A DNA stretch of 64,000 nt from Pseudomonadota bacterium (GTDB taxonomy: Bacteria; Campylobacterota; Campylobacteria; Campylobacterales; Sulfurospirillaceae), in contig JAGDMU010000007.1 of NCBI GenBank assembly GCA_017860615.1, forward strand, positions 194,534 through 258,533. The letters run 5' to 3'. Positions 1 to 64,000 of this stretch are shown piece by piece; position 1 is the stretch's first letter, and the number at the start of each line of letters is the position of its first letter. Below the pieces are notes generated by a model. That model saw only the letters and a list, made by a program, of their open reading frames with translations, was not told the origin of the DNA and searched no databases. The translations under genes and the position numbers were made by a program.

Positions 1-457
1 TGATTTCACTTGCGACCATTAGCCCTTTACTCTGGCTAAAATACAGAGGCTTTTTACCAAAACGATCTCTCGCCATAAAAAGCTCTTGGCTCTTTCGATC
101 GTAAAGACAAAACGCAAACATACCATTGAGTTTTGAAAGCATGGCATGACCGAGTTTTTCATAAAGCTTTATGAGCACTTCTGTGTCACTCGTTGTTTTA
201 CATGTTAGGGCATATTCACGTTTGAGCGCTTCAAAATTATAAATTTCACCATTAAAAACAAGTGCGTAACGCTCATCTATCATCGGCTGGTTAGATCTAG
301 TATCAAGGTCAATGATGGAAAGCCTTGTATGCCCCATCAACACCTCTTTTTCACCCCATATACCTTGTGCGTCAGGTCCACGATGAGAGAGTGTATATAG
401 GGCTTTCTCAAAGCTCTGTTTGCTGTGATGACCGATGGCTGTTAAGATTCCGCACAT
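1..457 (-). CDS. Asparagine synthase (glutamine-hydrolysing) homologue, N-terminal part
   Basis: The gene starts at 457 and runs off the left edge, leaving 152 codons. The protein opens MCGILTAIG, so Cys2 is free to be the catalytic nucleophile of a class II glutamine amidotransferase. SHRGPDAQG (near residue 25), VFNGEIYNF and SDTEVL are the usual glutaminase-pocket motifs. The C-terminal synthetase domain with its SGGxDSS loop lies outside the window, so activity cannot be judged. The start overlaps the end of the GT4 gene by 16 bases. It is the first of three such homologues in this island, which points to amide formation on a glycan or precursor rather than plain asparagine supply; that role is inferred. 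Confidence 0.9.
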   Translation of the reverse strand, partial: MCGILTAIGHHSKQSFEKALYTLSHRGPDAQGIWGEKEVLMGHTRLSIIDLDTRSNQPMIDERYALVFNGEIYNFEALKREYALTCKTTSDTEVLIKLYEKLGHAMLSKLNGMFAFCLYDRKSQELFMARDRFGKKPLYFSQSKGLMVASEI

Positions 458-1599
458 TCCCTATTTTCCTTTTGTATCACACTTTCAATAAGTTCTATCC
501 ATTTTTTTTGACACACTTCATAACGATACACTTGAATGATTTTTTGAGCACCTTGCCCAAGTTGTGACCTGAGCATTGGCTCATTTTCAAAACGTACTAA
601 TGCGTGAGAGAGGGCTAATGTATCACTTCGATCAATATATAAAATTCCCTCTTTCCCATCAAATTCGCTCCATGAAGGCTCAAATTTGTACGCTACAACA
701 GCACATCCAAGGCTTAATGCTTCTAATAAAGCATTTGGCATTCCCTCATAATGCGATGAGAAGATAAACCCTTTGCATTTTTGCATGTACTTGTACGGGT
801 TGGCATCAAATCCGATAAAAAAAATGCGTTTTTGCAACCCATACTCCGCGACTAATGCTTCTACCCTAGCTCTGTCTTTGCCATCACCCACAAACACCAA
901 TGCACTTTGAAGTTTTGAGCTTGCTTGTGCATAAGCGTGTACCAGTTCATCTTGGGCTTTTTGCGTTGTATCAAACCGTCCAACATGCAGGAAAAATTCA
1001 CCCTCATAGGGAATAGGTTCTTGTGCTAATAAAAGCAACTTTTCCGTCTCAATGCCATTGGCGATGCTCAAAGACTCAATGCCAAGCATTCCAAGCTCAA
1101 CTCCAACACCGTGACTCACAGAGACAACCGCATGTGCTTTTGGGTAAAGCGCTTTGATCTGTGTTTCATAAAAAGAGCGTGGCAAAAGATGAATCAAACG
1201 ATCTTTATAGCCGTACTCCAAACTCACACGGGAAGAGACGATGGCTTTGGTCTGCGATGGTAAGGCTTGAAGGGTGCACAAACTGTTGTAATCTTCAAAA
1301 GCAATTACCACATCAAATGAAGCTTTTTCAAGTAGATTGCCCAATTCAAGGGAGCGTGCATCAAAGAGCATCTGCCCTATCTGTTCTAACTCCACGCTCT
1401 CTTTACCTGTAAGAGTGAGGGAGTGATGGGAAAGGGTTATGATCGAAATATGATTATCAAGGGGATAGGCTATTGCTTTCTCTTCAAAAAGAATCATCGT
1501 AACAGCATATATTTTTGCCAAGGTATTGGCAAGCAGTGCGACATTTTTTTGCACCCCGCCTAGGCAAAGATTGTGCGTGATAAAAGCTATTTTTTTCAT
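442..1599 (-). CDS. GT4-family glycosyltransferase
   Basis: This is a 385-residue GT-B fold transferase. I chose the ATG at 1599 because it gives MKKIAFITHNLCLGGVQK, a standard GT4 opening, and overlaps the upstream stop as ATGA; an earlier in-frame start would add 12 unlikely residues. The N-terminal glycine loop LGGVQKNV, the HVGRFD segment beginning the C-terminal nucleotide-binding half, and the E-x7-E motif in YEGMPNALLEAL are all present. The family moves a sugar from a nucleotide donor to a glycan acceptor with retention. Donor and acceptor cannot be read from sequence. Its place in the flagellin-linked cluster suggests cytoplasmic assembly of a flagellar or surface glycan. Confidence 0.88.
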   Translation of the reverse strand: MKKIAFITHNLCLGGVQKNVALLANTLAKIYAVTMILFEEKAIAYPLDNHISIITLSHHSLTLTGKESVELEQIGQMLFDARSLELGNLLEKASFDVVIAFEDYNSLCTLQALPSQTKAIVSSRVSLEYGYKDRLIHLLPRSFYETQIKALYPKAHAVVSVSHGVGVELGMLGIESLSIANGIETEKLLLLAQEPIPYEGEFFLHVGRFDTTQKAQDELVHAYAQASSKLQSALVFVGDGKDRARVEALVAEYGLQKRIFFIGFDANPYKYMQKCKGFIFSSHYEGMPNALLEALSLGCAVVAYKFEPSWSEFDGKEGILYIDRSDTLALSHALVRFENEPMLRSQLGQGAQKIIQVYRYEVCQKKWIELIESVIQKENRECAES

Positions 1600-2360
1600 G
1601 ACTTTTTTCGGGCAATCACAAAAAAATTGGGACAAAAATGCTTTGCAGGAATGAGATCAATCAGTAATCCTAAAAGGTTATTACCTATAAAAACACCTAA
1701 AATAAAAGGGAGCAACAAAGTATTGCGAAGAAAGCGAACACACGCCAATTTTTCCCAAATAAACCCATTAATAATCGAAAAAAGTGTCGTACCAAGATAC
1801 CCTTGATAGTGCCATTCAACAACCTCTAAGCCATACTTCTGAAGCAATGTGCGAAGTCCATACTCACTAAAACGATGAAAATCATATGGCGTAGCATGGG
1901 CTTGATAGATGAAAGGTACGGAGAGCAACATTACGCCCGCAGGCTTTAGAACACGGACTGCTTCACTTAAGGCTTTTTCATACTCAAAAACATGCTCTAA
2001 AACTTGCGTCATAACTACGGTATCCACATAAGCATCACCAAATGGAAGTGCCATAGCTTCGGCAACAACAAAGTTGGTTTTGGAGTCTTTAAACATATGC
2101 CCATGCGTCTTTTCACAATCGGTGATGATGTATTGCTCACACTGTGGCTCAAGATAGCGTTTATACGGCGCTTTCCCCGCTCCAATGTCCAAGCAAATTC
2201 CCTTAACGTGGGCTTTGGCTAGAAGCATTGAGCGTTTCATCTGCCGCCAATTGAGAAAAAATCCATCGCTGATATACACGTCTGGCGCATGGTATGCCCC
2301 TGTGAGAAAAGGGATCACTGTGTAGGCGCAAAAATGGTTAAATTGCAAAAGCGCTTTCAT
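1596..2360 (-). CDS. Class I SAM-dependent methyltransferase
   Basis: The product is 254 residues. Motif I reads LDIGAGKAPY near residue 57, an acidic strand end follows, and VLEHVFEYEKAL with VLKPAGVMLLSVPF are the post-I/motif III region typical of Methyltransf_11 proteins. The C-terminal segment near 213-237 is strongly hydrophobic and could dock the enzyme to the membrane. Both ends overlap neighbouring glycosyltransferase genes as ATGA, so translation is probably coupled. A role in methylating a sugar of the glycan is inferred from context; the substrate is unknown. Confidence 0.82.
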   Translation of the reverse strand: MKALLQFNHFCAYTVIPFLTGAYHAPDVYISDGFFLNWRQMKRSMLLAKAHVKGICLDIGAGKAPYKRYLEPQCEQYIITDCEKTHGHMFKDSKTNFVVAEAMALPFGDAYVDTVVMTQVLEHVFEYEKALSEAVRVLKPAGVMLLSVPFIYQAHATPYDFHRFSEYGLRTLLQKYGLEVVEWHYQGYLGTTLFSIINGFIWEKLACVRFLRNTLLLPFILGVFIGNNLLGLLIDLIPAKHFCPNFFVIARKKS

Positions 2361-3475
2361 CTTAAACCTTCAGGCTCAAATGCTAAAAGAAAGCGTTCAA
2401 CAAAATAACGTTGATCAAACGCTTCGACTCTTTGCCTTGCCCTTTTTGCTAATGTATCACCTAGATCAGGATTGCACAGTAGCTTTTCGAGTGCAAAAAC
2501 CATCTCTTCTACATTATAAGGATCACATAAAAGTCCATTTTCTTCATGTGTTATAAACTCTTTTATAGGTGCAATAGCACTTGCAACAATAGGTTTTTGT
2601 AACGTAGCAGCCTCTAAGAGGGCATTCGGAAACCCTTCAGAACAAGAGGGATGTATAAAAATATCCGCACGAGAGATATATGGATAAACATTTTTCTTAT
2701 TTCCAAGCAAACATACACTATCACTCAATGCAAGCGATACAATCATCTCTTCAAGCGCATGTCGCATCTCTCCTTCGCCAAGAATGATAAGCTTTAGGGG
2801 ATGGGTATAACGTTTTTGTAAAATTTGAAATGCCTGAAGCAACATAGGATAATTTTTTTCATAACTCAAACGCCCTACGGCAAGAATCGTTTTATCCTCA
2901 AAGAGTACTAACGCATCTTTAGGTATCACTTCTTGCGACAACGTTACAGTAGATGCAATATCGATAGGGTTATACAGTACTTCTATCTTCTGCGTATCTA
3001 TCTCATAATGCGCGACCAAATCATTCTTACTTGCAAGGCTATTGCAAATGATTTTTTGTGCATTGCCATAACACAGTTTCACTAAGCTTTTATTAATGGA
3101 AGGCTCTTTAAAGCACTCTATAACAGAAGAAATTTCACATCTAACCGAAAGCATGTACGGTTTTTTGTTCAATGTTGCGCAAAGAGACGTCAAATAATTC
3201 GCTGTAAAATCCATAAAACCAACGATAACATCATACTCTTGCATGGCGTTTGAGAGTTGATTCAATATGGGAAAAAGATTGGTTGTTATTTTCTCTTCTT
3301 CTTCAATAGCAAAATAGTATTCTACCCCTTCAACAAAAAAGTGCGATTCTGTGTTTTTAAGAACAAAAACGCCCACACGATCATATACAGGAAGAAGTGT
3401 TTTTGTAATGAGAGACAATACTTTCTGAGCACCGCCTGTTGACATTGTATCAATCACAAATAAAATTGATTTCAT
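2357..3475 (-). CDS. GT4-family glycosyltransferase
   Basis: This is a 372-residue GT-B glycosyltransferase. The start at 3475 gives MKSILFVIDTMSTGGAQKVL, the normal GT4 N-terminus, and overlaps the upstream asparagine synthase stop as ATGA; the longer reading frame adds 15 residues inside that gene. Visible motifs are TGGAQKV (N-terminal donor loop), AVGRLSYEKNYPMLLQAF (start of the second Rossmann half) and CSEGFPNALLEAA (E-x7-E). It should transfer a sugar from a nucleotide donor in the cytoplasm. Substrates are not readable. It belongs to the same coupled run as its neighbours. Confidence 0.88.
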   Translation of the reverse strand: MKSILFVIDTMSTGGAQKVLSLITKTLLPVYDRVGVFVLKNTESHFFVEGVEYYFAIEEEEKITTNLFPILNQLSNAMQEYDVIVGFMDFTANYLTSLCATLNKKPYMLSVRCEISSVIECFKEPSINKSLVKLCYGNAQKIICNSLASKNDLVAHYEIDTQKIEVLYNPIDIASTVTLSQEVIPKDALVLFEDKTILAVGRLSYEKNYPMLLQAFQILQKRYTHPLKLIILGEGEMRHALEEMIVSLALSDSVCLLGNKKNVYPYISRADIFIHPSCSEGFPNALLEAATLQKPIVASAIAPIKEFITHEENGLLCDPYNVEEMVFALEKLLCNPDLGDTLAKRARQRVEAFDQRYFVERFLLAFEPEGLR

Positions 3476-5313
3476 ACCATCCATACCTTCTTCCACATCA
3501 TATAAACCATAATAAACCATACTTTAGCAAAATCAACACGTGCATGAGAAAAAAATGCTTGACGAAGCTTTAAAATATAGGCTTGATTAAACTCTTCGCT
3601 GCGTGCTGCCTCTAGCAATAACGTATCGGTTAAGTCCTTAAAATCATTTCGACACCAAGATTCTAAGGGAACTCCAAATCCTTGCTTCTTACGATAAATA
3701 AATGATTCATCAAATGCCCCCCCTAAAAGAGCTTTTAGAGGTGCTTTGCCACCATGAGCCATTTTTGAATCCAAAGATTGAGAAAAAGCGTATTCCACCA
3801 AACGGTGATCTAAAAATGGCTCACGTGCTTCAATGGCAGAAGCACTTGTTGCACGATCCACTTTAACTAAAATATCATCTGGCAAATAATGCTCAAAATC
3901 GTACAGCATTAAGTTCTCTTCTATGGATTTTGGAACGGTGGAAAACAAAGGATGATAGTCCGCTAAATGATTAGCCTTCAAATCTTCTTTTCTAAAATGA
4001 CTTAAATCATTATAATAATGCTCCATAAAATGCTTTGCATGTAACGAATTTTTAATACGTAAAAATTTATCAATGCCCATTGCATAAGGTGTCTTAGAGA
4101 GGATCGAAACGCTCCGTTCAGGACTGAGTATAGATGTCATATATTTGAGGAAGCGTCTTTTTTGAAAATACGCATAGCGTTGGGGTGTTTGAGCATAACG
4201 ATCATATCCACCAAAAAGTTCATCAGCCCCATCGGCACTCAAAACAACTTTAACATAAGGCTTTACCGATTGCGCTAAAAAGTACGTCGCGATTGAAGAA
4301 CTATCTCCAAATGGCTCATCGTAAATATGTGGTAACAACGGGATAATAGTCTCAACATCTTTCTGTTGTAAGGTAAATTGCTCATGCTGCGTTCCAAAAC
4401 GTTGTGCCACATAGTGCGCATACGCAGATTCGTCATAGCTTTGATGGTCAAATCCAACAGTGAATGTATTAAGATGATACCCTTGCTCGGACAATAACAT
4501 TGTGACCAAAGAGCTATCAATTCCCCCGCTTAAGAAAACCCCAACAGGCACATCCGAGCGCATACGAGACGTAAAGCTATCGACCAATAATTCTTTTAAC
4601 GATACGCTCTTAGAGAAATCGTTATTAAAACTACTGCGTACATTCCAATAACACACTTTTTGGACACATTGATCTTTTTTAAGGATAAGATAATGCCCTG
4701 CTTCCAATTTATAACAATTTTCAAAAATAGATAAAGGCGCATCGATATAACCAAACATTAAAAAATTAGACAGAGCTTGCGTATTGATTTTTTTTTCAAA
4801 TTGGGGGTGAGCATGAAATGCTTTTAACTCAGAAGCAAACATAAAAAAATTTTCATTTTGATAGTAATACAATGGTTTTACACCCACACGATCACGTGCG
4901 ATAAACAATTGCTCCTCGACTGCATCCCAAATAGCAAAAGCAAACATACCTTGGAGTCGATCAAGGCATTTTTCTTTCCATTGCACATAGGCATAGAGAA
5001 GAACCTCTGTATCACTCGTACCTTTGAACGTGTATCCTAAGGCCTCAAGTTCTTGTTGTATGATTTGATAATTGTAAATTTCTCCGTTATACACAATAAC
5101 ATATCGCTTCGTTATATCCATCATAGGTTGATGCCCATTTTGTGACAAATCAATAATAGAAAGGCGCCGATGCCCTAAAGCGATACCACTTGGAAAACAA
5201 AATTCACCGCAGTCGTCAGGACCTCTATCCAACATTGTATCTCGCATAGCAACGATAACCTGTTTATCGGGTAATCCCGTCGAAAAATCCCAATACCCTA
5301 CTATGCGACACAT
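3472..5313 (-). CDS. Asparagine synthase (glutamine-hydrolysing) homologue
   Basis: This is a full-length, 613-residue two-domain protein. The N-terminal glutaminase domain begins MCRIVGYWDF; Cys2 is present, although the usual MCGI is MCRI. DRGPDD, VYNGEIYNY and GTSDTEVLL follow. The synthetase domain has the ATP-pyrophosphatase loop VFLSGGIDSS near residue 265 and LSADGADELFGGY further on. The family makes an amide by adenylating a carboxylate and adding ammonia from glutamine. In surface-glycan clusters such homologues are thought to amidate sugar acids. The start overlaps the preceding methyltransferase end by 13 bases. True asparagine synthesis remains possible. Confidence 0.9.
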   Translation of the reverse strand: MCRIVGYWDFSTGLPDKQVIVAMRDTMLDRGPDDCGEFCFPSGIALGHRRLSIIDLSQNGHQPMMDITKRYVIVYNGEIYNYQIIQQELEALGYTFKGTSDTEVLLYAYVQWKEKCLDRLQGMFAFAIWDAVEEQLFIARDRVGVKPLYYYQNENFFMFASELKAFHAHPQFEKKINTQALSNFLMFGYIDAPLSIFENCYKLEAGHYLILKKDQCVQKVCYWNVRSSFNNDFSKSVSLKELLVDSFTSRMRSDVPVGVFLSGGIDSSLVTMLLSEQGYHLNTFTVGFDHQSYDESAYAHYVAQRFGTQHEQFTLQQKDVETIIPLLPHIYDEPFGDSSSIATYFLAQSVKPYVKVVLSADGADELFGGYDRYAQTPQRYAYFQKRRFLKYMTSILSPERSVSILSKTPYAMGIDKFLRIKNSLHAKHFMEHYYNDLSHFRKEDLKANHLADYHPLFSTVPKSIEENLMLYDFEHYLPDDILVKVDRATSASAIEAREPFLDHRLVEYAFSQSLDSKMAHGGKAPLKALLGGAFDESFIYRKKQGFGVPLESWCRNDFKDLTDTLLLEAARSEEFNQAYILKLRQAFFSHARVDFAKVWFIMVYMMWKKVWMV

Positions 5314-6170
5314 TCAGCGGCTCTTTTATGCACTAAAAACTCATTACAGCCTAACCCAACGCATTTCAAATAAACAAACCATTTTTTGATCAATGATTTT
5401 GGATAAATCGCATCGTTGTATTTTGTTGGTGCGACCTTAACCGCTTCAAAGCCATAGGTTTTCCATGCACGAAGTGTCTGCTCAACGTTGATTGGCTCAT
5501 ACGGTAAGCCTCCTAACCAATCAATCACGTCAGTGATTTTATACATCCCTCTTGTTTTGTCATAAAAATTGAGACCTCTGCCTTTGCGAAGGTCTTCCAT
5601 CGTTAAAAACAGAGTGTAGCCTATCACGAGAAGAAATTTCATCAGTACGTTGGTTTGATTATAAAATGATTTGGCTTTTAACCACCATGCACTCGCTTCA
5701 GTTTGATTGTAAAGAGCGATGTATGCTAAACCATCAGGCTTAACCATACGGCTGGCATTGAACATAGCCACGTTAAGATTTCCAGTATGATGTAGCACAC
5801 CCCAAGAATAAAGAATGTCTGCTTTCTCTTTCCATTTTTCAACTGTCGTATGATCTAAAATAGAAGCTTCTTCAACCTCCCACAAAACATCCTTAGGAAT
5901 TAAATGCGCAAATTTTTTCTGTATCATCCGTGTAGCTTCTATACTTTTGGAATCCACATCTAACGATACAATATGTTTACATCCAAGAAGGGCAGCGCAC
6001 AAAGAAAAAATACCACTTCCACATCCTACATCAATAAATGTTTTATTATGAAACGTAAAATCTTCACCAAAAAATCGCACGAGCGATACTTTTGAATTTT
6101 CAATAATCGTTTCTGTCACGATATAGTTTACATACCGAAGCCAGTTTTTTCCAAATGAAAAGGTTATCAT
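5301..6170 (-). CDS. Class I SAM-dependent methyltransferase
   Basis: The product is 289 residues when started at the ATG at 6170, which forms a TGATG overlap with the upstream stop; a longer frame would begin inside the previous gene with a non-conserved stretch. FIDVGCGSGIFSL (motif I), SLDVDSKSIEA (acidic motif II) and SWGVLHHTGNL mark a small-molecule methyltransferase. It resembles the methyltransferase immediately upstream (both carry GVLHHT), so the two may be diverged relatives acting on related substrates. A role in glycan methylation is inferred from the operon. Confidence 0.82.
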   Translation of the reverse strand: MITFSFGKNWLRYVNYIVTETIIENSKVSLVRFFGEDFTFHNKTFIDVGCGSGIFSLCAALLGCKHIVSLDVDSKSIEATRMIQKKFAHLIPKDVLWEVEEASILDHTTVEKWKEKADILYSWGVLHHTGNLNVAMFNASRMVKPDGLAYIALYNQTEASAWWLKAKSFYNQTNVLMKFLLVIGYTLFLTMEDLRKGRGLNFYDKTRGMYKITDVIDWLGGLPYEPINVEQTLRAWKTYGFEAVKVAPTKYNDAIYPKSLIKKWFVYLKCVGLGCNEFLVHKRAAECVA

Positions 6171-7114
6171 CAGAGCACCACCTTTTGCCCTTTCATGCCT
6201 AAAAGGTAATGACATGGCTCAATTGCTTCAAATCCTTCTTCACTAAACCACCGATACACCTCATCAACATAGTGACGATTGATGTAGGTTGGGCTGTACA
6301 GATCATAGGTATTTAAGGCTCTTACGTGACGGTCTTTGTCCATCGCAATAGGAAATGTTTCCCTAAACGCGTGCCCTATAAAAGGGATTTTGTAGAGATA
6401 ATAGAGCCATGACGCGATAATCGAGAAGCGATACATTGCCATCGGTGACATTTTAGAGGTAATAAGTTTACGAATACGATCTTGATTGATACTCTTTTTA
6501 AGCCAGTAAGCCCCATAAAGCCACACGCTTAGAAGCCCTTTAGGTTTCACAAATGGTGCAATGGCTTGAAATGCTTGATGGGTATTTGGGGTGTGATGCA
6601 AAACTCCAAGAGAATAAACCACATCAAACGTGCTTTTTCGCAACGGTAAATGAAAGAGATTGGCTTGAATGATGGTAACATTTTCTAAATGCCCCACATT
6701 TTCATACGTAGCATCCACAGCACGACTCAAATCAACCCCAATGATATGTTTCGCACCAAACACTCTTGCACTAATATCTAAGTATGGCCCTGCCCCACAG
6801 CCAATTTCGAGCACTTCTTTATCAGCAATATCTTCTTTTTTAATCCCCATATACTGGTACATCTCATCTTCGGACATGATAGGTCGTTCATTTTTTACAT
6901 GTTTAAACAGATGCCACTCTTCACCAAAAGAGGCAACATACTCCTGATCACTCACAAAACGAGGGATAAAATGATGAATGGCAAACGATGCTTTGCATGT
7001 TGGACAAAAGAGCGTCCCCTCTTTAATGCGATTTTTCTCTTCAACGACATCATGAAGTTCAAAATCACACTGACATGTAGGACAAACCAAATACTCTAAT
7101 GCTTTTTTTTGCAT
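6170..7114 (-). CDS. Methyltransferase with N-terminal zinc-ribbon (Trm112-like) segment
   Basis: The product is 314 residues. Residues 1-50 form a Trm112-like ribbon with paired cysteines, LVCPTCQCDF and LFCPTCKASF, about 27 residues apart. The methyltransferase domain follows, with EIGCGAGPYLDI near residue 101 and YSLGVLHHTPN near 168. Such ribbon-methyltransferase fusions are common in sugar-modification clusters. It is the first gene after the multi-hairpin element at 7132-7258, so its 5' leader probably contains that element. It ends in a TGATG overlap with the next methyltransferase. Confidence 0.84.
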   Translation of the reverse strand: MQKKALEYLVCPTCQCDFELHDVVEEKNRIKEGTLFCPTCKASFAIHHFIPRFVSDQEYVASFGEEWHLFKHVKNERPIMSEDEMYQYMGIKKEDIADKEVLEIGCGAGPYLDISARVFGAKHIIGVDLSRAVDATYENVGHLENVTIIQANLFHLPLRKSTFDVVYSLGVLHHTPNTHQAFQAIAPFVKPKGLLSVWLYGAYWLKKSINQDRIRKLITSKMSPMAMYRFSIIASWLYYLYKIPFIGHAFRETFPIAMDKDRHVRALNTYDLYSPTYINRHYVDEVYRWFSEEGFEAIEPCHYLLGMKGQKVVL

Positions 7115-7131
7115 ACAACGTTCCTTCTTTT

Positions 7132-7258
7132 AATAGAGTTCTTGTAGAACTCTGAACACGCTTTTAAAGCAAAGCTCTAAAAGCTACGCTAACACTGGGT
7201 TTTCCTCGGCAGAAAGCCCATGCACCTTTGGTGCTAATTGAGTTCCGTAAGGACTCTA
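7132..7258 (-). repeat. Multi-hairpin intergenic element, copy 1
   Basis: This 127-base stretch fills the gap between the dehydratase stop and the methyltransferase start. On the minus strand it reads as five hairpins: 7256-7240 (GAGTCC/GGAACTC), 7234-7222 (GCACC/GGTGC), 7220-7196 (GGG.../...CCC arms), 7184-7160 (GCTTTTA/TAAAAGC arms, AAA loop) and 7153-7135 (AGAGTTC/GAACTCT). A close copy lies at 44015-44122 and shorter relatives at 35250-35322 and 42549-42652. All four are on the same strand as the gene just downstream. There is no U-tract terminator at its end. Confidence 0.8.
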
Positions 7259-8290
7259 ATGAATGACCTTTTTACCATCTTTAAGCATAATAGGCACTTG
7301 ACGCATCCAAATCTGCTTTTCCCACATCTCTTTATTGTTTTGATACCATTCAATGGTTTTACTAAGTCCCTCTTCAAAGACCACTTCAGGCTTCCACCCT
7401 AAGATACGCTCAATTTTTGACGTATCGGCAAGATGACAATCAACTTGTCCAGGGCGATCTTCATTGTAGATAATCTTCTCTTCGCCCACACCAAAAGCCT
7501 GTGCAACTTTGAGTGCGATCTCTTTAATCGAAATAGAACGCCCCGTGCCAAGGTTAAACACTTCGCCTTTCACTTTATCAAGGGGCGCTTTAATAATCGC
7601 ATCTAAACCTTTGCAAGTGTCATCCACATAAATCCAATCACGTGAGGCTTCACCTTGTCCATGCACGGTTAGCTTTTCATCTAAAAGCAGTGCTGTAATA
7701 AAACGAGGAATCGCTTTTTCAAGATGCTGACGTGCCCCATAATTGTTAAAAGGGCGAACGATGGTCGCTGGAATATCATAGGTATTGACATACGAATAGA
7801 CCAATCTATCCGCACCCACTTTAGCCGCAGCATACGGCGAAGCAGGGTTTAGCGGATGATTTTCATCCATAAAACTGCAATTCTCTGACGTACCGTAAAC
7901 CTCCGACGTAGAGATGTGAATAAACCGCTCAATGCTTTTTTTATGATTTAGTACCGCATTGGCAACCGTTTGGGTTCCAATAACATCGGTTTCAAAAAAG
8001 TTTCTATTATCGTAAATGGAGCGTGTGACATGTGTTTCTGCCGCAAAATGGACTACAATATCGCTGCGTGCGACAAGTTCTTCCACTAAAGCACTGTTGG
8101 TGACACTGCCATACCAAAATTCAAAACGCCCAGAGGTTTGATTGGGGCGAACTGGAAAGTTATCGACATTTCCCGCATACGTTAACAGATCCAATACGAT
8201 GATTTTAGCATCAGGATAGTGCTTAAAAAGATAATGTAAAAAGTTTGAGCCGATAAACCCAGCTCCACCAGTAATTAAAAAGGTTTTCAT
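7256..8290 (-). CDS. NAD-dependent nucleotide-sugar epimerase/dehydratase (RfbB-like)
   Basis: This is a 344-residue extended short-chain dehydrogenase. TGGAGFIGSNFL at the N-terminus is the NAD-binding GxxGxxG loop, LLTYAGNVDN and HFAAETHVTRSI resemble dTDP-glucose 4,6-dehydratase, and YAAAKVGAD carries the catalytic Tyr-x3-Lys. The catalytic strand reads STSEVYG where dTDP-glucose dehydratases have STDEVYG, so the substrate may be another NDP-sugar. Its likely job is to make a deoxy-keto sugar donor for the island. It ends at the hairpin element and follows the GNAT-radical SAM gene after 6 bases. Confidence 0.85.
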   Translation of the reverse strand: MKTFLITGGAGFIGSNFLHYLFKHYPDAKIIVLDLLTYAGNVDNFPVRPNQTSGRFEFWYGSVTNSALVEELVARSDIVVHFAAETHVTRSIYDNRNFFETDVIGTQTVANAVLNHKKSIERFIHISTSEVYGTSENCSFMDENHPLNPASPYAAAKVGADRLVYSYVNTYDIPATIVRPFNNYGARQHLEKAIPRFITALLLDEKLTVHGQGEASRDWIYVDDTCKGLDAIIKAPLDKVKGEVFNLGTGRSISIKEIALKVAQAFGVGEEKIIYNEDRPGQVDCHLADTSKIERILGWKPEVVFEEGLSKTIEWYQNNKEMWEKQIWMRQVPIMLKDGKKVIH

Positions 8291-8296
8291 CGTTCT

Positions 8297-9718
8297 TTAT
8301 CCTTCTACATGTAACGTTTTGTTTTTGGAAATTTCAGCATTTTCAACCAACTTCCAGTAGTTGTGATGCCACGAGCGATACTTCCAGTCAGGACACTCTT
8401 TGCACATTGCTATCTCATCGCCCTTGCGCGCCAAATGCTTTTGGCGGTAAAAATCAAATCCTTCTCCATGCCAAATCTCTTGAATGCTTTTTTCCGTAAT
8501 ATTGCCCATGTTGGTATGAGCGGCAATGTCATACCCACACACCATCACTTGACCACGACTGTCGATGTTTAAACGCTCAAAGATAAACGGACAAGGGATT
8601 TTCTCCTCAGGAGGAAGATAAGGCGTCTCATCGGCTGAATTTTGCGGGTCATTAATGCCCCATGTGAGGTACTTTCGTTTTTGAAATTGATCCACATACG
8701 GTTGCCAAAACTGCTCAACAGCATCCACATCAATCCCTTGCTGATTGATAGCCGAAGCGATGATTTTCGTTTTTGCACCCATTTCGTTTCGCAAGGCATA
8801 GACTGCACGCAATTGCGATACTAACTTTTCAAAACTAAGCCCTTTGCGCACGATATCATAATCGTGCTCGGTCGAAGCATCTACTGAGAATTCCAACATT
8901 TCAACGCCCATTTCAAACAGTGCTTTGGCTTTATCAATGCTCATCAGAGAGCCATTATTAATGATGCCAAGCTTACACCCTTTCTCTTTAGCGTAGCGCA
9001 TCAACTCTAAAAATTGCGGATGCATTAAAGGCTCACCGCCTCCTGAGATACGAAGCCACGCGCCAAATTGACCTGCTTCATCGGCAATCTTTTTGAAAAT
9101 GGCTTCACTCATGTATTTGGCATCTTTGTAATCCGCACGAATGGTCGAGTTGGTATAAGGACAATTAGGGCAGAGTGCATTACACACATAACTAAACGAC
9201 AAAACGATCATCATTGGAAATGCTACCGCTTCATCTCGTATGCCATAATGTTCTTTGGTATGTTCTATTTTTTGCATGGTTAATCCGTATTGAAAAATTG
9301 CACCTTGATGGGCTACATCGTGCACTGTTTTAGTCTCACTTCTGAGAAAAATAAATCCGTTTTTAGTAAAAACTCTTTGGGATGCTTCATTTTCATCGGC
9401 AACCCACGCCCAAAGATGGGAAAATTTTCGATCCTTGCCGCGCTCTTTAATGGCTTCTAAAAGTTTCGTTGCAATCCCTTGATTGGGTTTTGCAACAAAA
9501 ACCGTCACTTCACCTTCTTTATGTGCGTATAAAATTCCCACACCCAAAAGTGTTTCATTTTCCAACGCTATTAAAACTTCAACATCTTTTGTTTCAAGCC
9601 AAATTTTCGTCTCTTCGACACTCATGACAGACGAGTAAAGCGCCTTTGCATGGTGGTTGCGAAGGTTTACATACGCTTCAATGAAAGAGGGATGCTCTTT
9701 AAGATGAATGATTTTCAC
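8297..9718 (-). CDS. GNAT acetyltransferase fused to radical SAM/SPASM protein
   Basis: This 473-residue protein has two enzymes in one chain. Residues 1-150 form a GNAT fold with NQGIATKLLEAI as the acetyl-CoA loop and NEASQRVFTKNGF as the C-terminal motif. From about 170 a radical SAM domain begins with YVCNALCPNC (Cx3Cx2C, 4Fe-4S) and ISGGGEPLMHP. A SPASM-like C-terminus carries CPFIFERLNIDSRG, MVCGYD and CKECPDW. Fusion suggests acylation and radical chemistry on the same precursor. The start overlaps the preceding radical SAM gene by 20 bases. The substrate is unknown; sugar or aminoacyl-sugar modification is inferred from context. Confidence 0.85.
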   Translation of the reverse strand: MKIIHLKEHPSFIEAYVNLRNHHAKALYSSVMSVEETKIWLETKDVEVLIALENETLLGVGILYAHKEGEVTVFVAKPNQGIATKLLEAIKERGKDRKFSHLWAWVADENEASQRVFTKNGFIFLRSETKTVHDVAHQGAIFQYGLTMQKIEHTKEHYGIRDEAVAFPMMIVLSFSYVCNALCPNCPYTNSTIRADYKDAKYMSEAIFKKIADEAGQFGAWLRISGGGEPLMHPQFLELMRYAKEKGCKLGIINNGSLMSIDKAKALFEMGVEMLEFSVDASTEHDYDIVRKGLSFEKLVSQLRAVYALRNEMGAKTKIIASAINQQGIDVDAVEQFWQPYVDQFQKRKYLTWGINDPQNSADETPYLPPEEKIPCPFIFERLNIDSRGQVMVCGYDIAAHTNMGNITEKSIQEIWHGEGFDFYRQKHLARKGDEIAMCKECPDWKYRSWHHNYWKLVENAEISKNKTLHVEG

Positions 9719-10709
9719 TTTTGTCCCACCAAAAAGGACGAGCTTCTTCTTTTGCTTCGCCTAACGTTTTATTTTCATAGTATTCAGCCCCAACTGCTTG
9801 CCAATCAGGGCAGGTTTTGCACACGTCTGGCAGTTCATCCCAACGGTGTTCTTTATGCACTTTACGCAACTTTGTATAGTGCTCATTTTGCCAAATAGAC
9901 GCTAAACTCTCATCTTGGGCATTTCCTGCGACAAAGTGACCTTCATAATCTACCGCACACGCTACGATATTGCCATTGGCATGAATTGCCATCGTGTTAT
10001 TGCCCCACGGGCACGCAATGCGAAAATCGGTTTCATAGTCCAAATTCTGGGCAACCACATCGCCGCTATTGGTCCAAGAGAGCATATTACGCACTTTAAC
10101 CTCAGCACCTCTGCTCTCCCAAAAAGCCCTAAAATCGGCTACTTCCAAAGCATTATCATCAATCGCTGAAAATTGACACTGGATGATGGGAAACTCCAGT
10201 CCAAGCTCTTTTTTGCGTGCTAAGAGTTTTTCCACATTGGCGTAAATTTTATCGCGATCTCCCCCCACTCGAATACGTTCAAAGGTCTCTTTTTTAAAAC
10301 CATCCAAAGAGAGAATAAAGCGTTTAAGTCCTGATGTTAAAATCTGATCAATGTAATCTTTACGCCCCAATAATTTTCCATTCGAATTTAAAACCAACTT
10401 TCGAAGCCCTTTATCACGGGCATAACGTAACCTTTCAAACAGCGTGTCACCCAACGTAAATGCCTCACCGTAAAAAGTCGGCCATACTTCTGTATCGGGT
10501 GCGATAAGCGCAATTTCATCAATAATTTTGCGAAACAAGGTATCACTCATGTGAAATTTTGGGCGTTGCATGATTTTGTGATTACAATGGGCACATTTCA
10601 TATTGCACACAGAAGTCGTTTCAATGACGACCTGTGGCGGAAAAGTGTATTGCTCTAATTTACTCTCAATCGCGAGCAATTTTTGTTTATGTGCTTCAGA
10701 GATAACCAT
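9699..10709 (-). CDS. Radical SAM/SPASM domain protein
   Basis: The product is 336 residues. SVCNMKCAHCNHK near residue 34 gives the Cx3Cx2C cluster that binds the SAM-cleaving 4Fe-4S centre, and FILSLDGFKKETF is a typical strand of the barrel. The C-terminal region has CPWGNNTMAIHANGN, VACAVDYEG and CKTCPDWQ, matching an auxiliary-cluster SPASM domain. It resembles the radical SAM half of the fused protein encoded next, so the two probably arose by duplication. It overlaps the asparagine synthase gene upstream by 14 bases. The reaction cannot be assigned. Confidence 0.85.
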   Translation of the reverse strand: MVISEAHKQKLLAIESKLEQYTFPPQVVIETTSVCNMKCAHCNHKIMQRPKFHMSDTLFRKIIDEIALIAPDTEVWPTFYGEAFTLGDTLFERLRYARDKGLRKLVLNSNGKLLGRKDYIDQILTSGLKRFILSLDGFKKETFERIRVGGDRDKIYANVEKLLARKKELGLEFPIIQCQFSAIDDNALEVADFRAFWESRGAEVKVRNMLSWTNSGDVVAQNLDYETDFRIACPWGNNTMAIHANGNIVACAVDYEGHFVAGNAQDESLASIWQNEHYTKLRKVHKEHRWDELPDVCKTCPDWQAVGAEYYENKTLGEAKEEARPFWWDKSENHSS

Positions 10710-12435
10710 TTTTTCGTTCCCTATTCCAAAGTGTCAGTATCAACAAACTCCAAAGTTTGGCATGGTGAGGAGCACCCTCTTCCCACTCTTTAACCAATTT
10801 TTCAATGAAGGCTTGTTTCATACCAAAATCAACGCTAATATCGGACATTTGCAGGGTTTCTTTCACCCTCTGCTTCCACACACTATCCATCCAGCGCCAA
10901 ATTGGCAAAACAAACCCCTCTTTAGGTCTAAAAACAAGCTCTTGGGGTAAATAGTGCAACGCCACTTTTTTAAGAAGATACTTCACTTCTGTATCTTTAA
11001 TCTTAAGAGCACTGGGGATGTGTCCTACCAGTTCAACAAAAGCTTTGTCTAAAAAAGGACTTCTTACCTCAACACTGTGCGCCATAGAGAGACGATCGGC
11101 GTATTTGAGTACTTGATTGGGGAGTTGGTCGCAGAATTCACCCTCAAGTGTTTGATGCAGTTGCGTCTTTGCATGTACCCCACCCGAAAAAAGGGCAGGT
11201 GTGCTCACGTACTTTCCAAACATCATGGAGAGTTCTTCATCGCTAAAAACATTCAGTTTTTTCCGCCATACATCATTTTCCAAAGCAAAGAGTTGATCCG
11301 CATCCAGTTTAGCAGAATTACGGTGTGTGAGATAACTGCCAAACAGCTCATCGGCACCATCGCCACACAAAGCCACTTTCACATGTTCTCTCACAAGAGA
11401 GCATAAAAAGTAAGGACTGATGGTTGCGGAAAAAGGCTCATCAAAAGCGTTCAATACTTTTGGTAAGCTCTGCCAAACCTCTTCATGCCCAAGTCGGTAG
11501 ATATGCCTCTTAGCGCCAATTTTTTCTGCCACCATCTGTGCAAAACGCTCATCTTCGTCTTTGCCTGCAATGCTGTCATCATAAACCAAGGTAAAGGTTT
11601 CGAGCTGCTTACGCGTGTGCTGAGCTGTCAGCGTTGCCACAAGGCTTGAATCAAGACCACCTGAGAGAAACGCCCCAAATTCAACATCCATTTGGCAGCG
11701 CATTTTCACAGAACGCTCTAGTGACTCCGTGAGTAATGTAACATAATCCTCTTCATGCCCAAGGACTAAAGAGCCATCAAAACAAGGACGCCAGTAACGC
11801 TGTTCCTTCACTAAAACACCTTGACGAAAAAGCATCAACGTCGCAGGGGGAACTTGCTTTATGCCTTCATAAATTGAGTGAGGCGAAGCGACTGATTTTT
11901 TCGATAAAAAGGCGTAAAGTGCCTCTTCACAAATCGCAAGATCTTTCTTTACAGGTAAAAGCGCTTTGATCTCTGAGGCAAAGTAAAGGTCTCCTTGCTC
12001 AAGCATGTAATAACACGGTTTTTTACCCATAGGATCACGTACTAAAAGAAGGTTTTGTAAAGCACCATCCCAAAGGGCAATCGCAAACATACCCTCCAGA
12101 TGATTCACAAAATCAAGCCCCCACGCTTTATAGGCGGCAGGGATGAGCTCAGCATCAGAGTGATTAGAAGTAAATTCGTGTCCCAAGGCTTCAAGCTCAA
12201 CACGTAATGTTTGAAAGTTGTAAATCTCACCGTTCATCACAGAGACAATCTCGCCACGAACACAAGGCTGCATACCGCCTTCAAGATCGACAATGGCTAA
12301 ACGATCCAGTCCCAAAGAGCATTGAGGTGACTGCCAAAACGCTGTAGCATCAGGACCGCGATGTATTAAAATCTGTCCCATTTTCTCCAGTAGCGTTCTA
12401 TTAGGAGATGCTGTAAAGCCAAAAAGTGCACACAT
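10696..12435 (-). CDS. Asparagine synthase (glutamine-hydrolysing) homologue
   Basis: This is a 579-residue, complete two-domain enzyme and the third homologue in the island. It begins MCALFGFTAS with Cys2 as expected nucleophile, then HRGPDA, VMNGEIYNF and SDAELIPAAY of the glutaminase domain. The synthetase domain shows FLSGGLDSSLVATL near residue 255 and CGDGADELFGSY. It is only distantly similar to the copy at 3472-5313, so the two probably act on different carboxylates. The gene overlaps the upstream unknown gene as TGATG and the downstream radical SAM gene by 14 bases, which ties amide formation and radical chemistry to one transcript. Confidence 0.9.
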   Translation of the reverse strand: MCALFGFTASPNRTLLEKMGQILIHRGPDATAFWQSPQCSLGLDRLAIVDLEGGMQPCVRGEIVSVMNGEIYNFQTLRVELEALGHEFTSNHSDAELIPAAYKAWGLDFVNHLEGMFAIALWDGALQNLLLVRDPMGKKPCYYMLEQGDLYFASEIKALLPVKKDLAICEEALYAFLSKKSVASPHSIYEGIKQVPPATLMLFRQGVLVKEQRYWRPCFDGSLVLGHEEDYVTLLTESLERSVKMRCQMDVEFGAFLSGGLDSSLVATLTAQHTRKQLETFTLVYDDSIAGKDEDERFAQMVAEKIGAKRHIYRLGHEEVWQSLPKVLNAFDEPFSATISPYFLCSLVREHVKVALCGDGADELFGSYLTHRNSAKLDADQLFALENDVWRKKLNVFSDEELSMMFGKYVSTPALFSGGVHAKTQLHQTLEGEFCDQLPNQVLKYADRLSMAHSVEVRSPFLDKAFVELVGHIPSALKIKDTEVKYLLKKVALHYLPQELVFRPKEGFVLPIWRWMDSVWKQRVKETLQMSDISVDFGMKQAFIEKLVKEWEEGAPHHAKLWSLLILTLWNRERKNGYL

Positions 12436-13691
12436 CAGGAAGCCTCAAGAAGGTTGGAGAGAATTTTTTTCCACATAGCACAATCATCTTCAATTAATTT
12501 AACAGCAAACGCCCTACTCTGCTCACTTTTTTGCACAAGAGACGCTGCATCAAGAAGCAATAGCTCTTGTAAAACCTCTTCTAAATTCTCTTTATGCGCA
12601 TGGATAATAGGACACTGTGCCAGAAGTGCATCATAATATTCAGGATCAAGATACTGATAAAATGCGTTCAAACTCTTATCCATATTGGTAATGACAATTT
12701 TCCCTGCCAAAAGGGCTTCGATGGAGGCATAGGAAACAAAGCCATCAATGATATTATCAATAAAAATATGACAATGCTGCAATGCTTCCAGTGCCTTATC
12801 GCGCGAAACTCCCTCTAAGATTTGGCACTGCGCTTTATCTTGCAATGAGTCAAATACAGAGGTGATATGATGGGAGCCTTTACGAATACCATGATTGGCA
12901 AAATGCAACATTTTAAGAGGCTCGTCATTCAATGAAAATCGGTAAGGATGATCACTAATGGCAAGGACATGCCCAAAGAGCATGACAACATCCGCTCTGG
13001 GAATGTAGCGCATATAATCAATGGGGCTTAAGACTAAATGGGCGTACTTGCACCACCAATACACTCTTTTTTCTTTTTTAAAATCCTCTTTAAAATACTC
13101 TTTGTCATACACAATATGACCGTATTTTTGGTATAGGTTCGTATTTTTTCGTGAATCCCAAACATCTGCGCCATAAGGAAGAAGGGCTATTTTTTTACCA
13201 AAGAACTGGTACACAATAGGCTCCAACCGCCAATACAAAACCGTACGATCTAAAAATCCCCCATCAAAATAGAGAAAGAAAACATGAAATTGATCCAATG
13301 CCCATAAAAATGCCCAATATTTCCCTAACAAAAGAGGATAATCGTTCGCGATCCATTTCGGAGCAATGTTTTCAATGGTGACACTCTTTTCATTGCTTAC
13401 TTGCATATTAAGATTTTTGAACGAAAAATAGGTAATATCAAATTCACTATCCAAGACCGATTTGACGGTTTTTAAGGAGATAATGGAACTTGTTCCAAAA
13501 AGCACTTTTTGGTTGGGGGTCTTTTTTAAAGAGCGTAGCCAAACGATGATAAGACCCATGAAAAAAAGAGGGAAAACCAAAATTTCTACGAGCAACCCTT
13601 TACACCGATAACAGAGCTCTTTTGCCCAATGCATGGGAGCTTCACATGAGGTATTGGTAAAAATCCACCCTCTCTCGCTAAAATGTTGCAT
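12435..13691 (-). CDS. Glycosyltransferase-like protein of unknown specificity
   Basis: The product is 418 residues and I do not recognise a named family. A hydrophobic helix near residues 33-53 suggests membrane attachment. The C-terminal half reads like the donor-binding half of a GT-B enzyme: LKMLHFANHGIRKGSHHI, a strand near CQILEGVS, then YASIEALLAGKIVIT in the position of the GT4 E-x7-E region. PYGADVWDS in the middle is also common in GT-B proteins. Overlaps with flanking genes place it in the maf operon. Transfer of a sugar to a flagellar glycan is a reasonable inference, not a demonstrated role. Confidence 0.7.
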   Translation of the reverse strand: MQHFSERGWIFTNTSCEAPMHWAKELCYRCKGLLVEILVFPLFFMGLIIVWLRSLKKTPNQKVLFGTSSIISLKTVKSVLDSEFDITYFSFKNLNMQVSNEKSVTIENIAPKWIANDYPLLLGKYWAFLWALDQFHVFFLYFDGGFLDRTVLYWRLEPIVYQFFGKKIALLPYGADVWDSRKNTNLYQKYGHIVYDKEYFKEDFKKEKRVYWWCKYAHLVLSPIDYMRYIPRADVVMLFGHVLAISDHPYRFSLNDEPLKMLHFANHGIRKGSHHITSVFDSLQDKAQCQILEGVSRDKALEALQHCHIFIDNIIDGFVSYASIEALLAGKIVITNMDKSLNAFYQYLDPEYYDALLAQCPIIHAHKENLEEVLQELLLLDAASLVQKSEQSRAFAVKLIEDDCAMWKKILSNLLEAS

Positions 13692-13694
13692 TAC

Positions 13695-15764
13695 TCACTC
13701 CATTAACATTTTGATCTGTTTTAGATCCATGTGCATTGTATCATTGTAAAACGCTGCATGTTGTTGATTTAAAATCTGATAGGCATGGTAAAGTTCTCTT
13801 TTTTCAATAAAAGCGGATGCCCTTTTAATATACTCATTCATAGAAGAGGCATAACGATGCAATCCTAGCATTTCACCCTCTAACAAAGGCGGTTGATCTT
13901 TTTCATATGCGTATCCATATCTCTTTAAAAATTGATGCACACGGCTATTGGTCTTAAACTGCTCTCTTGCCGTTTTGGCATAATGTGGATCGTCAATGAG
14001 TTGAACATAAACGCCGCCTTTAGCATAAAACTCTTGCAACGCTTCTCCCGCATTCAACGGAAATGTGTCCATCCATAAATCAATCATATAACCATAAATA
14101 TGAGGGTCAACAAACCCTGGGAAATAAAATCTCTCGGCAATACCCAATTGCGCAACTTTCGCTTTAATGCTTTCCACTTCGCCACTACCTGCTGCAATGT
14201 AAATCGTGTTGGGATAGCGCTTCATAAGTTTGGCAACCGTCTCCAAATAAGCATCACTGTCAACTTTGATCAACCGTCCAATGGTTCCAAGAATAAAAGC
14301 ATCTTTTGGGTATTTGGCTCTCTCCTTAGCAATACGCTCTTTATCAGGCTCAGGCGTATAAAAAATCTCTGTCTGCATCGGCACCGTAATGACCTCAAAG
14401 GGATAGTGTCGATCAAGCACTACACTGTGGCTTATGCGTAGATCAATCCCTAAAACATCATACTCAAAGTTGCCATGACTCCAAAAAATCTGTTTTGTTG
14501 CGCTCCTCGATGCAAAGAGAAATGTAGCTATCGGTGTGCTATTGTTAGCAACGATCATCGTCTCAATACCATGCTTTTGCATATCATCTCGTATGGCAAG
14601 TGAACGCTTTAAATGGCTTTGAAAATTACTTTGGAGATCAAGGCTGTGTTGGGCTACTTCGCTTACATCAAACCCCAATTTTTTAATCTCCAAAATTAGC
14701 TTTGTATCATCCAAGCTCTTCTCAATCGTTGCCATTGAATACACAACAATCTCATGGTTTTGACAAAAAGCCTCATCTTTGGCTAAGGCACTAAGAAGGG
14801 AGAACTCAACAATAAAGGGTGAATTTTTAACGATACGATCTTTGATCAGTGCAATACATTTTTTTGCATGTGAAGATTTTTGAGGCATAGAAAGCTTGTT
14901 TTTTTCTGCCCATAAAGCATAAAATGCGCTTGCTTCTCTTTCAACCTCATCATTAAACTGTTTAAACGCCTCTTGGGTTTGCGCACGGTTGAGAAAGATA
15001 TGGCTCATTAAAAAATGCAAGCTCATCGCCTCTTCTATCAACTCTTTTTCTTTACATGCCAAAAAAAGTTCACGTAACACAGGGTAAATCACGTCACGCC
15101 ACGCAAAGTGATTTTCATACCCTTTAACTTGCCAAAAAAGCCCAAGCATCCAAATTCCAATGCCCATACGTTCACTGTACGTCGCTTTTAAAAACCGCTC
15201 TTTGCCGAGTGCTTGCTTCATGCCATAGGCTACCGTATCAAAGGAAATATAACACTGTTCACAAAAATTTTTAAGGGCTATAGCATCTTTATCCATTTGA
15301 CTGTAACACTTACCTTCAAACCACACATGCTCACCCAAAAACCATGCGACACTTTGTTCCCCTTCGCCATTAAGCATACGAAGCACGCAAAGCAGATGCG
15401 CAAAAATATACTTCTCTTTTTGAGCATTACCGTAAGCACTATACGAAGTTTCGACAAGCCCAATTAACTGTGTCAATGCAGCATCTTTAGGAACTGCGGC
15501 TTGTGCATAGAGAAACCACAACGTAATGTAATTGTTACTGAGCAGATGCCCTTCACGCAGATAACCATAAATCTTATGGCGAAGAACCGCTAAAAGTTCT
15601 TCTAAAACTTCAACGGGGCATTGAAGTTTCCCAACCATCATCGTACGTTTGTAAAGTTCAGGAATATTGGCTTGCATCACGCCTTCAAACGTTGCAAAAT
15701 CAAGCGGCTGGGAAAGTACTTCGGTCAGCTTCTTAATGTAGGGGTTATCTAAAAATTCGCTCAC
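13695..15764 (-). CDS. Large glycosyltransferase-like protein (GT-B C-terminal half)
   Basis: The product is 689 residues, starting at a GTG at 15764 that forms a GTGA overlap with the maf stop. The first 300 residues are helical and unlike a catalytic domain. From about 330 a GT-B arrangement appears: HGIETMIVANNS, then ILGTIGRLIKVDS, YIAAGSGEVESIKAKV, FYFPGFVDPHIYGYM and FPLNAGEALQEFYAKGG, similar to O-GlcNAc-transferase-like or GT4 C-terminal halves. The layout (helical N-terminus, GT-B C-terminus) suits transfer to a protein. Next to maf and flagellin, it is a candidate flagellin glycosyltransferase or chain extender. Confidence 0.72.
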   Translation of the reverse strand: MSEFLDNPYIKKLTEVLSQPLDFATFEGVMQANIPELYKRTMMVGKLQCPVEVLEELLAVLRHKIYGYLREGHLLSNNYITLWFLYAQAAVPKDAALTQLIGLVETSYSAYGNAQKEKYIFAHLLCVLRMLNGEGEQSVAWFLGEHVWFEGKCYSQMDKDAIALKNFCEQCYISFDTVAYGMKQALGKERFLKATYSERMGIGIWMLGLFWQVKGYENHFAWRDVIYPVLRELFLACKEKELIEEAMSLHFLMSHIFLNRAQTQEAFKQFNDEVEREASAFYALWAEKNKLSMPQKSSHAKKCIALIKDRIVKNSPFIVEFSLLSALAKDEAFCQNHEIVVYSMATIEKSLDDTKLILEIKKLGFDVSEVAQHSLDLQSNFQSHLKRSLAIRDDMQKHGIETMIVANNSTPIATFLFASRSATKQIFWSHGNFEYDVLGIDLRISHSVVLDRHYPFEVITVPMQTEIFYTPEPDKERIAKERAKYPKDAFILGTIGRLIKVDSDAYLETVAKLMKRYPNTIYIAAGSGEVESIKAKVAQLGIAERFYFPGFVDPHIYGYMIDLWMDTFPLNAGEALQEFYAKGGVYVQLIDDPHYAKTAREQFKTNSRVHQFLKRYGYAYEKDQPPLLEGEMLGLHRYASSMNEYIKRASAFIEKRELYHAYQILNQQHAAFYNDTMHMDLKQIKMLME

Positions 15765-17650
15765 ACCTTACCTTCTTTATGCCCTCTTGGATAATGTTCT
15801 CCCTTACGCTTCATCGCAGTTTGAATCGCATCAATACACCCAGCCAACGTAAAGAGCCATGCTCGATTGGCTTGTAGCCAAATGCACATTTTTTCATATG
15901 CCTCTTCTTCATTTTGGGGCACTTTCACCTCAATAACCGCCAATGCCATCTCTTGCACAAGGAGCATAGATTGAGCCACATGCCAGATGATTTGTTGGAA
16001 AAACTCTTCTTGGGTTACTTTACGAAAAGTGTGTATCTCTTTTTCAAGATGACGTAAGGTTTCCAATGAAACATTTTCACCTTTTTCAAAAACTTCACAG
16101 ACTTTTGCAACTTCGAGGAAAAGAGCTTCAATGCGCACTCTTTGTTTGTGGAGATACTGCTCCATTCTTTGAAGCGAAGCCGCAACCGTTTTCTTCACTT
16201 TGACAAGCTCTTTTTCAGGCATTGGTTTAAGAGAGATCGGTATTTTAGGGCGTGTTTGCTCCACTCTGCTTGCCACCACTTCTTCAAAAGGAAGCTCAAT
16301 AGCCCCAGCAATGCGTGCTCCACCTTCGGTCGCATTGATTGTCTCCATACGGTGTTTTGTTTCTGCAATGTCTTTCTCAAAAAATTGGCGAAACCAGTTC
16401 CATACCGTTGTTGTTCGAACCATTCCACCGCCGCCATAACGCTCTACAAAGCTATCGCTCTCTTTTTGTTTAACTTCATTGGCACCAAAAAGGTGCCCAG
16501 AAGAATGGCTCATACCATCATCGCCATATGCCAAATCTTGCCCTAAAAGCACGCACGTCTTAAAATGACTGTGATAAATCAGCTCATACGCTTTATTGGC
16601 TGCACTCATGCCAATGCCCGCATAACCCCATTGTGGAGCACCTGTTGCCATCATATAACCAAATGGACGCATACACATCATCATCGTCCCTGCTTTAATG
16701 TTATCTACAACTTCGGGGTGTTGGAGCGAACTTAATGCAAATATGACACCTTCAAATGCCTCTTTAGGGGTATCTTTAAAGAAACGCCCCGTTAAGGGAA
16801 TCCGCTCCATCGAAACGACCACATCAGGCTTAATACCATAGCGCGTTAACACAGGAAAACTCGCATCGACTGCAAAAATGGTCACATAAGGCGCTATTTT
16901 TTTAAGCAATGGCAACTGCTTTGCAAGGGAAGGTCCAGTAGAAGCCAGTACAGCAACCTTGGTGATCATCGCTTTTTTAAAAAAATCCAACAAAGGAGGC
17001 GTGCTTAGCATCAAAGGTAGGTTCATAAAATGCTGTTCCATCCCAATGAGTGCGTCATGCGCATCATTTCCCACGGCTTGAATCGTATGGTGCAAACTCT
17101 CGATAAAAAGACGATTGCTCTGCTGAATGAGTTCGGCATAATTTTCATAAAATGAACTCATAATATGTAAATCATACACTTTAGCATAACGTTGCGTTTG
17201 AAATGCACTAAAAAGGGTTGCGATGGTCGGAAAATTAAGCTGATTGGAGCTTAAAAGTACCAAACGACCACTTTTGAGCTCCATCGAAAAATCCACAAGA
17301 TGAAGCACAACATAAACAATACAAGGGTCTGGTTCTATAACCACTATGCGTTGATGTTTTGCATTTGTAAGCAGATGTTTCAACAATATCCCATTACCCA
17401 ATCCAAAAAAATAGAGGTAGGGGTACTCTTGAAACCTTGCATACGTTTGTATCTGTTCATGAATAACGTCTTGCGGCTTAGATGAGTAGAGCGGTTGAAA
17501 GGTTTTAGTATGGACAAGATTGAGGCTTTCAAGATTCTCTTGATCCATAAAAACTTCATAAGGAAGCTCCGCAGCTGCTTGGGCAAGAGAAGAAGCATAA
17601 AAAGGGTTGACCAAAGAGAGTGCAGAAACGTTGGTTTCATATAAGGACAT
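15761..17650 (-). CDS. maf: Maf/DUF115 motility accessory factor (flagellin glycosyltransferase)
   Basis: This 629-residue protein matches the Maf (MAF_flag10/DUF115) family, which in Campylobacter, Helicobacter and Aeromonas is needed to add nonulosonate-type sugars to flagellin before export. The N-terminal part has YFFGLGNGILLKHLL and VVIEPDPCI. The central DUF115 domain carries ASTGPSLAKQLPLLKK near residue 235, FAVDASFPVL, GIKPDVVVSME and GQDLAYGDDGMSHSSG. The C-terminus is helical. It is the first gene after flagellin, separated by the flagellin terminator, and has a sigma-54-like promoter at 17700-17716 with AAAGG near the start. No nonulosonate synthesis genes are in the window. Confidence 0.9.
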   Translation of the reverse strand: MSLYETNVSALSLVNPFYASSLAQAAAELPYEVFMDQENLESLNLVHTKTFQPLYSSKPQDVIHEQIQTYARFQEYPYLYFFGLGNGILLKHLLTNAKHQRIVVIEPDPCIVYVVLHLVDFSMELKSGRLVLLSSNQLNFPTIATLFSAFQTQRYAKVYDLHIMSSFYENYAELIQQSNRLFIESLHHTIQAVGNDAHDALIGMEQHFMNLPLMLSTPPLLDFFKKAMITKVAVLASTGPSLAKQLPLLKKIAPYVTIFAVDASFPVLTRYGIKPDVVVSMERIPLTGRFFKDTPKEAFEGVIFALSSLQHPEVVDNIKAGTMMMCMRPFGYMMATGAPQWGYAGIGMSAANKAYELIYHSHFKTCVLLGQDLAYGDDGMSHSSGHLFGANEVKQKESDSFVERYGGGGMVRTTTVWNWFRQFFEKDIAETKHRMETINATEGGARIAGAIELPFEEVVASRVEQTRPKIPISLKPMPEKELVKVKKTVAASLQRMEQYLHKQRVRIEALFLEVAKVCEVFEKGENVSLETLRHLEKEIHTFRKVTQEEFFQQIIWHVAQSMLLVQEMALAVIEVKVPQNEEEAYEKMCIWLQANRAWLFTLAGCIDAIQTAMKRKGEHYPRGHKEGKV

Positions 17651-17699
17651 TCTAAACCTTTACCGTAAAGTGAAGTTTGGTACGTGACTTTGGTATTAA

Positions 17700-17716
17700 A
17701 GCAAAAACCATGCCGA
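17700..17716 (-). promoter_or_regulatory. Sigma-54-type promoter for the maf operon
   Basis: Read on the minus strand the site is TCGGCATGGTTTTTGCT. It has the invariant GG and GC dinucleotides at the right spacing and differs from the YTGGCACGRNNNTTGCW consensus at only two of its defined positions. Transcription would begin near 17689, about 40 bases before the maf start. Flagellar genes of Campylobacterota are commonly RpoN-dependent, which supports the call. No upstream activator site was identified. Confidence 0.65.
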
Positions 17717-17735
17717 TTGTAAGAGATTTATCCAT

Positions 17736-17773
17736 AAAAAAAGGGGTTGGTGAGTTACCCCACCAACCCCTTT
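17736..17773 (-). terminator. Rho-independent terminator of flagellin
   Basis: On the minus strand the arms AAAGGGGTTGGTG and CACCAACCCCTTT enclose an eight-to-twelve-base loop and are followed by a run of T. It lies about 50 bases after the flagellin stop and just before the sigma-54-like promoter of maf, so it isolates abundant flagellin mRNA from the glycosylation operon. Confidence 0.9.
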
Positions 17774-17807
17774 GCTAAGAACGTTTTCAAAGAAACATTC
17801 TTATAGC
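17774..17807 (-). other. Stable stem-loop in the flagellin 3' UTR
   Basis: The arms GCTAAGAACGTTT and AAACATTCTTATAGC (plus-strand letters) pair over about 13 bases with one bulge and one G-U pair. It abuts the terminator hairpin, giving the flagellin message two successive 3' stem-loops. It may protect the mRNA from decay. Confidence 0.6.
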
Positions 17808-17822
17808 TTACGCTACTTTAAA

Positions 17823-19274
17823 CTACTGAAGTAGTTTAAGAACGTTTTGTTGTACAGAGTTTGCTTGACTCAACGCATAACTTCCTGATTGTGCAAGAAT
17901 GTTATATTTTGAGAAGTTTGCAGACTCAGCAGCAAAGTCAACGTCACGGATTTGAGATTCCGCAGATGTAACATTTACTTGAGTTACAGAGATGTTGTTG
18001 ATAGTTGATGTCAATTGGTTTTGAACAGAACCGATATTGGCACGAATTTTATCAAGTGACTCTTGTGCAGTTTGAGAAATTTTGATCATCGCTTGTGCAC
18101 CAGCATACGTTGTAACACCCGCAGTCAAATCTTGTCCAGAACCTACAGCATTATCGTTTGCAAAGGCACCGATTGCTTCAGCATCAGCAGCACTAAGCTC
18201 ACTCATCATATCACGAAGGCTTAAGCTTGCAGTGTTACTTGTCGCAAAGTTTGTGATAGACATATTAATGTCCGCAGCACCCGCTTTAGTCAATGTTAAA
18301 CGACCTGTAAATGCGCCATCTGCGATAGTACCTACTGTTGCAAGACCAGCAACCTGAATTGCTCTACCATCGGTTGATGTAAGCTCTAATGCACCCTCAG
18401 AGTTGACACTTGCACTAACACCAGTGGTATCAGAGAATTGGTTAATCGCATCAACAAGAACACCTGTGCTATCATTGTCAGCAACATTTAAAGATGCCGC
18501 AACAACAGTACCATTGATGGTAAGGTTAGTAACGGTACCAGAAGCAACGGCTGCTGTACCAGTAGCTGTTAGACTCCAGCTTGCACTAACACCTGTGGTT
18601 CCACTGTTTTTATTGATAACGTCTGCAACAGCACCGATACCTGTACCCGCACTTGTACTAACAATCGCAGTTTCAAATGTAGTGGTTGTACCGCTCTCAT
18701 CTGTATAAGTAATTGTTTGTGCACCTAGCGTTGTACCCATTTCACTGGTTTCAAAACGAGTTTGACCAATTTTATCAGAACTTGTTGCACCAATAGACAT
18801 ACTTACCGTTTGGTTAGCATAAGCACCTACTTGGAACTCAGCATTGGTAAAGCTACCAGAAAGAAGACTTTTACCGTTGAATGAAGTTGTACCAGCGATT
18901 GTATCAAGCTCTTTCAACAAAGCAGAGATGTCTGATTGAAGTGCTTTACGTGAGCTTGCACTTTGACCGTCTTGTGCCGCTTGTGTTGCTTTCGTTTTGA
19001 TAGTATCTAGGATGCTAATTTGCTCATCCATCGCACCATCTGCAATTTGAGCGATAGATACACCATCGTTTGCATTAGAGATTGCTTGACCAAGAGAACT
19101 AGCTTGTGAACGAAGAGAGTCAGCAATAGACATACCTGATGCATCATCAGCTGCAGAGTTGATTCTCAAACCTGAAGAGAGCTTTGACAATGAACTACTC
19201 AAGTTGTTACTTGTTTTGTTCATACTTGTTTGCGCTGCAAGAGCAGAAACGTTGGTGTTAATTCTGTAAGACAT
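17823..19274 (-). CDS. flaA: Flagellin
   Basis: This 483-residue filament subunit has the conserved D0/D1 ends: MSYRINTNVSALAAQ with NLSSSLSKLSSGLRI at the N-terminus, and SESQIRDVDFAAES plus LAQSGSYALSQANSVQQN at the C-terminus. The central region (about 180-380) is Ser/Thr/Ala-rich and surface exposed in the filament, where O-glycans would be placed. It is shorter than Campylobacter flagellins (about 570). The RBS AAAGGA lies 6 bases before the ATG, a sigma-28-type promoter lies upstream, and it is transcribed alone. The symbol is by family; flaA and flaB cannot be separated here. Confidence 0.97.
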   Translation of the reverse strand: MSYRINTNVSALAAQTSMNKTSNNLSSSLSKLSSGLRINSAADDASGMSIADSLRSQASSLGQAISNANDGVSIAQIADGAMDEQISILDTIKTKATQAAQDGQSASSRKALQSDISALLKELDTIAGTTSFNGKSLLSGSFTNAEFQVGAYANQTVSMSIGATSSDKIGQTRFETSEMGTTLGAQTITYTDESGTTTTFETAIVSTSAGTGIGAVADVINKNSGTTGVSASWSLTATGTAAVASGTVTNLTINGTVVAASLNVADNDSTGVLVDAINQFSDTTGVSASVNSEGALELTSTDGRAIQVAGLATVGTIADGAFTGRLTLTKAGAADINMSITNFATSNTASLSLRDMMSELSAADAEAIGAFANDNAVGSGQDLTAGVTTYAGAQAMIKISQTAQESLDKIRANIGSVQNQLTSTINNISVTQVNVTSAESQIRDVDFAAESANFSKYNILAQSGSYALSQANSVQQNVLKLLQ

Positions 19275-19329
19275 GATAAATCCTTTTATCTTTTGTATTT
19301 CTCAGGCATCCTTGCCTTTGATGAAAACA

Positions 19330-19356
19330 AGATCGTCACCTCAAAAAAAAACTTTA
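19330..19356 (-). promoter_or_regulatory. Sigma-28 (FliA) type promoter of flagellin
   Basis: On the minus strand TAAA (19356-19353) is followed by exactly 15 bases and then GACGATCT (19337-19330). This matches the TAAA-N15-GCCGATAA class and the CGATWT -10 core of Campylobacter and Helicobacter FliA promoters. It leaves a leader of about 50 bases with AAAGGA before the start codon. Confidence 0.75.
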
Positions 19357-19434
19357 ATCCAAAAGGCAATTTTTAAAAAGATTTTTTTTTAGATAGAATA
19401 CTCAAAAATGTTTACATATAAAGATGGAAAAGAA

Positions 19435-21507
19435 TTGAAAAATCTCATTATTGTCGAATCCCCGACTAAAGCAAAAACGATTAAAAATTTTTTAGGTAAA
19501 GACTATACAGTTGTCGCATCTAAAGGACATATCCGTGATCTTCCCAAAAGCAGTTTTGGCATCAAGATCGATAACCAAACCTTTATCCCAGAGTACCGTA
19601 TTCCTAAAGATCATGCGAGCGTCGTCAAAGAGATCAAAGATCTTGCAAAAGTTGCGGATCAAGTCTATATCGCGACCGATGAGGACCGTGAGGGTGAAGC
19701 GATTGGTTTTCATATTGCTACAGCCATTGGTAAAGACCCTCAGTCTCTTCCACGTATCGTTTTTCATGAAATTACCAAAAATGCGATTACTCATGCACTT
19801 GAAAATCCTAGGCTTTTAGATGCAAGTAGTATTAATGCCCAACAAGCGAGACGCTTACTCGATCGAATTGTTGGTTACAAACTCTCTCCACTCCTCTCTT
19901 CAAAAATCCAAAAAGGATTAAGTGCAGGACGTGTTCAATCTTCCACCCTTAAAATCGTCGTGGATCGTGAAAAAGAGATCCGTGCGTTTAAAGAAGAAGA
20001 ATTTTGGAGTATTGATGCCCTGTTTAACAAAACGATTGAAGCCTCTTTAGTCGAGTTTGAAGGTGGTAAAATCGAAAAGATGACGATCACAAATGGTGAA
20101 CATGCCCATGCGATCAAAGAAAAACTTCTCAAAGAAGCTTTTAAAGTAGCCCTTTTAGAGAAGAAAGAGCGAGAGAGCTCACCAAGTCCCGCTTTTATGA
20201 CCTCAACACTTCAACAAAGTGCTTCGAGTGCATTGGGATATTCTCCTAAAAAAACCATGATGATCGCACAAACCTTGTACGAAGGTGTTAAGACACACCA
20301 AGGTGTCATGGGTGTCATCACCTATATGAGAACCGACTCTTTAAATATTTCAAAAGAAGCCATTGAAGCAGCACGTGATCAAATTAAAAAAAACTATGGC
20401 GATGCTTATTTGCCTGAGAAACCACGCTTTTATGCCAATAAATCTAAAAGTGCCCAAGAAGCACACGAAGCGATTCGTCCTACCATCTTAGAGTTTACAC
20501 CACACATTGCAAAAGAATTTTTAAAGCCAGATGAGCTCAAACTCTATACCTTGATTTATAACCGCTTTTTAGCGTCTCAAATGAACAATGCACGCTTTGA
20601 ATCCCAAACGCTGATGTTTGAAAGTAACAGCGGAAAATTTAAAGCAAGTGGTCGCAAACTCCTTTTTGATGGTTTCTATAAAGTGTATGGGGACAATGAC
20701 AAAGATAAGCTTTTACCCGATCTTTCATTAGGTCAAGAAGTTAAACTGACCAAAATTGATGCCAATCAACACTTTACGGAGCCACCATCACGTTACTCAG
20801 AAGCAAGCCTCATTAAAAAGCTTGAAGGTCTTGGCATTGGTCGTCCATCAACCTATGCGCCAACCATCTCGGTTTTAACGGCGCGTGAGTACATTACGAT
20901 TGAAAAAAAACAGATCATCCCCACTGAAATTGCTTTTCAAGTGACCGAACTTTTAGAAAAGCATTTTCCACAAATCGTTGACTCCTCTTTCACCTCTAAT
21001 ATGGAAGAAAGACTCGATCTTATTGCAGAAGATAAAGAGGATTGGCAGGCAATTTTATGGGAATTTTATGAGCCTTTTGAAGCACAGGTTGCCAAAGGTA
21101 AAACGGACATCGAAAGCCAAAAAGTGGTTGTTTTCACGGGTGAAATGTGCCCAGAGTGTGGTAAAGAGCTTGTCAAACGCAAAGGGCGTTTTGGCGAGTT
21201 TATTGCATGTAGCACCTATCCTACATGTAAATACACCCAAAACCTTAAAAAAGTAAGTGAAAGCGCTCCTAAAGAGAAAATTACGCTTGCGGTTCCTTGT
21301 CCTGAATGTGGAGGACCTATTTTAGAGCGCAGCTCACGCAGAGGTAAATTCTTTGGTTGCGGTAACTACCCAAAATGTAAATTTATCTCCAACCACGAGC
21401 CGACTGAAAAAAAATGCCCTGAATGTGACTACATCATGGCAAAACGTGAACTTCGTAAAAAAGAGATCTATGAATGCATCAAATGTAAACATAAAGAGGA
21501 AGCTTAA
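19435..21507 (+). CDS. topA: DNA topoisomerase I
   Basis: This type IA enzyme relaxes negative supercoils. The TOPRIM domain begins at NLIIVESPTKAKTI and includes DEDREGEAIGFH; GVITYMRTDSLN carries the active-site tyrosine. Three Cys4 zinc ribbons close the protein (CPECGKEL, CPECGGPI, CPECDYIM). I prefer the TTG at 19435 because it gives the family N-terminus (M)KNLIIVESP, with GGAAAAG just upstream; an in-frame ATG at 19408 would add nine residues not expected in the family. It is divergent from flagellin and has a terminator overlapping its stop. Confidence 0.95.
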   Translation: MKNLIIVESPTKAKTIKNFLGKDYTVVASKGHIRDLPKSSFGIKIDNQTFIPEYRIPKDHASVVKEIKDLAKVADQVYIATDEDREGEAIGFHIATAIGKDPQSLPRIVFHEITKNAITHALENPRLLDASSINAQQARRLLDRIVGYKLSPLLSSKIQKGLSAGRVQSSTLKIVVDREKEIRAFKEEEFWSIDALFNKTIEASLVEFEGGKIEKMTITNGEHAHAIKEKLLKEAFKVALLEKKERESSPSPAFMTSTLQQSASSALGYSPKKTMMIAQTLYEGVKTHQGVMGVITYMRTDSLNISKEAIEAARDQIKKNYGDAYLPEKPRFYANKSKSAQEAHEAIRPTILEFTPHIAKEFLKPDELKLYTLIYNRFLASQMNNARFESQTLMFESNSGKFKASGRKLLFDGFYKVYGDNDKDKLLPDLSLGQEVKLTKIDANQHFTEPPSRYSEASLIKKLEGLGIGRPSTYAPTISVLTAREYITIEKKQIIPTEIAFQVTELLEKHFPQIVDSSFTSNMEERLDLIAEDKEDWQAILWEFYEPFEAQVAKGKTDIESQKVVVFTGEMCPECGKELVKRKGRFGEFIACSTYPTCKYTQNLKKVSESAPKEKITLAVPCPECGGPILERSSRRGKFFGCGNYPKCKFISNHEPTEKKCPECDYIMAKRELRKKEIYECIKCKHKEEA

Positions 21508-21519
21508 CGCTCCTCTTTT
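21493..21519 (+). terminator. Terminator hairpin at the topA stop
   Basis: The arms AAAGAGGA and TCCTCTTT enclose a ten-base loop that includes the topA stop codon, and a short T-rich stretch follows. It may reduce read-through into bioB, 55 bases away. Confidence 0.6.
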
Positions 21520-21562
21520 GTCTCTCTTCTAAAATTACACCGATAACAAGGAATCCTGAACA

Positions 21563-22408
21563 ATGAAAAAATCAATTTTTTTGTGTGCTATTTCAAATAT
21601 TTCCAGTGGAAGCTGTGCTGAAGATTGTGGATTTTGTACCCAAAGCGCTCGTCATCATGCCGACATAGAACGTTACAAATATAAACCTGTTGAACAAATT
21701 GTATTTGAAGCTAAAAATGCTGCTAACAATGGTGCCATTGGTTTTTGTCTCGTCACATCAGGTTTAGGACTTGATGATAAAAAATTAGCTTTTGTCTGCG
21801 AAGTGGCACGCGCCATTAGAGCAGAACTTCCTGATCTCAATTTGATTGCATGTAATGGTATCGCAAGTATTGAACAACTTCGTACACTTAAAGAGGCTGG
21901 GGTCAATTCCTATAACCATAACTTAGAGAGTTCTCAAAATTTTTATGAAAAAATCTGCACCACTCATTCATGGGAGAGTCGTTACCAAACCTGTCTTAAT
22001 GCGAAAGAAGCTGGACTATCCTTATGCAGTGGTGGCATCTTTGGACTAGGAGAAAGCAAAGAAGAGCGAACCTCCTTTATACAAAGTGTTAAATCTCTCA
22101 GTCCAGATACAATGCCTCTGAATTTTTACATTCACAATCCTGCATTGCCACTGAAAGCTGCACCTTTAAGTGAAGAAGAAGCGCTTGCAATTATTACTGA
22201 AGTAAGAGCAGCTTTGCCAAATACGCGCCTTATGGTTGCAGGAGGACGTGAAACTACCTTTAAAAGCAAAGAGTGTGATATTTTTGCTGCGGGTGCCGAT
22301 GCTATCGTCATTGGTGACTATTTGACGACTAAGGGAGAGCTTCCTGCCAGTGATCGTGAAATGATCCAACGTTTAGGATATGAGATCGCAACAACGTGTC
22401 ATGCGTAG
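21563..22408 (+). CDS. bioB: Biotin synthase
   Basis: This 281-residue radical SAM enzyme inserts sulfur into dethiobiotin. SGSCAEDCGFCTQS at residues 15-28 holds the Cx3Cx2C cluster and the signature of BioB. CNGIASIEQL, HNLESSQNFYEKI and GGIFGLGESKEER match the conserved barrel, and AGGRETTF carries the arginine that binds the auxiliary 2Fe-2S cluster. It is shorter than E. coli BioB (346) but usual for Campylobacterota. No other biotin genes are nearby. Confidence 0.95.
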   Translation: MKKSIFLCAISNISSGSCAEDCGFCTQSARHHADIERYKYKPVEQIVFEAKNAANNGAIGFCLVTSGLGLDDKKLAFVCEVARAIRAELPDLNLIACNGIASIEQLRTLKEAGVNSYNHNLESSQNFYEKICTTHSWESRYQTCLNAKEAGLSLCSGGIFGLGESKEERTSFIQSVKSLSPDTMPLNFYIHNPALPLKAAPLSEEEALAIITEVRAALPNTRLMVAGGRETTFKSKECDIFAAGADAIVIGDYLTTKGELPASDREMIQRLGYEIATTCHA

Positions 22409-22517
22409 CAGATTTACTGCTACGCCCTACCTAAAACTTTCAAACTAACTTTTTTAATATTCTTCTCTCTAATATAATAATGCTTACAATTTATTAAGCG
22501 TGCAAAACAAAATTTGA

Positions 22518-22523
22518 TATAAT
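22518..22523 (+). promoter_or_regulatory. -10 element of the gltA promoter
   Basis: A perfect TATAAT preceded by TTGA lies about 27 bases before the gltA start in an AT-rich gap. No clear -35 box is seen, which is usual for sigma-70 promoters of this phylum. Confidence 0.55.
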
Positions 22524-22549
22524 ATTTTATTATTTAATAAAGGATGCGT

Positions 22550-23833
22550 ATGAGTAAAGAGTCTGTTACCCTTATCGACAATCGTACGGGCAAAGAGTAT
22601 GAGTTTCCGATCCTGAAATCAACGTTGGGACCTGATGTTGTAGATATTTCGACATTTTATGGTAACACAGGAATGTTTACACTCGATCGCGGGTTTACAT
22701 CGACTGCAAGCTGTAGGTCACGTATTACTTATATTGATGGAGACATCGGAAAGTTAATGTACCGCGGTTATGATATTGCGTACTTAGCGACTAAAAAATC
22801 ATTTTTAGATACGGCTTTTTTACTCTTGCATAAAGAGCTTCCCAACAAAGATGAATATAAAAACTTTTTACTAGAGCTGAAGAAGCGTTCATTTATTCAT
22901 GAAAGTATGCGTAAACTCTTTGATGCCTTCCCAGATAATGCGCATCCAATGGCTATTTTGTCAGCTGCTGTTTCAGCACTTTCAGCGTTTTATTTCGATC
23001 ATCTTGATATGGATTCTCCAGAGCAAGCAAAAGAGATGGCGCACCGTATTATTGCAAAAATTCCAACCATCGCAGCGTTTTCATATCGTTATTCTCAAGG
23101 GTTGCCTATCATCTATCCTGACTTAGATAAGGGCTTTACAGAGAACTTTCTATATATGATCAGAGGTTATCCACATCATCATATTGACCTCAAACCAATT
23201 GAGGTTAAAGCGCTTGACACTATCTTTACCCTTCATGCAGATCATGAGCAAAATGCCTCTACAACGGCTGTTCGTGTCGTTGCATCTACTCATGCGCATC
23301 CTTATGCAGCCATTTCTGCTGGAATTGGCGCACTGTGGGGTAGAGCGCATGGTGGTGCAAATGAGTCAGTTATTCGCCAACTTGAGCTTATTGGAAGTGT
23401 TGAAAACGTTGATAAATATATTGAAAAAGCAAAAGATCCTAATGACCCATTTAGATTGATGGGCTTTGGACATAGGGTCTATAAAAACTTTGATCCACGT
23501 GCGACCATTTTGAAAAACCTTCAAAAACAACTTATCAGTGAACTTTCTATTGATACAGAACTTATGGCTGTTGCACACCGAATTGAAGAGATTGCACTGA
23601 ATGATGAGTATTTTATTAAACGTAAACTCTATCCAAACATCGACTTCTATTCAGGATTGATCCTACAAGCATTGAAGATTCCAAAAGAGATGTTTGCGGT
23701 TATTTTTGTTATTGGAAGAACACCTGGTTGGATTGCCCAGTGGATTGAGCTTAAAGAGCAACCTGATATGAAGATTGCGCGCCCTCGCCAACACTATCTT
23801 GGACCACTTGAGCGTACACCAAAATTTGATTAA
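22550..23833 (+). CDS. gltA: Citrate synthase
   Basis: The product is about 427 residues, a type II hexameric citrate synthase that joins acetyl-CoA and oxaloacetate. GIGALWGRAHGGANESV and MGFGHRVYKNFDPRA carry the catalytic histidines, and HADHEQNAST is the family signature. I chose the second ATG (22550), as AAAGG lies about 5 bases before it while the first ATG at 22544 overlaps that site. The gene is followed by a shared terminator with the convergent AMIN gene. Confidence 0.97.
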   Translation: MSKESVTLIDNRTGKEYEFPILKSTLGPDVVDISTFYGNTGMFTLDRGFTSTASCRSRITYIDGDIGKLMYRGYDIAYLATKKSFLDTAFLLLHKELPNKDEYKNFLLELKKRSFIHESMRKLFDAFPDNAHPMAILSAAVSALSAFYFDHLDMDSPEQAKEMAHRIIAKIPTIAAFSYRYSQGLPIIYPDLDKGFTENFLYMIRGYPHHHIDLKPIEVKALDTIFTLHADHEQNASTTAVRVVASTHAHPYAAISAGIGALWGRAHGGANESVIRQLELIGSVENVDKYIEKAKDPNDPFRLMGFGHRVYKNFDPRATILKNLQKQLISELSIDTELMAVAHRIEEIALNDEYFIKRKLYPNIDFYSGLILQALKIPKEMFAVIFVIGRTPGWIAQWIELKEQPDMKIARPRQHYLGPLERTPKFD

Positions 23834-23840
23834 TAAACTT

Positions 23841-23873
23841 CTTTGCATGTAAGGTTTTTCTTTACATGCAAAG
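23841..23873. terminator. Bidirectional terminator between gltA and the AMIN gene
   Basis: The arms CTTTGCATGTAA and TTACATGCAAAG pair perfectly over 12 bases around a nine-base loop. It sits between two convergent stop codons. The downstream tracts are only moderately T-rich. Confidence 0.7.
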
Positions 23874-23882
23874 TTCCTCTTT

Positions 23883-24599
23883 CTACTTCAATTTAATAAT
23901 ATAACCACCATTAAAAGCCTGTAAATCATAACGATAGTGTCCATCTAGCAAAATAGCAATACGATAAAATCCATCATGATTACCAAGTGTTGCAGAGACA
24001 AAAGGCGCTTTTTTAAACTCTAAGGTTTTTGTCGCATAAGAACTTGCTTTTCTAAAATCAACAACAACTTTGTAAGGATCAGCAATGAGAAAATCTCGGA
24101 TTTTAATATCTTTCGTAAAGATCGTAATCTCATTTTGATTGATAAAAAAGGAGAGATCATCGGACAATTTAAACGTGCTATCCATATTTGCATTAACGGC
24201 ACTTTTAGTTGCTACAGTTTTTTCTTCATCTTTAATCATCGGAGCTGGAGCTTTTTTTTCAACTATTTTTTTGGCTTCAGGAAGAACAACGGGTGTTGAA
24301 ACATTGCTTTCAATTTTTTGACTACTCAAGATAAGGGGTAAATGCCAGTCAACATTCTGTTCAATCGCAACAATCTCTTCGCTGAGAGAACCGTCTAAAT
24401 TTTGGAAAGTTACAGAAGCACTTTTTAAAATACGTGCACTGCTGGGAAGTGTAATTGTGGTATTCACAAAGTCTGTACGTTCATCTTTAATTTGTGTGGT
24501 TTTACCGACAGTTTGAGGAGACATACCTGTCTCAAAAGGGTTTTCTCTCGCCTCTAGTATCACTGCAAGAGATAGAAAAAGCCAAAGAATCTTCTGCAT
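23883..24599 (-). CDS. Periplasmic AMIN-domain protein
   Basis: The product is 238 residues. MQKILWLFLSLAVILEA is a signal peptide. A proline/lysine-rich linker at about 95-130 precedes a C-terminal AMIN domain (about 145-238) with ITIFTKDIKIRDFL, YKVVVDFRKAS and YRIAILLDGHYRYDL. AMIN domains bind peptidoglycan or localise envelope proteins. Its place after recA-eno-(FtsB-like) matches the order around the Campylobacter glycoprotein CgpA gene, so it is probably the orthologue. I saw no catalytic domain. Confidence 0.82.
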   Translation of the reverse strand: MQKILWLFLSLAVILEARENPFETGMSPQTVGKTTQIKDERTDFVNTTITLPSSARILKSASVTFQNLDGSLSEEIVAIEQNVDWHLPLILSSQKIESNVSTPVVLPEAKKIVEKKAPAPMIKDEEKTVATKSAVNANMDSTFKLSDDLSFFINQNEITIFTKDIKIRDFLIADPYKVVVDFRKASSYATKTLEFKKAPFVSATLGNHDGFYRIAILLDGHYRYDLQAFNGGYIIKLK

Positions 24600-24612
24600 C
24601 TGTTCTCCTTAA

Positions 24613-24885
24613 TTATCGATCGGGGTCCAATTGTCGCAATTCAAAATACTCTTTTTGTAACACAGCATTCTCATCTTTGAGACTTTTGATTTTTGCAGTT
24701 AAAGTATCTTTATCAGATTGGAGATTCAAAAGTATATCAAGTGAACTTTTTCCGAATAAAACGTCTCCTATATACAAGCCAAACCCAACCACTAAAACCA
24801 CTAACGATAAAATTTTGAGATAAAAGAGAGCAGATCGTCCACTCTCTTCGGCTTCATCGTCAAATTCGTCTAAAACGTCACTCAT
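24613..24885 (-). CDS. FtsB/DivIC-like membrane coiled-coil protein
   Basis: The product is 90 residues: an acidic cytoplasmic start ([15 protein letters not shown]), one membrane helix near 24-43 ([18 protein letters not shown]), then a periplasmic coiled coil near 55-85. This is the architecture of septum-formation initiator proteins, which act in the FtsQLB complex. It overlaps the eno stop as ATGA and lies 13 bases before the AMIN gene. The family call rests on architecture and gene order, not on strong motifs. Confidence 0.72.
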
Positions 24886-26153
24886 TTAGTAAAGAGTTGT
24901 TTTCCTATGTACTCGCCAAGCTCTAGCTCTTTATCAATTTCAAGCAAACGATTGTATTTTGCTGTTCGCTCTCCACGTGCAGTTGCACCTGTTTTAATTT
25001 CGCCTGTATTAAGTGCTACAGCAAAATCAGCGATAAACGCATCTTCGCTTTCACCGCTTCTGTGACTCATCACACATTTGTAGTTATTGCGTTGTGCAAG
25101 GCGTACGGTTCGCATCGTCTCTGTTACGGTTCCAATTTGATTTGGTTTGATCAAAATTGCATTACCAATACCTTTAGCAATACCCTCAGCTAAGATTTTT
25201 TCATTGGTAACAAAAAGATCATCACCTACGAGTTGAACTTTTGAACCCAATTTTTCAGTCAAGAGTTTCCAGCCAGCCCAGTCATCTTCACTTAAACCAT
25301 CTTCAATAGATACAATTGGGTATTTTGCGCAGAGGTTCTCATAATAGGCAACAAGTTCTGCGCTACTAAGCGTTCTACCTTCTGATTCAAGCTTATAACC
25401 ACCCTCGCAAACAAGTTCGCTACTTGCAACATCAAGCGCAATCGCGATATCAATACCTGGCTTATAACCCGCTTTTTCAATGGCTTGCATAATCACCTTA
25501 ATCGGTTCTTCATTGTCTTTAAGGTTTGGCGCAAAACCACCCTCGTCACCAAGTGCTGTACTCTCACCCATACCAGCAATGATTTTTTTGAGCTGATGAT
25601 ACACTTCAACACATGAACGTAGCGCTTCAGAGAAATTCTCAAAGTTAAGAGGCATAATCATGTATTCTTGAAAATCAACACTGTTATTCGCGTGACTTCC
25701 ACCATTGATGATGTTAAACATTGGTGTAGGAAGGGTCATCGCGTTACTACCACCAAGATAGCGGTAAAGAGGAATGCCTAAACTAAGGGCTGCTGCACGT
25801 GCAACGGCCATAGAGACACCAAGAACGGCATTTGCACCCAAACGTCCATAGTTTTCTGTACCATCAAGCTTGCGCATCGCTTCATCAATCGCTGCTTGAT
25901 TAAACGGATTTAAACCAATCAACTCATCAGAAATCTCAGTGTTAACATTCTCACATGCTTTAAGTACGCCTTTGCCCATATAGCGGCTATCGCTATCTCT
26001 TAACTCTAGTGCTTCACGCTTTCCTGTACTCGCACCACTTGGCACAATTGCACTGGCATTTGTGCCATCACTCAACGTTACTTTTGCGCGAACGGTTGGG
26101 TTACCACGGCTATCGAGTACTTCGTCTGCTGCAATATCTTCAATATAGATCAT
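24882..26153 (-). CDS. eno: Enolase
   Basis: This 423-residue glycolytic enzyme interconverts 2-phosphoglycerate and phosphoenolpyruvate. [36 protein letters not shown]-type residues (here [15 protein letters not shown]), [21 protein letters not shown] and LIKPNQIGT are all present, including the catalytic Glu and Lys regions; SHRSGESED closes the site. Its ATG overlaps, as ATGA, the stop of the out-of-frame recA tail, which suggests recA and eno were once translationally coupled. Confidence 0.97.
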
Positions 26154-26239
26154 TCATCTTCCTTTATCTCATCGGCACCACATGTCATGACCATCGCATT
26201 GCCACCGATCGCTTGTTTTATTTTATCTTCAATTTTCTC
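26150..26239 (-). other. Out-of-frame remnant of the recA C-terminus
   Basis: Read in the frame shifted from the recA ORF, this stretch encodes [13 protein letters not shown], then [16 protein letters not shown] and a TGA overlapping the eno ATG. That is what a RecA C-terminal helix and acidic tail look like: E. coli has EIEKKVREL in the same place. About 13 codons that should link it to GQGREN are absent. It is not expressed as part of RecA unless the frame is restored. Confidence 0.75.
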
Positions 26240-27149
26240 GACCTTGCCCTAGTTTGGTTTCATTGTAACTAAACCAAGCGCCACTTTTATCGATGATGTC
26301 AAGTTTAACACCATAATCGACCATCTCGCCCTCTTTAGAAATGCCTTCGCCGAACATAATATCAAACTCTGCTTGACGAAACGGAGGTGCCACTTTATTT
26401 TTAATCACTTTTGCTTTAACCCTGTTACCAATCTGCTCTTCGCCCTGTTTAAGTGTCGCAATTTTGCGTACATCAATACGTACTGAAGCATAAAACTTCA
26501 GCGCATTTCCACCTGTGGTGGTTTCAGGAGAGCCATAACCCATCGTACCAATTTTCATACGAATTTGGTTAATAAAAATAACTGTCGTATTCATTTTGTG
26601 TACCACAGCAGTCAGTTTACGGAGTGCTTGACTCATTAGTCTTGCTTGAACACCCATGTGCGAATCGCCCATATCGCCTTCAATCTCACTTTTTGGCGTC
26701 AGTGCCGCAACAGAGTCAATAACAATAACATCCACCGCACCACTACGTGCCAGTGTTTCAACAATATCAAGTGCTTGTTCACCAAAATCAGGTTGAGATA
26801 CCAAAAGATTTTCAATGTCAACACCTAAGTTACCTGCGTATTTGACATCAAGCGCGTGTTCAGCATCGACAAAGGCACAGATGCTCCCATTGGATTGGGC
26901 TTCTGCAATGATCTGAAGTGACAATGTCGTTTTTCCTGAACTTTCAGGTCCATAAATTTCAATAATACGACCTTGTGGAATACCACCGATTCCAAGCGCA
27001 AGATCCAGTCCGATAGAACCTGTACTGATCGACGCAATGGGTTCAACCACTTTATCGCCAAGTCTTACCAATGCACCTTTTCCAAATGCTTTGTCAATCT
27101 GTTTGATCGCAAGTTCAAGTGCTTTTTTCTTATTTTCATCGATTTGCAT
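26229..27149 (-). CDS. recA: RecA recombinase, C-terminally truncated
   Basis: This ORF gives 306 residues where about 345 is usual. The ATPase core is complete: [13 protein letters not shown] (Walker A), [15 protein letters not shown] (Walker B and L1 start), [12 protein letters not shown], and [18 protein letters not shown] (L2). The ORF stops right after LGQGREN, just inside the C-terminal domain, through a TGA at 26231-26229. The missing helix and acidic tail are present just downstream in another frame. The lost part modulates DNA access and regulator binding, so activity may be altered. SD GAGGT precedes the ATG. Confidence 0.93.
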
Positions 27150-27300
27150 TGTATTACCTCTTTTATAGTGTTATTATTTTACCATTTCGAGCTTGAAAAA
27201 GCCCTTTGAAGCAATTCTATACGATTTTAAAAAAAGCAGTTCAAAATATTTCAATATGTAATATGTTAAAATATTCCTAATACTTTTGTAAGGACATTTT

Positions 27301-28164
27301 TTGAAGACAATTAGCGTAGCGCATTCACCCGATGCCGATGATATTTTTATGTATTATGCCATCAAATTTGGCTGGGTAAGCACGCAAGGCCTTAGTTTTG
27401 AAAACCTTGCTCTTGACATAGAAACACTTAATCTTGAAGCCCTTAAAAACAGCTATGACATAACAGCCATCAGCTTTGCACTCTACCCTAAAATTCGCAA
27501 TGAATACGCTCTTTTACGTACTGCTGTCAGCTTTGGAGAAGGGTATGGTCCTAAGCTTGTGAAGAAAAAAGAGACCAAACTCAAGAAAAATTTTAAAGTC
27601 GCTCTAAGTGGCACACACACCACCAATGCACTGCTTTTTAAAATCGCTTATCCTGAAGCACGTATTATCTATAAAAACTTTTTAGAGATTGAACAAGCCG
27701 TGTTGGAAGGTGAAGTGGAGGCTGGAGTTTTAATTCATGAAAGTATTCTCAATTTTAGTGATGAACTTGTCGTGGAGCGTGAAATTTGGGATGTCTGGAG
27801 AGAGCTGTGCAAAGAGGAGCTTCCTTTACCTCTTGGAGGGATGGCATTACGTCGCTCTATGCCCATTTTAAGGGCTATTGCATGTGAAGATGCACTCATT
27901 CAAGCGGTTGATGTAGCACACACCCATCAAGGGCTTCTTTCCAAAATGCTACTTGAGCGCAATCTTGTTCGTGTTGATCAAGCAACCCTTCAAAAATACC
28001 TTGGACTTTATGCCAATGAACACTCCATCGAAATGAATGCTGTTCAATATCAAGCCATTGATAAACTCTTTGAAATTGGCTATAAACATGGTTTTTACGA
28101 TCAACACATTAAAGCAAGCGACTATCTTATTCCTAAAGAATACGAAGCGTTACGCAATAGCTAG
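27301..28164 (+). CDS. mqnD: 1,4-dihydroxy-6-naphthoate synthase (futalosine pathway)
   Basis: This 287-residue MqnA/MqnD-family protein converts cyclic dehypoxanthine futalosine to 1,4-dihydroxy-6-naphthoate in menaquinone synthesis. SVAHSPDADDIFMYYA is the MqnD opening, DITAISFALYP and GYGPKLVKKKE follow, and LPLPLGGMALRR carries the binding-pocket region. The start is a TTG with AAGGA 6 bases upstream, chosen because no ATG precedes the conserved SVAHSPDADD segment. Menaquinone made by this route would feed the respiratory molybdoenzymes of this kind of organism. Confidence 0.9.
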   Translation: MKTISVAHSPDADDIFMYYAIKFGWVSTQGLSFENLALDIETLNLEALKNSYDITAISFALYPKIRNEYALLRTAVSFGEGYGPKLVKKKETKLKKNFKVALSGTHTTNALLFKIAYPEARIIYKNFLEIEQAVLEGEVEAGVLIHESILNFSDELVVEREIWDVWRELCKEELPLPLGGMALRRSMPILRAIACEDALIQAVDVAHTHQGLLSKMLLERNLVRVDQATLQKYLGLYANEHSIEMNAVQYQAIDKLFEIGYKHGFYDQHIKASDYLIPKEYEALRNS

Positions 28165-28175
28165 AAAGGTATTTT

Positions 28176-28442
28176 ATGGAAGCAAAACTCATCGGTCTTG
28201 GTGTTGAAACATTTAAAATAGCACTCTTACTCTCCATGCCTATGCTCCTTTCAGGTCTGGTAGCAGGTCTTGCGATTAGTATTTTCCAAGCCGTTACTCA
28301 AATTAATGAATCAACCCTTAGCTTTGTACCTAAAATCCTTGTCACCATCGTCGTTGCAATCTTTACCATGCCATGGATGATGAATATGATGATAGAATTT
28401 ACCACCCGTGTTATTGATATGATTCCTTCGTTTGTTTTTTAA
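28176..28442 (+). CDS. fliQ: Flagellar export protein FliQ
   Basis: The 88-residue product has two long membrane helices (about 15-40 and 52-75) and the family motif SIFQAVTQINESTLSFVPK. FliQ forms part of the FliPQR export gate of the flagellar type III secretion system. SD AAAGG precedes the ATG, and murB begins at the next base after its stop, an arrangement also found in Campylobacter. Confidence 0.95.
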   Translation: MEAKLIGLGVETFKIALLLSMPMLLSGLVAGLAISIFQAVTQINESTLSFVPKILVTIVVAIFTMPWMMNMMIEFTTRVIDMIPSFVF

Positions 28443-29234
28443 ATGACCAAATCCATTCATTTTTCGACCTTCTCTAGCATCAAGATAGGTCCAACGCTGG
28501 ACGTTTTATTGCTGGATTCTATCACTCCGCTTCCACAAGGTTATAAACTTATTGGGGGCGCGAACAACCTTCTCGTAAGCCCAAATCCTCCACCACTTGC
28601 AATGCTGGATAAATGTTTTGACTTTATCCGTTTGGAAGAAAATGTTTTACATGTAGGCGGAGCAACCCCTAGTGGAAAAATGCTCTCGTTTGCCAAAAAA
28701 CACGACCTTGCAGGGTTTGAGCTCATGCAAAAACTCCCTGGAACACTGGGTGGCATGGTTGCTATGAATGCGGGGCTTAAAGAATGGGAAATTTTCAACG
28801 ACCTCATCGCTATTCGAACCGAGCATGGCTGGATAGAAAAATCGAAAATAGACTATGGCTACCGCTTTGCTAAAATCAATGGCATTGTCTATGAAGCAAC
28901 ATTTACAATTAAAAATGGTTTTGATGAAAATTTATTGGCGATGTTCAAAAAAATGCGCGACAATCAACCCAAAGAACCCAGTGCAGGGAGCTGTTTTAAA
29001 AACCCTGTGGGTCACTTTGCAGGTAAGCTTATTGAAGAGGCTGGATTTAAAGGTAAACGCATTGGAGCGATGATGTTTAGCACTGTTCATGCTAATTTTT
29101 TAGTTAATATGGGTGGGGGAACCTATGAACAAGCAATAAAACTGATCGCATCGGTCAAAGAAGAGATTTTCAAACGCTTTGGGGTCATACTGGAAGAAGA
29201 AATTATTATCTTGGATAATACATCCCAACAATAA
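28443..29234 (+). CDS. murB: UDP-N-acetylenolpyruvoylglucosamine reductase
   Basis: The 263-residue product is a short type II-like MurB that reduces UDP-GlcNAc-enolpyruvate to UDP-MurNAc. SSIKIGP, LIGGANNLLVS (FAD pyrophosphate binding), LPGTLGGMVAMNAG and PSAGSCFKNP (catalytic serine region) are present, with EAGFKGKRIGAMMFS near the end. It starts immediately after fliQ, so translation is coupled. Its 3' end overlaps a convergent membrane gene by 29 bases. Confidence 0.94.
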   Translation: MTKSIHFSTFSSIKIGPTLDVLLLDSITPLPQGYKLIGGANNLLVSPNPPPLAMLDKCFDFIRLEENVLHVGGATPSGKMLSFAKKHDLAGFELMQKLPGTLGGMVAMNAGLKEWEIFNDLIAIRTEHGWIEKSKIDYGYRFAKINGIVYEATFTIKNGFDENLLAMFKKMRDNQPKEPSAGSCFKNPVGHFAGKLIEEAGFKGKRIGAMMFSTVHANFLVNMGGGTYEQAIKLIASVKEEIFKRFGVILEEEIIILDNTSQQ

Positions 29235-29787
29235 CGCAATACATCCACAGTGTGTATAAAAGAGTATACAATGTGCTATATTTTAAGCTTAAGAGCACAT
29301 TTCCTTGGCACGAAGAAGCGTATCTAAGCACCAAACGTAATGCACGGTGAAAAATCCAATAAAGCATCGCCACTAAAAAAATTATTGAAAACCACGAAAC
29401 TAAGATTAATGCCCAGGCAATCATAATACAAACAAACGCTGCAAGAATAGCAAAAAGAAAGCCACCTAATCCTTCTGCAAAACCGCCTACCCCTTCCATA
29501 GCTGTAGATATATCAGGAGATCCTCCGCCAAAGTCAGGTAGTTTTTTCATATCAATATGATCGGTTAATTTTCCAATATTATCTTTAAACTTTAGTCCAA
29601 GATAGAGTCCATAACTCATCAATACAAATAACATGATAGATAAAAAAGAGATAATCAATAAAGAGTTTTCGTAAAGAGAATGAGGTGTTTTTAAATTTAA
29701 AATATAGTCAAATCCAATCGCAAGTAGAACCACAAAGATCATTAAAAAAACAGCTGTTTTAGAAAAAATATACTGACGATGAGCCAT
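29206..29787 (-). CDS. Hypothetical membrane protein
   Basis: The product is 193 residues with four or five predicted membrane segments (about 10-30, 41-63, 108-150 as one or two, 172-189). A glycine-rich central stretch (FGGGSPDISTAMEG near 85) separates the halves. I recognise no family. It is convergent with murB and overlaps its 3' end by 29 bases. It lies 59 bases after tsaD starts its own run, so it may be the last gene or a separate unit. Confidence 0.65.
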   Translation of the reverse strand: MAHRQYIFSKTAVFLMIFVVLLAIGFDYILNLKTPHSLYENSLLIISFLSIMLFVLMSYGLYLGLKFKDNIGKLTDHIDMKKLPDFGGGSPDISTAMEGVGGFAEGLGGFLFAILAAFVCIMIAWALILVSWFSIIFLVAMLYWIFHRALRLVLRYASSCQGNVLLSLKYSTLYTLLYTLWMYCVIVGMYYPR

Positions 29788-29846
29788 CTATACTTCCTCC
29801 TGTTCTGTATTAATCTGTAGCGCGAGAAGGTCTTTTTAGAAACTCT

Positions 29847-30848
29847 TTAATAAAAAATATCTTTCGATGAACTACGCACTTTCAAGTCTGCTATGTCAAT
29901 AAATGTCCCATTGTGATACGCTTCGACGGCACAACGCCCTATCATCGCCGCATTATCAGAGCAAAATTCCATTTTTGCTGTGTAAAGTTTTGCTTTTTTA
30001 GAGGCACAAAAAGCTTCAAGTTCGCCCCGTAAATAGAGATTAGCACTTGCCCCACCCACAACACCAAAGTGCTCTACTTTACGCTCTTTATACGCTTTTT
30101 TGATCTTTTGCATCAAGTGTGAAACGGCAACACGTTGAAATGAGGCACAGATATCACATATGGTTTGCTCATCTATGTTTTCTTGGGCTTCAATGCAGAG
30201 TCTGACTTGATTTTTAAGTCCTGAATAGCTAAAAGCAAGCATGGATGAAGAAGTGCCTTGCAAAGGAATCGTAAAATTAAACCGTTTGGCATCGCCTCTT
30301 TTAGCGTAACTTTCGATGATAGCTCCCGCAGGATAAGGCAGTCCTAGCATTTTTCCCACTTTATCAAAACTCTCACCAAAGCTGTCATCCATTGTCGTTG
30401 CAAGTAATTTGATCTCTTCTAAACTCTTGACATGTAAAAGCTGTGTGTGCCCACCCGAGACCAACAAAACATCCATAGGGAAGCGTGTTTCATCTTCGAT
30501 AAATAAAGAGCAGATATGTCCCTTAAGGTGGTTAATTCCCAAAAGAGGAAGGTTCAGCGAGACACTCAGCGCTTTTGCCATACTAACCCCCTCAACGAGC
30601 GTGACTGAAAGCCCTGGTTCATTCGTCACAGCGATTGCTTTAAGCTCTGAAAAATAAGGCTTTGTCTCTTCCAGTATTTTAGGAAGCGTCACGGCATGTA
30701 GGCGTGCCGCAAGTTCGGGTACAACGCCACCATACTGAGCATGTTCAGCATCTTGGGAGATTTTTTTATGGAAAAGAAGTTTTTTATCGTCTATTCTTGT
30801 GATAGCTATGGAGCTATCATCACAGCTACTTTCAATGCTTAAGATCAT
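29847..30848 (-). CDS. tsaD: tRNA threonylcarbamoyladenosine transferase TsaD
   Basis: This 333-residue Kae1/YgjD ATPase installs t6A37 on ANN-decoding tRNAs with Tsa[17 protein letters not shown] is the ASKHA start, [12 protein letters not shown] and [10 protein letters not shown] supply the two metal-binding histidine regions, [11 protein letters not shown] and [13 protein letters not shown] bind nucleotide, and [10 protein letters not shown] closes the fold. Its start abuts the stop of the DD-carboxypeptidase gene. Confidence 0.94.
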
Positions 30849-31595
30849 CTATACAATCTTCACGTGCCATGGCTCAAATCTAACACCATCGCCATTGCCG
30901 ATAGTATAGCGCATCGAGACATACGAGAGCTTTTGCAAATTCCAAAACTCTTCCGTACGTGCAAAATTGGCCGTAAAATTTTGATGTCCCCATCCTTTTT
31001 TACCGACATCAAAATCTCCCACGGAGTGGTAAGAGTATGCTGGTGGCACTAAAGAGCGTGACGCGACTGTAATGTTTCCATTTTCACTTTTGATTTTATC
31101 GAGGTGAAGGCTTAGTTGTTTCATGCTACTGCGGATACCAGAAGTTAAAATAATCGTCTTACCAACATCTTTCATAATGCGTACTAAAAGTTCTTGTGAG
31201 TGACCACGGTAAACATAATGGCCAGTGCCATCGATTTTAATAACCTCTTTTTCATTGATTGCATCACTGAGGTTTTCAATCGTACGCTTGCCATAAAAAC
31301 CATAAATGGCGGGGTCTGTGTAAAAAACCTCTTCAATATAAGCAATTTCAGCAGGCGTAAATGCACCAATTTTTGGATAATTTTTTGCAATTTTTAGGGT
31401 TTCATCAAAGGAGATCAAATTGAATTTAGCGTACCCAACAGTACGTTCAACCATATCAAGTTTTTTGATGACAGATTCAAATACAGCTTTTTGGTCATCT
31501 TTTAACCAAATATCGGGATGTTTCAACTCGTCTGCTTGTGCCAAACTTCCAACAAGCGTTGCACCCACCAATCCTAAAAAATCTCTTCGTATCAT
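30849..31595 (-). CDS. Exported M15-family D-alanyl-D-alanine carboxypeptidase
   Basis: The product is 248 residues. MIRRDFLGLVGATL is a twin-arginine signal peptide with cleavage expected after AQA. The peptidase part shows SGIRSSMKQL, PPAYSYHSVGDFDV (the SxHxxGxAxD-type zinc site) and FEPWHVKIV at the end (third zinc ligand His), matching VanY-like DD-carboxypeptidases that trim peptidoglycan stems. Tat export would imply periplasmic folding after cytoplasmic metal loading. It sits directly before tsaD with no gap. Confidence 0.85.
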   Translation of the reverse strand: MIRRDFLGLVGATLVGSLAQADELKHPDIWLKDDQKAVFESVIKKLDMVERTVGYAKFNLISFDETLKIAKNYPKIGAFTPAEIAYIEEVFYTDPAIYGFYGKRTIENLSDAINEKEVIKIDGTGHYVYRGHSQELLVRIMKDVGKTIILTSGIRSSMKQLSLHLDKIKSENGNITVASRSLVPPAYSYHSVGDFDVGKKGWGHQNFTANFARTEEFWNLQKLSYVSMRYTIGNGDGVRFEPWHVKIV

Positions 31596-31625
31596 CTTCG
31601 CCCTATTTGAACATTTTCACTGTGA

Positions 31626-34514
31626 TTATAACATGTGCGCTTGATTTTTCAATAAGAGTTCCACATCGTGCGCAGGGATGGGTTTACTAAAGAGATACCC
31701 TTGCATCAATTCACACCCACTACTGTAAATAAACTCTTTTTGCCCCGCAGTTTCAACACCCTCCGCAAGCACCTTAAGTCCAAGTCCACGACCCAATTCA
31801 ATGATGGTACGGGCAATCGCGCGATCTTCTTTACTCTCTTCTAAATTTTGAACAAAACTTTGATCAATTTTGAGCTTCGTGATAGGAAGTTGCTTCAGAT
31901 ATGCCAAAGAAGAGTGCCCTGTTCCAAAATCATCAATCGAAATATCAACACCCAGTTCGCGAAAACGTTTTAAAAGTGCAATGGATTTGGTGGTATCTTT
32001 CATAATAAACCGCTCCACAATCTCCATTTCGATCCATTCAGGCTTACATCCACTTTCACGCAAGCTTTGAATCATAAAGGCAACTAAGTTGGCAGATTCA
32101 AGCTGCTTTCCTGCAATATTAATCGCTATTTTTCCAGGATCAAGTCCCATATCATACCAAACTTTAATCTGGCGCATCACCTCTTTAATTACCCAATTAC
32201 CAATCTCAACAATCAACTCACTCTCTTCAGCAATATGAATAAAATACCCAGGAGCAGTAAGCCCTCGTGTGGGGTGATTCCACCTTATCAGCGCTTCAAA
32301 ACCGACAATTTTTTCACTTTGAAGATTAATCTGTGGTTGATAGAAAAGGGTGAATTCATCATTCTCAAGCGCTTTATGCAAGCTCTTTTCTACTTCAAGA
32401 TGCTCGTTGGTTTCTTGGTTCATCTCTTGATCAAAAAAGACGTAACGGTTACGCCCTTTGGATTTGGCTTTGTACATGGCAATATCAGCATTTTTAAGCA
32501 GTTTACTCGCCGTTTCTCCATCATTGGGATAAACACTCACACCAATGCTCATCGTAATCTTAAAGCTCTCGTTGCCGAGTAAAAAAGGCTCTTGAAATGC
32601 AGCAACCAATTTTTTAATCGCAATAAAAATATCACTGACATCTTTGCAACCATCGAGCAATACAATAAATTCATCACCACTCAAACGCGCTACTGTATCG
32701 GTTTCGCGCACACTTCCTCGCATACGCTGTGCGATGGTTTTTAAAAGCATATCACCTGCATCGTGCCCTAGTGAGTCATTAACACTTTTAAATTTATCGA
32801 CATCCACAAACATAACCCCTAAAACCTTACCATCACGACTCGCTTTTTTGATTGCTTGGGTGAGTCTATCTTGTAGTAGGTTACGGTTGGGAAGTCCTGT
32901 GAGCGTGTCGTGTTCGATCTGGTGAATCAGCAGTTTTTTCTGCTTTTTATTCTCCTCTTCCAACTCTTTACGAATGGTAATATCACGAACGGAACAATGT
33001 TGAATAATGCCTTTATCCATGCGGATGGTTGTCATCATGATGCTAATCCAAAAAAGCGTACCATCACAGGCACGGGCTTGCCACTCAAATTTGTGCACGC
33101 CTTGCTGGGAAGCTAGAGCATTCATCCAAAGCGCTTTTTCATAAGAGCTTTGCTCATCGGGTTGAAATTCAGGAGAAAGTTCCGATAGGGTTACGTTAAT
33201 GAGCTCTTTTTTATCGTGCGCTTTAAACATTTTTACAATAGCTTCATTACAATCAACAAAGATACCCTCTTTAAGCAACCAAATACCATCTGCAGATTTT
33301 TGATACAACGTTTCAAAAACCAATTTTTGTTCACGAATCTGTTTGTTACTGAGCAATAAATGGTTTTCATACCGAGAGAGGACAGAACGCAATTTGGTTG
33401 AGATAAAGAACATAATGCCCATCACCAAAAGCATGATAATTAAAGATACCGCTAACATATTGATGATAGTTGACTGCATTTTACTCTTAAGGACTTGCTC
33501 TTGCTCTAAAAGCGCATTACTCTCTTCAAAAAGGTATGCACCCGTACCGATGACCCATCCAAACTGCGGAATAGGACGAATAAAAGAGATTTTACTGCGA
33601 TCTTGGGCTGTGGGATGATACGAGGCAACATAGCTCATAAAAAAGCCCTCAGGGTTGCGCTTGCCCCCTTCGACAATGTCTTTGATAATATATTGTCCAT
33701 TGGTGACCACATCAAGTCTATTCTTTCCAACCAATGATGTGTCACCATGCGAAATAGTGTTGCCACTATAATCATACGCAAAGATGTAGCCATACTCGCC
33801 ATATTTTGTATTGAGGAGCAGTTTTTGGGTCTCTTTTTTAATACGATCTCGGATCTCATCTTCATAGCGCCCCGTACCTACATAAATCTTTAAGGGCTCG
33901 TATCGCCTCAGATAGCCTATTTTTTTACGAGGAATGGTATCTTTCGGATTTTTCCAATACCATTCTGCCATATAAGCATCTTCCGTTTTAAAACGTTCAA
34001 TCGCATCTTTTATAAACTGTTTTCCATTCGCATCTTGAATGTTGAAAAAATTTTGCCCCTCCAGCTCTTTATTCACACCATGCATAATATTGGTGCCATC
34101 ATTAAGATCAAAAATCACATAATAACCACTCAAATCATTAAAAAATCGTGTATCCCGAAGCTTTGACTTGATTTTACCCAATATCTGATCGCGTGGAAGG
34201 TTTGGGTTTTCGATATAGATATCATTGATAATTTGATACGCAAGATTGACAATATTCTTAGTCTCATCTTTGGCTTCATTCATCAAAAATTTTTCGTTTT
34301 CATTGATATAATCTATGAGCTTATCAACGCGTTCTTGTGCCTGCGCTTTAGAGCGTTTTACGTATGCAATACGGGTGTTTTCAAGAGATTTTTGATACTC
34401 CGCACGCTCAGCTGAAATGACGATAGTAAGGGTAATTGAGAAGGTAAGCAGAATGGCAAATGCAGGCAAAAAAACAATCCATTTGGTAATATTTTGTTTT
34501 TTTAAGCTCAGCAA
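31626..34514 (-). CDS. Cache-PAS-GGDEF-EAL cyclic-di-GMP signalling protein
   Basis: This 962-residue membrane sensor has TM1 at about 14-32, a periplasmic double Cache region (ENARTRF-like part at DLSGYYVIFDLNDG and YGYIFAYDYSGN), TM2 near 350-372, then a PAS domain (about 390-515). The GGDEF domain reads RLSGDEFIVL, with Ser for the first Gly, which is tolerated in active cyclases. The EAL domain has GFEALIRWNHP, INIAGKQLES, DDFGTGHSSL and EGVETAGQ, so phosphodiesterase activity is likely. Net direction cannot be told. It is likely transcribed alone. Confidence 0.93.
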   Translation of the reverse strand: MLSLKKQNITKWIVFLPAFAILLTFSITLTIVISAERAEYQKSLENTRIAYVKRSKAQAQERVDKLIDYINENEKFLMNEAKDETKNIVNLAYQIINDIYIENPNLPRDQILGKIKSKLRDTRFFNDLSGYYVIFDLNDGTNIMHGVNKELEGQNFFNIQDANGKQFIKDAIERFKTEDAYMAEWYWKNPKDTIPRKKIGYLRRYEPLKIYVGTGRYEDEIRDRIKKETQKLLLNTKYGEYGYIFAYDYSGNTISHGDTSLVGKNRLDVVTNGQYIIKDIVEGGKRNPEGFFMSYVASYHPTAQDRSKISFIRPIPQFGWVIGTGAYLFEESNALLEQEQVLKSKMQSTIINMLAVSLIIMLLVMGIMFFISTKLRSVLSRYENHLLLSNKQIREQKLVFETLYQKSADGIWLLKEGIFVDCNEAIVKMFKAHDKKELINVTLSELSPEFQPDEQSSYEKALWMNALASQQGVHKFEWQARACDGTLFWISIMMTTIRMDKGIIQHCSVRDITIRKELEEENKKQKKLLIHQIEHDTLTGLPNRNLLQDRLTQAIKKASRDGKVLGVMFVDVDKFKSVNDSLGHDAGDMLLKTIAQRMRGSVRETDTVARLSGDEFIVLLDGCKDVSDIFIAIKKLVAAFQEPFLLGNESFKITMSIGVSVYPNDGETASKLLKNADIAMYKAKSKGRNRYVFFDQEMNQETNEHLEVEKSLHKALENDEFTLFYQPQINLQSEKIVGFEALIRWNHPTRGLTAPGYFIHIAEESELIVEIGNWVIKEVMRQIKVWYDMGLDPGKIAINIAGKQLESANLVAFMIQSLRESGCKPEWIEMEIVERFIMKDTTKSIALLKRFRELGVDISIDDFGTGHSSLAYLKQLPITKLKIDQSFVQNLEESKEDRAIARTIIELGRGLGLKVLAEGVETAGQKEFIYSSGCELMQGYLFSKPIPAHDVELLLKNQAHML

Positions 34515-34537
34515 TGCACACTCCAGCTAAATTGGGT

Positions 34538-35131
34538 TTATTTTATGGTTATAACTTTATCAAAATTTTCTAAAATTTTGGCTACCCTACCTTGCCATAA
34601 GTCGCTAAAAGTCACTTTTTCTTCTGCACTGAGTACTCCTGTAAGTATCTTTTGCATCAAAGGTTGCATTATCGGATCTATTTCAATTATGTTCGGGTTA
34701 TACGCTATATCAACGTATGCTTCAGTATCCATACGCATAAGCCTAACCTGTAACGGTATTGTGGCATTAAAAACCATCAAATCTTTACGTACATACTTTC
34801 CTCCAAGCCCTTTAAACCCCCAATTATCAGTAGCTCCTGTAATAAGTGAAAACGCATTGGCAATCACTCCTGTGGTTCCTTCATCCTGACTCTGTTTGAA
34901 AAACACTTTTACAGACCCTCGCTCAGGTATTGTATGAGGGTAAAGTGCTTTGAGCCCTTCACGTATCATTAAATACGCACCTGCCATTGTAGGGCAACTG
35001 TGCCCTGCACTTTTGACCACATCTTGGTAACCAAAGGTAATTTTTCCGTCTTCAAATGCACCTAAAACTTCAGAGAGTGGGTCGTAAAGGGTAATGGTTT
35101 CGATTGTGTCAAAAAAACTAGGATATTTCAT
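34538..35131 (-). CDS. FmdE-like domain protein
   Basis: The product is 197 residues. SAGHSCPTMAGAYLM near residue 41 matches the metal-binding GHxCP motif of FmdE-family proteins, which are named after formylmethanofuran dehydrogenase subunit E but occur widely with unknown roles. GTTGVIANAFSLITGAT and GGKYVRKDLMVF follow in usual order. It lacks the C-terminal zinc ribbon of longer members. There is no signal peptide and no functional partner beside it, so the role is open. Confidence 0.75.
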   Translation of the reverse strand: MKYPSFFDTIETITLYDPLSEVLGAFEDGKITFGYQDVVKSAGHSCPTMAGAYLMIREGLKALYPHTIPERGSVKVFFKQSQDEGTTGVIANAFSLITGATDNWGFKGLGGKYVRKDLMVFNATIPLQVRLMRMDTEAYVDIAYNPNIIEIDPIMQPLMQKILTGVLSAEEKVTFSDLWQGRVAKILENFDKVITIK

Positions 35132-35249
35132 TTTTTCTCCTCTGTATTTATAAGACTATTTTAGTACAATTTAAAAAGGAAATCATTGATTTAAATTGTG
35201 TTACAATTAATAGACCTCTTGGAAAGGACGTTTTTCAAGAAGAAGGAGA

Positions 35250-35322
35250 AGCACCAAAAGTGCGTGGGTATTCCACTTAAGATTACCCAGTGTGTCCAGA
35301 GTTCTGCACGAACTCACATTAA
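35250..35322 (+). repeat. Multi-hairpin leader element, copy 3 (short form)
   Basis: This lies in the leader of the methyltransferase gene starting at 35345. Hairpins are 35251-35263 (GCAC/GTGC), 35266-35288 (GGGTA/TACCC) and 35299-35315 (GAGTTC/GAACTC). Order, spacing and flanking words (CCCAGTG, then ATTAAA) match copies 1 and 2, but the central GCTTTTA hairpin is missing. A TACAAT box near 35204 could start a leader of about 130 bases containing it. Confidence 0.65.
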
Positions 35323-35344
35323 AGAAAAAAGAAAAAGGTGTGGG

Positions 35345-35956
35345 ATGCAAGCATTTTGGAATGCCAAATTTCAAACAAAAAGTCTCATCTACGGAGAAGC
35401 ACCTAATAATTTCATCAAAGAACATATTGAACTTTTTGTCAATGCTAAAACCGTCATCTGCTTGGGCGAAGGAGAAGGACGTAATGCAATCTATTTAGCC
35501 GACAAAGGGCTTGAAGTTGAAGCTTTAGATATTTCCGATGTTGCTCTTTTAAAACTACGCAGACGGGCAAAAGAGAGTTACGTTTTCATCAAAACACGTC
35601 ATACCCTTTTGGAGTATTGGGAACCCGATACGCTTTATGATGCTGTGGTATGTACCTACCTTCATCTTCCCAAACAGAATCAAAAAATGCTTTTTGAAAA
35701 AAGCCTTCAAGCACTCAAGCCTAATGGCTATTTCATCGCTGAACTCTTTAGCGAAAGTCAGATTCATTTTAGCAGTGGTGGTCCCAAAGACATCGCTTTA
35801 TTGTATGACCTTAACGATATTTTTGATACTGTAAAGATACTTCCTTGCAAAATAGTGAAACTTGCGCAAGAAGTCGTTGTTCTGAATGAAGGCGATAAAC
35901 ACGTAGGACGTGCCAGTGTCATTCGTGTTATTTTGCAAAAATTAGTGCAAGATTAG
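35345..35956 (+). CDS. TehB-like SAM-dependent methyltransferase
   Basis: The product is 203 residues when started at the ATG at 35345, which is preceded by AAAGGTG and opens MQAFWNAKFQTKSLIYGEAP, the usual start of this family; the longer frame runs through the hairpin leader. VICLGEGEGRNAIYLADKG is motif I, ALDISDVALLKL motif II, and YDAVVCTYLHLPK motif III. Relatives include tellurite-resistance TehB proteins, which methylate metalloid or thiol compounds, but the substrate here is unknown. It converges with a lipoprotein gene, overlapping by 4 bases. Confidence 0.82.
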   Translation: MQAFWNAKFQTKSLIYGEAPNNFIKEHIELFVNAKTVICLGEGEGRNAIYLADKGLEVEALDISDVALLKLRRRAKESYVFIKTRHTLLEYWEPDTLYDAVVCTYLHLPKQNQKMLFEKSLQALKPNGYFIAELFSESQIHFSSGGPKDIALLYDLNDIFDTVKILPCKIVKLAQEVVVLNEGDKHVGRASVIRVILQKLVQD

Positions 35957-36495
35957 CGCTCAATCGTACCGTAATAGCGGCTTCGCTCTATGTTTTCAAC
36001 CCATTTATACTCAGGATCATCTCCAAGTTTCGCCCAATAAAGTACACCTGATTGGCGCCATGGATCGATCAAAACACCTGTACGAAATGGTGCTCCTTTG
36101 GCAACAACGACGACAGAGTTGTGCTCATCAAATTCACCTTTATTCGCCACACCCCAACGCAGATCAAAACTTTGGTACTTAAGCCCTTTAAGGTAGGTGA
36201 TCATATCTTCGCTCCACTCATAACACAGACCACGATCTTTAATCCCTGTATTGATTAAAAAATTATGAAAGGTTGGAGGAGAAACCAGACCATAACGCTT
36301 TGCTAAAATTTGCGGATACAACAACGCTTCATAGGCGAACAATCGTGCCTCTTGATAATCAATCGTATCACTCAGTTTCGTCAATTCAGTCGTAAGTTGC
36401 TGTACTTTATCGGGGGTTACGTCTAAAGCCTCTTGTTTGACACTACAACCACTCAAAAAAATGAGGAGAAAAATGAAAGAAAAAAAGAGTCTCAT
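35953..36495 (-). CDS. Putative lipoprotein
   Basis: The product is 180 residues. A hydrophobic N-terminus ends in the lipobox LSGC at residues 14-17, so the mature protein would start at Cys17 and be lipid-anchored. The rest holds FHNFLINTGIKDRGLCYEW and NSVVVVAKGAPF, giving a compact mixed fold reminiscent of cysteine-histidine hydrolase-like domains, but I cannot name a family. It overlaps the phosphoesterase stop as ATGA and is likely cotranscribed with it. Confidence 0.78.
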   Translation of the reverse strand: MRLFFSFIFLLIFLSGCSVKQEALDVTPDKVQQLTTELTKLSDTIDYQEARLFAYEALLYPQILAKRYGLVSPPTFHNFLINTGIKDRGLCYEWSEDMITYLKGLKYQSFDLRWGVANKGEFDEHNSVVVVAKGAPFRTGVLIDPWRQSGVLYWAKLGDDPEYKWVENIERSRYYGTIER

Positions 36496-37613
36496 GCTGA
36501 AGCTTTAAGGTTAAGTTTAACAATTTCACTTGGTGCCATAATACGCACGGCAGGACCCCAATAACCAGCACCATTGCTCACAAAAACTTGGCTTCTCGAT
36601 GAATGCTGATACAGTCCGCTTAGATAAGGCTGATCGAGTAAGACTAAAAGACCAAAGGGAAAAATCTGACCACCATGCGTATGCCCACTAAGAATCAAAT
36701 CGATCTTCTCATGTTTCATCTCTGTCACGATTTTAGGTTGATGTGAAAGTAATATGGTTGGTAATTCTGGGTTGACTCTCAAAAGTGCTTTCGCAAGATC
36801 AGGCGGCTCAAAATCAAAACGTCTGCCCATCATATCCATGACACCTGCAAGATTGATCAATCCATCAATGACCATAGAACGGTTGGAGAGAACATGAATA
36901 CCTAAAGATTTCACATGTTCCATAATCTTATGGACCCCATAAAAATACTCATGGTTTCCAGGGACATAGTAAATACCCAAGCGACTCTGGATTTCTCTAA
37001 GAGCATCAAGTTTATCGCCGATTTGCTCGAAAGGCATATCGACTAAATCACCCGTAATAACGACAATATCGGCATTGAGCGTATTGACCTGTTTGACGAT
37101 ATCATCGATAAAGGATTTCCCCAGCGTCTTACCGATATGCACATCGGTAATCTGCACGACACAAAGCTCTTCTTTAAGCCCAGCAATGTGAACATCCACC
37201 TCTTTAATTATCGGCGCTTTCATACCGTTGATGAATCCTTTAGTCATATACGAGAGCGCTAAGATGAGCATTGTTACATCAAAAACCATTTTGACAAACA
37301 TGCGTCTTGAATAATCATACGGTATTTTGGCGTACGGAATGTGAAACAGATCGTAGATAAGAGAGACACAAAAAAGCATAAATGAGACGCCTAACATCGC
37401 AGAGAAAAGCGAATAGAGTAAAGGATCAAGGTTGTCAAGACGAAGGACTAAAAAATAAAATATTTCACACAGCGTGATAAGAACCATCACGACTTTAATG
37501 ACACCTTGATAGTTAAAAAAAAGATCCAAGCGCTTTAAAAAGCGCTTGTAACTGTAAAAATTGATGAGCGTCAAAACAGCAATGGCTGCAAACGCAAAAG
37601 AGAGGCGAAACAT
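36492..37613 (-). CDS. Membrane-anchored calcineurin-like metallophosphoesterase
   Basis: The product is 373 residues with about four membrane helices in the first 130 residues (about 1-20, 38-57, 65-88, 110-128). The cytoplasmic or periplasmic catalytic part starts near 147 with QITDVHIG (DxH), then VITGDLVD (GDxxD), VPGNHEYF (GNHE) and SGHTHGGQI, which together form the two-metal site of the YkuE-type family. Substrates of relatives include UDP-sugar lipids. It follows the AGCS symporter by 15 bases. Confidence 0.88.
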   Translation of the reverse strand: MFRLSFAFAAIAVLTLINFYSYKRFLKRLDLFFNYQGVIKVVMVLITLCEIFYFLVLRLDNLDPLLYSLFSAMLGVSFMLFCVSLIYDLFHIPYAKIPYDYSRRMFVKMVFDVTMLILALSYMTKGFINGMKAPIIKEVDVHIAGLKEELCVVQITDVHIGKTLGKSFIDDIVKQVNTLNADIVVITGDLVDMPFEQIGDKLDALREIQSRLGIYYVPGNHEYFYGVHKIMEHVKSLGIHVLSNRSMVIDGLINLAGVMDMMGRRFDFEPPDLAKALLRVNPELPTILLSHQPKIVTEMKHEKIDLILSGHTHGGQIFPFGLLVLLDQPYLSGLYQHSSRSQVFVSNGAGYWGPAVRIMAPSEIVKLNLKASA

Positions 37614-37628
37614 ACTTCTACTTTTTCC

Positions 37629-38960
37629 TTATTTAAGGCTCTCAAAATAGCGCTTACTCTCAGATGAAATGACTTTGGAAAGCAAAAGAAGTGCTATAAG
37701 GTTAGGGATTGCCATCAGACCATTGGTAAGGTCTGAAAAGTTCCATACAAATTCAAGTTTCATCATTGATCCTACCATAACACCTGCAATAAACAGAACA
37801 CGGTACAAACGAATGAAACGCTCGCCAAAAATATATTCAAACGCCTTTTCCCCGTAATAACTCCAACCCAAAATCGTTGAATACGCAAATAATACCGTTG
37901 AAATAATAACGACAACCCCACCAAAGGAGCCAAGATAAAGCTGAAAACTCTGCATGGTGAGTGCACTAGGACTCACCCCTTGTTGCCAAAATGGAGAGAT
38001 CAAAATAATCAATGCTGTCATCGTACACACCACCAATGTGTCGATAAAGGTTTGTGTCATACTCACCAATGCTTGACGCACAGGGTCGTTTGTTTTAGCC
38101 GCCGCTGCTGCAATAGGAGCAGAACCAAGTCCAGATTCATTAGAGAAAACACCGCGCGCAACACCATAACGAATGGCTGCTGCCATCGTAGCACCCACAA
38201 ATCCGCCACCTGCTGCAATAGGATTGAATGCATGGTAGAAAATCAACTCAAAAGCTGAGCCTAATTTATCAAAATTCATTGCTAAAATAACCAAAGAGAC
38301 AAAAACATAAACCAAAATCATAAAGGGTACAAGAAATGAAGTAAAGTTACCGATAGATTTGATACCGCCTAAAATAACCACTGCCGTCAAGGTTAAAAGC
38401 ACAACACCTGTTATCCATGTAGGGATTGCCATCTCAGTATATAAGATTTGTGCTACAGCATTCGCTTGGGTCATATTACCAATACCAAATGCCGCAATAG
38501 CAGTGAAAATTGCAAATGCCATACCCAATTTTGGCATATTAAGACCATACGTTAGGTAGTACATTGGTCCACCTTTAAAACCGTGATGGTGTCCGCGTTG
38601 ACGGTATTTTACCGCTAAAACAGCCTCAGAGTATTTTGTTGCCATACCCACAAGCCCTGTCATCCACATCCAAAAAACTGCCCCTGGTCCGCCTAGGGTA
38701 ATCGCTGTTGCGACACCTACGATGTTACCAATACCCACAGTTGCAGCAAGTGCGGTCATCAATGCTGCGAAGTGGCTGATTTCACCCTCTCCATCATGCT
38801 CTTTGTGAAAAATAAGCTTCATTGCATGAGGCAATGCCCAAAACTGCATCCCTTTTAAAATGATCGTCAAATAAATTCCCGTACCAACCAGCAAAAACAA
38901 CATAGGAGCACCCCAAACAATACCCGAGAGGGTTGCTACCCATTTTTCAATCATCTCCAT
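37629..38960 (-). CDS. Sodium:alanine symporter (AGCS family)
   Basis: The product is 443 residues with about 11 membrane helices. GGPGAVFWMWMTGLVGMATKY-type segments are present (here VFWMWMTGLVGMATKYSEA), with KGGPMYYLTYGL and GVFSNESGLGSAPIAAAA, the last being the AGCS signature. The family imports alanine, glycine or D-alanine with sodium or protons across the inner membrane. The exact amino acid is not readable. It lies 12 bases after the purine/pyrimidine permease gene and is probably in the same transcript. Confidence 0.92.
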   Translation of the reverse strand: MEMIEKWVATLSGIVWGAPMLFLLVGTGIYLTIILKGMQFWALPHAMKLIFHKEHDGEGEISHFAALMTALAATVGIGNIVGVATAITLGGPGAVFWMWMTGLVGMATKYSEAVLAVKYRQRGHHHGFKGGPMYYLTYGLNMPKLGMAFAIFTAIAAFGIGNMTQANAVAQILYTEMAIPTWITGVVLLTLTAVVILGGIKSIGNFTSFLVPFMILVYVFVSLVILAMNFDKLGSAFELIFYHAFNPIAAGGGFVGATMAAAIRYGVARGVFSNESGLGSAPIAAAAAKTNDPVRQALVSMTQTFIDTLVVCTMTALIILISPFWQQGVSPSALTMQSFQLYLGSFGGVVVIISTVLFAYSTILGWSYYGEKAFEYIFGERFIRLYRVLFIAGVMVGSMMKLEFVWNFSDLTNGLMAIPNLIALLLLSKVISSESKRYFESLK

Positions 38961-38972
38961 CTAACTTCCTTA

Positions 38973-40220
38973 TTATTCACTAATATGGTGGCCTTTTGGC
39001 AACACCAAATTAAGCACAATTCCCACAATCGCACCCAACCCAATACCACTAAAGGCAACGCCACCCATGTCAACCACCATACCACCAATCGCTAAAACCA
39101 AAACCATGGAGACAATAATCATATTACGAGGATCGTTCATATCGACCTGTTCTCTCACCATTGTGCCCAAACCAATTGAAGCGATAATGCCAAATAGAAG
39201 CAGTAAAATGCCACCCATAACAGGCACAGGAATGGTTGCCAAAAGACCGCCTAGTTTGCCCACAAACGCTAGGACAATGGCAAAAATCGCCGCCCATGTC
39301 ATAATGGCAGGGTTATACGCTTTGGTGATGGTTACAGCACCCGTGACTTCTGAATAGGTTGTATTGGGAGGGCCACCAAGCATAGATGCAGCCGTTGTCG
39401 CAATAGCATCACCCAAAAGCGTGGTTTTCAAGCCTGGTTTTTTCAAATAATCGGTCTTCGTCACATTACTAATCGTTAAAATGCCACCGACATGCTCTAC
39501 CGCTGGTGCAATGGCAATCGGCAAGATATAGATGATCGCTTCAAGATTCCACTCTGGAAAAACAAAATTTGGCATTGCAAACCATGCTGCTTTTGCCACT
39601 GAGTCAAAACTGACAATGCCCAAAAGAAGGGACACTGTGTAACCTGCGATAATACCGCACAAAATAGGCAATAATCGAAGCACGCCTTTTCCCAAAAGCG
39701 CTACTAAGAGCGTTACAATAAGCGCGGACATAGAGACCATCATCGCTTGATGAAGGGGAACTAAAACGATTGCACCATCACCCGTTTTGCCCATCGCCAT
39801 ATTGACCGCAACAGGAGAGAGGATAAGACCAATCGTCATAATCACAGGACCTACAACAACGGCAGGAAAGAGCTTATGTAAAAAGTCTGAACCTTTGAGA
39901 CGCACAACGACACTCAGGAAAAAGTAAAACAGACCTGCTGCCGCAAGACCACATAAAGTGCCTGCTAATCCCCATGTTTTAAGCCCATAAATAATCGGCG
40001 CAATAAACGAAAACGAAGATGCCAAGAAAATAGGGGGAATCTGCTCGCGTGTTGTAAGTTGAAACAGAAGTGTTCCAAGTCCCGCTGTAAAAAGCGCAAC
40101 GTTAGGATCAAGACCTGTTAAAATAGGTACAAGTACCAATGCCCCAAAGGCAACAAATAAGAACTGCAACCCAATAATGCTGTCTTTCAGCCTAAAGTTG
40201 TAGTCTGTTTTATGTAACAT
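38973..40220 (-). CDS. uraA: Nucleobase permease, UraA-like (NCS2 family)
   Basis: The product is 415 residues with 12-14 membrane segments. VEHVGGILTISNVT carries the NCS2 substrate-site glutamate region, and PNTTYSEVTGAVTITKA is the family signature; both match the uracil subgroup more than the xanthine one. It would import uracil with protons. No pyrimidine salvage genes are beside it, so specificity rests on family alone. Confidence 0.88.
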   Translation of the reverse strand: MLHKTDYNFRLKDSIIGLQFLFVAFGALVLVPILTGLDPNVALFTAGLGTLLFQLTTREQIPPIFLASSFSFIAPIIYGLKTWGLAGTLCGLAAAGLFYFFLSVVVRLKGSDFLHKLFPAVVVGPVIMTIGLILSPVAVNMAMGKTGDGAIVLVPLHQAMMVSMSALIVTLLVALLGKGVLRLLPILCGIIAGYTVSLLLGIVSFDSVAKAAWFAMPNFVFPEWNLEAIIYILPIAIAPAVEHVGGILTISNVTKTDYLKKPGLKTTLLGDAIATTAASMLGGPPNTTYSEVTGAVTITKAYNPAIMTWAAIFAIVLAFVGKLGGLLATIPVPVMGGILLLLFGIIASIGLGTMVREQVDMNDPRNMIIVSMVLVLAIGGMVVDMGGVAFSGIGLGAIVGIVLNLVLPKGHHISE

Positions 40221-40268
40221 TTACACCTCTTTGTGGTAATTTTCGTGACATTTTAGCGTAAAGTATTT

Positions 40269-41357
40269 CTATATGTAGCGGGAATTTTCTAGCGATAAGC
40301 AGTAGTGTCTTACCTCTTTATCAATCTCAAAAACCTCATCCAATGTTTTAGGAATGGCATTTTCAAAATAGCGGTACGCTTTAATCGTTCTTTGTGCTAA
40401 TTCTAAAATATGGATCTCTTGGTTAAAAAACTTCGCAATACCCACTTCATTCGCAGCGTTAATCACCACGCCTCTGGTTGGATTGGCAAGCACATCCTCT
40501 CTGATCTCCCAAATTGGATAACGTGCCGCATCAATTTTTTGGAATGAGAACGAGCCAATGGAAGCTAAATCAACGGAAGGAAGTATCGCCTCTTCCACTT
40601 CACCCAAAAGCGCAAATGCGATAGGAAGTTTCATATCGGCTACTGCTAAATGGGCTGTAGTGCTACCATCTTTAAAATCAACAAAGGCATGAATGATGGA
40701 CTTTGGCTCGATGATAGCATCCAGTTTTTCACATCCAAAAAGCCATTTGGCTTCTAAAAGTTCAAACAGTTTATTGGTCATCGTTGCACTGTCAATGGTG
40801 ATTTTTGCACCCATACTCCAGTTGGGATGTTTGAGTGCATCTTGAAACGACATCTGAGAGAGTAGTTCTAGAGGTGTATCGCGAAAGGCTCCACCACTTG
40901 CTGTGATGGTCATGCCTTTAATAGGGCGTTTGCCCAAAAGATACCAGAGACCAAAATGTTCACTGTCAATGGGTGTAATACGAGAGGTATCCAGTAGATG
41001 CCCTGCAACAACTAAAGATTCTTTATTAGCAAGGGCAAGTCTTTTTCCAAGGCGCAATGTTTCAATGCTCGGAGCAAGCCCCACAAAGCCTACCAAAGCA
41101 TTGACCACCAAAAAGCTCTGGGTTTTTTGAAGCAGTTCTAAAATCCCCTCTTTACCCACAAAGACATGAGGGTGATTGACCAGCGGGCGATCTTTCGCAT
41201 CGCTGATCGCGACATATTTGGGTTGATGTTCTTGAATCTGTTCATTCAGAAGTGCAATGTTTTTACCCGCAACCAACGCTTCAACCATAATGCCAAAGCG
41301 TTTCGCGACGATCAGGGCATTGACTCCAATGGAACCCGTTGAGCCTAAAAGTACCAC
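40269..41357 (-). CDS. dxr: 1-deoxy-D-xylulose 5-phosphate reductoisomerase
   Basis: The 362-residue product makes 2-C-methyl-D-erythritol 4-phosphate in the non-mevalonate isoprenoid route. VLLGSTGSIG is the NADPH loop, LANKESLVVAGHLL and PIDSEHFGLWYLL carry metal and substrate ligands, and ASGGAFRDTPLE and NWSMGAKITIDSATMTNK close the active site. The start is a GTG right after the cdsA TAA, chosen because GSTGSIG follows directly. The order NFACT, small gene, cdsA, dxr is conserved in Campylobacter. Confidence 0.95.
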   Translation of the reverse strand: MVLLGSTGSIGVNALIVAKRFGIMVEALVAGKNIALLNEQIQEHQPKYVAISDAKDRPLVNHPHVFVGKEGILELLQKTQSFLVVNALVGFVGLAPSIETLRLGKRLALANKESLVVAGHLLDTSRITPIDSEHFGLWYLLGKRPIKGMTITASGGAFRDTPLELLSQMSFQDALKHPNWSMGAKITIDSATMTNKLFELLEAKWLFGCEKLDAIIEPKSIIHAFVDFKDGSTTAHLAVADMKLPIAFALLGEVEEAILPSVDLASIGSFSFQKIDAARYPIWEIREDVLANPTRGVVINAANEVGIAKFFNQEIHILELAQRTIKAYRYFENAIPKTLDEVFEIDKEVRHYCLSLENSRYI

Positions 41358-42122
41358 TTACGCAAGCCCTCGAAGGAGTATCACCATAACGACACCTCCA
41401 AAAAGGTAACCGTCCAAGCGATCTAGCATTCCTCCATGCCCTGGGAAAAGATTGCCACTGTCTTTAACGCCTGCTTCACGCTTCAAGTAACTCTCAAAAA
41501 GATCACCAAAAACAGATGCTACAGAACTCAGAAGTGCAATCAGCGCCGAGAGCCATAATGGAATCAAAAAAGTACCATAAAGCGCCCCCACAACCGTACC
41601 GATCAAAACACCACCAACAACACCTTCCAGTGTTTTATTAGGCGATGTAGGTGAAAAAGGTGTTTTACCGATGCCTTTGCCGACAAAATAAGCACCTGTA
41701 TCGGTCAGTGCAACGACAATAACAAGCCAAATGAGAACGGACATACCAAAATCGTGGTAGAGTGCGTAGAGGAATAGCATGGATATGGAAGGGTAGAAAA
41801 AAGGAGCTAGCAGTTTATAATCAAGTTTTTTAGTATAGGCCATCACAGCCAAAGAGCCAATCAGCGCTAAATAGATAAGATCATCAGGGTTAGGGTAAAT
41901 AAAGGCTACCAACCATAAGAGCACTGCGTAAACATAGAGTTTATTATCTTTGATTTCAAAGAGGTTCATTGCCTCATAAAAGGCAAACATGTACATGACT
42001 CCCAGTATAAGCCATGTCAACAATGCGTTGTTCAAAAATGCAATCAATACTGCAAATGCGACCATTACCAAGCCCGTAAAAACGCGCTGTTTGTTTGATT
42101 CGTAGAGTGCTTTGAAATTCAT
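41358..42122 (-). CDS. cdsA: Phosphatidate cytidylyltransferase
   Basis: The 254-residue inner-membrane enzyme makes CDP-diacylglycerol from CTP and phosphatidate. There are about eight membrane helices. The C-terminal signature SVFGDLFESYLKREAGVKD followed by LFPGHGGMLDRLDGYLF is diagnostic. Its stop abuts the dxr GTG start, so the two are co-translated. Confidence 0.94.
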   Translation of the reverse strand: MNFKALYESNKQRVFTGLVMVAFAVLIAFLNNALLTWLILGVMYMFAFYEAMNLFEIKDNKLYVYAVLLWLVAFIYPNPDDLIYLALIGSLAVMAYTKKLDYKLLAPFFYPSISMLFLYALYHDFGMSVLIWLVIVVALTDTGAYFVGKGIGKTPFSPTSPNKTLEGVVGGVLIGTVVGALYGTFLIPLWLSALIALLSSVASVFGDLFESYLKREAGVKDSGNLFPGHGGMLDRLDGYLFGGVVMVILLRGLA

Positions 42123-42180
42123 AGAGACTCTTTTATGATGTTATTGTATGAGAAGTAATCATAGCAAAGTCAAGGTGAGG

Positions 42181-42516
42181 CTAAGCTTTAACGTCTAAAT
42201 GTCCATCATGAACAGCAGGTACTTCTTCCTCTTCTTCCACAAGATGTGCTTCATGCTCTTCTTGCTTCATCTGCTCTTCTGTAGCACCACTCTCTTCATC
42301 ATGTTTTTGGCGTTCATGTTCATTTTCAGGATCAATTTTGTAGCTCTCTTCAGCTGGTCTTACCTCTTCAATAACCTCTTCTTTCTCGTTTTGCATCGCT
42401 TCTGCAAGAGCACTTTGCATCTGAACACTGTTGAGATAGTCCATCTGCTTTCCCGCTTGTACAGGTATCATCTGGTTGGCATAAATTACATTTCCAATAG
42501 AACCGATACTTGCCAT
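42181..42516 (-). CDS. Small acidic hypothetical protein
   Basis: The product is 111 residues. The first 40 are mixed (MASIGSIGNVIYANQM), while residues 42-111 are extremely rich in Glu, Asp, His and Lys with EEEEE runs, and are probably disordered. No domain is recognised. AAAGGAGG lies 5 bases before the ATG, a very strong ribosome site, and the leader carries copy 4 of the hairpin element. It falls between NFACT and cdsA, where Campylobacter also has a small gene of unknown role. Confidence 0.75.
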   Translation of the reverse strand: MASIGSIGNVIYANQMIPVQAGKQMDYLNSVQMQSALAEAMQNEKEEVIEEVRPAEESYKIDPENEHERQKHDEESGATEEQMKQEEHEAHLVEEEEEVPAVHDGHLDVKA

Positions 42517-42548
42517 AATGCCTCCTTTATCAATTAAAAAATTGCATT

Positions 42549-42652
42549 AAGAGCTTTTTTTGCTCTACTCCTTATCTATTTTTACACGCTTCTTAGGTAA
42601 AGCCTAAAAAGCTACGTTGCACTAGGCACTGAAGCTTGGCTCGTGCGAGCCA
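42549..42652 (-). repeat. Multi-hairpin leader element, copy 4 (diverged)
   Basis: This lies in the leader of the small acidic protein gene. On the minus strand the hairpins are 42651-42638 (GGCTCG/CGAGCC), 42612-42588 (GCTTTTTAGG/CCTAAGAAGC) and 42566-42550 (AGAGC/GCTCT). The middle hairpin is flanked by ACGTA and GTGT, as in copies 1 and 2, but its upper stem and loop differ while still pairing. It is the weakest of the four assignments. Confidence 0.55.
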
Positions 42653-42661
42653 GAAATGACT

Positions 42662-43996
42662 TTACTCTTTGTAAATTTTTAATGTCTGATACTCTTCATA
42701 AGCAACATTCGCTCCATCAAAGGGTTTAACGTTTTTGCGTTTGGTATAATCGACTAAATAGCCACCTTTTTGAGACATGCTAAACTCCACACAGAGCTTT
42801 GCCGCAAAGATCAATACCGATTCAGGAACATTCTGTTTTTCGGTGCAAATAATCACATGAGAAGATGGCATATCTTTGACATGTAACCATATATCGTTCT
42901 TTTTAGCCTCTTGCAAGAGCGCAATGTTCCCTTTTTCATTTTTACCCAGCAAAATTCGGTAACCCTCTAACAAAAAGGTCTCATAGAGATTGCTCTCATC
43001 GCCTTTTTGCTTTGATTTGCGCTGTTTTGGCACTAAAATCTGTATCTCTTCAGGATCACGTGCCGATTGAATCACCCCAACCATGCGCTCCAAAAAGAGT
43101 CGTTTCTCTTCCAGATTCTCTTTTTGGCGATGCACCGAGAGCGCTTTTTGACGTAGCTTCTTCGATTTTTTAAAGAGCATATTCGCCGCCATTTGGGGCG
43201 TTTGCGCTTGAGGAAGACTAATTGTCACTTCGTTGCCTTCAAAATCCTGTAATGTCACACTCTCTTGGTAGCCTTTGATCGTATTGGTGTGCAAGTGCGC
43301 TAAAATCAATGACGCCTCTTTTTGCGCCTCATCACTTTTGAGCATCAACTCTGCTTCATTTTCGAGCGCATCCATCGATTGGGTAAGCTTCGTAATCTTT
43401 TTTTCTACTTGAGCAATTTTCTGTTTTTTGATCTCTTCAATCTTGACATGTAAACGTTTTTCGTACGATCCTTTAAGATACTCCTCAAGGGTTACATTTA
43501 GGTCAAAAGGTTTCTCTTTGAGCTCTTTGGGCGGTAGTTTTTCCAGAACTTCATTGACCTTGACGCTGCGAAATGAGACACTGGAGTCGATATGCCGCAT
43601 CGCTTCTAAAACCACTTCGTTTTCATCTAAAATGATTGCATTGGTATTGCGTCCCGTAAATTCCAACTGCAAGGTCGTGCGCATCGCCTTGTAACTCGAA
43701 CTCGCCAACACCCCAATGCGCCAAATGCGATTGCCCTCCTCGACTTCCATCGACTCGATCTTCGCATTAGAAAATCGCTTGGCAAGCAACACATCAAACG
43801 GTGCGGTATAACGCTTTGCTTGTTTAAAGTCCTCTTTAAAAAACATATACGAATCCCCACGCCCAAGGTCAACAAACAACGGCTCACCCGCTTCAAAAAT
43901 AATGCGCAAGACAGAGTCATCCACACGGTAAATCGAGGAAATTTTACGATATTGCTTTAAATAGTCATTAATACAAACAAGTTCTGCGTGTTTCAT
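42662..43996 (-). CDS. NFACT/RqcH-like protein (fibronectin-binding family)
   Basis: The product is 444 residues. The N-terminal NFACT-N part includes LQLEFTGRNTNAIILDE, a coiled-coil middle spans about 165-310 (KIEEIKKQKIAQVEKKITKL region), and the C-terminal NFACT-R part has NDIWLHVKDMPSSHVII. The family includes RqcH/Rqc2, which binds stalled 50S subunits and adds alanine tails; older annotations call it fibronectin-binding. The full RqcH DR-type tRNA-binding residues cannot be judged here. Its leader carries copy 2 of the hairpin element. Confidence 0.87.
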   Translation of the reverse strand: MKHAELVCINDYLKQYRKISSIYRVDDSVLRIIFEAGEPLFVDLGRGDSYMFFKEDFKQAKRYTAPFDVLLAKRFSNAKIESMEVEEGNRIWRIGVLASSSYKAMRTTLQLEFTGRNTNAIILDENEVVLEAMRHIDSSVSFRSVKVNEVLEKLPPKELKEKPFDLNVTLEEYLKGSYEKRLHVKIEEIKKQKIAQVEKKITKLTQSMDALENEAELMLKSDEAQKEASLILAHLHTNTIKGYQESVTLQDFEGNEVTISLPQAQTPQMAANMLFKKSKKLRQKALSVHRQKENLEEKRLFLERMVGVIQSARDPEEIQILVPKQRKSKQKGDESNLYETFLLEGYRILLGKNEKGNIALLQEAKKNDIWLHVKDMPSSHVIICTEKQNVPESVLIFAAKLCVEFSMSQKGGYLVDYTKRKNVKPFDGANVAYEEYQTLKIYKE

Positions 43997-44014
43997 ACAT
44001 CTCTTTTTTTCATT

Positions 44015-44122
44015 TTAATTGGAGTTCTTAACAGAACTCTTGACACGTTTTTAAAGCAAAGCTCTAAAAACTACGTTAACACCGGGTTTTCCTCGGCAGA
44101 ATGCCCACGCACTTTTGGTGCT
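44015..44122 (-). repeat. Multi-hairpin leader element, copy 2
   Basis: This sits between the glycerate kinase stop and the NFACT start. On the minus strand the hairpins are 44121-44109 (GCAC/GTGC), 44106-44084 (GGG/CCC arms), 44071-44047 (GTTTTTA/TAAAAAC arms with AAA loop) and 44039-44022 (GAGTTCT/AGAACTC). It is about 85 percent identical to copy 1 by eye. In the third hairpin a C-G pair of copy 1 is replaced by T-A, a compensatory change. Confidence 0.8.
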
Positions 44123-44130
44123 TTTGCCTC

Positions 44131-45276
44131 TTACGATGCAGAATTTTTCGCTAATTTTATGAGTCTAAATATCTCTTTCACACTCTGCTTGACAAGTTTT
44201 TCAGCTCTTGGTTTTTCCATCGCCTCTTCCAAACTCATCGGATAGCGCATAATGGAAAAAAGTGCATCCACGCCTTCATGCTCTTCCAATTCATCGGCAA
44301 TGCCACCGCCTAAGGCGATGAGGGGTACACCTGCTTTTTGAGCGCGTTTGGAGACGCCACTGAGTACTTTACCCATTAACGACTGCTTATCGATGCGCCC
44401 TTCACCTGTAATCACAAGTGTCGCATCTTCAAGGTGCGCATCAAACCCGATCTGATCTAAAATAATCTCAATACCTGAACGAAGTGTCGCATCTAAAAAA
44501 GCTTGCATTCCGCCACCCATACCACCCGCCGCGCCTGAGCCTGCATTCATTGCCACATCTTTGTCCAGCGTGTTTTTAAGCACCTGCGTAAACTGCTGCA
44601 TCCCTGCATCAAGCCGTTCGATCATTGCCGCGTCCGCGCCTTTTTGCCCCGCATAGATATGCGCTGAACCACGAGGTCCATACATCACGTTATCCACATC
44701 GCACGCGACGGTAAATTCGCATGTTTTAAGCTCTGGTAGTACATGACTCTCATCCACATGGTGCACACTCTCTAAAATCACTCCACCCAAACCAAGTTCA
44801 TTGCCAGATTTATCCAAAAATCGATACCCAAGTGCTTGAAGCATTCCAAGGGCGGCGTCATTGGTCGCACTGCCACCAATGCCGACAATAAACTTACGAC
44901 ACCCTTTTGCAATGGCATCTTTTACCATCTCTCCCACACCAAACGTTGTGGTCAAAAGCGGATTGCGTTTCGCTTTGGGCACAAGCGGAAGCCCGCCTGC
45001 TTGTGCCATCTCAATGACTGCGGTTATGCCATCCTCTAAAATGCCATACTGTGCAGTGATGGGGTTCATCAAGGGGTCATGCACGTTACACGTAAGGATA
45101 TTTCCTTTGACATTTTGCATGATCGCTGCTAACATTCCCTCGCCACCATCAGCGATATAACACGCACTAATACTTGCCTCTTGGTAAACCTCTTTAATGC
45201 CCTCTTCTATCCACGTGGAGAGTTCCTGTGAACTCGCACATCCTTTAAATGAATCAATTGCTAAAACTACGTTCAT
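44131..45276 (-). CDS. Glycerate kinase (GarK/GlxK type)
   Basis: The product is 381 residues of the type 1 glycerate kinase family, which phosphorylates D-glycerate to 2-phosphoglycerate. AIDSFKGCASSQEL, VGIGGSATNDAALGML, GSGAAGGMGGGM and ITGEGRIDKQSLMGK are present in order. The ATG overlaps the ogt stop as ATGA. Enolase uses 2-phosphoglycerate, but no glyoxylate or serine genes lie nearby. Confidence 0.93.
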   Translation of the reverse strand: MNVVLAIDSFKGCASSQELSTWIEEGIKEVYQEASISACYIADGGEGMLAAIMQNVKGNILTCNVHDPLMNPITAQYGILEDGITAVIEMAQAGGLPLVPKAKRNPLLTTTFGVGEMVKDAIAKGCRKFIVGIGGSATNDAALGMLQALGYRFLDKSGNELGLGGVILESVHHVDESHVLPELKTCEFTVACDVDNVMYGPRGSAHIYAGQKGADAAMIERLDAGMQQFTQVLKNTLDKDVAMNAGSGAAGGMGGGMQAFLDATLRSGIEIILDQIGFDAHLEDATLVITGEGRIDKQSLMGKVLSGVSKRAQKAGVPLIALGGGIADELEEHEGVDALFSIMRYPMSLEEAMEKPRAEKLVKQSVKEIFRLIKLAKNSAS

Positions 45277-45728
45277 CGATACTTCTGCTCCAATGCTAAT
45301 AAATACTCTTTACGCCACAATCCTCCACTGTACCCGCCAATCCCGCCATTTTTGGCAATGACGCGGTGGCAGGGGATGATAATAGCGATCTTGTTTTTGC
45401 CATTCGCGTTCGCAACGGCACGCGTGGCTTTGGGGTGTTTCAAAAGCTCTGCTTCGCGGCTGTACGAGATCGTCTCACCGTACGGAATACTTTGAAGCAC
45501 ACTCCACACACCCTGCTGAAAAAAAGTGCCTTTGGGGTGCAAGGGCACACTAAAGGTTTTGAGTTTGCCTGCAAAATAGGCTTCAAGTTCTTTTTTAAGT
45601 AACTCAATATGTTGGTTTGAATCTTTAAAGATTTCACCATTATCGTCAAAATCCAAAGCGCAAATACCACGCTCATCCGCTGAAATCAACAACGTTCCCA
45701 CAGGAGAAGAAAAAGTGCAGTGTACCAT
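45273..45728 (-). CDS. ogt: Methylated-DNA--protein-cysteine methyltransferase
   Basis: This 151-residue suicide repair protein removes O6-methylguanine lesions. IIPCHRVIAKNGGIGGYSGG carries the acceptor cysteine (PCHR) and the DNA-binding tail, and FFQQGVWSVLQSIPYGET gives the wing of the helix-turn-helix. There is no AdaA domain, so it is the constitutive Ogt type. It lies 1 base after the GNAT gene stop. Confidence 0.94.
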   Translation of the reverse strand: MVHCTFSSPVGTLLISADERGICALDFDDNGEIFKDSNQHIELLKKELEAYFAGKLKTFSVPLHPKGTFFQQGVWSVLQSIPYGETISYSREAELLKHPKATRAVANANGKNKIAIIIPCHRVIAKNGGIGGYSGGLWRKEYLLALEQKYR

Positions 45729-45729
45729 G

Positions 45730-46182
45730 CTACTTCCTTACTGTTTTAGACATACAAACGCTATTTTCCATCCCCACATAAGGTTCATAGTTGGGAATGA
45801 CCGCATACCCCATTTTGGCATAAAGCGCAATCGCTTCAGGTTGCCCTTTACCTGTCTCCAAACGCGCTTCGCTAAAGCCAAGCTCCGCTACCCACGCCTC
45901 TAATGCTCCTAAAATCTGTGACGAAAAACCTCGTCTTCGATACTTTGGACTCACAAACATCCGTTTGATTTCAACCGTTGTATCATCTATTTTTTTAAAA
46001 CATCCACACGCCACAGGTAGGTCATCTTCATAGCCGACCAACGCGGTTTCGATAGGATCGATCACATTGTGTTGATCGTACAGTGCTTGCTCTTTGCCAT
46101 AACGCACATTCAACTCTGCATCTAAAGCGTTCGTAAGGGCACAAAAATCTTCATGTGTGTTGGATAGTTTACATGTCAACAT
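45730..46182 (-). CDS. GNAT family N-acetyltransferase
   Basis: The product is 150 residues from the ATG at 46182, which has AAGG about 8 bases upstream; a longer frame adds 15 residues lacking conservation features. RMFVSPKYRRRGFSSQILGAL is the acetyl-CoA-binding Q/RxxGxG/A region and ALYAKMGYAVIPNY the closing motif. The acceptor is unknown. It heads the run GNAT-ogt-glycerate kinase. Confidence 0.84.
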   Translation of the reverse strand: MLTCKLSNTHEDFCALTNALDAELNVRYGKEQALYDQHNVIDPIETALVGYEDDLPVACGCFKKIDDTTVEIKRMFVSPKYRRRGFSSQILGALEAWVAELGFSEARLETGKGQPEAIALYAKMGYAVIPNYEPYVGMENSVCMSKTVRK

Positions 46183-46287
46183 TGAAAAACCTTGGATGAT
46201 TTTCTTATTATTATACCCTCTTTGCATAGTTTTTGATCACCCAAATGGTTACAAAGCGTGGTATGATTTTCATCAAGGAGCAGGCAC

Positions 46288-46689
46288 ATGACACACCTCT
46301 TTACGTATGGATCATTGATGTTTGAAGACGTCTGGAATAGACTGGTTAAAGGCAATTATCTCTCGCAGAAAGCGACCTTGCACGGTTACGCCAGACGCTC
46401 TGTCAAAGGAGATGAATACCCTGTCATTTTCCAAGCCGACGAGCTTGTCGAAGGGGTCGTTTATTACGATATAAGCGAGGAAGATAGGATCATTCTTGAT
46501 ATTTTTGAAGGCGAATATTACGAACGTAAGGAGGTGGAGCTTCTGGTTAAAAATGAACCGATTATGGCATCTGTTTATGTCTTAAAAGAGAAGTACTTTG
46601 ATATTATCGACCCAAAACCGTGGAGTGAAGCCCTCTTTGCTACCGAGGGCATCAAACGTTTTTTGGTTAACTACAAAGGGTTTGCTTAA
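46288..46689 (+). CDS. Gamma-glutamylcyclotransferase-like (AIG2/GGCT) protein
   Basis: The product is 133 residues. [18 protein letters not shown] holds the YGSL substrate loop, and [16 protein letters not shown] carries the glutamate expected as catalytic acid in GGCT folds. The family cleaves gamma-glutamyl-amino acids or similar amides to 5-oxoproline. AAGGAG precedes the ATG by 7 bases. It converges with the chemoreceptor gene, overlapping by 4 bases. Confidence 0.86.
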
Positions 46690-48332
46690 ACTTTAAAGTG
46701 TCCCATAAGCTTTTGAAGATCGTTGGAGATGTTCATAAGCTCTTTAACCGCACCAACATTCTCCTCCATTGCGCCATTGGTACTTTGTGACATCTGCGCT
46801 ATGGAGCTTACATTGGTCGCCAATCCAGAGACGTTATGCGCTTGGGTTTGCGAGGAGAGGCTCATCTCGTGTGTTTTGGAGAGTGAGTCTGTCGCTTGCG
46901 CGTAAATCTCTTCCAAAAGTGTTGCCGCGATATTTGCCATCTCATAACTACTTTCAACTTGCACCACCACATTTTCCATATTTGAAACGGCATTTTTGGT
47001 CTCACTTTGAATGATTCCAATCATCTGCGAAATCTCTTTTGTTGCCACATCGGTACGATCTGCTAGCTTGCGAATCTCGTCGGCCACCACGGCAAATCCT
47101 CGCCCCGCTTCACCAGCACGTGCTGCTTCAATAGCGGCATTGAGCGCTAAAAGATTGGTCTGATCCGTAATCTCTTTAATCAAAGCCGCACTACCACCAA
47201 TACTTTGGGAGTGATGACTCAGTGTTTCAATATGCGAAGCCGAAGCCCTGACATTGCGTGTCACCTCTTCCATCTGTGTTGCGGTTTGTTTCACGACATC
47301 ACGCCCCTTTTCAGAAAGTTCCGCACTTTTGCTTGAATTGGACTCTGCCTGTTCTGAAATAAACGCTATTTCATCAATTTTCGCACTGATCGTAGCAATA
47401 TCTCGCGCTAAAGAGAGTGAAGTTTGCTCTTGCGCAGAGGCAAGTCCTTTAGAATTTTCAGAAGCATTAAGCACATGTTCCGCTTTTTGGGCCAAGACAT
47501 TGGAAGAATCAATGATGTGCAAAACGATGGCTTTAAGATTGGCTTGCATTTTAAGCACTGCACCTAAAATACTCTCTTTATTTTGAGCGCGTAAATCAAG
47601 CATCAAATCGCCATTGGCAATATGATTAGCGATTTCTGAAACTTCGCTAGGTTCTGCCCCTAATGCAGTGGAAAGATTTTTTGAAATACTCCACGCGACA
47701 ATTCCTGCTAACGCAAAAGCGATGAGAAGCAATACAATCATTAACTGTGAAAAGCTACCTGCAACCTCTCTTGCTTTGGGCGTTGCTACTTGATTTTTTG
47801 CCTCCTCATAGTCAATAAATTCATTAATAGCCCCAAGCCATGCTTTAAATGCAGGACTGGCTTGATCTAAAAGAAGCTTTTGTGATGCTTCTAATTTGCC
47901 TTGTTGTTTCAGAGCGATCACCTCAGCGATCAATGGCATCGTTTTACGCTCAATCGTTTTGATTTTTTCTAAAATAACACGCTCTTTTTCTTCAACACCT
48001 TCTCCTTTTGCAAAGATAGCATCCAGAGGTTTAGCAGACTCCTCATAAAAGCGCTCTAACCGTTTTATGTCGCTTAAAACGCTCTCTTGTGCACTCTTCT
48101 CATCCAAAAGCACCACATCTCTCAATGCAATCGCACGATCATGCACACTGCCTCTGAAATTGATGGCATAGCGCTGTTTAAGAGAGTTAACATCGGTAAT
48201 TTCATACAGCGTATCATCGATAAAATTAACTTTTTGAATCCCAATTGCCGTTACAATAAACATAAGTCCCACAACCAAACCAAAGCCACCTATGAGCTTT
48301 TGGCGTATACTCCATTGTGCAAAAAAATTCAT
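46686..48332 (-). CDS. Methyl-accepting chemotaxis protein
   Basis: The product is 548 residues with TM1 near 12-31, a helical periplasmic sensor (about 35-188) of the four-helix-bundle type, TM2 near 190-212, a HAMP-like region and a cytoplasmic signalling domain. The hairpin tip [19 protein letters not shown] is the CheA/CheW-contact signature. No CheR-tethering pentapeptide is present at the C-terminus ([10 protein letters not shown]). The ligand is unknown. SD AAGGAC precedes the start. Confidence 0.94.
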
Positions 48333-48462
48333 TCTATTGTCCTTATTTCATTCTCTATAGCATCACTATAAATCTTATTTTTATTTTAAAATGTAACGAA
48401 ATACTAACTTATAAATAAAAAATTGTCAATAGTAATTTTTATTATTTACTAAAATGCTCGAC

Positions 48463-48489
48463 TATAATTTCGTAAAATTTTTGTACAAT
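48463..48489 (+). promoter_or_regulatory. Tandem -10 boxes before the Crp/Fnr gene
   Basis: TATAAT at 48463-48468 and TACAAT at 48484-48489 lie 48 and 27 bases before the start codon. Either could serve as the -10 element; neither has a convincing -35 box. Confidence 0.45.
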
Positions 48490-48515
48490 AGTTTATTTAC
48501 AGGTAAAGGTTAAAA

Positions 48516-49130
48516 ATGCTTGATTTAAACGATTTTGAATTTGCAAAAGCCTTGAATAATGAAGAATTTGATTATCTCAGTAAACACGCGAAACGTGTCT
48601 CTATTCCTAAAAATACAATCATTTTTTACCAAGAAGATATTTGTAAAGAGATCTTATTATTAGGACAAGGTGAAATTGAGCTTTACATGTATGGTGAAAG
48701 TGATAAAAAAATTCCACTTTATGCGCTTCACGAAGGGGAACAATGTGTGATTAATACCTCAAGCACCATTTCTCAAACGCCTGCTATTGGAACCGCACAC
48801 AGTTTAAGCGATGTAGAAGGCTGGCTGATCAGTGAAGAGGTTGTCAAATATCTTATGCACCGCTCATCACCTTACCTCAATTATGTTTTTTCCCTTTTTA
48901 CCATTAAACTTGACGCACTGGCTACGCTTATCCAAGATATTAAATTTAAAAAACTCGACAGTCGCATCTTGGAGTGGCTACGCGCGCATCCTTCACACAT
49001 TGTCCAAGCTACGCATGAAGAGATCGCAGAAGCACTCGGAACATCCCGTGTTGTGGTAAGTCGTGTACTCAAAGACCTTGAAAAACAAAATTTGCTCAAA
49101 CTCCATCGTAAAGAGATTGAAATTTTGTAA
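48516..49130 (+). CDS. Crp/Fnr-family transcription regulator
   Basis: The product is 204 residues. The N-terminal cyclic-nucleotide-binding-like barrel includes ILLLGQGEIELYMYG, and a long dimer helix follows near 125-150. The C-terminal winged helix has THEEIAEALGTSRVVVSRVL, whose second half is the recognition helix. It lacks the Fnr four-cysteine cluster (only two cysteines are obvious), so it is not a classical oxygen sensor. A GTAAC-N4-GTTAC palindrome immediately downstream, in front of the next gene, is a likely operator. Its ligand is unknown. Confidence 0.92.
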   Translation: MLDLNDFEFAKALNNEEFDYLSKHAKRVSIPKNTIIFYQEDICKEILLLGQGEIELYMYGESDKKIPLYALHEGEQCVINTSSTISQTPAIGTAHSLSDVEGWLISEEVVKYLMHRSSPYLNYVFSLFTIKLDALATLIQDIKFKKLDSRILEWLRAHPSHIVQATHEEIAEALGTSRVVVSRVLKDLEKQNLLKLHRKEIEIL

Positions 49131-49137
49131 CACTTTT

Positions 49138-49180
49138 GTAACGTATGTTACTGACAACTAAAGGTTTTTTATTTTATAAT
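49138..49180 (+). promoter_or_regulatory. Crp/Fnr-type operator and promoter of the DUF2892 gene
   Basis: A perfect palindrome GTAACgtatGTTAC (49138-49151) is followed by CTGACA (49151-49156), 18 bases and TATAAT (49175-49180). With a start near 49187 the palindrome centre lies at about -42, the position used by class II activators. Half-site length and four-base spacing are those of Crp/Fnr proteins, and such a regulator is encoded just upstream. Confidence 0.7.
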
Positions 49181-49206
49181 AACCAAAATCAAAATAGGAG
49201 CTTAAA

Positions 49207-49434
49207 ATGAAATGTAATATAGGCAAAACAGACAGAATGCTTCGTGCTATTGCAGGCGTTGCTGTGATTATTGTAGGAGTAATTTTCAACAGTTGGTTCG
49301 GGCTTATCGGTATTGTACTTTTAGCAACATCCCTCTTTCGCTTTTGCCCAGCGTATCTTCCATTTTCTATCGATACATCTAAAAATGATGAGAGCGGCTC
49401 ATGCGGTAGTGGCGGTTGTGGCTGCGGTAGATAA
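49207..49434 (+). CDS. DUF2892 (YgaP-like) small membrane protein
   Basis: The product is 75 residues. MKCNIGKTDRMLRAIAG is the family start; two membrane helices lie at about 15-31 and 35-55. The C-terminus is glycine- and cysteine-rich (GSCGSGGCGCGR) and could bind a metal. DUF2892 is the membrane part of YgaP-type rhodanese proteins. AGGAG lies 6 bases before the ATG. It has a Crp/Fnr-type promoter and its own terminator, so it is a one-gene unit probably controlled by the adjacent regulator. Confidence 0.85.
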   Translation: MKCNIGKTDRMLRAIAGVAVIIVGVIFNSWFGLIGIVLLATSLFRFCPAYLPFSIDTSKNDESGSCGSGGCGCGR

Positions 49435-49442
49435 TTTTTCTT

Positions 49443-49483
49443 AGAGTTGCCTTTTTTAGGTGACTCTTCTCCTCTTTTTTTTT
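49443..49483 (+). terminator. Rho-independent terminator after the DUF2892 gene
   Basis: The arms AGAGTTGCCT and AGGTGACTCT pair over ten positions with two G-U pairs around a TTTTT loop, and a nine-T run follows at 49475-49483. Confidence 0.85.
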
Positions 49484-49541
49484 CTTAAACCTTTTTTCGC
49501 TAAAATACCCCTAATTCTTACATGTAAACAAAAGGCATACC

Positions 49542-50807
49542 ATGGGACAAACCATCACTGAAAAGATTTTTAGCGACCACGTGGGTCACGCTGTAAAAGC
49601 GGGCGAGATTATTAAAAGTAAGATCGATATGGTTATTGGCAATGACATTACCACGCCTATTTCGATCAAAGCGTTTGAGCAAAGTGGTGCGACCAAACTG
49701 GCCAATCCTGATGGCTTTAGTATTGTCATGGATCACTACATACCTGCAAAAGACATTGCAAGTGCTAATCAAGCGAAAATCAGTCGTGAGTTTGCCTACA
49801 AACATGACCTTAAACACTATTTTGATGAAAAAGACATGGGCATCGAGCACGCACTTTTACCTGAGAAAGGACTTGTTGTTCCAGGAGATGTTATCATTGG
49901 TGCGGATTCACATACCTGTACACACGGCGCGCTTGGTGCTTTCGCAACAGGTATGGGCTCAACAGACTTAGCGTTTGCCATGATCACGGGTGAGAACTGG
50001 TTTAAAGTGCCTGAATCCATCAAAATCGTCTTTAGCGGAAAACCTAAAAAACATGTTTACGGAAAAGATTTGATCCTTGAAGTCATTCGTATTTTAGGGG
50101 TAGATGGGGCATTGTACCGCACCTTAGAATTTACAGGCGATACCATTGCTCATCTTAGCATGGATGACCGTTTTTCACTCTGTAACATGGCAATTGAAGC
50201 GGGTGCTAAAAGCGGTATCGTTGCGGTGGATGAAACAACCAAAGCCTTCTTGAAAGACAAAAATCTTGCACGTGAGCCAAAATTCTTCTACTCCGATGCA
50301 GATGCTTCGTATGTTCAAGTCTTAAATATCGATGTCGCCAATCTTGATCCTGTGATTGCGTATCCGTTTTTACCATCCAATGGCAAATCAATCAACGAAG
50401 CCGTCAAAGATGATTTGAGCATCGATCAAGTTTTTATCGGCAGTTGTACCAATGGGCGCTTGGAAGATCTTCGTATTGCGGCCAGCATCTTAAAGGGTCG
50501 CAAAGTGGCTCGCAAAACACGCCTTATCATCACTCCCGCAACACAGAAAATTTCATTGCAAGCGCAAAAAGAGGGCTTGGTTGACATCTTTGTTGAAGCG
50601 GGAGCTGTCTTTAGTAATCCAACCTGTGGTGCATGTTTGGGTGGTTATATGGGTATTTTGGGCGAAGGGGAACGCTGTGTTTCGACAACCAATCGTAACT
50701 TTGTAGGACGTATGGGCGCAAGAACCAGTGAAATCTACCTTGCCAACTCTGCCGTAGCAGCTGCCAGTGCCGTTATGGGCAAAATTACCGATCCTAGAAC
50801 GCTCTAA
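49542..50807 (+). CDS. leuC: 3-isopropylmalate dehydratase large subunit
   Basis: This 421-residue aconitase-family subunit acts in leucine synthesis, isomerising 2- and 3-isopropylmalate. VIGADSHTCTHGALGAF, FIGSCTNGRLEDLRIA and NPTCGACLGGYMGIL supply the three 4Fe-4S cysteines. It is the shorter archaeal/LeuC2-type length rather than about 466. The small subunit LeuD is not next to it. AAAGG precedes the ATG, and a perfect TTACATGTAA palindrome lies 15 bases upstream of the start. Its stop overlaps mobA as TAATG. Confidence 0.92.
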   Translation: MGQTITEKIFSDHVGHAVKAGEIIKSKIDMVIGNDITTPISIKAFEQSGATKLANPDGFSIVMDHYIPAKDIASANQAKISREFAYKHDLKHYFDEKDMGIEHALLPEKGLVVPGDVIIGADSHTCTHGALGAFATGMGSTDLAFAMITGENWFKVPESIKIVFSGKPKKHVYGKDLILEVIRILGVDGALYRTLEFTGDTIAHLSMDDRFSLCNMAIEAGAKSGIVAVDETTKAFLKDKNLAREPKFFYSDADASYVQVLNIDVANLDPVIAYPFLPSNGKSINEAVKDDLSIDQVFIGSCTNGRLEDLRIAASILKGRKVARKTRLIITPATQKISLQAQKEGLVDIFVEAGAVFSNPTCGACLGGYMGILGEGERCVSTTNRNFVGRMGARTSEIYLANSAVAAASAVMGKITDPRTL

Positions 50808-51382
50808 TGCCTTTTATCCCACTGCCTTTAGTCATTGTTGCTGGTGGGAAAAGTTCGCGCATGGGAAGTGACAAAGCGTTGCTTCCTTTTGGTGAATTTA
50901 AAACCTTGACCCAGTTTCAACTTCACAGACTTAGTCCCTATTTTTCAAGCATTCATGTCAGTAGCAAAAGCAAAGACAAATTTGATTTTGATGCCTCTTT
51001 TATTGAAGACAGTACCCACTACAGTGAGCATTCACCCTTGGTTGCACTGCTCTCTATTTTAGAGCATTTTAAAACACCTGTCTGTGTTCTTAGTGTGGAC
51101 ACCCCATTTGTTACGCCAGAAATTTTTGAAAAGCTTTATGCAAACTTTGAAGAAGGAGATGATGCTATTATCGCAACGTCACCGTATTCATCGCACCAAC
51201 TGTGCGCTATTTATGCACCTTCTATTGCAGAAAAAATTCGTACACAACTCTCCAACAATGAACATAAAATCCGTTTAGTGCTTGACCAAAGTCGTACAAA
51301 ACAGATTGCATTTGAGCAAGATGAACCCTTTTTAAACCTCAACCACCCTCACGAATACGAGAAAGCACAGGAGCTTTTATGA
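50807..51382 (+). CDS. mobA: Molybdenum cofactor guanylyltransferase
   Basis: The product is 191 residues. LVIVAGGKSSRMGSDKALL at the N-terminus is the GTP-binding loop of MobA, and VLSVDTPFVTPEIF carries the Mg-binding aspartate. MobA adds GMP to molybdopterin to give MGD, the form used by DMSO-reductase-family enzymes such as the one at the right edge. It is coupled to leuC (TAATG) and to the downstream EAL gene (ATGA). Confidence 0.92.
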   Translation: MPFIPLPLVIVAGGKSSRMGSDKALLPFGEFKTLTQFQLHRLSPYFSSIHVSSKSKDKFDFDASFIEDSTHYSEHSPLVALLSILEHFKTPVCVLSVDTPFVTPEIFEKLYANFEEGDDAIIATSPYSSHQLCAIYAPSIAEKIRTQLSNNEHKIRLVLDQSRTKQIAFEQDEPFLNLNHPHEYEKAQELL

Positions 51383-52548
51383 TTGACACACTGACTCAAG
51401 TCTCTTCCCTTAGCGCTTTTGAAGAAAAATTACTTACCTGCAAAAGTCCTAAACTTTTTCTCGTAGATATTAAACAATTTAAAACCATCAACCTTGAGTA
51501 TGGTGATGAAGGTGGAAATTTTGTACTATGTGCCTTTTCAATGACACTTCAAAGCTTTGCAAAAGCCAATGAAATGGAGCTTTTTCGCATTCAAGATGAC
51601 AAATTTGCCCTATTGATGGATACACCCTTTGAGCTCTCAAAAATGGAGCGTATTATCTTCTCACTGTGCGATGCCATTGAGCGTCTGAGTTATGCTTATC
51701 AAAACAGGGACATCCCTGTTGAAGTGCATATAGGAATCAGCTTTGACCACTTTGAGCCACTAGCAAAAGCGCAAAAAGCACTTTTGGTTGCTAAAGCCGA
51801 AAACCAACCCTTTGTTACCTACTCCGAGTTTGCCAATATCTTAATGAGTGAAAATGAAGAAGCGATGGAAGCGATGATGAAAAGTGCCATCGAAAGTGGG
51901 CAAATTGTGCTTCATTTTCAGTCCATTGTCGATCAAAATGAGCAGCCTTTCTACTACGAAGCGTTGCTACGATTAGCATACCACCAAACCCTACAATCGC
52001 CTAAACTCTTTTTAAAAATTGCAAAAGAGCGTAATTTATACGATCCTCTTTTTGAAAGTATCGCGCATAAAGTCGCAGAACTTTCCGCGCAAACAGGTCT
52101 GCGTCTTGCACTCAATCTCTCCTCAGAAGATCTTATGAATAACAAACATGTCACTTTTTTAAAGAGATGTTTTGCAGGAAAAAATATTGTTTTAGAAATT
52201 CAATATGAAAAAACTTCACCGATTGAGACGTTGAAAAATGCTATAGGTAAACTCAAACAAGAAGGAATTTTAATTGCTCTTGATAATGTCGATAATATAG
52301 AGCTTATCAATGCTTTTGAAGCGGGAATGATTGATGTGGTCAAAGTACATGGCGATCTTATCCGAAACCTCTCACTTGATGAGACAGCACAACGAACCTG
52401 CCAAGAAATGGTTGCGTTAGCGCAACATAAAAAAATTCATATTGTAGCCACGCAACTCAATTCAAAAACAGTTGTCGAGACTGCTCGAAACCTCTCTTTT
52501 GATCTTTTCCAAGGCTATATCTTCGAGCAACCTCACACATTAAATTAA
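51379..52548 (+). CDS. Degenerate GGDEF-EAL protein
   Basis: The product is 389 residues without membrane segments. Residues 1-150 keep the GGDEF fold (IDTLTQVSSLSAFEEKL) but the signature is RIQDDKFALL, so cyclase activity is lost. Residues 165-389 are an EAL fold: YYEALLRL retains EAL and LALNLSSEDL is near normal, but the usual DDFG stretch is ALDNVDNIE and the catalytic lysine region is DVVKVHGDL. Phosphodiesterase activity is therefore doubtful and a c-di-GMP-binding or structural role is possible. It overlaps mobA as ATGA. Confidence 0.85.
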   Translation: MIDTLTQVSSLSAFEEKLLTCKSPKLFLVDIKQFKTINLEYGDEGGNFVLCAFSMTLQSFAKANEMELFRIQDDKFALLMDTPFELSKMERIIFSLCDAIERLSYAYQNRDIPVEVHIGISFDHFEPLAKAQKALLVAKAENQPFVTYSEFANILMSENEEAMEAMMKSAIESGQIVLHFQSIVDQNEQPFYYEALLRLAYHQTLQSPKLFLKIAKERNLYDPLFESIAHKVAELSAQTGLRLALNLSSEDLMNNKHVTFLKRCFAGKNIVLEIQYEKTSPIETLKNAIGKLKQEGILIALDNVDNIELINAFEAGMIDVVKVHGDLIRNLSLDETAQRTCQEMVALAQHKKIHIVATQLNSKTVVETARNLSFDLFQGYIFEQPHTLN

Positions 52549-52555
52549 TTAAACT

Positions 52556-53692
52556 CTATTGATCTTGTGCGTAAACAAGGGCTTCTTCAATTTTAGAAAA
52601 CTCTACAATTTGAAGCCCTTTATGGTCTTTCATAAAAATTTGCGCACTTTTGAATGTTTTAAAAGGAATAAACTCTTTCCCCATTGGGCCCATAACATCG
52701 CTTCCTACCACATAAAATGCTTTTTTGCCATCAATCGCCTCACCCGTATAATAATCACTTACTAAAATGGTAAGCTCTGATTCTTTATGGTTGGTATAAT
52801 TTCCCCACTTTGAAGGATTAAAATAAAATTTCATCATATCTTTTACGCCATCAAACGCATGGTTGATTTGTTTACCTTTTTCAACATAATTCATACGTGC
52901 TGCCCATTTAGGGTATTTGTAAACAAACATACCGCATACAGGGCATTTTTCATCTTTTTCCACATGAATCATTGTTTTGTGGTCATGATCGTGTGCTTCT
53001 AAACGTACAATCTCCCATAAATAGAGTCCAACCGCTTGAAGCTCTTGCTCATTCACTTCACCACATACTTGTGTTTTTTTCAAACTCACCTTAAGCTCAG
53101 CAATGGTGTTAAAATCATGCAAATGAATCTTCTCTTTTTGACATTTTGCATTGTAAATTTTCTCACCCATAGGGTACATACCCTTTTGCTTTTTCTTAAT
53201 AAACTCATCGACATCATCCGCTAAAGAGGCTTTTGCTTTGGCAAACGTCGCATCAAAGCCCATTACCTCGCCACCATTTTCGGCTGCAAAGGCTTTCGCA
53301 TCGGCTTCATTGGCAAACGCAAGTTTACTAACCATACTCATTGTTCCAGGCACTTTTGATCCTACCACATAAAAAGCACTTTTGGCATCAATGAGTTTTT
53401 CACTCTTGACATCTGTAACTACAATTTTAGAGATACGTGATTCAACAGCAGGATAATCTGCGGCAAGACACCTAATGGAACAATACTGTTTAGCAGTACC
53501 ATCTTTTAAGATAACCCCATGCGATGTTTTATAGTACTGTTTTAAACTCATGCCACAAATAGGGCAATACGCCTTCTCATCTCCTTTTTGAATCAATTCT
53601 GGCTCACCCGTTGCCATCTTATTGAACTCATCTGCCTGTAATCCCAATGCTAAAAAGATTGCGAAGAACAGCACCCATAGGCTTTTTTGCAT
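52556..53692 (-). CDS. Tandem NosL-domain protein with degenerate cytochrome c-like linker
   Basis: The 378-residue product has a signal peptide (about 1-20). A first NosL domain (about 35-165) has YCPICGMSL and AKQYCSIRC. A second (about 245-370) has KCPVCGMFVYKYPKW and FYVVGSDVMGPMG. Between them MGEKIYNAKCQKEKIHLHD looks like a cytochrome c start, but CQKEKIH lacks the second cysteine of CxxCH. NosL binds Cu(I) for nitrous-oxide reductase assembly; nos genes are not in view, so this may be a general copper handler. Confidence 0.88.
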   Translation of the reverse strand: MQKSLWVLFFAIFLALGLQADEFNKMATGEPELIQKGDEKAYCPICGMSLKQYYKTSHGVILKDGTAKQYCSIRCLAADYPAVESRISKIVVTDVKSEKLIDAKSAFYVVGSKVPGTMSMVSKLAFANEADAKAFAAENGGEVMGFDATFAKAKASLADDVDEFIKKKQKGMYPMGEKIYNAKCQKEKIHLHDFNTIAELKVSLKKTQVCGEVNEQELQAVGLYLWEIVRLEAHDHDHKTMIHVEKDEKCPVCGMFVYKYPKWAARMNYVEKGKQINHAFDGVKDMMKFYFNPSKWGNYTNHKESELTILVSDYYTGEAIDGKKAFYVVGSDVMGPMGKEFIPFKTFKSAQIFMKDHKGLQIVEFSKIEEALVYAQDQ

Positions 53693-53824
53693 ACTTTGCT
53701 CCTTGTTGCTAAATTGTGTGCAGTGTAACCCTGAAGTGTTAAATTAGTGTTAAATGTCACATCTTATCTATCATCTTTTTGGCATACTTATTTGTTATAA
53801 TGTCCCAAAAATTAAGGAGAAAAG

Positions 53825-54112
53825 ATGGTTAAGCATATTGTATTTTTTAAACTACCTGACAATTCTGAAGCTAATAAACAAGCGGTACGAGATCGCATTA
53901 TGAGTATGCAAGGTAAACTGGATTTTGTAAAGCATCTTGAAGTAGGACTCAATTTTTGCACCGAAGAGAGAGCCTTTGATATCGCCCTCATCAGTGATTT
54001 TGAAACCAAAGAGGATTTACAAATGTATGCCACACATCCTATTCATGTCGAAGTGGTTAACTTTATCAAATCACTCAATGCCGTCTCTAAAGTGGTCGAT
54101 TACGAGTACTAA
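53825..54112 (+). CDS. Dabb (stress-responsive A/B barrel) domain protein
   Basis: The product is 95 residues. MVKHIVFFKLPD at the start, ALISDFETKEDLQMYATHP in the middle and a final VVDYEY match the dimeric alpha/beta-barrel Dabb fold. Function of such bacterial proteins is mostly unknown. AAGGAG lies 7 bases before the ATG, and TTATAAT is about 30 bases upstream. It converges with the EamA gene, overlapping by 26 bases. Confidence 0.88.
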   Translation: MVKHIVFFKLPDNSEANKQAVRDRIMSMQGKLDFVKHLEVGLNFCTEERAFDIALISDFETKEDLQMYATHPIHVEVVNFIKSLNAVSKVVDYEY

Positions 54113-54992
54113 TCTTCTGAAGGAACCCTTTAAAAAAAGGAAGCGAAGAGACGATTGAACCAAGGACGATCAGCATACATGCGATCCAAATCGCACTACT
54201 TGGTGCTGATCGTCCAAAGAGCGTCAACATCAGCGTAGAAAGTAAGGGTGTCGCATACGAGAGTGAACCAATCAGTTTAATATCCCCTTGTTTCATCCCA
54301 TAATCCCACACAAAAAATGCCACTCCTACAGGTCCAAGTCCCAAGCCAAGGGCTGCTAAGAACTCTTGTGCATTAGGGATATGCGTCTGTTCAAAAATCA
54401 AATGTGCCCCTAAAGAAAGCAGTGCACTTGCGCCACAAAACCCACCAACAGAGAGCGTTGGAATAGCTCCAAAATAACGTGAAAGTACCGAGTAACTGCT
54501 CCAAATAAATGCACAGATAAGTGCGTACATATAGCCTTGTCCATACTGTGAAGAAAAGGCAATCTCTTTACCAAACCCCAATAAAACAAAAGCACCTATA
54601 AAACCTAAAAGAGCGCCCACACAATGGTACCATCGTAGTTTTTCATTCGGTAGAAAAGCACTTAAAAGCACGATAAGCAATGGCCAGAGGTAATTAATCA
54701 GATTGGCTTCTAACGCAGGTGCACTTTTGAGGGCTAAAAAGTAGAAAAAATGGTAACCAAAAAGACCATAAATACCTACAATCCAGACTCTCCATGGTAA
54801 TTTGAGATGAACGATGATGCCTTGACCCTCTTTTATCCACAAACCAAGCCCTATCGTAAATGCAACACTAAATGCCATAAATATAAGCTGGAATGGTGGA
54901 ATCTTAGAGGTAGCAACAGTAAAAAGCGCCAACGTCGACCAAAGTAAAATAGCAATCACCCCAGCAATGTTTCCTTTTTGTACACGATTCAT
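54087..54992 (-). CDS. EamA/DMT-family transporter
   Basis: The product is 301 residues with ten predicted membrane helices in two EamA repeats; the first ends near 135 and the second spans about 148-280. NYLWPLLIVLLSAFLP and WSSYSVLSRYFGAIP are typical. These carriers export amino acids or metabolites; the substrate is not readable. Its 3' end overlaps the convergent Dabb gene. Confidence 0.88.
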   Translation of the reverse strand: MNRVQKGNIAGVIAILLWSTLALFTVATSKIPPFQLIFMAFSVAFTIGLGLWIKEGQGIIVHLKLPWRVWIVGIYGLFGYHFFYFLALKSAPALEANLINYLWPLLIVLLSAFLPNEKLRWYHCVGALLGFIGAFVLLGFGKEIAFSSQYGQGYMYALICAFIWSSYSVLSRYFGAIPTLSVGGFCGASALLSLGAHLIFEQTHIPNAQEFLAALGLGLGPVGVAFFVWDYGMKQGDIKLIGSLSYATPLLSTLMLTLFGRSAPSSAIWIACMLIVLGSIVSSLPFFKGFLQKISTRNRPL

Positions 54993-55042
54993 TTTATATC
55001 CATCATTATTGCGTTATAATTTAATCTTTTGAAAGGCAAAAC

Positions 55043-56089
55043 GTGAAAAAATTATTTTTGTGTGCTATTCTAGCACAAATTCCTCTCTCCCTTTTCGCTA
55101 TTGATACCAGCGATCTTGAGGAAAAGGCAACACATGGCGATGCCAAAGCAGCGTATGAACTGGGAAAATACTATGAAACACAAAACGACAGTGATCGCTC
55201 TTTGTTATGGTATAAACAAGCTGCGATTTTAAGTTTTGAAAAGCAATCAACACAGAGTAAAGCGTTAGAGACAAGCATAGCACAACAGCTTCAAAAGATC
55301 GAGCGAACCGAATCTGTTTATGGCTCTTTTCTCACTTCCTATGACGATGATGAAGAGACTAAAAGCTCGGTGTTGCAGATGGTCTCTAAAACATTTGACA
55401 TTGCTCCGTACAAGATGAACTATCTCTTGCCATACACCTACGACAATGTCAAACATGACAATAGAGAGCATCAAGAAACGAAGTTTCAGGTAAGTTTTCA
55501 AAAAGGTTTGACCGATAACCTTCTAGGATTGCATGAAAGCTTCGTAGTAGCCTACACCCAAACATCTTGGTGGCAAACGGCGTCCGATTCAGCACCGTTT
55601 CGTGAAACAAATTACCAACCAGAATTTTTTATGATTATGCCACATTGGGATACCGATAGTTTCATTAAAGCCTATCAATTTGGTATTGTGCATCAGTCCA
55701 ATGGTCAAGATACGCCAAAATCACGCTCTTGGAATAGAGCTTATGCCAAAGCTTTTTTCCAAGCAGGTGGGCTTGTTATTTCTCCTCGTGTGTGGTACCG
55801 CATTCCTGAAAGTGAATCAAGTGATGACAACGCAAACATTGATGATTACTTAGGCTATGGTGATTTGGAGCTTATCTACCCATGGAAAAAACAGACCTTT
55901 AAAATGTTGGTTCGCAATAATATGCAATCCGATAATAACCGAGGTGCTGTCCAATTTGACTGGACATTCCCACTCTGGGAAGAGAATTTATTTGGGTATA
56001 TTCAACTGTACAGTGGCTACGCAGAGAGTCTTATTGATTATGATAAACGAACGGATCGTATTGGCATAGGATTTGCGCTTTCACGCTAA
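55043..56089 (+). CDS. pldA: Outer-membrane phospholipase A
   Basis: The 348-residue product starts at a GTG with GAAAGG upstream. A signal peptide (about 1-19) is followed by a Sel1/TPR-like helix pair near 28-63 (AAYELGKYYE, LLWYKQAA). The barrel domain carries GIVHQSNGQD, the His-Ser catalytic pair of OMPLA, and WNRAYAKAF; the closing strand RIGIGFALSR ends the barrel. The enzyme hydrolyses phospholipids in the outer leaflet. The N-terminal repeat is not part of E. coli PldA. A strong terminator follows. Confidence 0.9.
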   Translation: MKKLFLCAILAQIPLSLFAIDTSDLEEKATHGDAKAAYELGKYYETQNDSDRSLLWYKQAAILSFEKQSTQSKALETSIAQQLQKIERTESVYGSFLTSYDDDEETKSSVLQMVSKTFDIAPYKMNYLLPYTYDNVKHDNREHQETKFQVSFQKGLTDNLLGLHESFVVAYTQTSWWQTASDSAPFRETNYQPEFFMIMPHWDTDSFIKAYQFGIVHQSNGQDTPKSRSWNRAYAKAFFQAGGLVISPRVWYRIPESESSDDNANIDDYLGYGDLELIYPWKKQTFKMLVRNNMQSDNNRGAVQFDWTFPLWEENLFGYIQLYSGYAESLIDYDKRTDRIGIGFALSR

Positions 56090-56098
56090 AAGAAGGGA

Positions 56099-56126
56099 AG
56101 AAACTCCATCCTGAGGTGGAGTTTCT
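56099..56126. terminator. Terminator between pldA and the RRM gene
   Basis: The arms AGAAACTCCA and TGGAGTTTCT pair perfectly over ten bases around an eight-base loop. A T-rich tract follows on the plus strand and AAGGGAAG precedes; it probably serves both convergent genes. Confidence 0.85.
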
Positions 56127-56141
56127 TTATTTGAAAACGTC

Positions 56142-56393
56142 TTAGTTGAAATCTCTTGGAGATCTTCTTGGGCGCTCTTCACGAGGTCTAGCTTCATTAA
56201 CTTTTAAAGTTCTTCCACCGATCTCTTTTTCATTTGTTGCTTCAATTGCAGCTTTTGCTTCTGAATCATTTGGCATTTCAACAAAACCGAAACCTTTTGA
56301 TCTTCCAGTCTCTCTATCACTGATGATTCTTGCACTTGATACTTCACCATACGCATATTCATTTACCGTACTCCTCATTTTTGGATCATTCAC
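56142..56393 (-). CDS. RRM RNA-binding protein with damaged 5' end
   Basis: The ORF gives 83 residues. GEVSSARIISDRETGRSKG and FGFVEM (RNP1), GGRTLKVNEARPREE and an arginine-rich tail match small bacterial RRM proteins. The usual N-terminus with strand 1 and RNP2 (NIYVGNL-like) is missing. A very good SD (AGGAG, 8 bases upstream) precedes an ATG AAT AT at 56362-56355, the usual opening of this family, but the following bases jump to the AYGEV part in the wrong frame. A deletion of about 60-70 bases best explains this. The listed start lies upstream of the SD and is doubtful. Confidence 0.72.
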   Translation of the reverse strand: MNDPKMRSTVNEYAYGEVSSARIISDRETGRSKGFGFVEMPNDSEAKAAIEATNEKEIGGRTLKVNEARPREERPRRSPRDFN

Positions 56394-56560
56394 GTTACCT
56401 TTTGCCCGTAACTTTCGCTAACCTTAAGATAACATTGAACGACTTTACAAAATCATTGTAGCATAAAATCAAGATTTCTAGGCAGAGAGACGCTTGTTTT
56501 TACCAACAATGAGAAAAAATGACACACTCTTATCACGCACTCTCTTAAGAGAAATGGTGT

Positions 56561-56566
56561 TATAAT
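56561..56566 (+). promoter_or_regulatory. -10 element before moaC
   Basis: TATAAT preceded by GTGT lies 25 bases before the moaC start, with AGAGGGG as ribosome site between. No clear -35 box. Confidence 0.5.
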
Positions 56567-56590
56567 AATTACAAAAACAAAGAGGGGCGA

Positions 56591-57070
56591 ATGCAACTAA
56601 CCCATTTGGATGAAAAAGATCGACCTAAGATGGTTGATGTCAGCGATAAAGATGAGAGTTTTAGGGTTGCCGTAGCAAGCGGCATTATCACCATGAGCCA
56701 AGTCGCATTTGATATGATTATTTCACAGCAAACTAAAAAAGGACCTGTCCTTCAAACGGCTGTGATTGCAGCCATTCTTGGAACAAAACGCACAAGCGAT
56801 CTCATTCCTATGTGTCACCCTTTGATGCTCACGTCAGTGAATTGTGATGTTGAGGAGCTTCCAGAGCTTCCAGGATTTAAATTAACTGTTACCGCTAAAC
56901 TCAAAGGGCAGACTGGCGTAGAAATGGAAGCACTTACGGGGGTGAGTATTGGGCTTTTAACCATTTACGATATGTCCAAAGCCATTGATAAATCCATGGT
57001 TATCAGCGACATTCGTCTCGAATCCAAAAGTGGAGGAAAAAGTGGAAACTACACCCGAACTCCAGCTTGA
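56591..57070 (+). CDS. moaC: Cyclic pyranopterin monophosphate synthase
   Basis: This 159-residue enzyme makes the first pterin intermediate of molybdenum cofactor. [12 protein letters not shown] at the start, [20 protein letters not shown] with the catalytic Lys/His region, and [20 protein letters not shown] with KSGG at the end are all conserved. AGAGGGG lies 4 bases upstream. Together with mobA it supports MGD-dependent enzymes such as the one at the right edge. Its end overlaps the DUF493 start. Confidence 0.95.
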
Positions 57071-57299
57071 TTACCCGTGTCACTGGGAGTATAAACTTGT
57101 TTTAAGCACCGAACACAATGTAACCACCATTGTAGAAGAAGTCTTGGAAGAGCGTATGTGTGAAATACGTAAATCCCAAAATAGTGCAAAAGGTAACTAC
57201 GTAAGCTATACGTTACGCGTACTTGTCCACAATGCTGATGATCGTAAAATGCTTTTTCACATGCTCAAAGCACACCAACATATAAAATTCGTACTGTAA
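57042..57299 (+). CDS. DUF493 (YbeD-like) protein
   Basis: The product is 85 residues when started at the GTG at 57042, which has GGAGG 5 bases upstream; a longer frame would run far into moa[14 protein letters not shown] and [20 protein letters not shown] match the ferredoxin-like ACT-type fold of YbeD proteins. E. coli YbeD lies by lipoate genes but its role is unclear. It overlaps moaC by 29 bases and precedes the 417-residue gene by 11. Confidence 0.8.
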
Positions 57300-57310
57300 A
57301 AGAGGTCAAC

Positions 57311-58564
57311 ATGGAATCAACATACACTATTTTTTTAGCCACACTCAAAGAGAACAAAGGGCATCCTGAACTCTTCAAACTGATCAGTGAACTTAGTTTT
57401 GAACTCTCTCGTAAAAAAGTTCAACGACTTAAAGATGAGAGTAACATTCATAACCGCATCGGTGAACTTTTTGAGCTTTACTGCAAAGCGCTTCATGATG
57501 AAGGGCTTAAAACCCCACGCGCCATTAGTGCTGTGATTGACGGCCTTTTAAAAGCAACCAGTCACGATAAAGAAGCATTTTTATACAAAACTATCTATGA
57601 AAAAGAGCAGCTAGAGAAAAGTATCTTTGCACAAAAACAGCAGATTCGCACCACGCTTTCGGAAGCCTTTGATGTACTAGAAGCACATATTTCTCATATG
57701 CAACCAGAGACCAAAGAGAGTGCACTAACCGCATTACACGATGCAAAATTGCGTGGCATTGAGATGTTAGGCATTCTCAAAGAGACCACACAAGAAGCAC
57801 TGTTAACAACGCTTGAAAATGGCACCGACATTGCTGATACAACCCATGAAATCACTAAAAATCTAAGTTTCCAAACCATCGCTGAGGGTGATCTCACCAA
57901 ACAGCGCATCATTGATATTTCAAATGCTATTATCTCTGCTAGTATCGATATTGCTGATGAAGATTTGGGTCATGCTAAAGAGATTTTGGATGGCTCTATT
58001 AACGGTGTTCGTGAAGGCATTACCAAAGCCATTGATAAATTTAAAAATGACCTCAAATACGCTCCAACAGAGTCCATGGAAGGACTTTTAGAAACCGACC
58101 TCTCAGAGCTTCGTAAAGAACTTTTGCGTATGGATGAGCAGTTTATCACCCTTTTGGAAGTGCTTGCTTCTCAAAGTGAAGGTATTTCGGCAAGCATCAT
58201 CAAAGAGATGATCAAAGAGATGAACAGCTCAACGGCAAAAATCATGCGTGCGGCGAATGATGCCAAAGAAGTTATTAGTGAGCGCATTGAACAGCTCAAA
58301 TCAGAGGCTTCTGTTTTTGAAAAAACCTTTAAAGACAAAGCGGAGAAAAAATTTGAATCCTTGAAAAAAGATGTGAATGAGTTTGAGAAAAAAGCATCTG
58401 CTAAAGTCGAATCGTTCAAACAATTTGAATTTGAAAATGATACGGCAAAACAAGTAGCACAAGAGGCAAAAAAGCTAGGATTTCGTGCTTGGGAAGTGGC
58501 AAAACATATGATGGATGGCGCTGTAAAAGGGGCTAAAGAAGCCATGAAGAAAGAGGATAAATAA
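57311..58564 (+). CDS. Long helical protein of unknown function
   Basis: The product is 417 residues, almost wholly alpha-helical with no membrane segment. Residues 330-400 form a charged coiled coil (FEKTFKDKAEKKFESLKKD and similar periodic stretches). The middle region has repeated LETLENGT/ISNAIISASIDIAD-like amphipathic helices. I believe similar proteins are found in related Campylobacterota but I cannot name a function. SD AGAGGT precedes it, and it ends the moaC run at a strong hairpin. Confidence 0.78.
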   Translation: MESTYTIFLATLKENKGHPELFKLISELSFELSRKKVQRLKDESNIHNRIGELFELYCKALHDEGLKTPRAISAVIDGLLKATSHDKEAFLYKTIYEKEQLEKSIFAQKQQIRTTLSEAFDVLEAHISHMQPETKESALTALHDAKLRGIEMLGILKETTQEALLTTLENGTDIADTTHEITKNLSFQTIAEGDLTKQRIIDISNAIISASIDIADEDLGHAKEILDGSINGVREGITKAIDKFKNDLKYAPTESMEGLLETDLSELRKELLRMDEQFITLLEVLASQSEGISASIIKEMIKEMNSSTAKIMRAANDAKEVISERIEQLKSEASVFEKTFKDKAEKKFESLKKDVNEFEKKASAKVESFKQFEFENDTAKQVAQEAKKLGFRAWEVAKHMMDGAVKGAKEAMKKEDK

Positions 58565-58576
58565 ATCCTCATTGAT

Positions 58577-58602
58577 CTAGGTAAGGATTTTCCCTTACCT
58601 AG
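58577..58602. terminator. Perfect hairpin between convergent genes
   Basis: The arms CTAGGTAAGG and CCTTACCTAG match over ten bases around ATTTTC. It lies between two stop codons, so it probably ends both transcripts, although the U-tract is short on either strand. Confidence 0.65.
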
Positions 58603-58613
58603 AAAAACGTACA

Positions 58614-59123
58614 CTACTGTGCTTTTGGCGCAGTAAAGACAATATTTAAAATCTCATCGTTTGTTTTACCATTGGCTTTTGCAATTTCTGTGACAGATTG
58701 CTTGCTGGAAGCTAGAATTTGTTTATCTGCTAACACTTTTACCATCATCTCTTCATCTAAATCTACAAATGTGGCTACTTTAGAGAGTGGTGCACTCATC
58801 ATTGTCCCAATAATTTTACCTTTTGGATTGACACCTTTTTCTTGAGGACTTACCAATGGAGGAACAACAAACGCTAAAATAACAAGGAATCCAAAAAGGA
58901 TAGAAAGCAAGGTTGAGCGTTTTTTAAAGTAGGAAATAAAACCACTCCAATTTTTAAGCAAGTGCAAACAAGAAATGGCTACAAACGCAAAACCTAACCA
59001 GATGTGAAGTGTCTCACTGGAGAGAACACGGATTTTAAAATACATCATCACACCCGTAATGGACACAACGGCAAACATAACGGTCAATAAAGCACTTAAT
59101 ATATTTCTAGGGATAACATTCAT
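58614..59123 (-). CDS. DUF4405-like membrane protein
   Basis: The product is 169 residues. Three membrane helices lie near 8-28, 40-58 and 73-92. Histidines in LHIWLGFAFVAISCLHLLK sit 20 residues apart in the second helix region, as in cytochrome-b-like DUF4405 proteins that bind haem. The C-terminal part (about 105-169) is soluble and resembles a small helical domain (SVTEIAKANGKTNDEILNI). A redox-sensing or electron-transfer role is possible. Confidence 0.78.
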   Translation of the reverse strand: MNVIPRNILSALLTVMFAVVSITGVMMYFKIRVLSSETLHIWLGFAFVAISCLHLLKNWSGFISYFKKRSTLLSILFGFLVILAFVVPPLVSPQEKGVNPKGKIIGTMMSAPLSKVATFVDLDEEMMVKVLADKQILASSKQSVTEIAKANGKTNDEILNIVFTAPKAQ

Positions 59124-59181
59124 CTATAACTCCTTCGTTTTCGGATGAAATTATAGATGCCTTATGTTAATCCTTTGTTAA

Positions 59182-59430
59182 TTACTCAACGCCAACAGAA
59201 TGCATAAACATCACTTTATCAGCAACGAGCTTGACTTTAATATAATGTTTTTCATCGCCCCACGTGCAGTCACTCATACCAGCCAGTGAGTCACATTTGG
59301 TCGCTTTTCCTAAAATATCGGTTACTTGAGTGTAACTCATGCCCACTTGAATCTTGTCATAATTTTCTTTACTGAGTTTAGAACATCCTGTAAAAACAAG
59401 CAATGCTAAGGCTATCATGATATATCGCAT
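59182..59430 (-). CDS. Small BamE/SmpA-like lipoprotein
   Basis: The product is 82 residues from the ATG at 59430, with AAGGAG 5 bases upstream; an in-frame GTG 6 bases earlier overlaps that site. A short hydrophobic stretch ends in the lipobox FTGC near residue 16. YDKIQVGMSYTQVTDILGKA is the BamE-type helix-turn motif. Such proteins are anchored in the outer membrane or periplasm. Its place between two unrelated units gives no function. Confidence 0.78.
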   Translation of the reverse strand: MRYIMIALALLVFTGCSKLSKENYDKIQVGMSYTQVTDILGKATKCDSLAGMSDCTWGDEKHYIKVKLVADKVMFMHSVGVE

Positions 59431-59478
59431 GCACACTCCTTAAATCGATCTTGCGTTAGACTAGCATATTTTTTCTTT

Positions 59479-60498
59479 TTAGTGGCTTTGCGAAGCTAGC
59501 AGAAACATTTCAGCATGTTCTTTTTCAAAACAGGAACACCGTTCACACACTTTTTCACCGCCTTTGTAAGAAAAAGCACATTTGCATGTAAGGCATACTT
59601 GTAAATCATGGTGTATTAAAACTTCAGCTCTGTCATAGGCAAAATTTATCAAATCAACCTCTTTTTTAACACTTTTGATCGCCTCTTTTTTACAAATAGC
59701 TTCACAAATACCACACCCAATACATTTACCCATCTGAAACAGCAGTTGCGTCTGATCACCATTGTAACTGAGTGCCGATGTAGGGCAAAATTGCACACAC
59801 TCTTTGCAGTTATCGCACGTTGGCAAAATCTCTTTTGCATGTAAAAAAGAGGAAGAATCCACCTTTAAACTCGTAGAAAGTACTGTTTTCATTGCTTTCT
59901 TCAAATGAAAGAGTGTAGCTTCTGGTAAGCTTGGAACACGTTTAGCAGGTGTGATGAAGCGCTCAAAAAAGGCTCTTCGAGAATGTTCTTGAGGCTTTGT
60001 AACAGAGAAACTGATGCGTTCTTTTTTGTGCAATGTGGCTACAAAATCATTGGCTTCACCTATACGTGCACGAATCGTTTGCTCTACTACACCATGCACA
60101 TTATGTTCGCAACTAGCACATTCTAAAAGGTTACAAGTGAAGCTTTTTCCTTGCAATAAAAGCGTACACCACTCATCAACACTCAAAGCCCCTAAACAGG
60201 GCATATCCCCTTGACATGTTAAAACAACATCGCCCTCTTTTTTCACAAAATCTAACGCTTTTTGCATAGAAAAACCATACAACGAAAGAGCTTTAGTAGG
60301 GCACGCTCCCATACACGCACCACACTGTGTGCATAAAGCAGACAAGCGTAGTTTTCCTTGTTCAAAAACAAACGCATTTTCACTGCATTGTTTAAGGCAT
60401 TCTTGGCAATCATTGTTAGCATACTCATTGCGCAAGCACGCCAAGCGATCCAGTGCAAAAGCCCCAATACGGTCAATGTAAAGTGTTCTATCTAACAT
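59479..60498 (-). CDS. Multi-cluster 4Fe-4S ferredoxin-like protein
   Basis: The product is 339 residues from the ATG at 60498, which overlaps the torD stop region and has GAGG upstream; a longer frame would add 62 residues inside torD. Cysteine sets include LCTQCGACMGACPTKAL near 73-90, CDNCKECVQFCPTSAL and KCIGCGICEAICKKEAI in the C-terminal half, plus CLTCKCAF and CERCSCF at the end. This suggests three or more 4Fe-4S clusters. It closes the molybdoenzyme operon and may carry electrons or assist maturation. Confidence 0.83.
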   Translation of the reverse strand: MLDRTLYIDRIGAFALDRLACLRNEYANNDCQECLKQCSENAFVFEQGKLRLSALCTQCGACMGACPTKALSLYGFSMQKALDFVKKEGDVVLTCQGDMPCLGALSVDEWCTLLLQGKSFTCNLLECASCEHNVHGVVEQTIRARIGEANDFVATLHKKERISFSVTKPQEHSRRAFFERFITPAKRVPSLPEATLFHLKKAMKTVLSTSLKVDSSSFLHAKEILPTCDNCKECVQFCPTSALSYNGDQTQLLFQMGKCIGCGICEAICKKEAIKSVKKEVDLINFAYDRAEVLIHHDLQVCLTCKCAFSYKGGEKVCERCSCFEKEHAEMFLLASQSH

Positions 60499-61052
60499 AG
60501 TCCCTCGTAATCCGCGATGATATACTCCGCCCCAAGTGTGCAAAGTCCCCTGTAAAAAGGTGTTTGTGCCATTTCTGCCATACTTAAAAGATACAGAGGT
60601 ACCCATTGTAAAAGATGCTTTTGCAAAAATACTTTTTGTGCATCCACTTCTCTTTTCAAAATCAAATTTTGCATAAACGCACACTCAAAGCTGATATGAT
60701 CAGGGGCTAAGAGTTCCGATTTGGTAAGGTTAAGCTCATAACCGTGCTCAAAGTAAAATTGCATCACAGGGTTTTGAAGTCCTACCAAAACCTCTTCTTT
60801 ATCGTCTAAAATAGAAGACTCTATAGGCAAAGAGTTCATCAAAAAGAGTGAATTAAAATCGACATTGAGTGCCTCTTCCAGTTCATAAGCAGGAGTGGTT
60901 TCAAACCACTCCCGTTCATCATCCATTACAAGCTCTAAAATAGCTCTGTCGTTTTTAAGCTCCTTTATGAGCTTTTCATCCAAAGAGTTTGCAAACATTT
61001 TCGATAAAAATGCGTACATTCTAGCACGACTTTTAGCATCCACTACAAACAC
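60492..61052 (-). CDS. TorD/DmsD-family molybdoenzyme chaperone
   Basis: The product is 186 residues and all-helical. MYAFLSKMFANSLDEKLI at the N-terminus and the segment DHISFECAFMQNLIL match the TorD fold, whose members bind the Tat signal of a DMSO-reductase-family catalytic subunit and hold it until cofactor is inserted. It overlaps the small secreted-protein gene upstream by 10 bases and the ferredoxin gene downstream by 7. The client is probably the catalytic subunit at the window edge. Confidence 0.88.
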   Translation of the reverse strand: MFVVDAKSRARMYAFLSKMFANSLDEKLIKELKNDRAILELVMDDEREWFETTPAYELEEALNVDFNSLFLMNSLPIESSILDDKEEVLVGLQNPVMQFYFEHGYELNLTKSELLAPDHISFECAFMQNLILKREVDAQKVFLQKHLLQWVPLYLLSMAEMAQTPFYRGLCTLGAEYIIADYEGLC

Positions 61053-61432
61053 CCCTTAAAGAAGCTCTTTTGTGGTGGCGGAGGGGCTTTAAAGCCACTG
61101 GCGATAATCGTATCGCCTCTTAGCTCTCCTGTAATCGTCACCTCATTCATGTTCATCGGCTCATCGAGTTTATAGCGAGGAATAGAACTGTAATCAATCG
61201 CATAGCTTTTTTGCTCATTGTGGACAAAGAGTACCAGTTCATCGGTTACTGTGTCGCCAAACTCCCAGCTTTTGAAACACTCGCCACTACCGCACACAAA
61301 ACTCTCCAAACGGCAGTCTGCAAAGTAACCATTCTGCGCGCACCATTTACTGGTTAAAAAACCTTTTTTCTCGATACTTTCCGCTGATAAACTTAATGCC
61401 AAAAGCGCCATTAACAGTGCCATCTTTTTCAT
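61043..61432 (-). CDS. Small secreted cysteine-containing protein in the molybdoenzyme operon
   Basis: The product is 129 residues. A signal peptide (about 1-17, ending LSLSA) leaves a mature part with five cysteines (SKWCAQNG, FADCRLESFVCGSGECF, KGCL at the end). I do not recognise a family and see no CxxCH haem motif. It overlaps the haem b/c subunit gene as ATGA and torD by 10 bases, so it is an integral operon member and might be an accessory or maturation factor in the periplasm. Confidence 0.75.
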   Translation of the reverse strand: MKKMALLMALLALSLSAESIEKKGFLTSKWCAQNGYFADCRLESFVCGSGECFKSWEFGDTVTDELVLFVHNEQKSYAIDYSSIPRYKLDEPMNMNEVTITGELRGDTIIASGFKAPPPPQKSFFKGCL

Positions 61433-62613
61433 TTTTCGACCTCCACTTTGAGGGTTTTCATAAAGGCAACCAGATCATTTAAACTCTTCTCATCCAAATG
61501 CGCAAACGGTGGCATGGTTGACGTACGCACACCCTTCTCATCGCTGGTGTACCATAAAAAGTTTTTATGCGCATTGACATTATAACCCGCTACGACAACA
61601 GCACTTGGGTCAATGATTGACTCTTTAAGATAGCTTGCATTAGCGTATCCACCGATATTGGAAAGGTTTGGAGCCATGTAGTTAGGGGCATTTTTCACCG
61701 CTTTGTACTGATGACATGCCGAACAATTCTCCATCATCAGTTTTTCACCATTGCTCACATCGCCTTTGATCTCATCCAAAAGGGCTAACGCTTTAGCTTT
61801 GGCATCAAGACTCACACCAACCCAAGCACTCAGGAGTTTTGAGCCATCACGGTTTTTCTTCTCGCCATCCCAGATCGCAAAAGCGACAGGAAAACTGCCC
61901 TGAAGGCTTAAGTGCTCACTTTTAAGGGGTCGCACTAAAAGCGCACTCCACACGCCTTTGTCGTATTTCATCTCCATTACAGCAGGCTCAGCATTATCAC
62001 GAATTTGTGTCAGAGAGCGAAAACCCTCAGAGATAAAACTGCGTTGATAATCACCATTTCCCTGCTTTGCGACTTCATTTTTGTACGAAGTAAGCTCTTT
62101 GGCAAAGGCATTTTGGTTGGAAGTGTTCACTTGATGATAGACATCGCCACCGTTATTTGGCTCATAAACCTTGCCCGTTGCTTTTTGCAGATGAACGATG
62201 ACGGCTCTTCCCTCGCTACCCATACCAATGTAAGGCAATTTGTCACTTACAGTTGAGAACTGAGCTGCAAAACCATCGCCGTACGCTGTCGTACTATCTG
62301 TTGTTTGAAGGCTCTTAGTCGCATCTTTCCATTGCAGTAAAAATGCTATCGATTTTCCATCACTGAGGGTCTTTACATGTAAGATTTTAGCAAGGTTCGC
62401 TTCATTGGCTCTCACCAGTTCCGCATCGTTCATCTCGATGGTTGTTTGCGGATACACCTCAACACTTTGCTCTTTTGCTTTTTGCCAAAGAGGAGACGTT
62501 AGTCTCACTTTGGTGAGATCCTCTTTTACATGTAAAGCATTCAAACTCTGCGCCATTAAACTATTTAGCCCTAAAAGGCTCATAAATAGAAGGATCGTTT
62601 TTAATGTTTTCAT
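61429..62613 (-). CDS. Type II DMSO-reductase-family haem b subunit fused to cytochrome c
   Basis: The product is 394 residues. A signal peptide (about 1-21) precedes an ethylbenzene-dehydrogenase-type haem b domain (about 30-275) with SIAFLLQWKDATKS and FPVAFAIWDGEKKNRDG. Then a cytochrome c domain has CSACH at 297-301 and TMPPF near 366 for the axial Met. Gamma subunits of this family carry a single haem b; the added cytochrome c would pass electrons to or from a periplasmic partner. It overlaps the FeS subunit gene as ATGA. Confidence 0.9.
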   Translation of the reverse strand: MKTLKTILLFMSLLGLNSLMAQSLNALHVKEDLTKVRLTSPLWQKAKEQSVEVYPQTTIEMNDAELVRANEANLAKILHVKTLSDGKSIAFLLQWKDATKSLQTTDSTTAYGDGFAAQFSTVSDKLPYIGMGSEGRAVIVHLQKATGKVYEPNNGGDVYHQVNTSNQNAFAKELTSYKNEVAKQGNGDYQRSFISEGFRSLTQIRDNAEPAVMEMKYDKGVWSALLVRPLKSEHLSLQGSFPVAFAIWDGEKKNRDGSKLLSAWVGVSLDAKAKALALLDEIKGDVSNGEKLMMENCSACHQYKAVKNAPNYMAPNLSNIGGYANASYLKESIIDPSAVVVAGYNVNAHKNFLWYTSDEKGVRTSTMPPFAHLDEKSLNDLVAFMKTLKVEVEK

Positions 62614-63713
62614 GCGTTTGCCCCCTTCGTGAAAAACTTCATCTTAGGAGTGTATTTACCGCTAAGATAGCGCTCATCCACAGGCTTAATGGCTGGCATT
62701 CCTTTGGATTTGGCATACTCAGCATAATAGTTATTATCGAGTCTAAACATATCTTCATGCTTGTACGCAATGAGCAAGTCCATGAGTTCACTTTCTCCTG
62801 TCTCTTTACGCTTTTTCATCTCAGCCCGAAGCGTCCTAGCTGCTTCATGCACCTCTTTGCCAAAAAGTTTTTCTAGTACTTCTGGAGGAATGCGCTCACT
62901 TCCCTCGATAATTTTCCCGTTAGCATCAAATTTCGGTGGCGCTTCGGTCGGCGGCACGTAGTAAACGTTTGATTCAGTGCCATAATCAGGACGCAACGGC
63001 AGAGCAACTTTGAACTTTTTAACGAGTTTATAGACTTGTCCCTCTTCATCATCCAAAAAGCCGACAAAGCGAATGCGCCCAACACATTGTTGTGCACACG
63101 CAGGCGGTAAACCTTTCTCAATACGTGGAAAACAGAGAATACACTTCTCACTTTTTGAGATGCGTGGGTTGAAATAGATTTTTTTGTACGGACACCCTGC
63201 AATACAGTAGCGATACCCTTGGCAACGATCCAAATCCACCAAAACAACACCGTCTTGATCGCGCTTGAAGATGGCATCTCGTGGACAGGCACTCAAACAT
63301 CCTGGGTTGGAGCAGTGGTTACAAATACGGGGAATGTAAAAGAAGTAGTTATCGTTCGGGAAATCCCCAGCGCCTTCATCTTCATCCCAGTTTGGTCCCC
63401 ATGTTGGATCCACATGCGGTTTAAGTTGTGCCCCACTCGCAAGCTCTTCATGGTTATAATCCCAAGGCACACCATACTCACCCTGCAAGCTTGGCACAAC
63501 GCCCGCTTTAAGGTCTCCCGCTTCATCAAACCCACCGCCGAGTTCTTGCCATTTTTTAGGATACCCCTCGCCTGGGTAGGTCTCCACATTGTTCCAGTAC
63601 ATGTATTCACGCCCGTTGCGGTTTGTCCACTGGGTTTTGCAAGAGACAGTACAGGTCTGACAGCCGATACATTTATTAAGATCCATTACCATGGCTAATT
63701 GACGTTGTGACAT
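62610..63713 (-). CDS. Type II DMSO-reductase-family iron-sulfur (beta) subunit
   Basis: The product is 367 residues. Four cysteine groups are visible: CIGCQTCTVSC, CNHCSNPGCLSACP, CQGYRYCIAGCPYKK and KCILCFPRIEKGLPPACAQQC. In the third group Tyr stands where a fourth ligand would be, as in NarH, EbdB and SerB, implying a 3Fe-4S cluster beside three 4Fe-4S clusters. There is no signal peptide, so it would be exported with the Tat-targeted catalytic subunit. It follows the catalytic gene by 3 bases. Confidence 0.93.
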   Translation of the reverse strand: MSQRQLAMVMDLNKCIGCQTCTVSCKTQWTNRNGREYMYWNNVETYPGEGYPKKWQELGGGFDEAGDLKAGVVPSLQGEYGVPWDYNHEELASGAQLKPHVDPTWGPNWDEDEGAGDFPNDNYFFYIPRICNHCSNPGCLSACPRDAIFKRDQDGVVLVDLDRCQGYRYCIAGCPYKKIYFNPRISKSEKCILCFPRIEKGLPPACAQQCVGRIRFVGFLDDEEGQVYKLVKKFKVALPLRPDYGTESNVYYVPPTEAPPKFDANGKIIEGSERIPPEVLEKLFGKEVHEAARTLRAEMKKRKETGESELMDLLIAYKHEDMFRLDNNYYAEYAKSKGMPAIKPVDERYLSGKYTPKMKFFTKGANA

Positions 63714-63716
63714 GAC

Positions 63717-64000
63717 TTACCCCCTTGCCTTTTCAAAATTGACCGCGCCATCATAGGCGTATTGATTACCATCCCAAAGTCCTCCAAACTTCAAGTGCCC
63801 CCAACCATCCGTTTATTTTTGTACATATAAGGCTCCCAACCATCTTCTAAAACAATGCCATCAGGTGGACAGGAAGAGCTCAGTTTTGCCATCGCATAAA
63901 ACTCTCCAATGGCGTTAAAGATGCGAATCGAATCACCGTCTTTAATTCCTTTCATCTTGGCAACTTCACGATTGACTTGAATCGCAGGAACTCCTCTTTG
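63717..64000 (-). CDS. Type II DMSO-reductase-family catalytic subunit, C-terminal end, frameshifted
   Basis: Only the last part is in the window; the rest lies beyond the right edge. The first frame reads GVPAIQVNREVAKMKGIKD, then SCPPDGIVLEDGWEPYMY and KNKR, as in a molybdopterin-dinucleotide-binding domain, and then hits TGA at 63791. The second frame reads TDGWGHLKFGGLWDGNQYA then YDGAVNFEKARG and stops at TAA 63717, 3 bases before the FeS gene. One missing A in the run before KR would join them. Substrate (for example selenate, chlorate, nitrate or a hydrocarbon) cannot be told. Confidence 0.8.

Follow-up and report, generated by a model that had tools for sequence, protein, structure and literature searches.

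A perfect GTAAC-N4-GTTAC palindrome lies between the gene for a Crp/Fnr-family regulator and the gene for a small DUF2892 (YgaP-like) transmembrane protein, and is almost certainly the operator of that regulator. Comparison of genomes brings out the operator, its pairing with the regulator and the geometry of the promoter. In the explanation that we prefer, to which we give a probability of roughly 0.55, a dimer of the regulator would bind the palindrome, centred at -42.5, immediately ahead of the -35 region and in contact with it, and would activate sigma-70 RNA polymerase in class II fashion, thereby switching on the YgaP-type membrane protein as its single target. The signal would be a thiol-reactive sulfur species (persulfide or polysulfide) that modifies the invariant Cys77 of the regulator, with Cys43 as its likely partner, and the small protein would handle sulfane sulfur at the membrane. 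The window referred to below is the whole stretch of DNA that was analysed, 64,000 nucleotides in length.

Organization of the locus

The regulator (204 aa; 48516-49130, forward strand) has Pfam matches to HTH_Crp_2 (5.4e-12) and cNMP_binding (6e-8), and is followed on the same strand by the 75-aa DUF2892/YgaP-like transmembrane protein (49207-49434; PF11127, 1.7e-20). On reading the sequence, the 76-nt gap between them contains the operator GTAACGTATGTTAC (49138-49151, forward strand), which is also supported by motif scan and by conservation. It is followed on the same strand by a -35-like CTGACA (49151-49156), which shares the last base of the operator, and by a -10 box TATAAT (49175-49180), which starts 23 nt after the palindrome, the spacer between the two promoter elements being 18 nt. 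We infer that CTGACA and TATAAT form a sigma-70 promoter. The predicted start of transcription, placed seven bases after the -10 box, is at about 49187, so that the operator centre (49144.5) is at -42.5. An AGGAG on the forward strand (49196-49200), found by reading the sequence, precedes the ATG of the target at 49207. This arrangement is that given in the earlier note, whose description and coordinates of the palindrome, CTGACA and TATAAT check in the sequence.

Other short elements occur nearby. A further GTAAC half-site, lying 11 nt before the operator, was considered as a second site and was rejected, being absent in G015, G017, G023 and others. There is a direct repeat of TTTTGTAAC (TTTTGTAACACTTTTGTAAC, 49123-49142), of which the upstream copy overlaps the stop codon of the regulator and is not retained in every relative. 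The sequence TTACATGTAA is present three times in the window (49518-49527, 62373-62382 and 62526-62535), compared to 0.19 in shuffled sequence, and is also found directly before the start codon in many regulator orthologues.

Conservation and joint loss of operator and regulator

The closest named relatives of this genome are Sulfurospirillum. The regulator was searched for in 60 relatives. Within the genus (24 genomes including this one) an orthologue with 73-100% identity is present in 16 genomes and missing from 8. Of the 16 genomes with the regulator, 15 contain a DUF2892 gene, as do 7 of the 8 without it; the two genomes in which it was not found, G019 (77% complete) and G022, were left out of the count. 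The exact palindrome is present 68-70 nt before the DUF2892 start in 15/15 genomes that have both genes, and upstream of DUF2892 in 0/7 of those that have the target and lack the regulator. In two genomes (G010 and G011) about 4 kb separates the regulator from DUF2892, and it is at DUF2892 that the palindrome is found. In the seven regulator-less genomes the DUF2892 promoter is GATATAATAACTC, with a different upstream half, and one of them (G006) retains one half-site. The association between palindrome and regulator gives a Fisher p of 6e-6 when genomes are counted as independent of kinship, which overstates their independence, because regulator and operator look to have been, and probably were, lost in only about three events within the genus.

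Outside the genus, a class-wide search covered 397 genomes, of which 142 matched the regulator at E <= 1e-12, and loci were taken from the best 30 of the 142. Together with those from the search of relatives (L019-L023), the loci from the class-wide search (L140-L156) made 22 outside-genus loci that were read. In 14 of these 22, DUF2892 adjoins the regulator and points the same way, and in 14/14 of these adjacent pairs the palindrome is found 68-89 nt upstream of DUF2892, with no mismatches in 11, one in 2 and two in 1. The other eight loci comprise six whose stretch lacks a DUF2892 gene, one in which DUF2892 is reversed and has no site, and one in which DUF2892 is more distant and has a one-mismatch site. 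At the level of sequence, operator, regulator and target are thus conserved over several Campylobacterota families, with joint loss of the operator and the regulator, and the proposal that the operator pairs this regulator with this target is upheld both in the genus and beyond it.

In the genus, the operator drives DUF2892 alone, and the description of the locus as a compact two-gene circuit holds for this genome. It does not hold in some other genera, where DUF2892 comes first (for example L019, L020, L142, L145 and L146) and the regulator belongs to the operon that the site drives, which would give a feedback loop. One locus (L152, in G088) appeared by eye to have two such Crp/Fnr regulators in tandem (903-1502 and 1483-2109, flipped), adjoining an ArsR-like gene and a permease-like gene.

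The regulator and its target

Both domains expected of the Crp/Fnr superfamily (PF00027 and PF13545) are above the cut-off in the regulator, and its AlphaFold model has the CRP fold, with moderate confidence (mean pLDDT 78, pTM 0.56). A search of NCBIfam gave nothing above threshold for either the regulator or the 75-aa protein, only sub-threshold matches. By sequence, the nearest solved structure is 3dv8 (Crp/Fnr EUBREC_1222 from Eubacterium rectale; E 2e-21), which was third in the fold search, with 28% identity in the fold alignment.

FNR, which senses oxygen by means of an Fe-S cluster, carries N-terminal cluster cysteines. The only cysteines of the regulator are Cys43 and Cys77, neither of which is at an N-terminal FNR cluster position, and it was therefore rejected as a member of FNR. 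The remark in the earlier note that the protein lacks the Fnr cysteines is correct as far as it goes, but it overlooked that the two that are present are conserved: Cys77 is found in 45/45 aligned homologues and Cys43 in 38/45. The pair is not universal, because Cys43 is absent from G040 and from all six Flavobacterium homologues aligned; in the latter six the second cysteine is another one, located six residues beyond Cys77. The structure 3dv8 has cysteines aligned with Cys43 and Cys77, plus a further cysteine after the Cys77 equivalent. Cys77 is just ahead of the segment equivalent to the ligand-binding loop of CRP, and the loop that follows it in the model (residues 79-87) has pLDDT below 50, which gives no basis for distances. 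Conservation of a cysteine in the sensor domain is what is expected of a thiol-based (per)sulfide sensor, and is seen here as conservation only.

The recognition helix SRVVVSRVL reported by the earlier note is present in the translation of ORF 48516-49130. Its residues Arg178, Val179 and Arg183 were matched by eye to CRP positions 180, 181 and 185. According to the rule described for Crp/Fnr proteins in PMC1274295, Arg at CRP position 180 goes with G at the third position of the motif, and the HcpR2 motif accompanies a change of CRP Glu181, which is Pro in HcpR2. The second part of this rule is not strict here, because two relatives (G172 and G088) have Glu at the position of CRP 181 and yet keep the same operator.

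The DUF2892 protein has cysteines at positions 3, 47, 66, 71 and 73, and ends in the tail SCGSGGCGCGR. In the 24 regulator-paired DUF2892 proteins examined, an equivalent of cysteine 47 (at 46-48) is present in 24/24, and all 24 have at least one further cysteine in the tail, which fits a thiol role at the membrane. A search of the PDB with the 75-aa protein gave no match. The YgaP-TM family to which it belongs (PF11127/DUF2892) is named after the product of E. coli ygaP.

The nature of the signal

Of the nitrosative, sulfur and redox stresses among which the earlier note left the choice open, the evidence leans to sulfur, because of the neighbours of the regulator in other genomes. Homologues in Flavobacterium, which are 26-31% identical, are flanked in 28/28 loci by a rhodanese gene and, on the opposite side, by a TauE/SafE exporter, the neighbours being called by sequence motif and by Pfam on examples; one locus (L111) additionally has a metallo-beta-lactamase/rhodanese protein. 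Two operators occur in G253, one of them ahead of DsrE, a redoxin and the regulator, the other ahead of DUF2892, DUF302 and a rhodanese. The exact GTAAC palindrome was found in none of three Flavobacterium loci tested, and inverted repeats with arms of at least 6 in five Flavobacterium loci gave no common operator. A DsrE-family gene is also located ahead of the regulator in G040. In E. coli, sulfide is reported to derepress ygaP by way of YgaV, in which two cysteines become linked (PMC9774250). On this comparative evidence, we put the chances that reactive sulfur is the signal of the regulator as even. The more specific suggestion, of a Crp/Fnr activator that senses persulfide or polysulfide directly via Cys77 (with Cys43 or another cysteine as partner), is present in Campylobacterota and distantly in Bacteroidetes, and is dedicated to YgaP-type and sulfur-transfer genes, is tentative, and we rate it somewhat below even. 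The characterised persulfide sensors are of the ArsR, CsoR, MarR, OxyR and FisR types, and to our knowledge none is a Crp/Fnr protein.

The same regulator, operator and class II activation could instead serve peroxide or disulfide stress, with a Cys43-Cys77 disulfide as the sensor. This would make use of the two conserved cysteines, and the divergent neighbour in genus relatives, across a conserved 25-bp element, encodes a peroxiredoxin in 8 loci and a catalase in two others (L207 by Pfam, L205 from its start); the G253 operon also includes a redoxin. The peroxidase genes are, however, divergently transcribed, have that conserved element of their own, and persist where the regulator and operator are lost, while the Flavobacterium homologues adjoin sulfur-transfer genes. 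A peroxide signal is therefore considered unlikely.

The 25-bp element itself, TTGTCAATAGTAATTTTTATTATTT (48423-48447), was found in 11 of the 12 genus genomes searched, with one copy in each and two in G014, and is near the regulator locus where this was examined. The peroxiredoxin and catalase genes of relatives diverge across it. Here a methyl-accepting chemotaxis gene (46686-48332) occupies that position, and the closest counterpart in this genome of the divergent peroxiredoxin of the relatives is only 38% identical. The element may be a peroxide-stress box that now fronts a chemoreceptor gene.

The signal could also be nitrosative stress, the regulator being of the HcpR2 or NssR type and the small membrane protein defending against reactive nitrogen. 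The motif of HcpR2, a regulator of Clostridium, Bacteroides and Thermotogales (Rodionov et al. 2005, PMC1274295), is given there as exactly GTAACnnnnGTTAC, the same as the operator motif here, and HcpR2 is likewise a Crp/Fnr protein described as lacking the FNR cluster cysteines. NssR of Campylobacter jejuni and NssA/B/C of Wolinella are Crp/Fnr proteins from the same phylum with a similar 14-bp operator, TTAACnnnnGTTAA, according to the same source. In Bradyrhizobium, an NnrR-controlled operon is reported to include a DUF2892 gene (PMC6710368).

The remaining comparisons point away from both families. The regulator is far in sequence from the Thermotoga maritima structure 1o5l, which we take to be HcpR2: with E 0.0024 it came last among the 34 sequences of solved structures listed at E <= 0.01, compared to 2e-21 for 3dv8. 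The target of HcpR2 is hcp, while the target here is a YgaP-TM gene, and HcpR2 has Pro where the regulator here has Val179 (PMC1274295, for HcpR2). The hcp gene of this genome is on another contig (C3:38375-39634) and has no site of up to one mismatch nearby, the sites listed on that contig at this level starting at 7973, 45534, 46413, 46683 and 100750. Thus the operator fits membership of HcpR2, but the target and the sequence of the regulator do not. The targets reported for NssR and NssA/B/C are globin, respiratory and denitrification genes (PMC1274295, PMC11539149, PMC6682613), compared to one YgaP-TM gene here, and the operator here has an outer G-C pair, unlike TTAACnnnnGTTAA. Membership of NssR was rejected because the outer operator bases are G and C in 29/29 operators and the target is PF11127 rather than globin. 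By eye, no globin, hcp or nor gene was present at the loci read. We regard a nitrosative signal as about as unlikely as peroxide.

Promoter geometry and the mode of regulation

The best -10 box starts 22 or 23 nt past the palindrome in 28 of 29 promoters (with ties broken towards that offset), which places the operator centre at -41.5 or -42.5 from the predicted start in 28/29. The result does not depend on the ties: when similar promoters were collapsed from 30 to 19 representatives and ties were not broken, a match of at least 4/6 to TATAAT was present at 22-23 nt in 19/19. In 2000 trials with shuffled spacers, a mean of 6.0 promoters had a match at this offset, and never more than 16 had one at any offset. 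WGACA directly follows the palindrome in most promoters, consistent with a -35 element. As judged from the predicted starts, the geometry is that of class II activation, for which a site centre near -41.5 is expected, and the position claimed for the operator centre in the earlier note is confirmed. The third base of the N4 spacer (49145) is A in 29/29 promoters, which is asymmetric and means that the spacer is not free.

Class II activation of the DUF2892 promoter by the regulator is thus predicted with good confidence. The regulator could alternatively repress this promoter by covering the -35 element and be released on signal, as YgaV is on ygaVP. The palindrome does abut the -35-like element, and E. 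coli YgaV is reported to repress its YgaP gene (PMC9774250). Against this, the palindrome keeps the same distance of 22-23 nt from the -10 box in different genera, which is unnecessary for a repressor site, and loss of the regulator comes with a change in the whole upstream half of the promoter, extending beyond the palindrome. Repression is accordingly rated as improbable.

Frequency of the motif

Exact GTAAC-N4-GTTAC occurs at two places in the 2,788,464 bases of the whole genome (2.79 Mb). The search for further exact sites proposed in the earlier note thus yielded one more, which is within a 410-aa ORF (L001). At this genomic rate, 5e-5 exact sites are expected in the 76-nt gap. With up to one mismatch allowed, the operator is the only site in the window, and shuffled sequences give 1.06. 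The palindrome by itself is therefore unconvincing, since about one such site is expected per window, and its position and conservation have to bear the weight. Conservation, joint loss and geometry make it very improbable that the palindrome is a chance occurrence without function, as the expected frequency of one-mismatch sites would allow.

In the whole genome there are 66 sites with up to one mismatch, compared to 338 for the reversed control pattern. The extended motif GTAACN4GTTACWGACA has one exact match, none with one mismatch and 14 with two mismatches among the matches listed, and there may be a weak second target among the mismatched sites. Across the class, 19 of 397 genomes contain the extended motif, at 19 places in all, compared to 2 places for the reversed control, and 18 of these 19 sites are in the locus of the regulator. 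The remaining site (in G392, a genome with no listed match to the regulator) is inside a long ORF, which from its sequence looks like a glycosyltransferase.

Relation to known systems and significance

A close known parallel is YgaV-ygaP of E. coli, which is likewise a dedicated, cysteine-bearing regulator beside a YgaP-type gene and is reported to respond to sulfide (PMC9774250). YgaV is an ArsR-family (SqrR/BigR homologue) repressor of a rhodanese-TM protein. By contrast, the regulator here is a Crp/Fnr protein and a probable activator, and its target is a stand-alone TM protein.

The operator sequence is already known from HcpR2, and its pairing with this branch of regulators and a DUF2892 target was not found in the literature searched, a search that was weak on the term Crp/Fnr and thin on subscription papers. 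GTAAC-N4-GTTAC alone does not identify HcpR2, because regulators with different targets use it.

With one site, one target, a defined operator and two cysteines as candidate sensors, the locus makes the signal of an undescribed branch of the Crp/Fnr family testable by a single gel shift and a single reporter. Membrane proteins of the YgaP type are widespread, and a dedicated, conserved regulator tells when the cell needs one.
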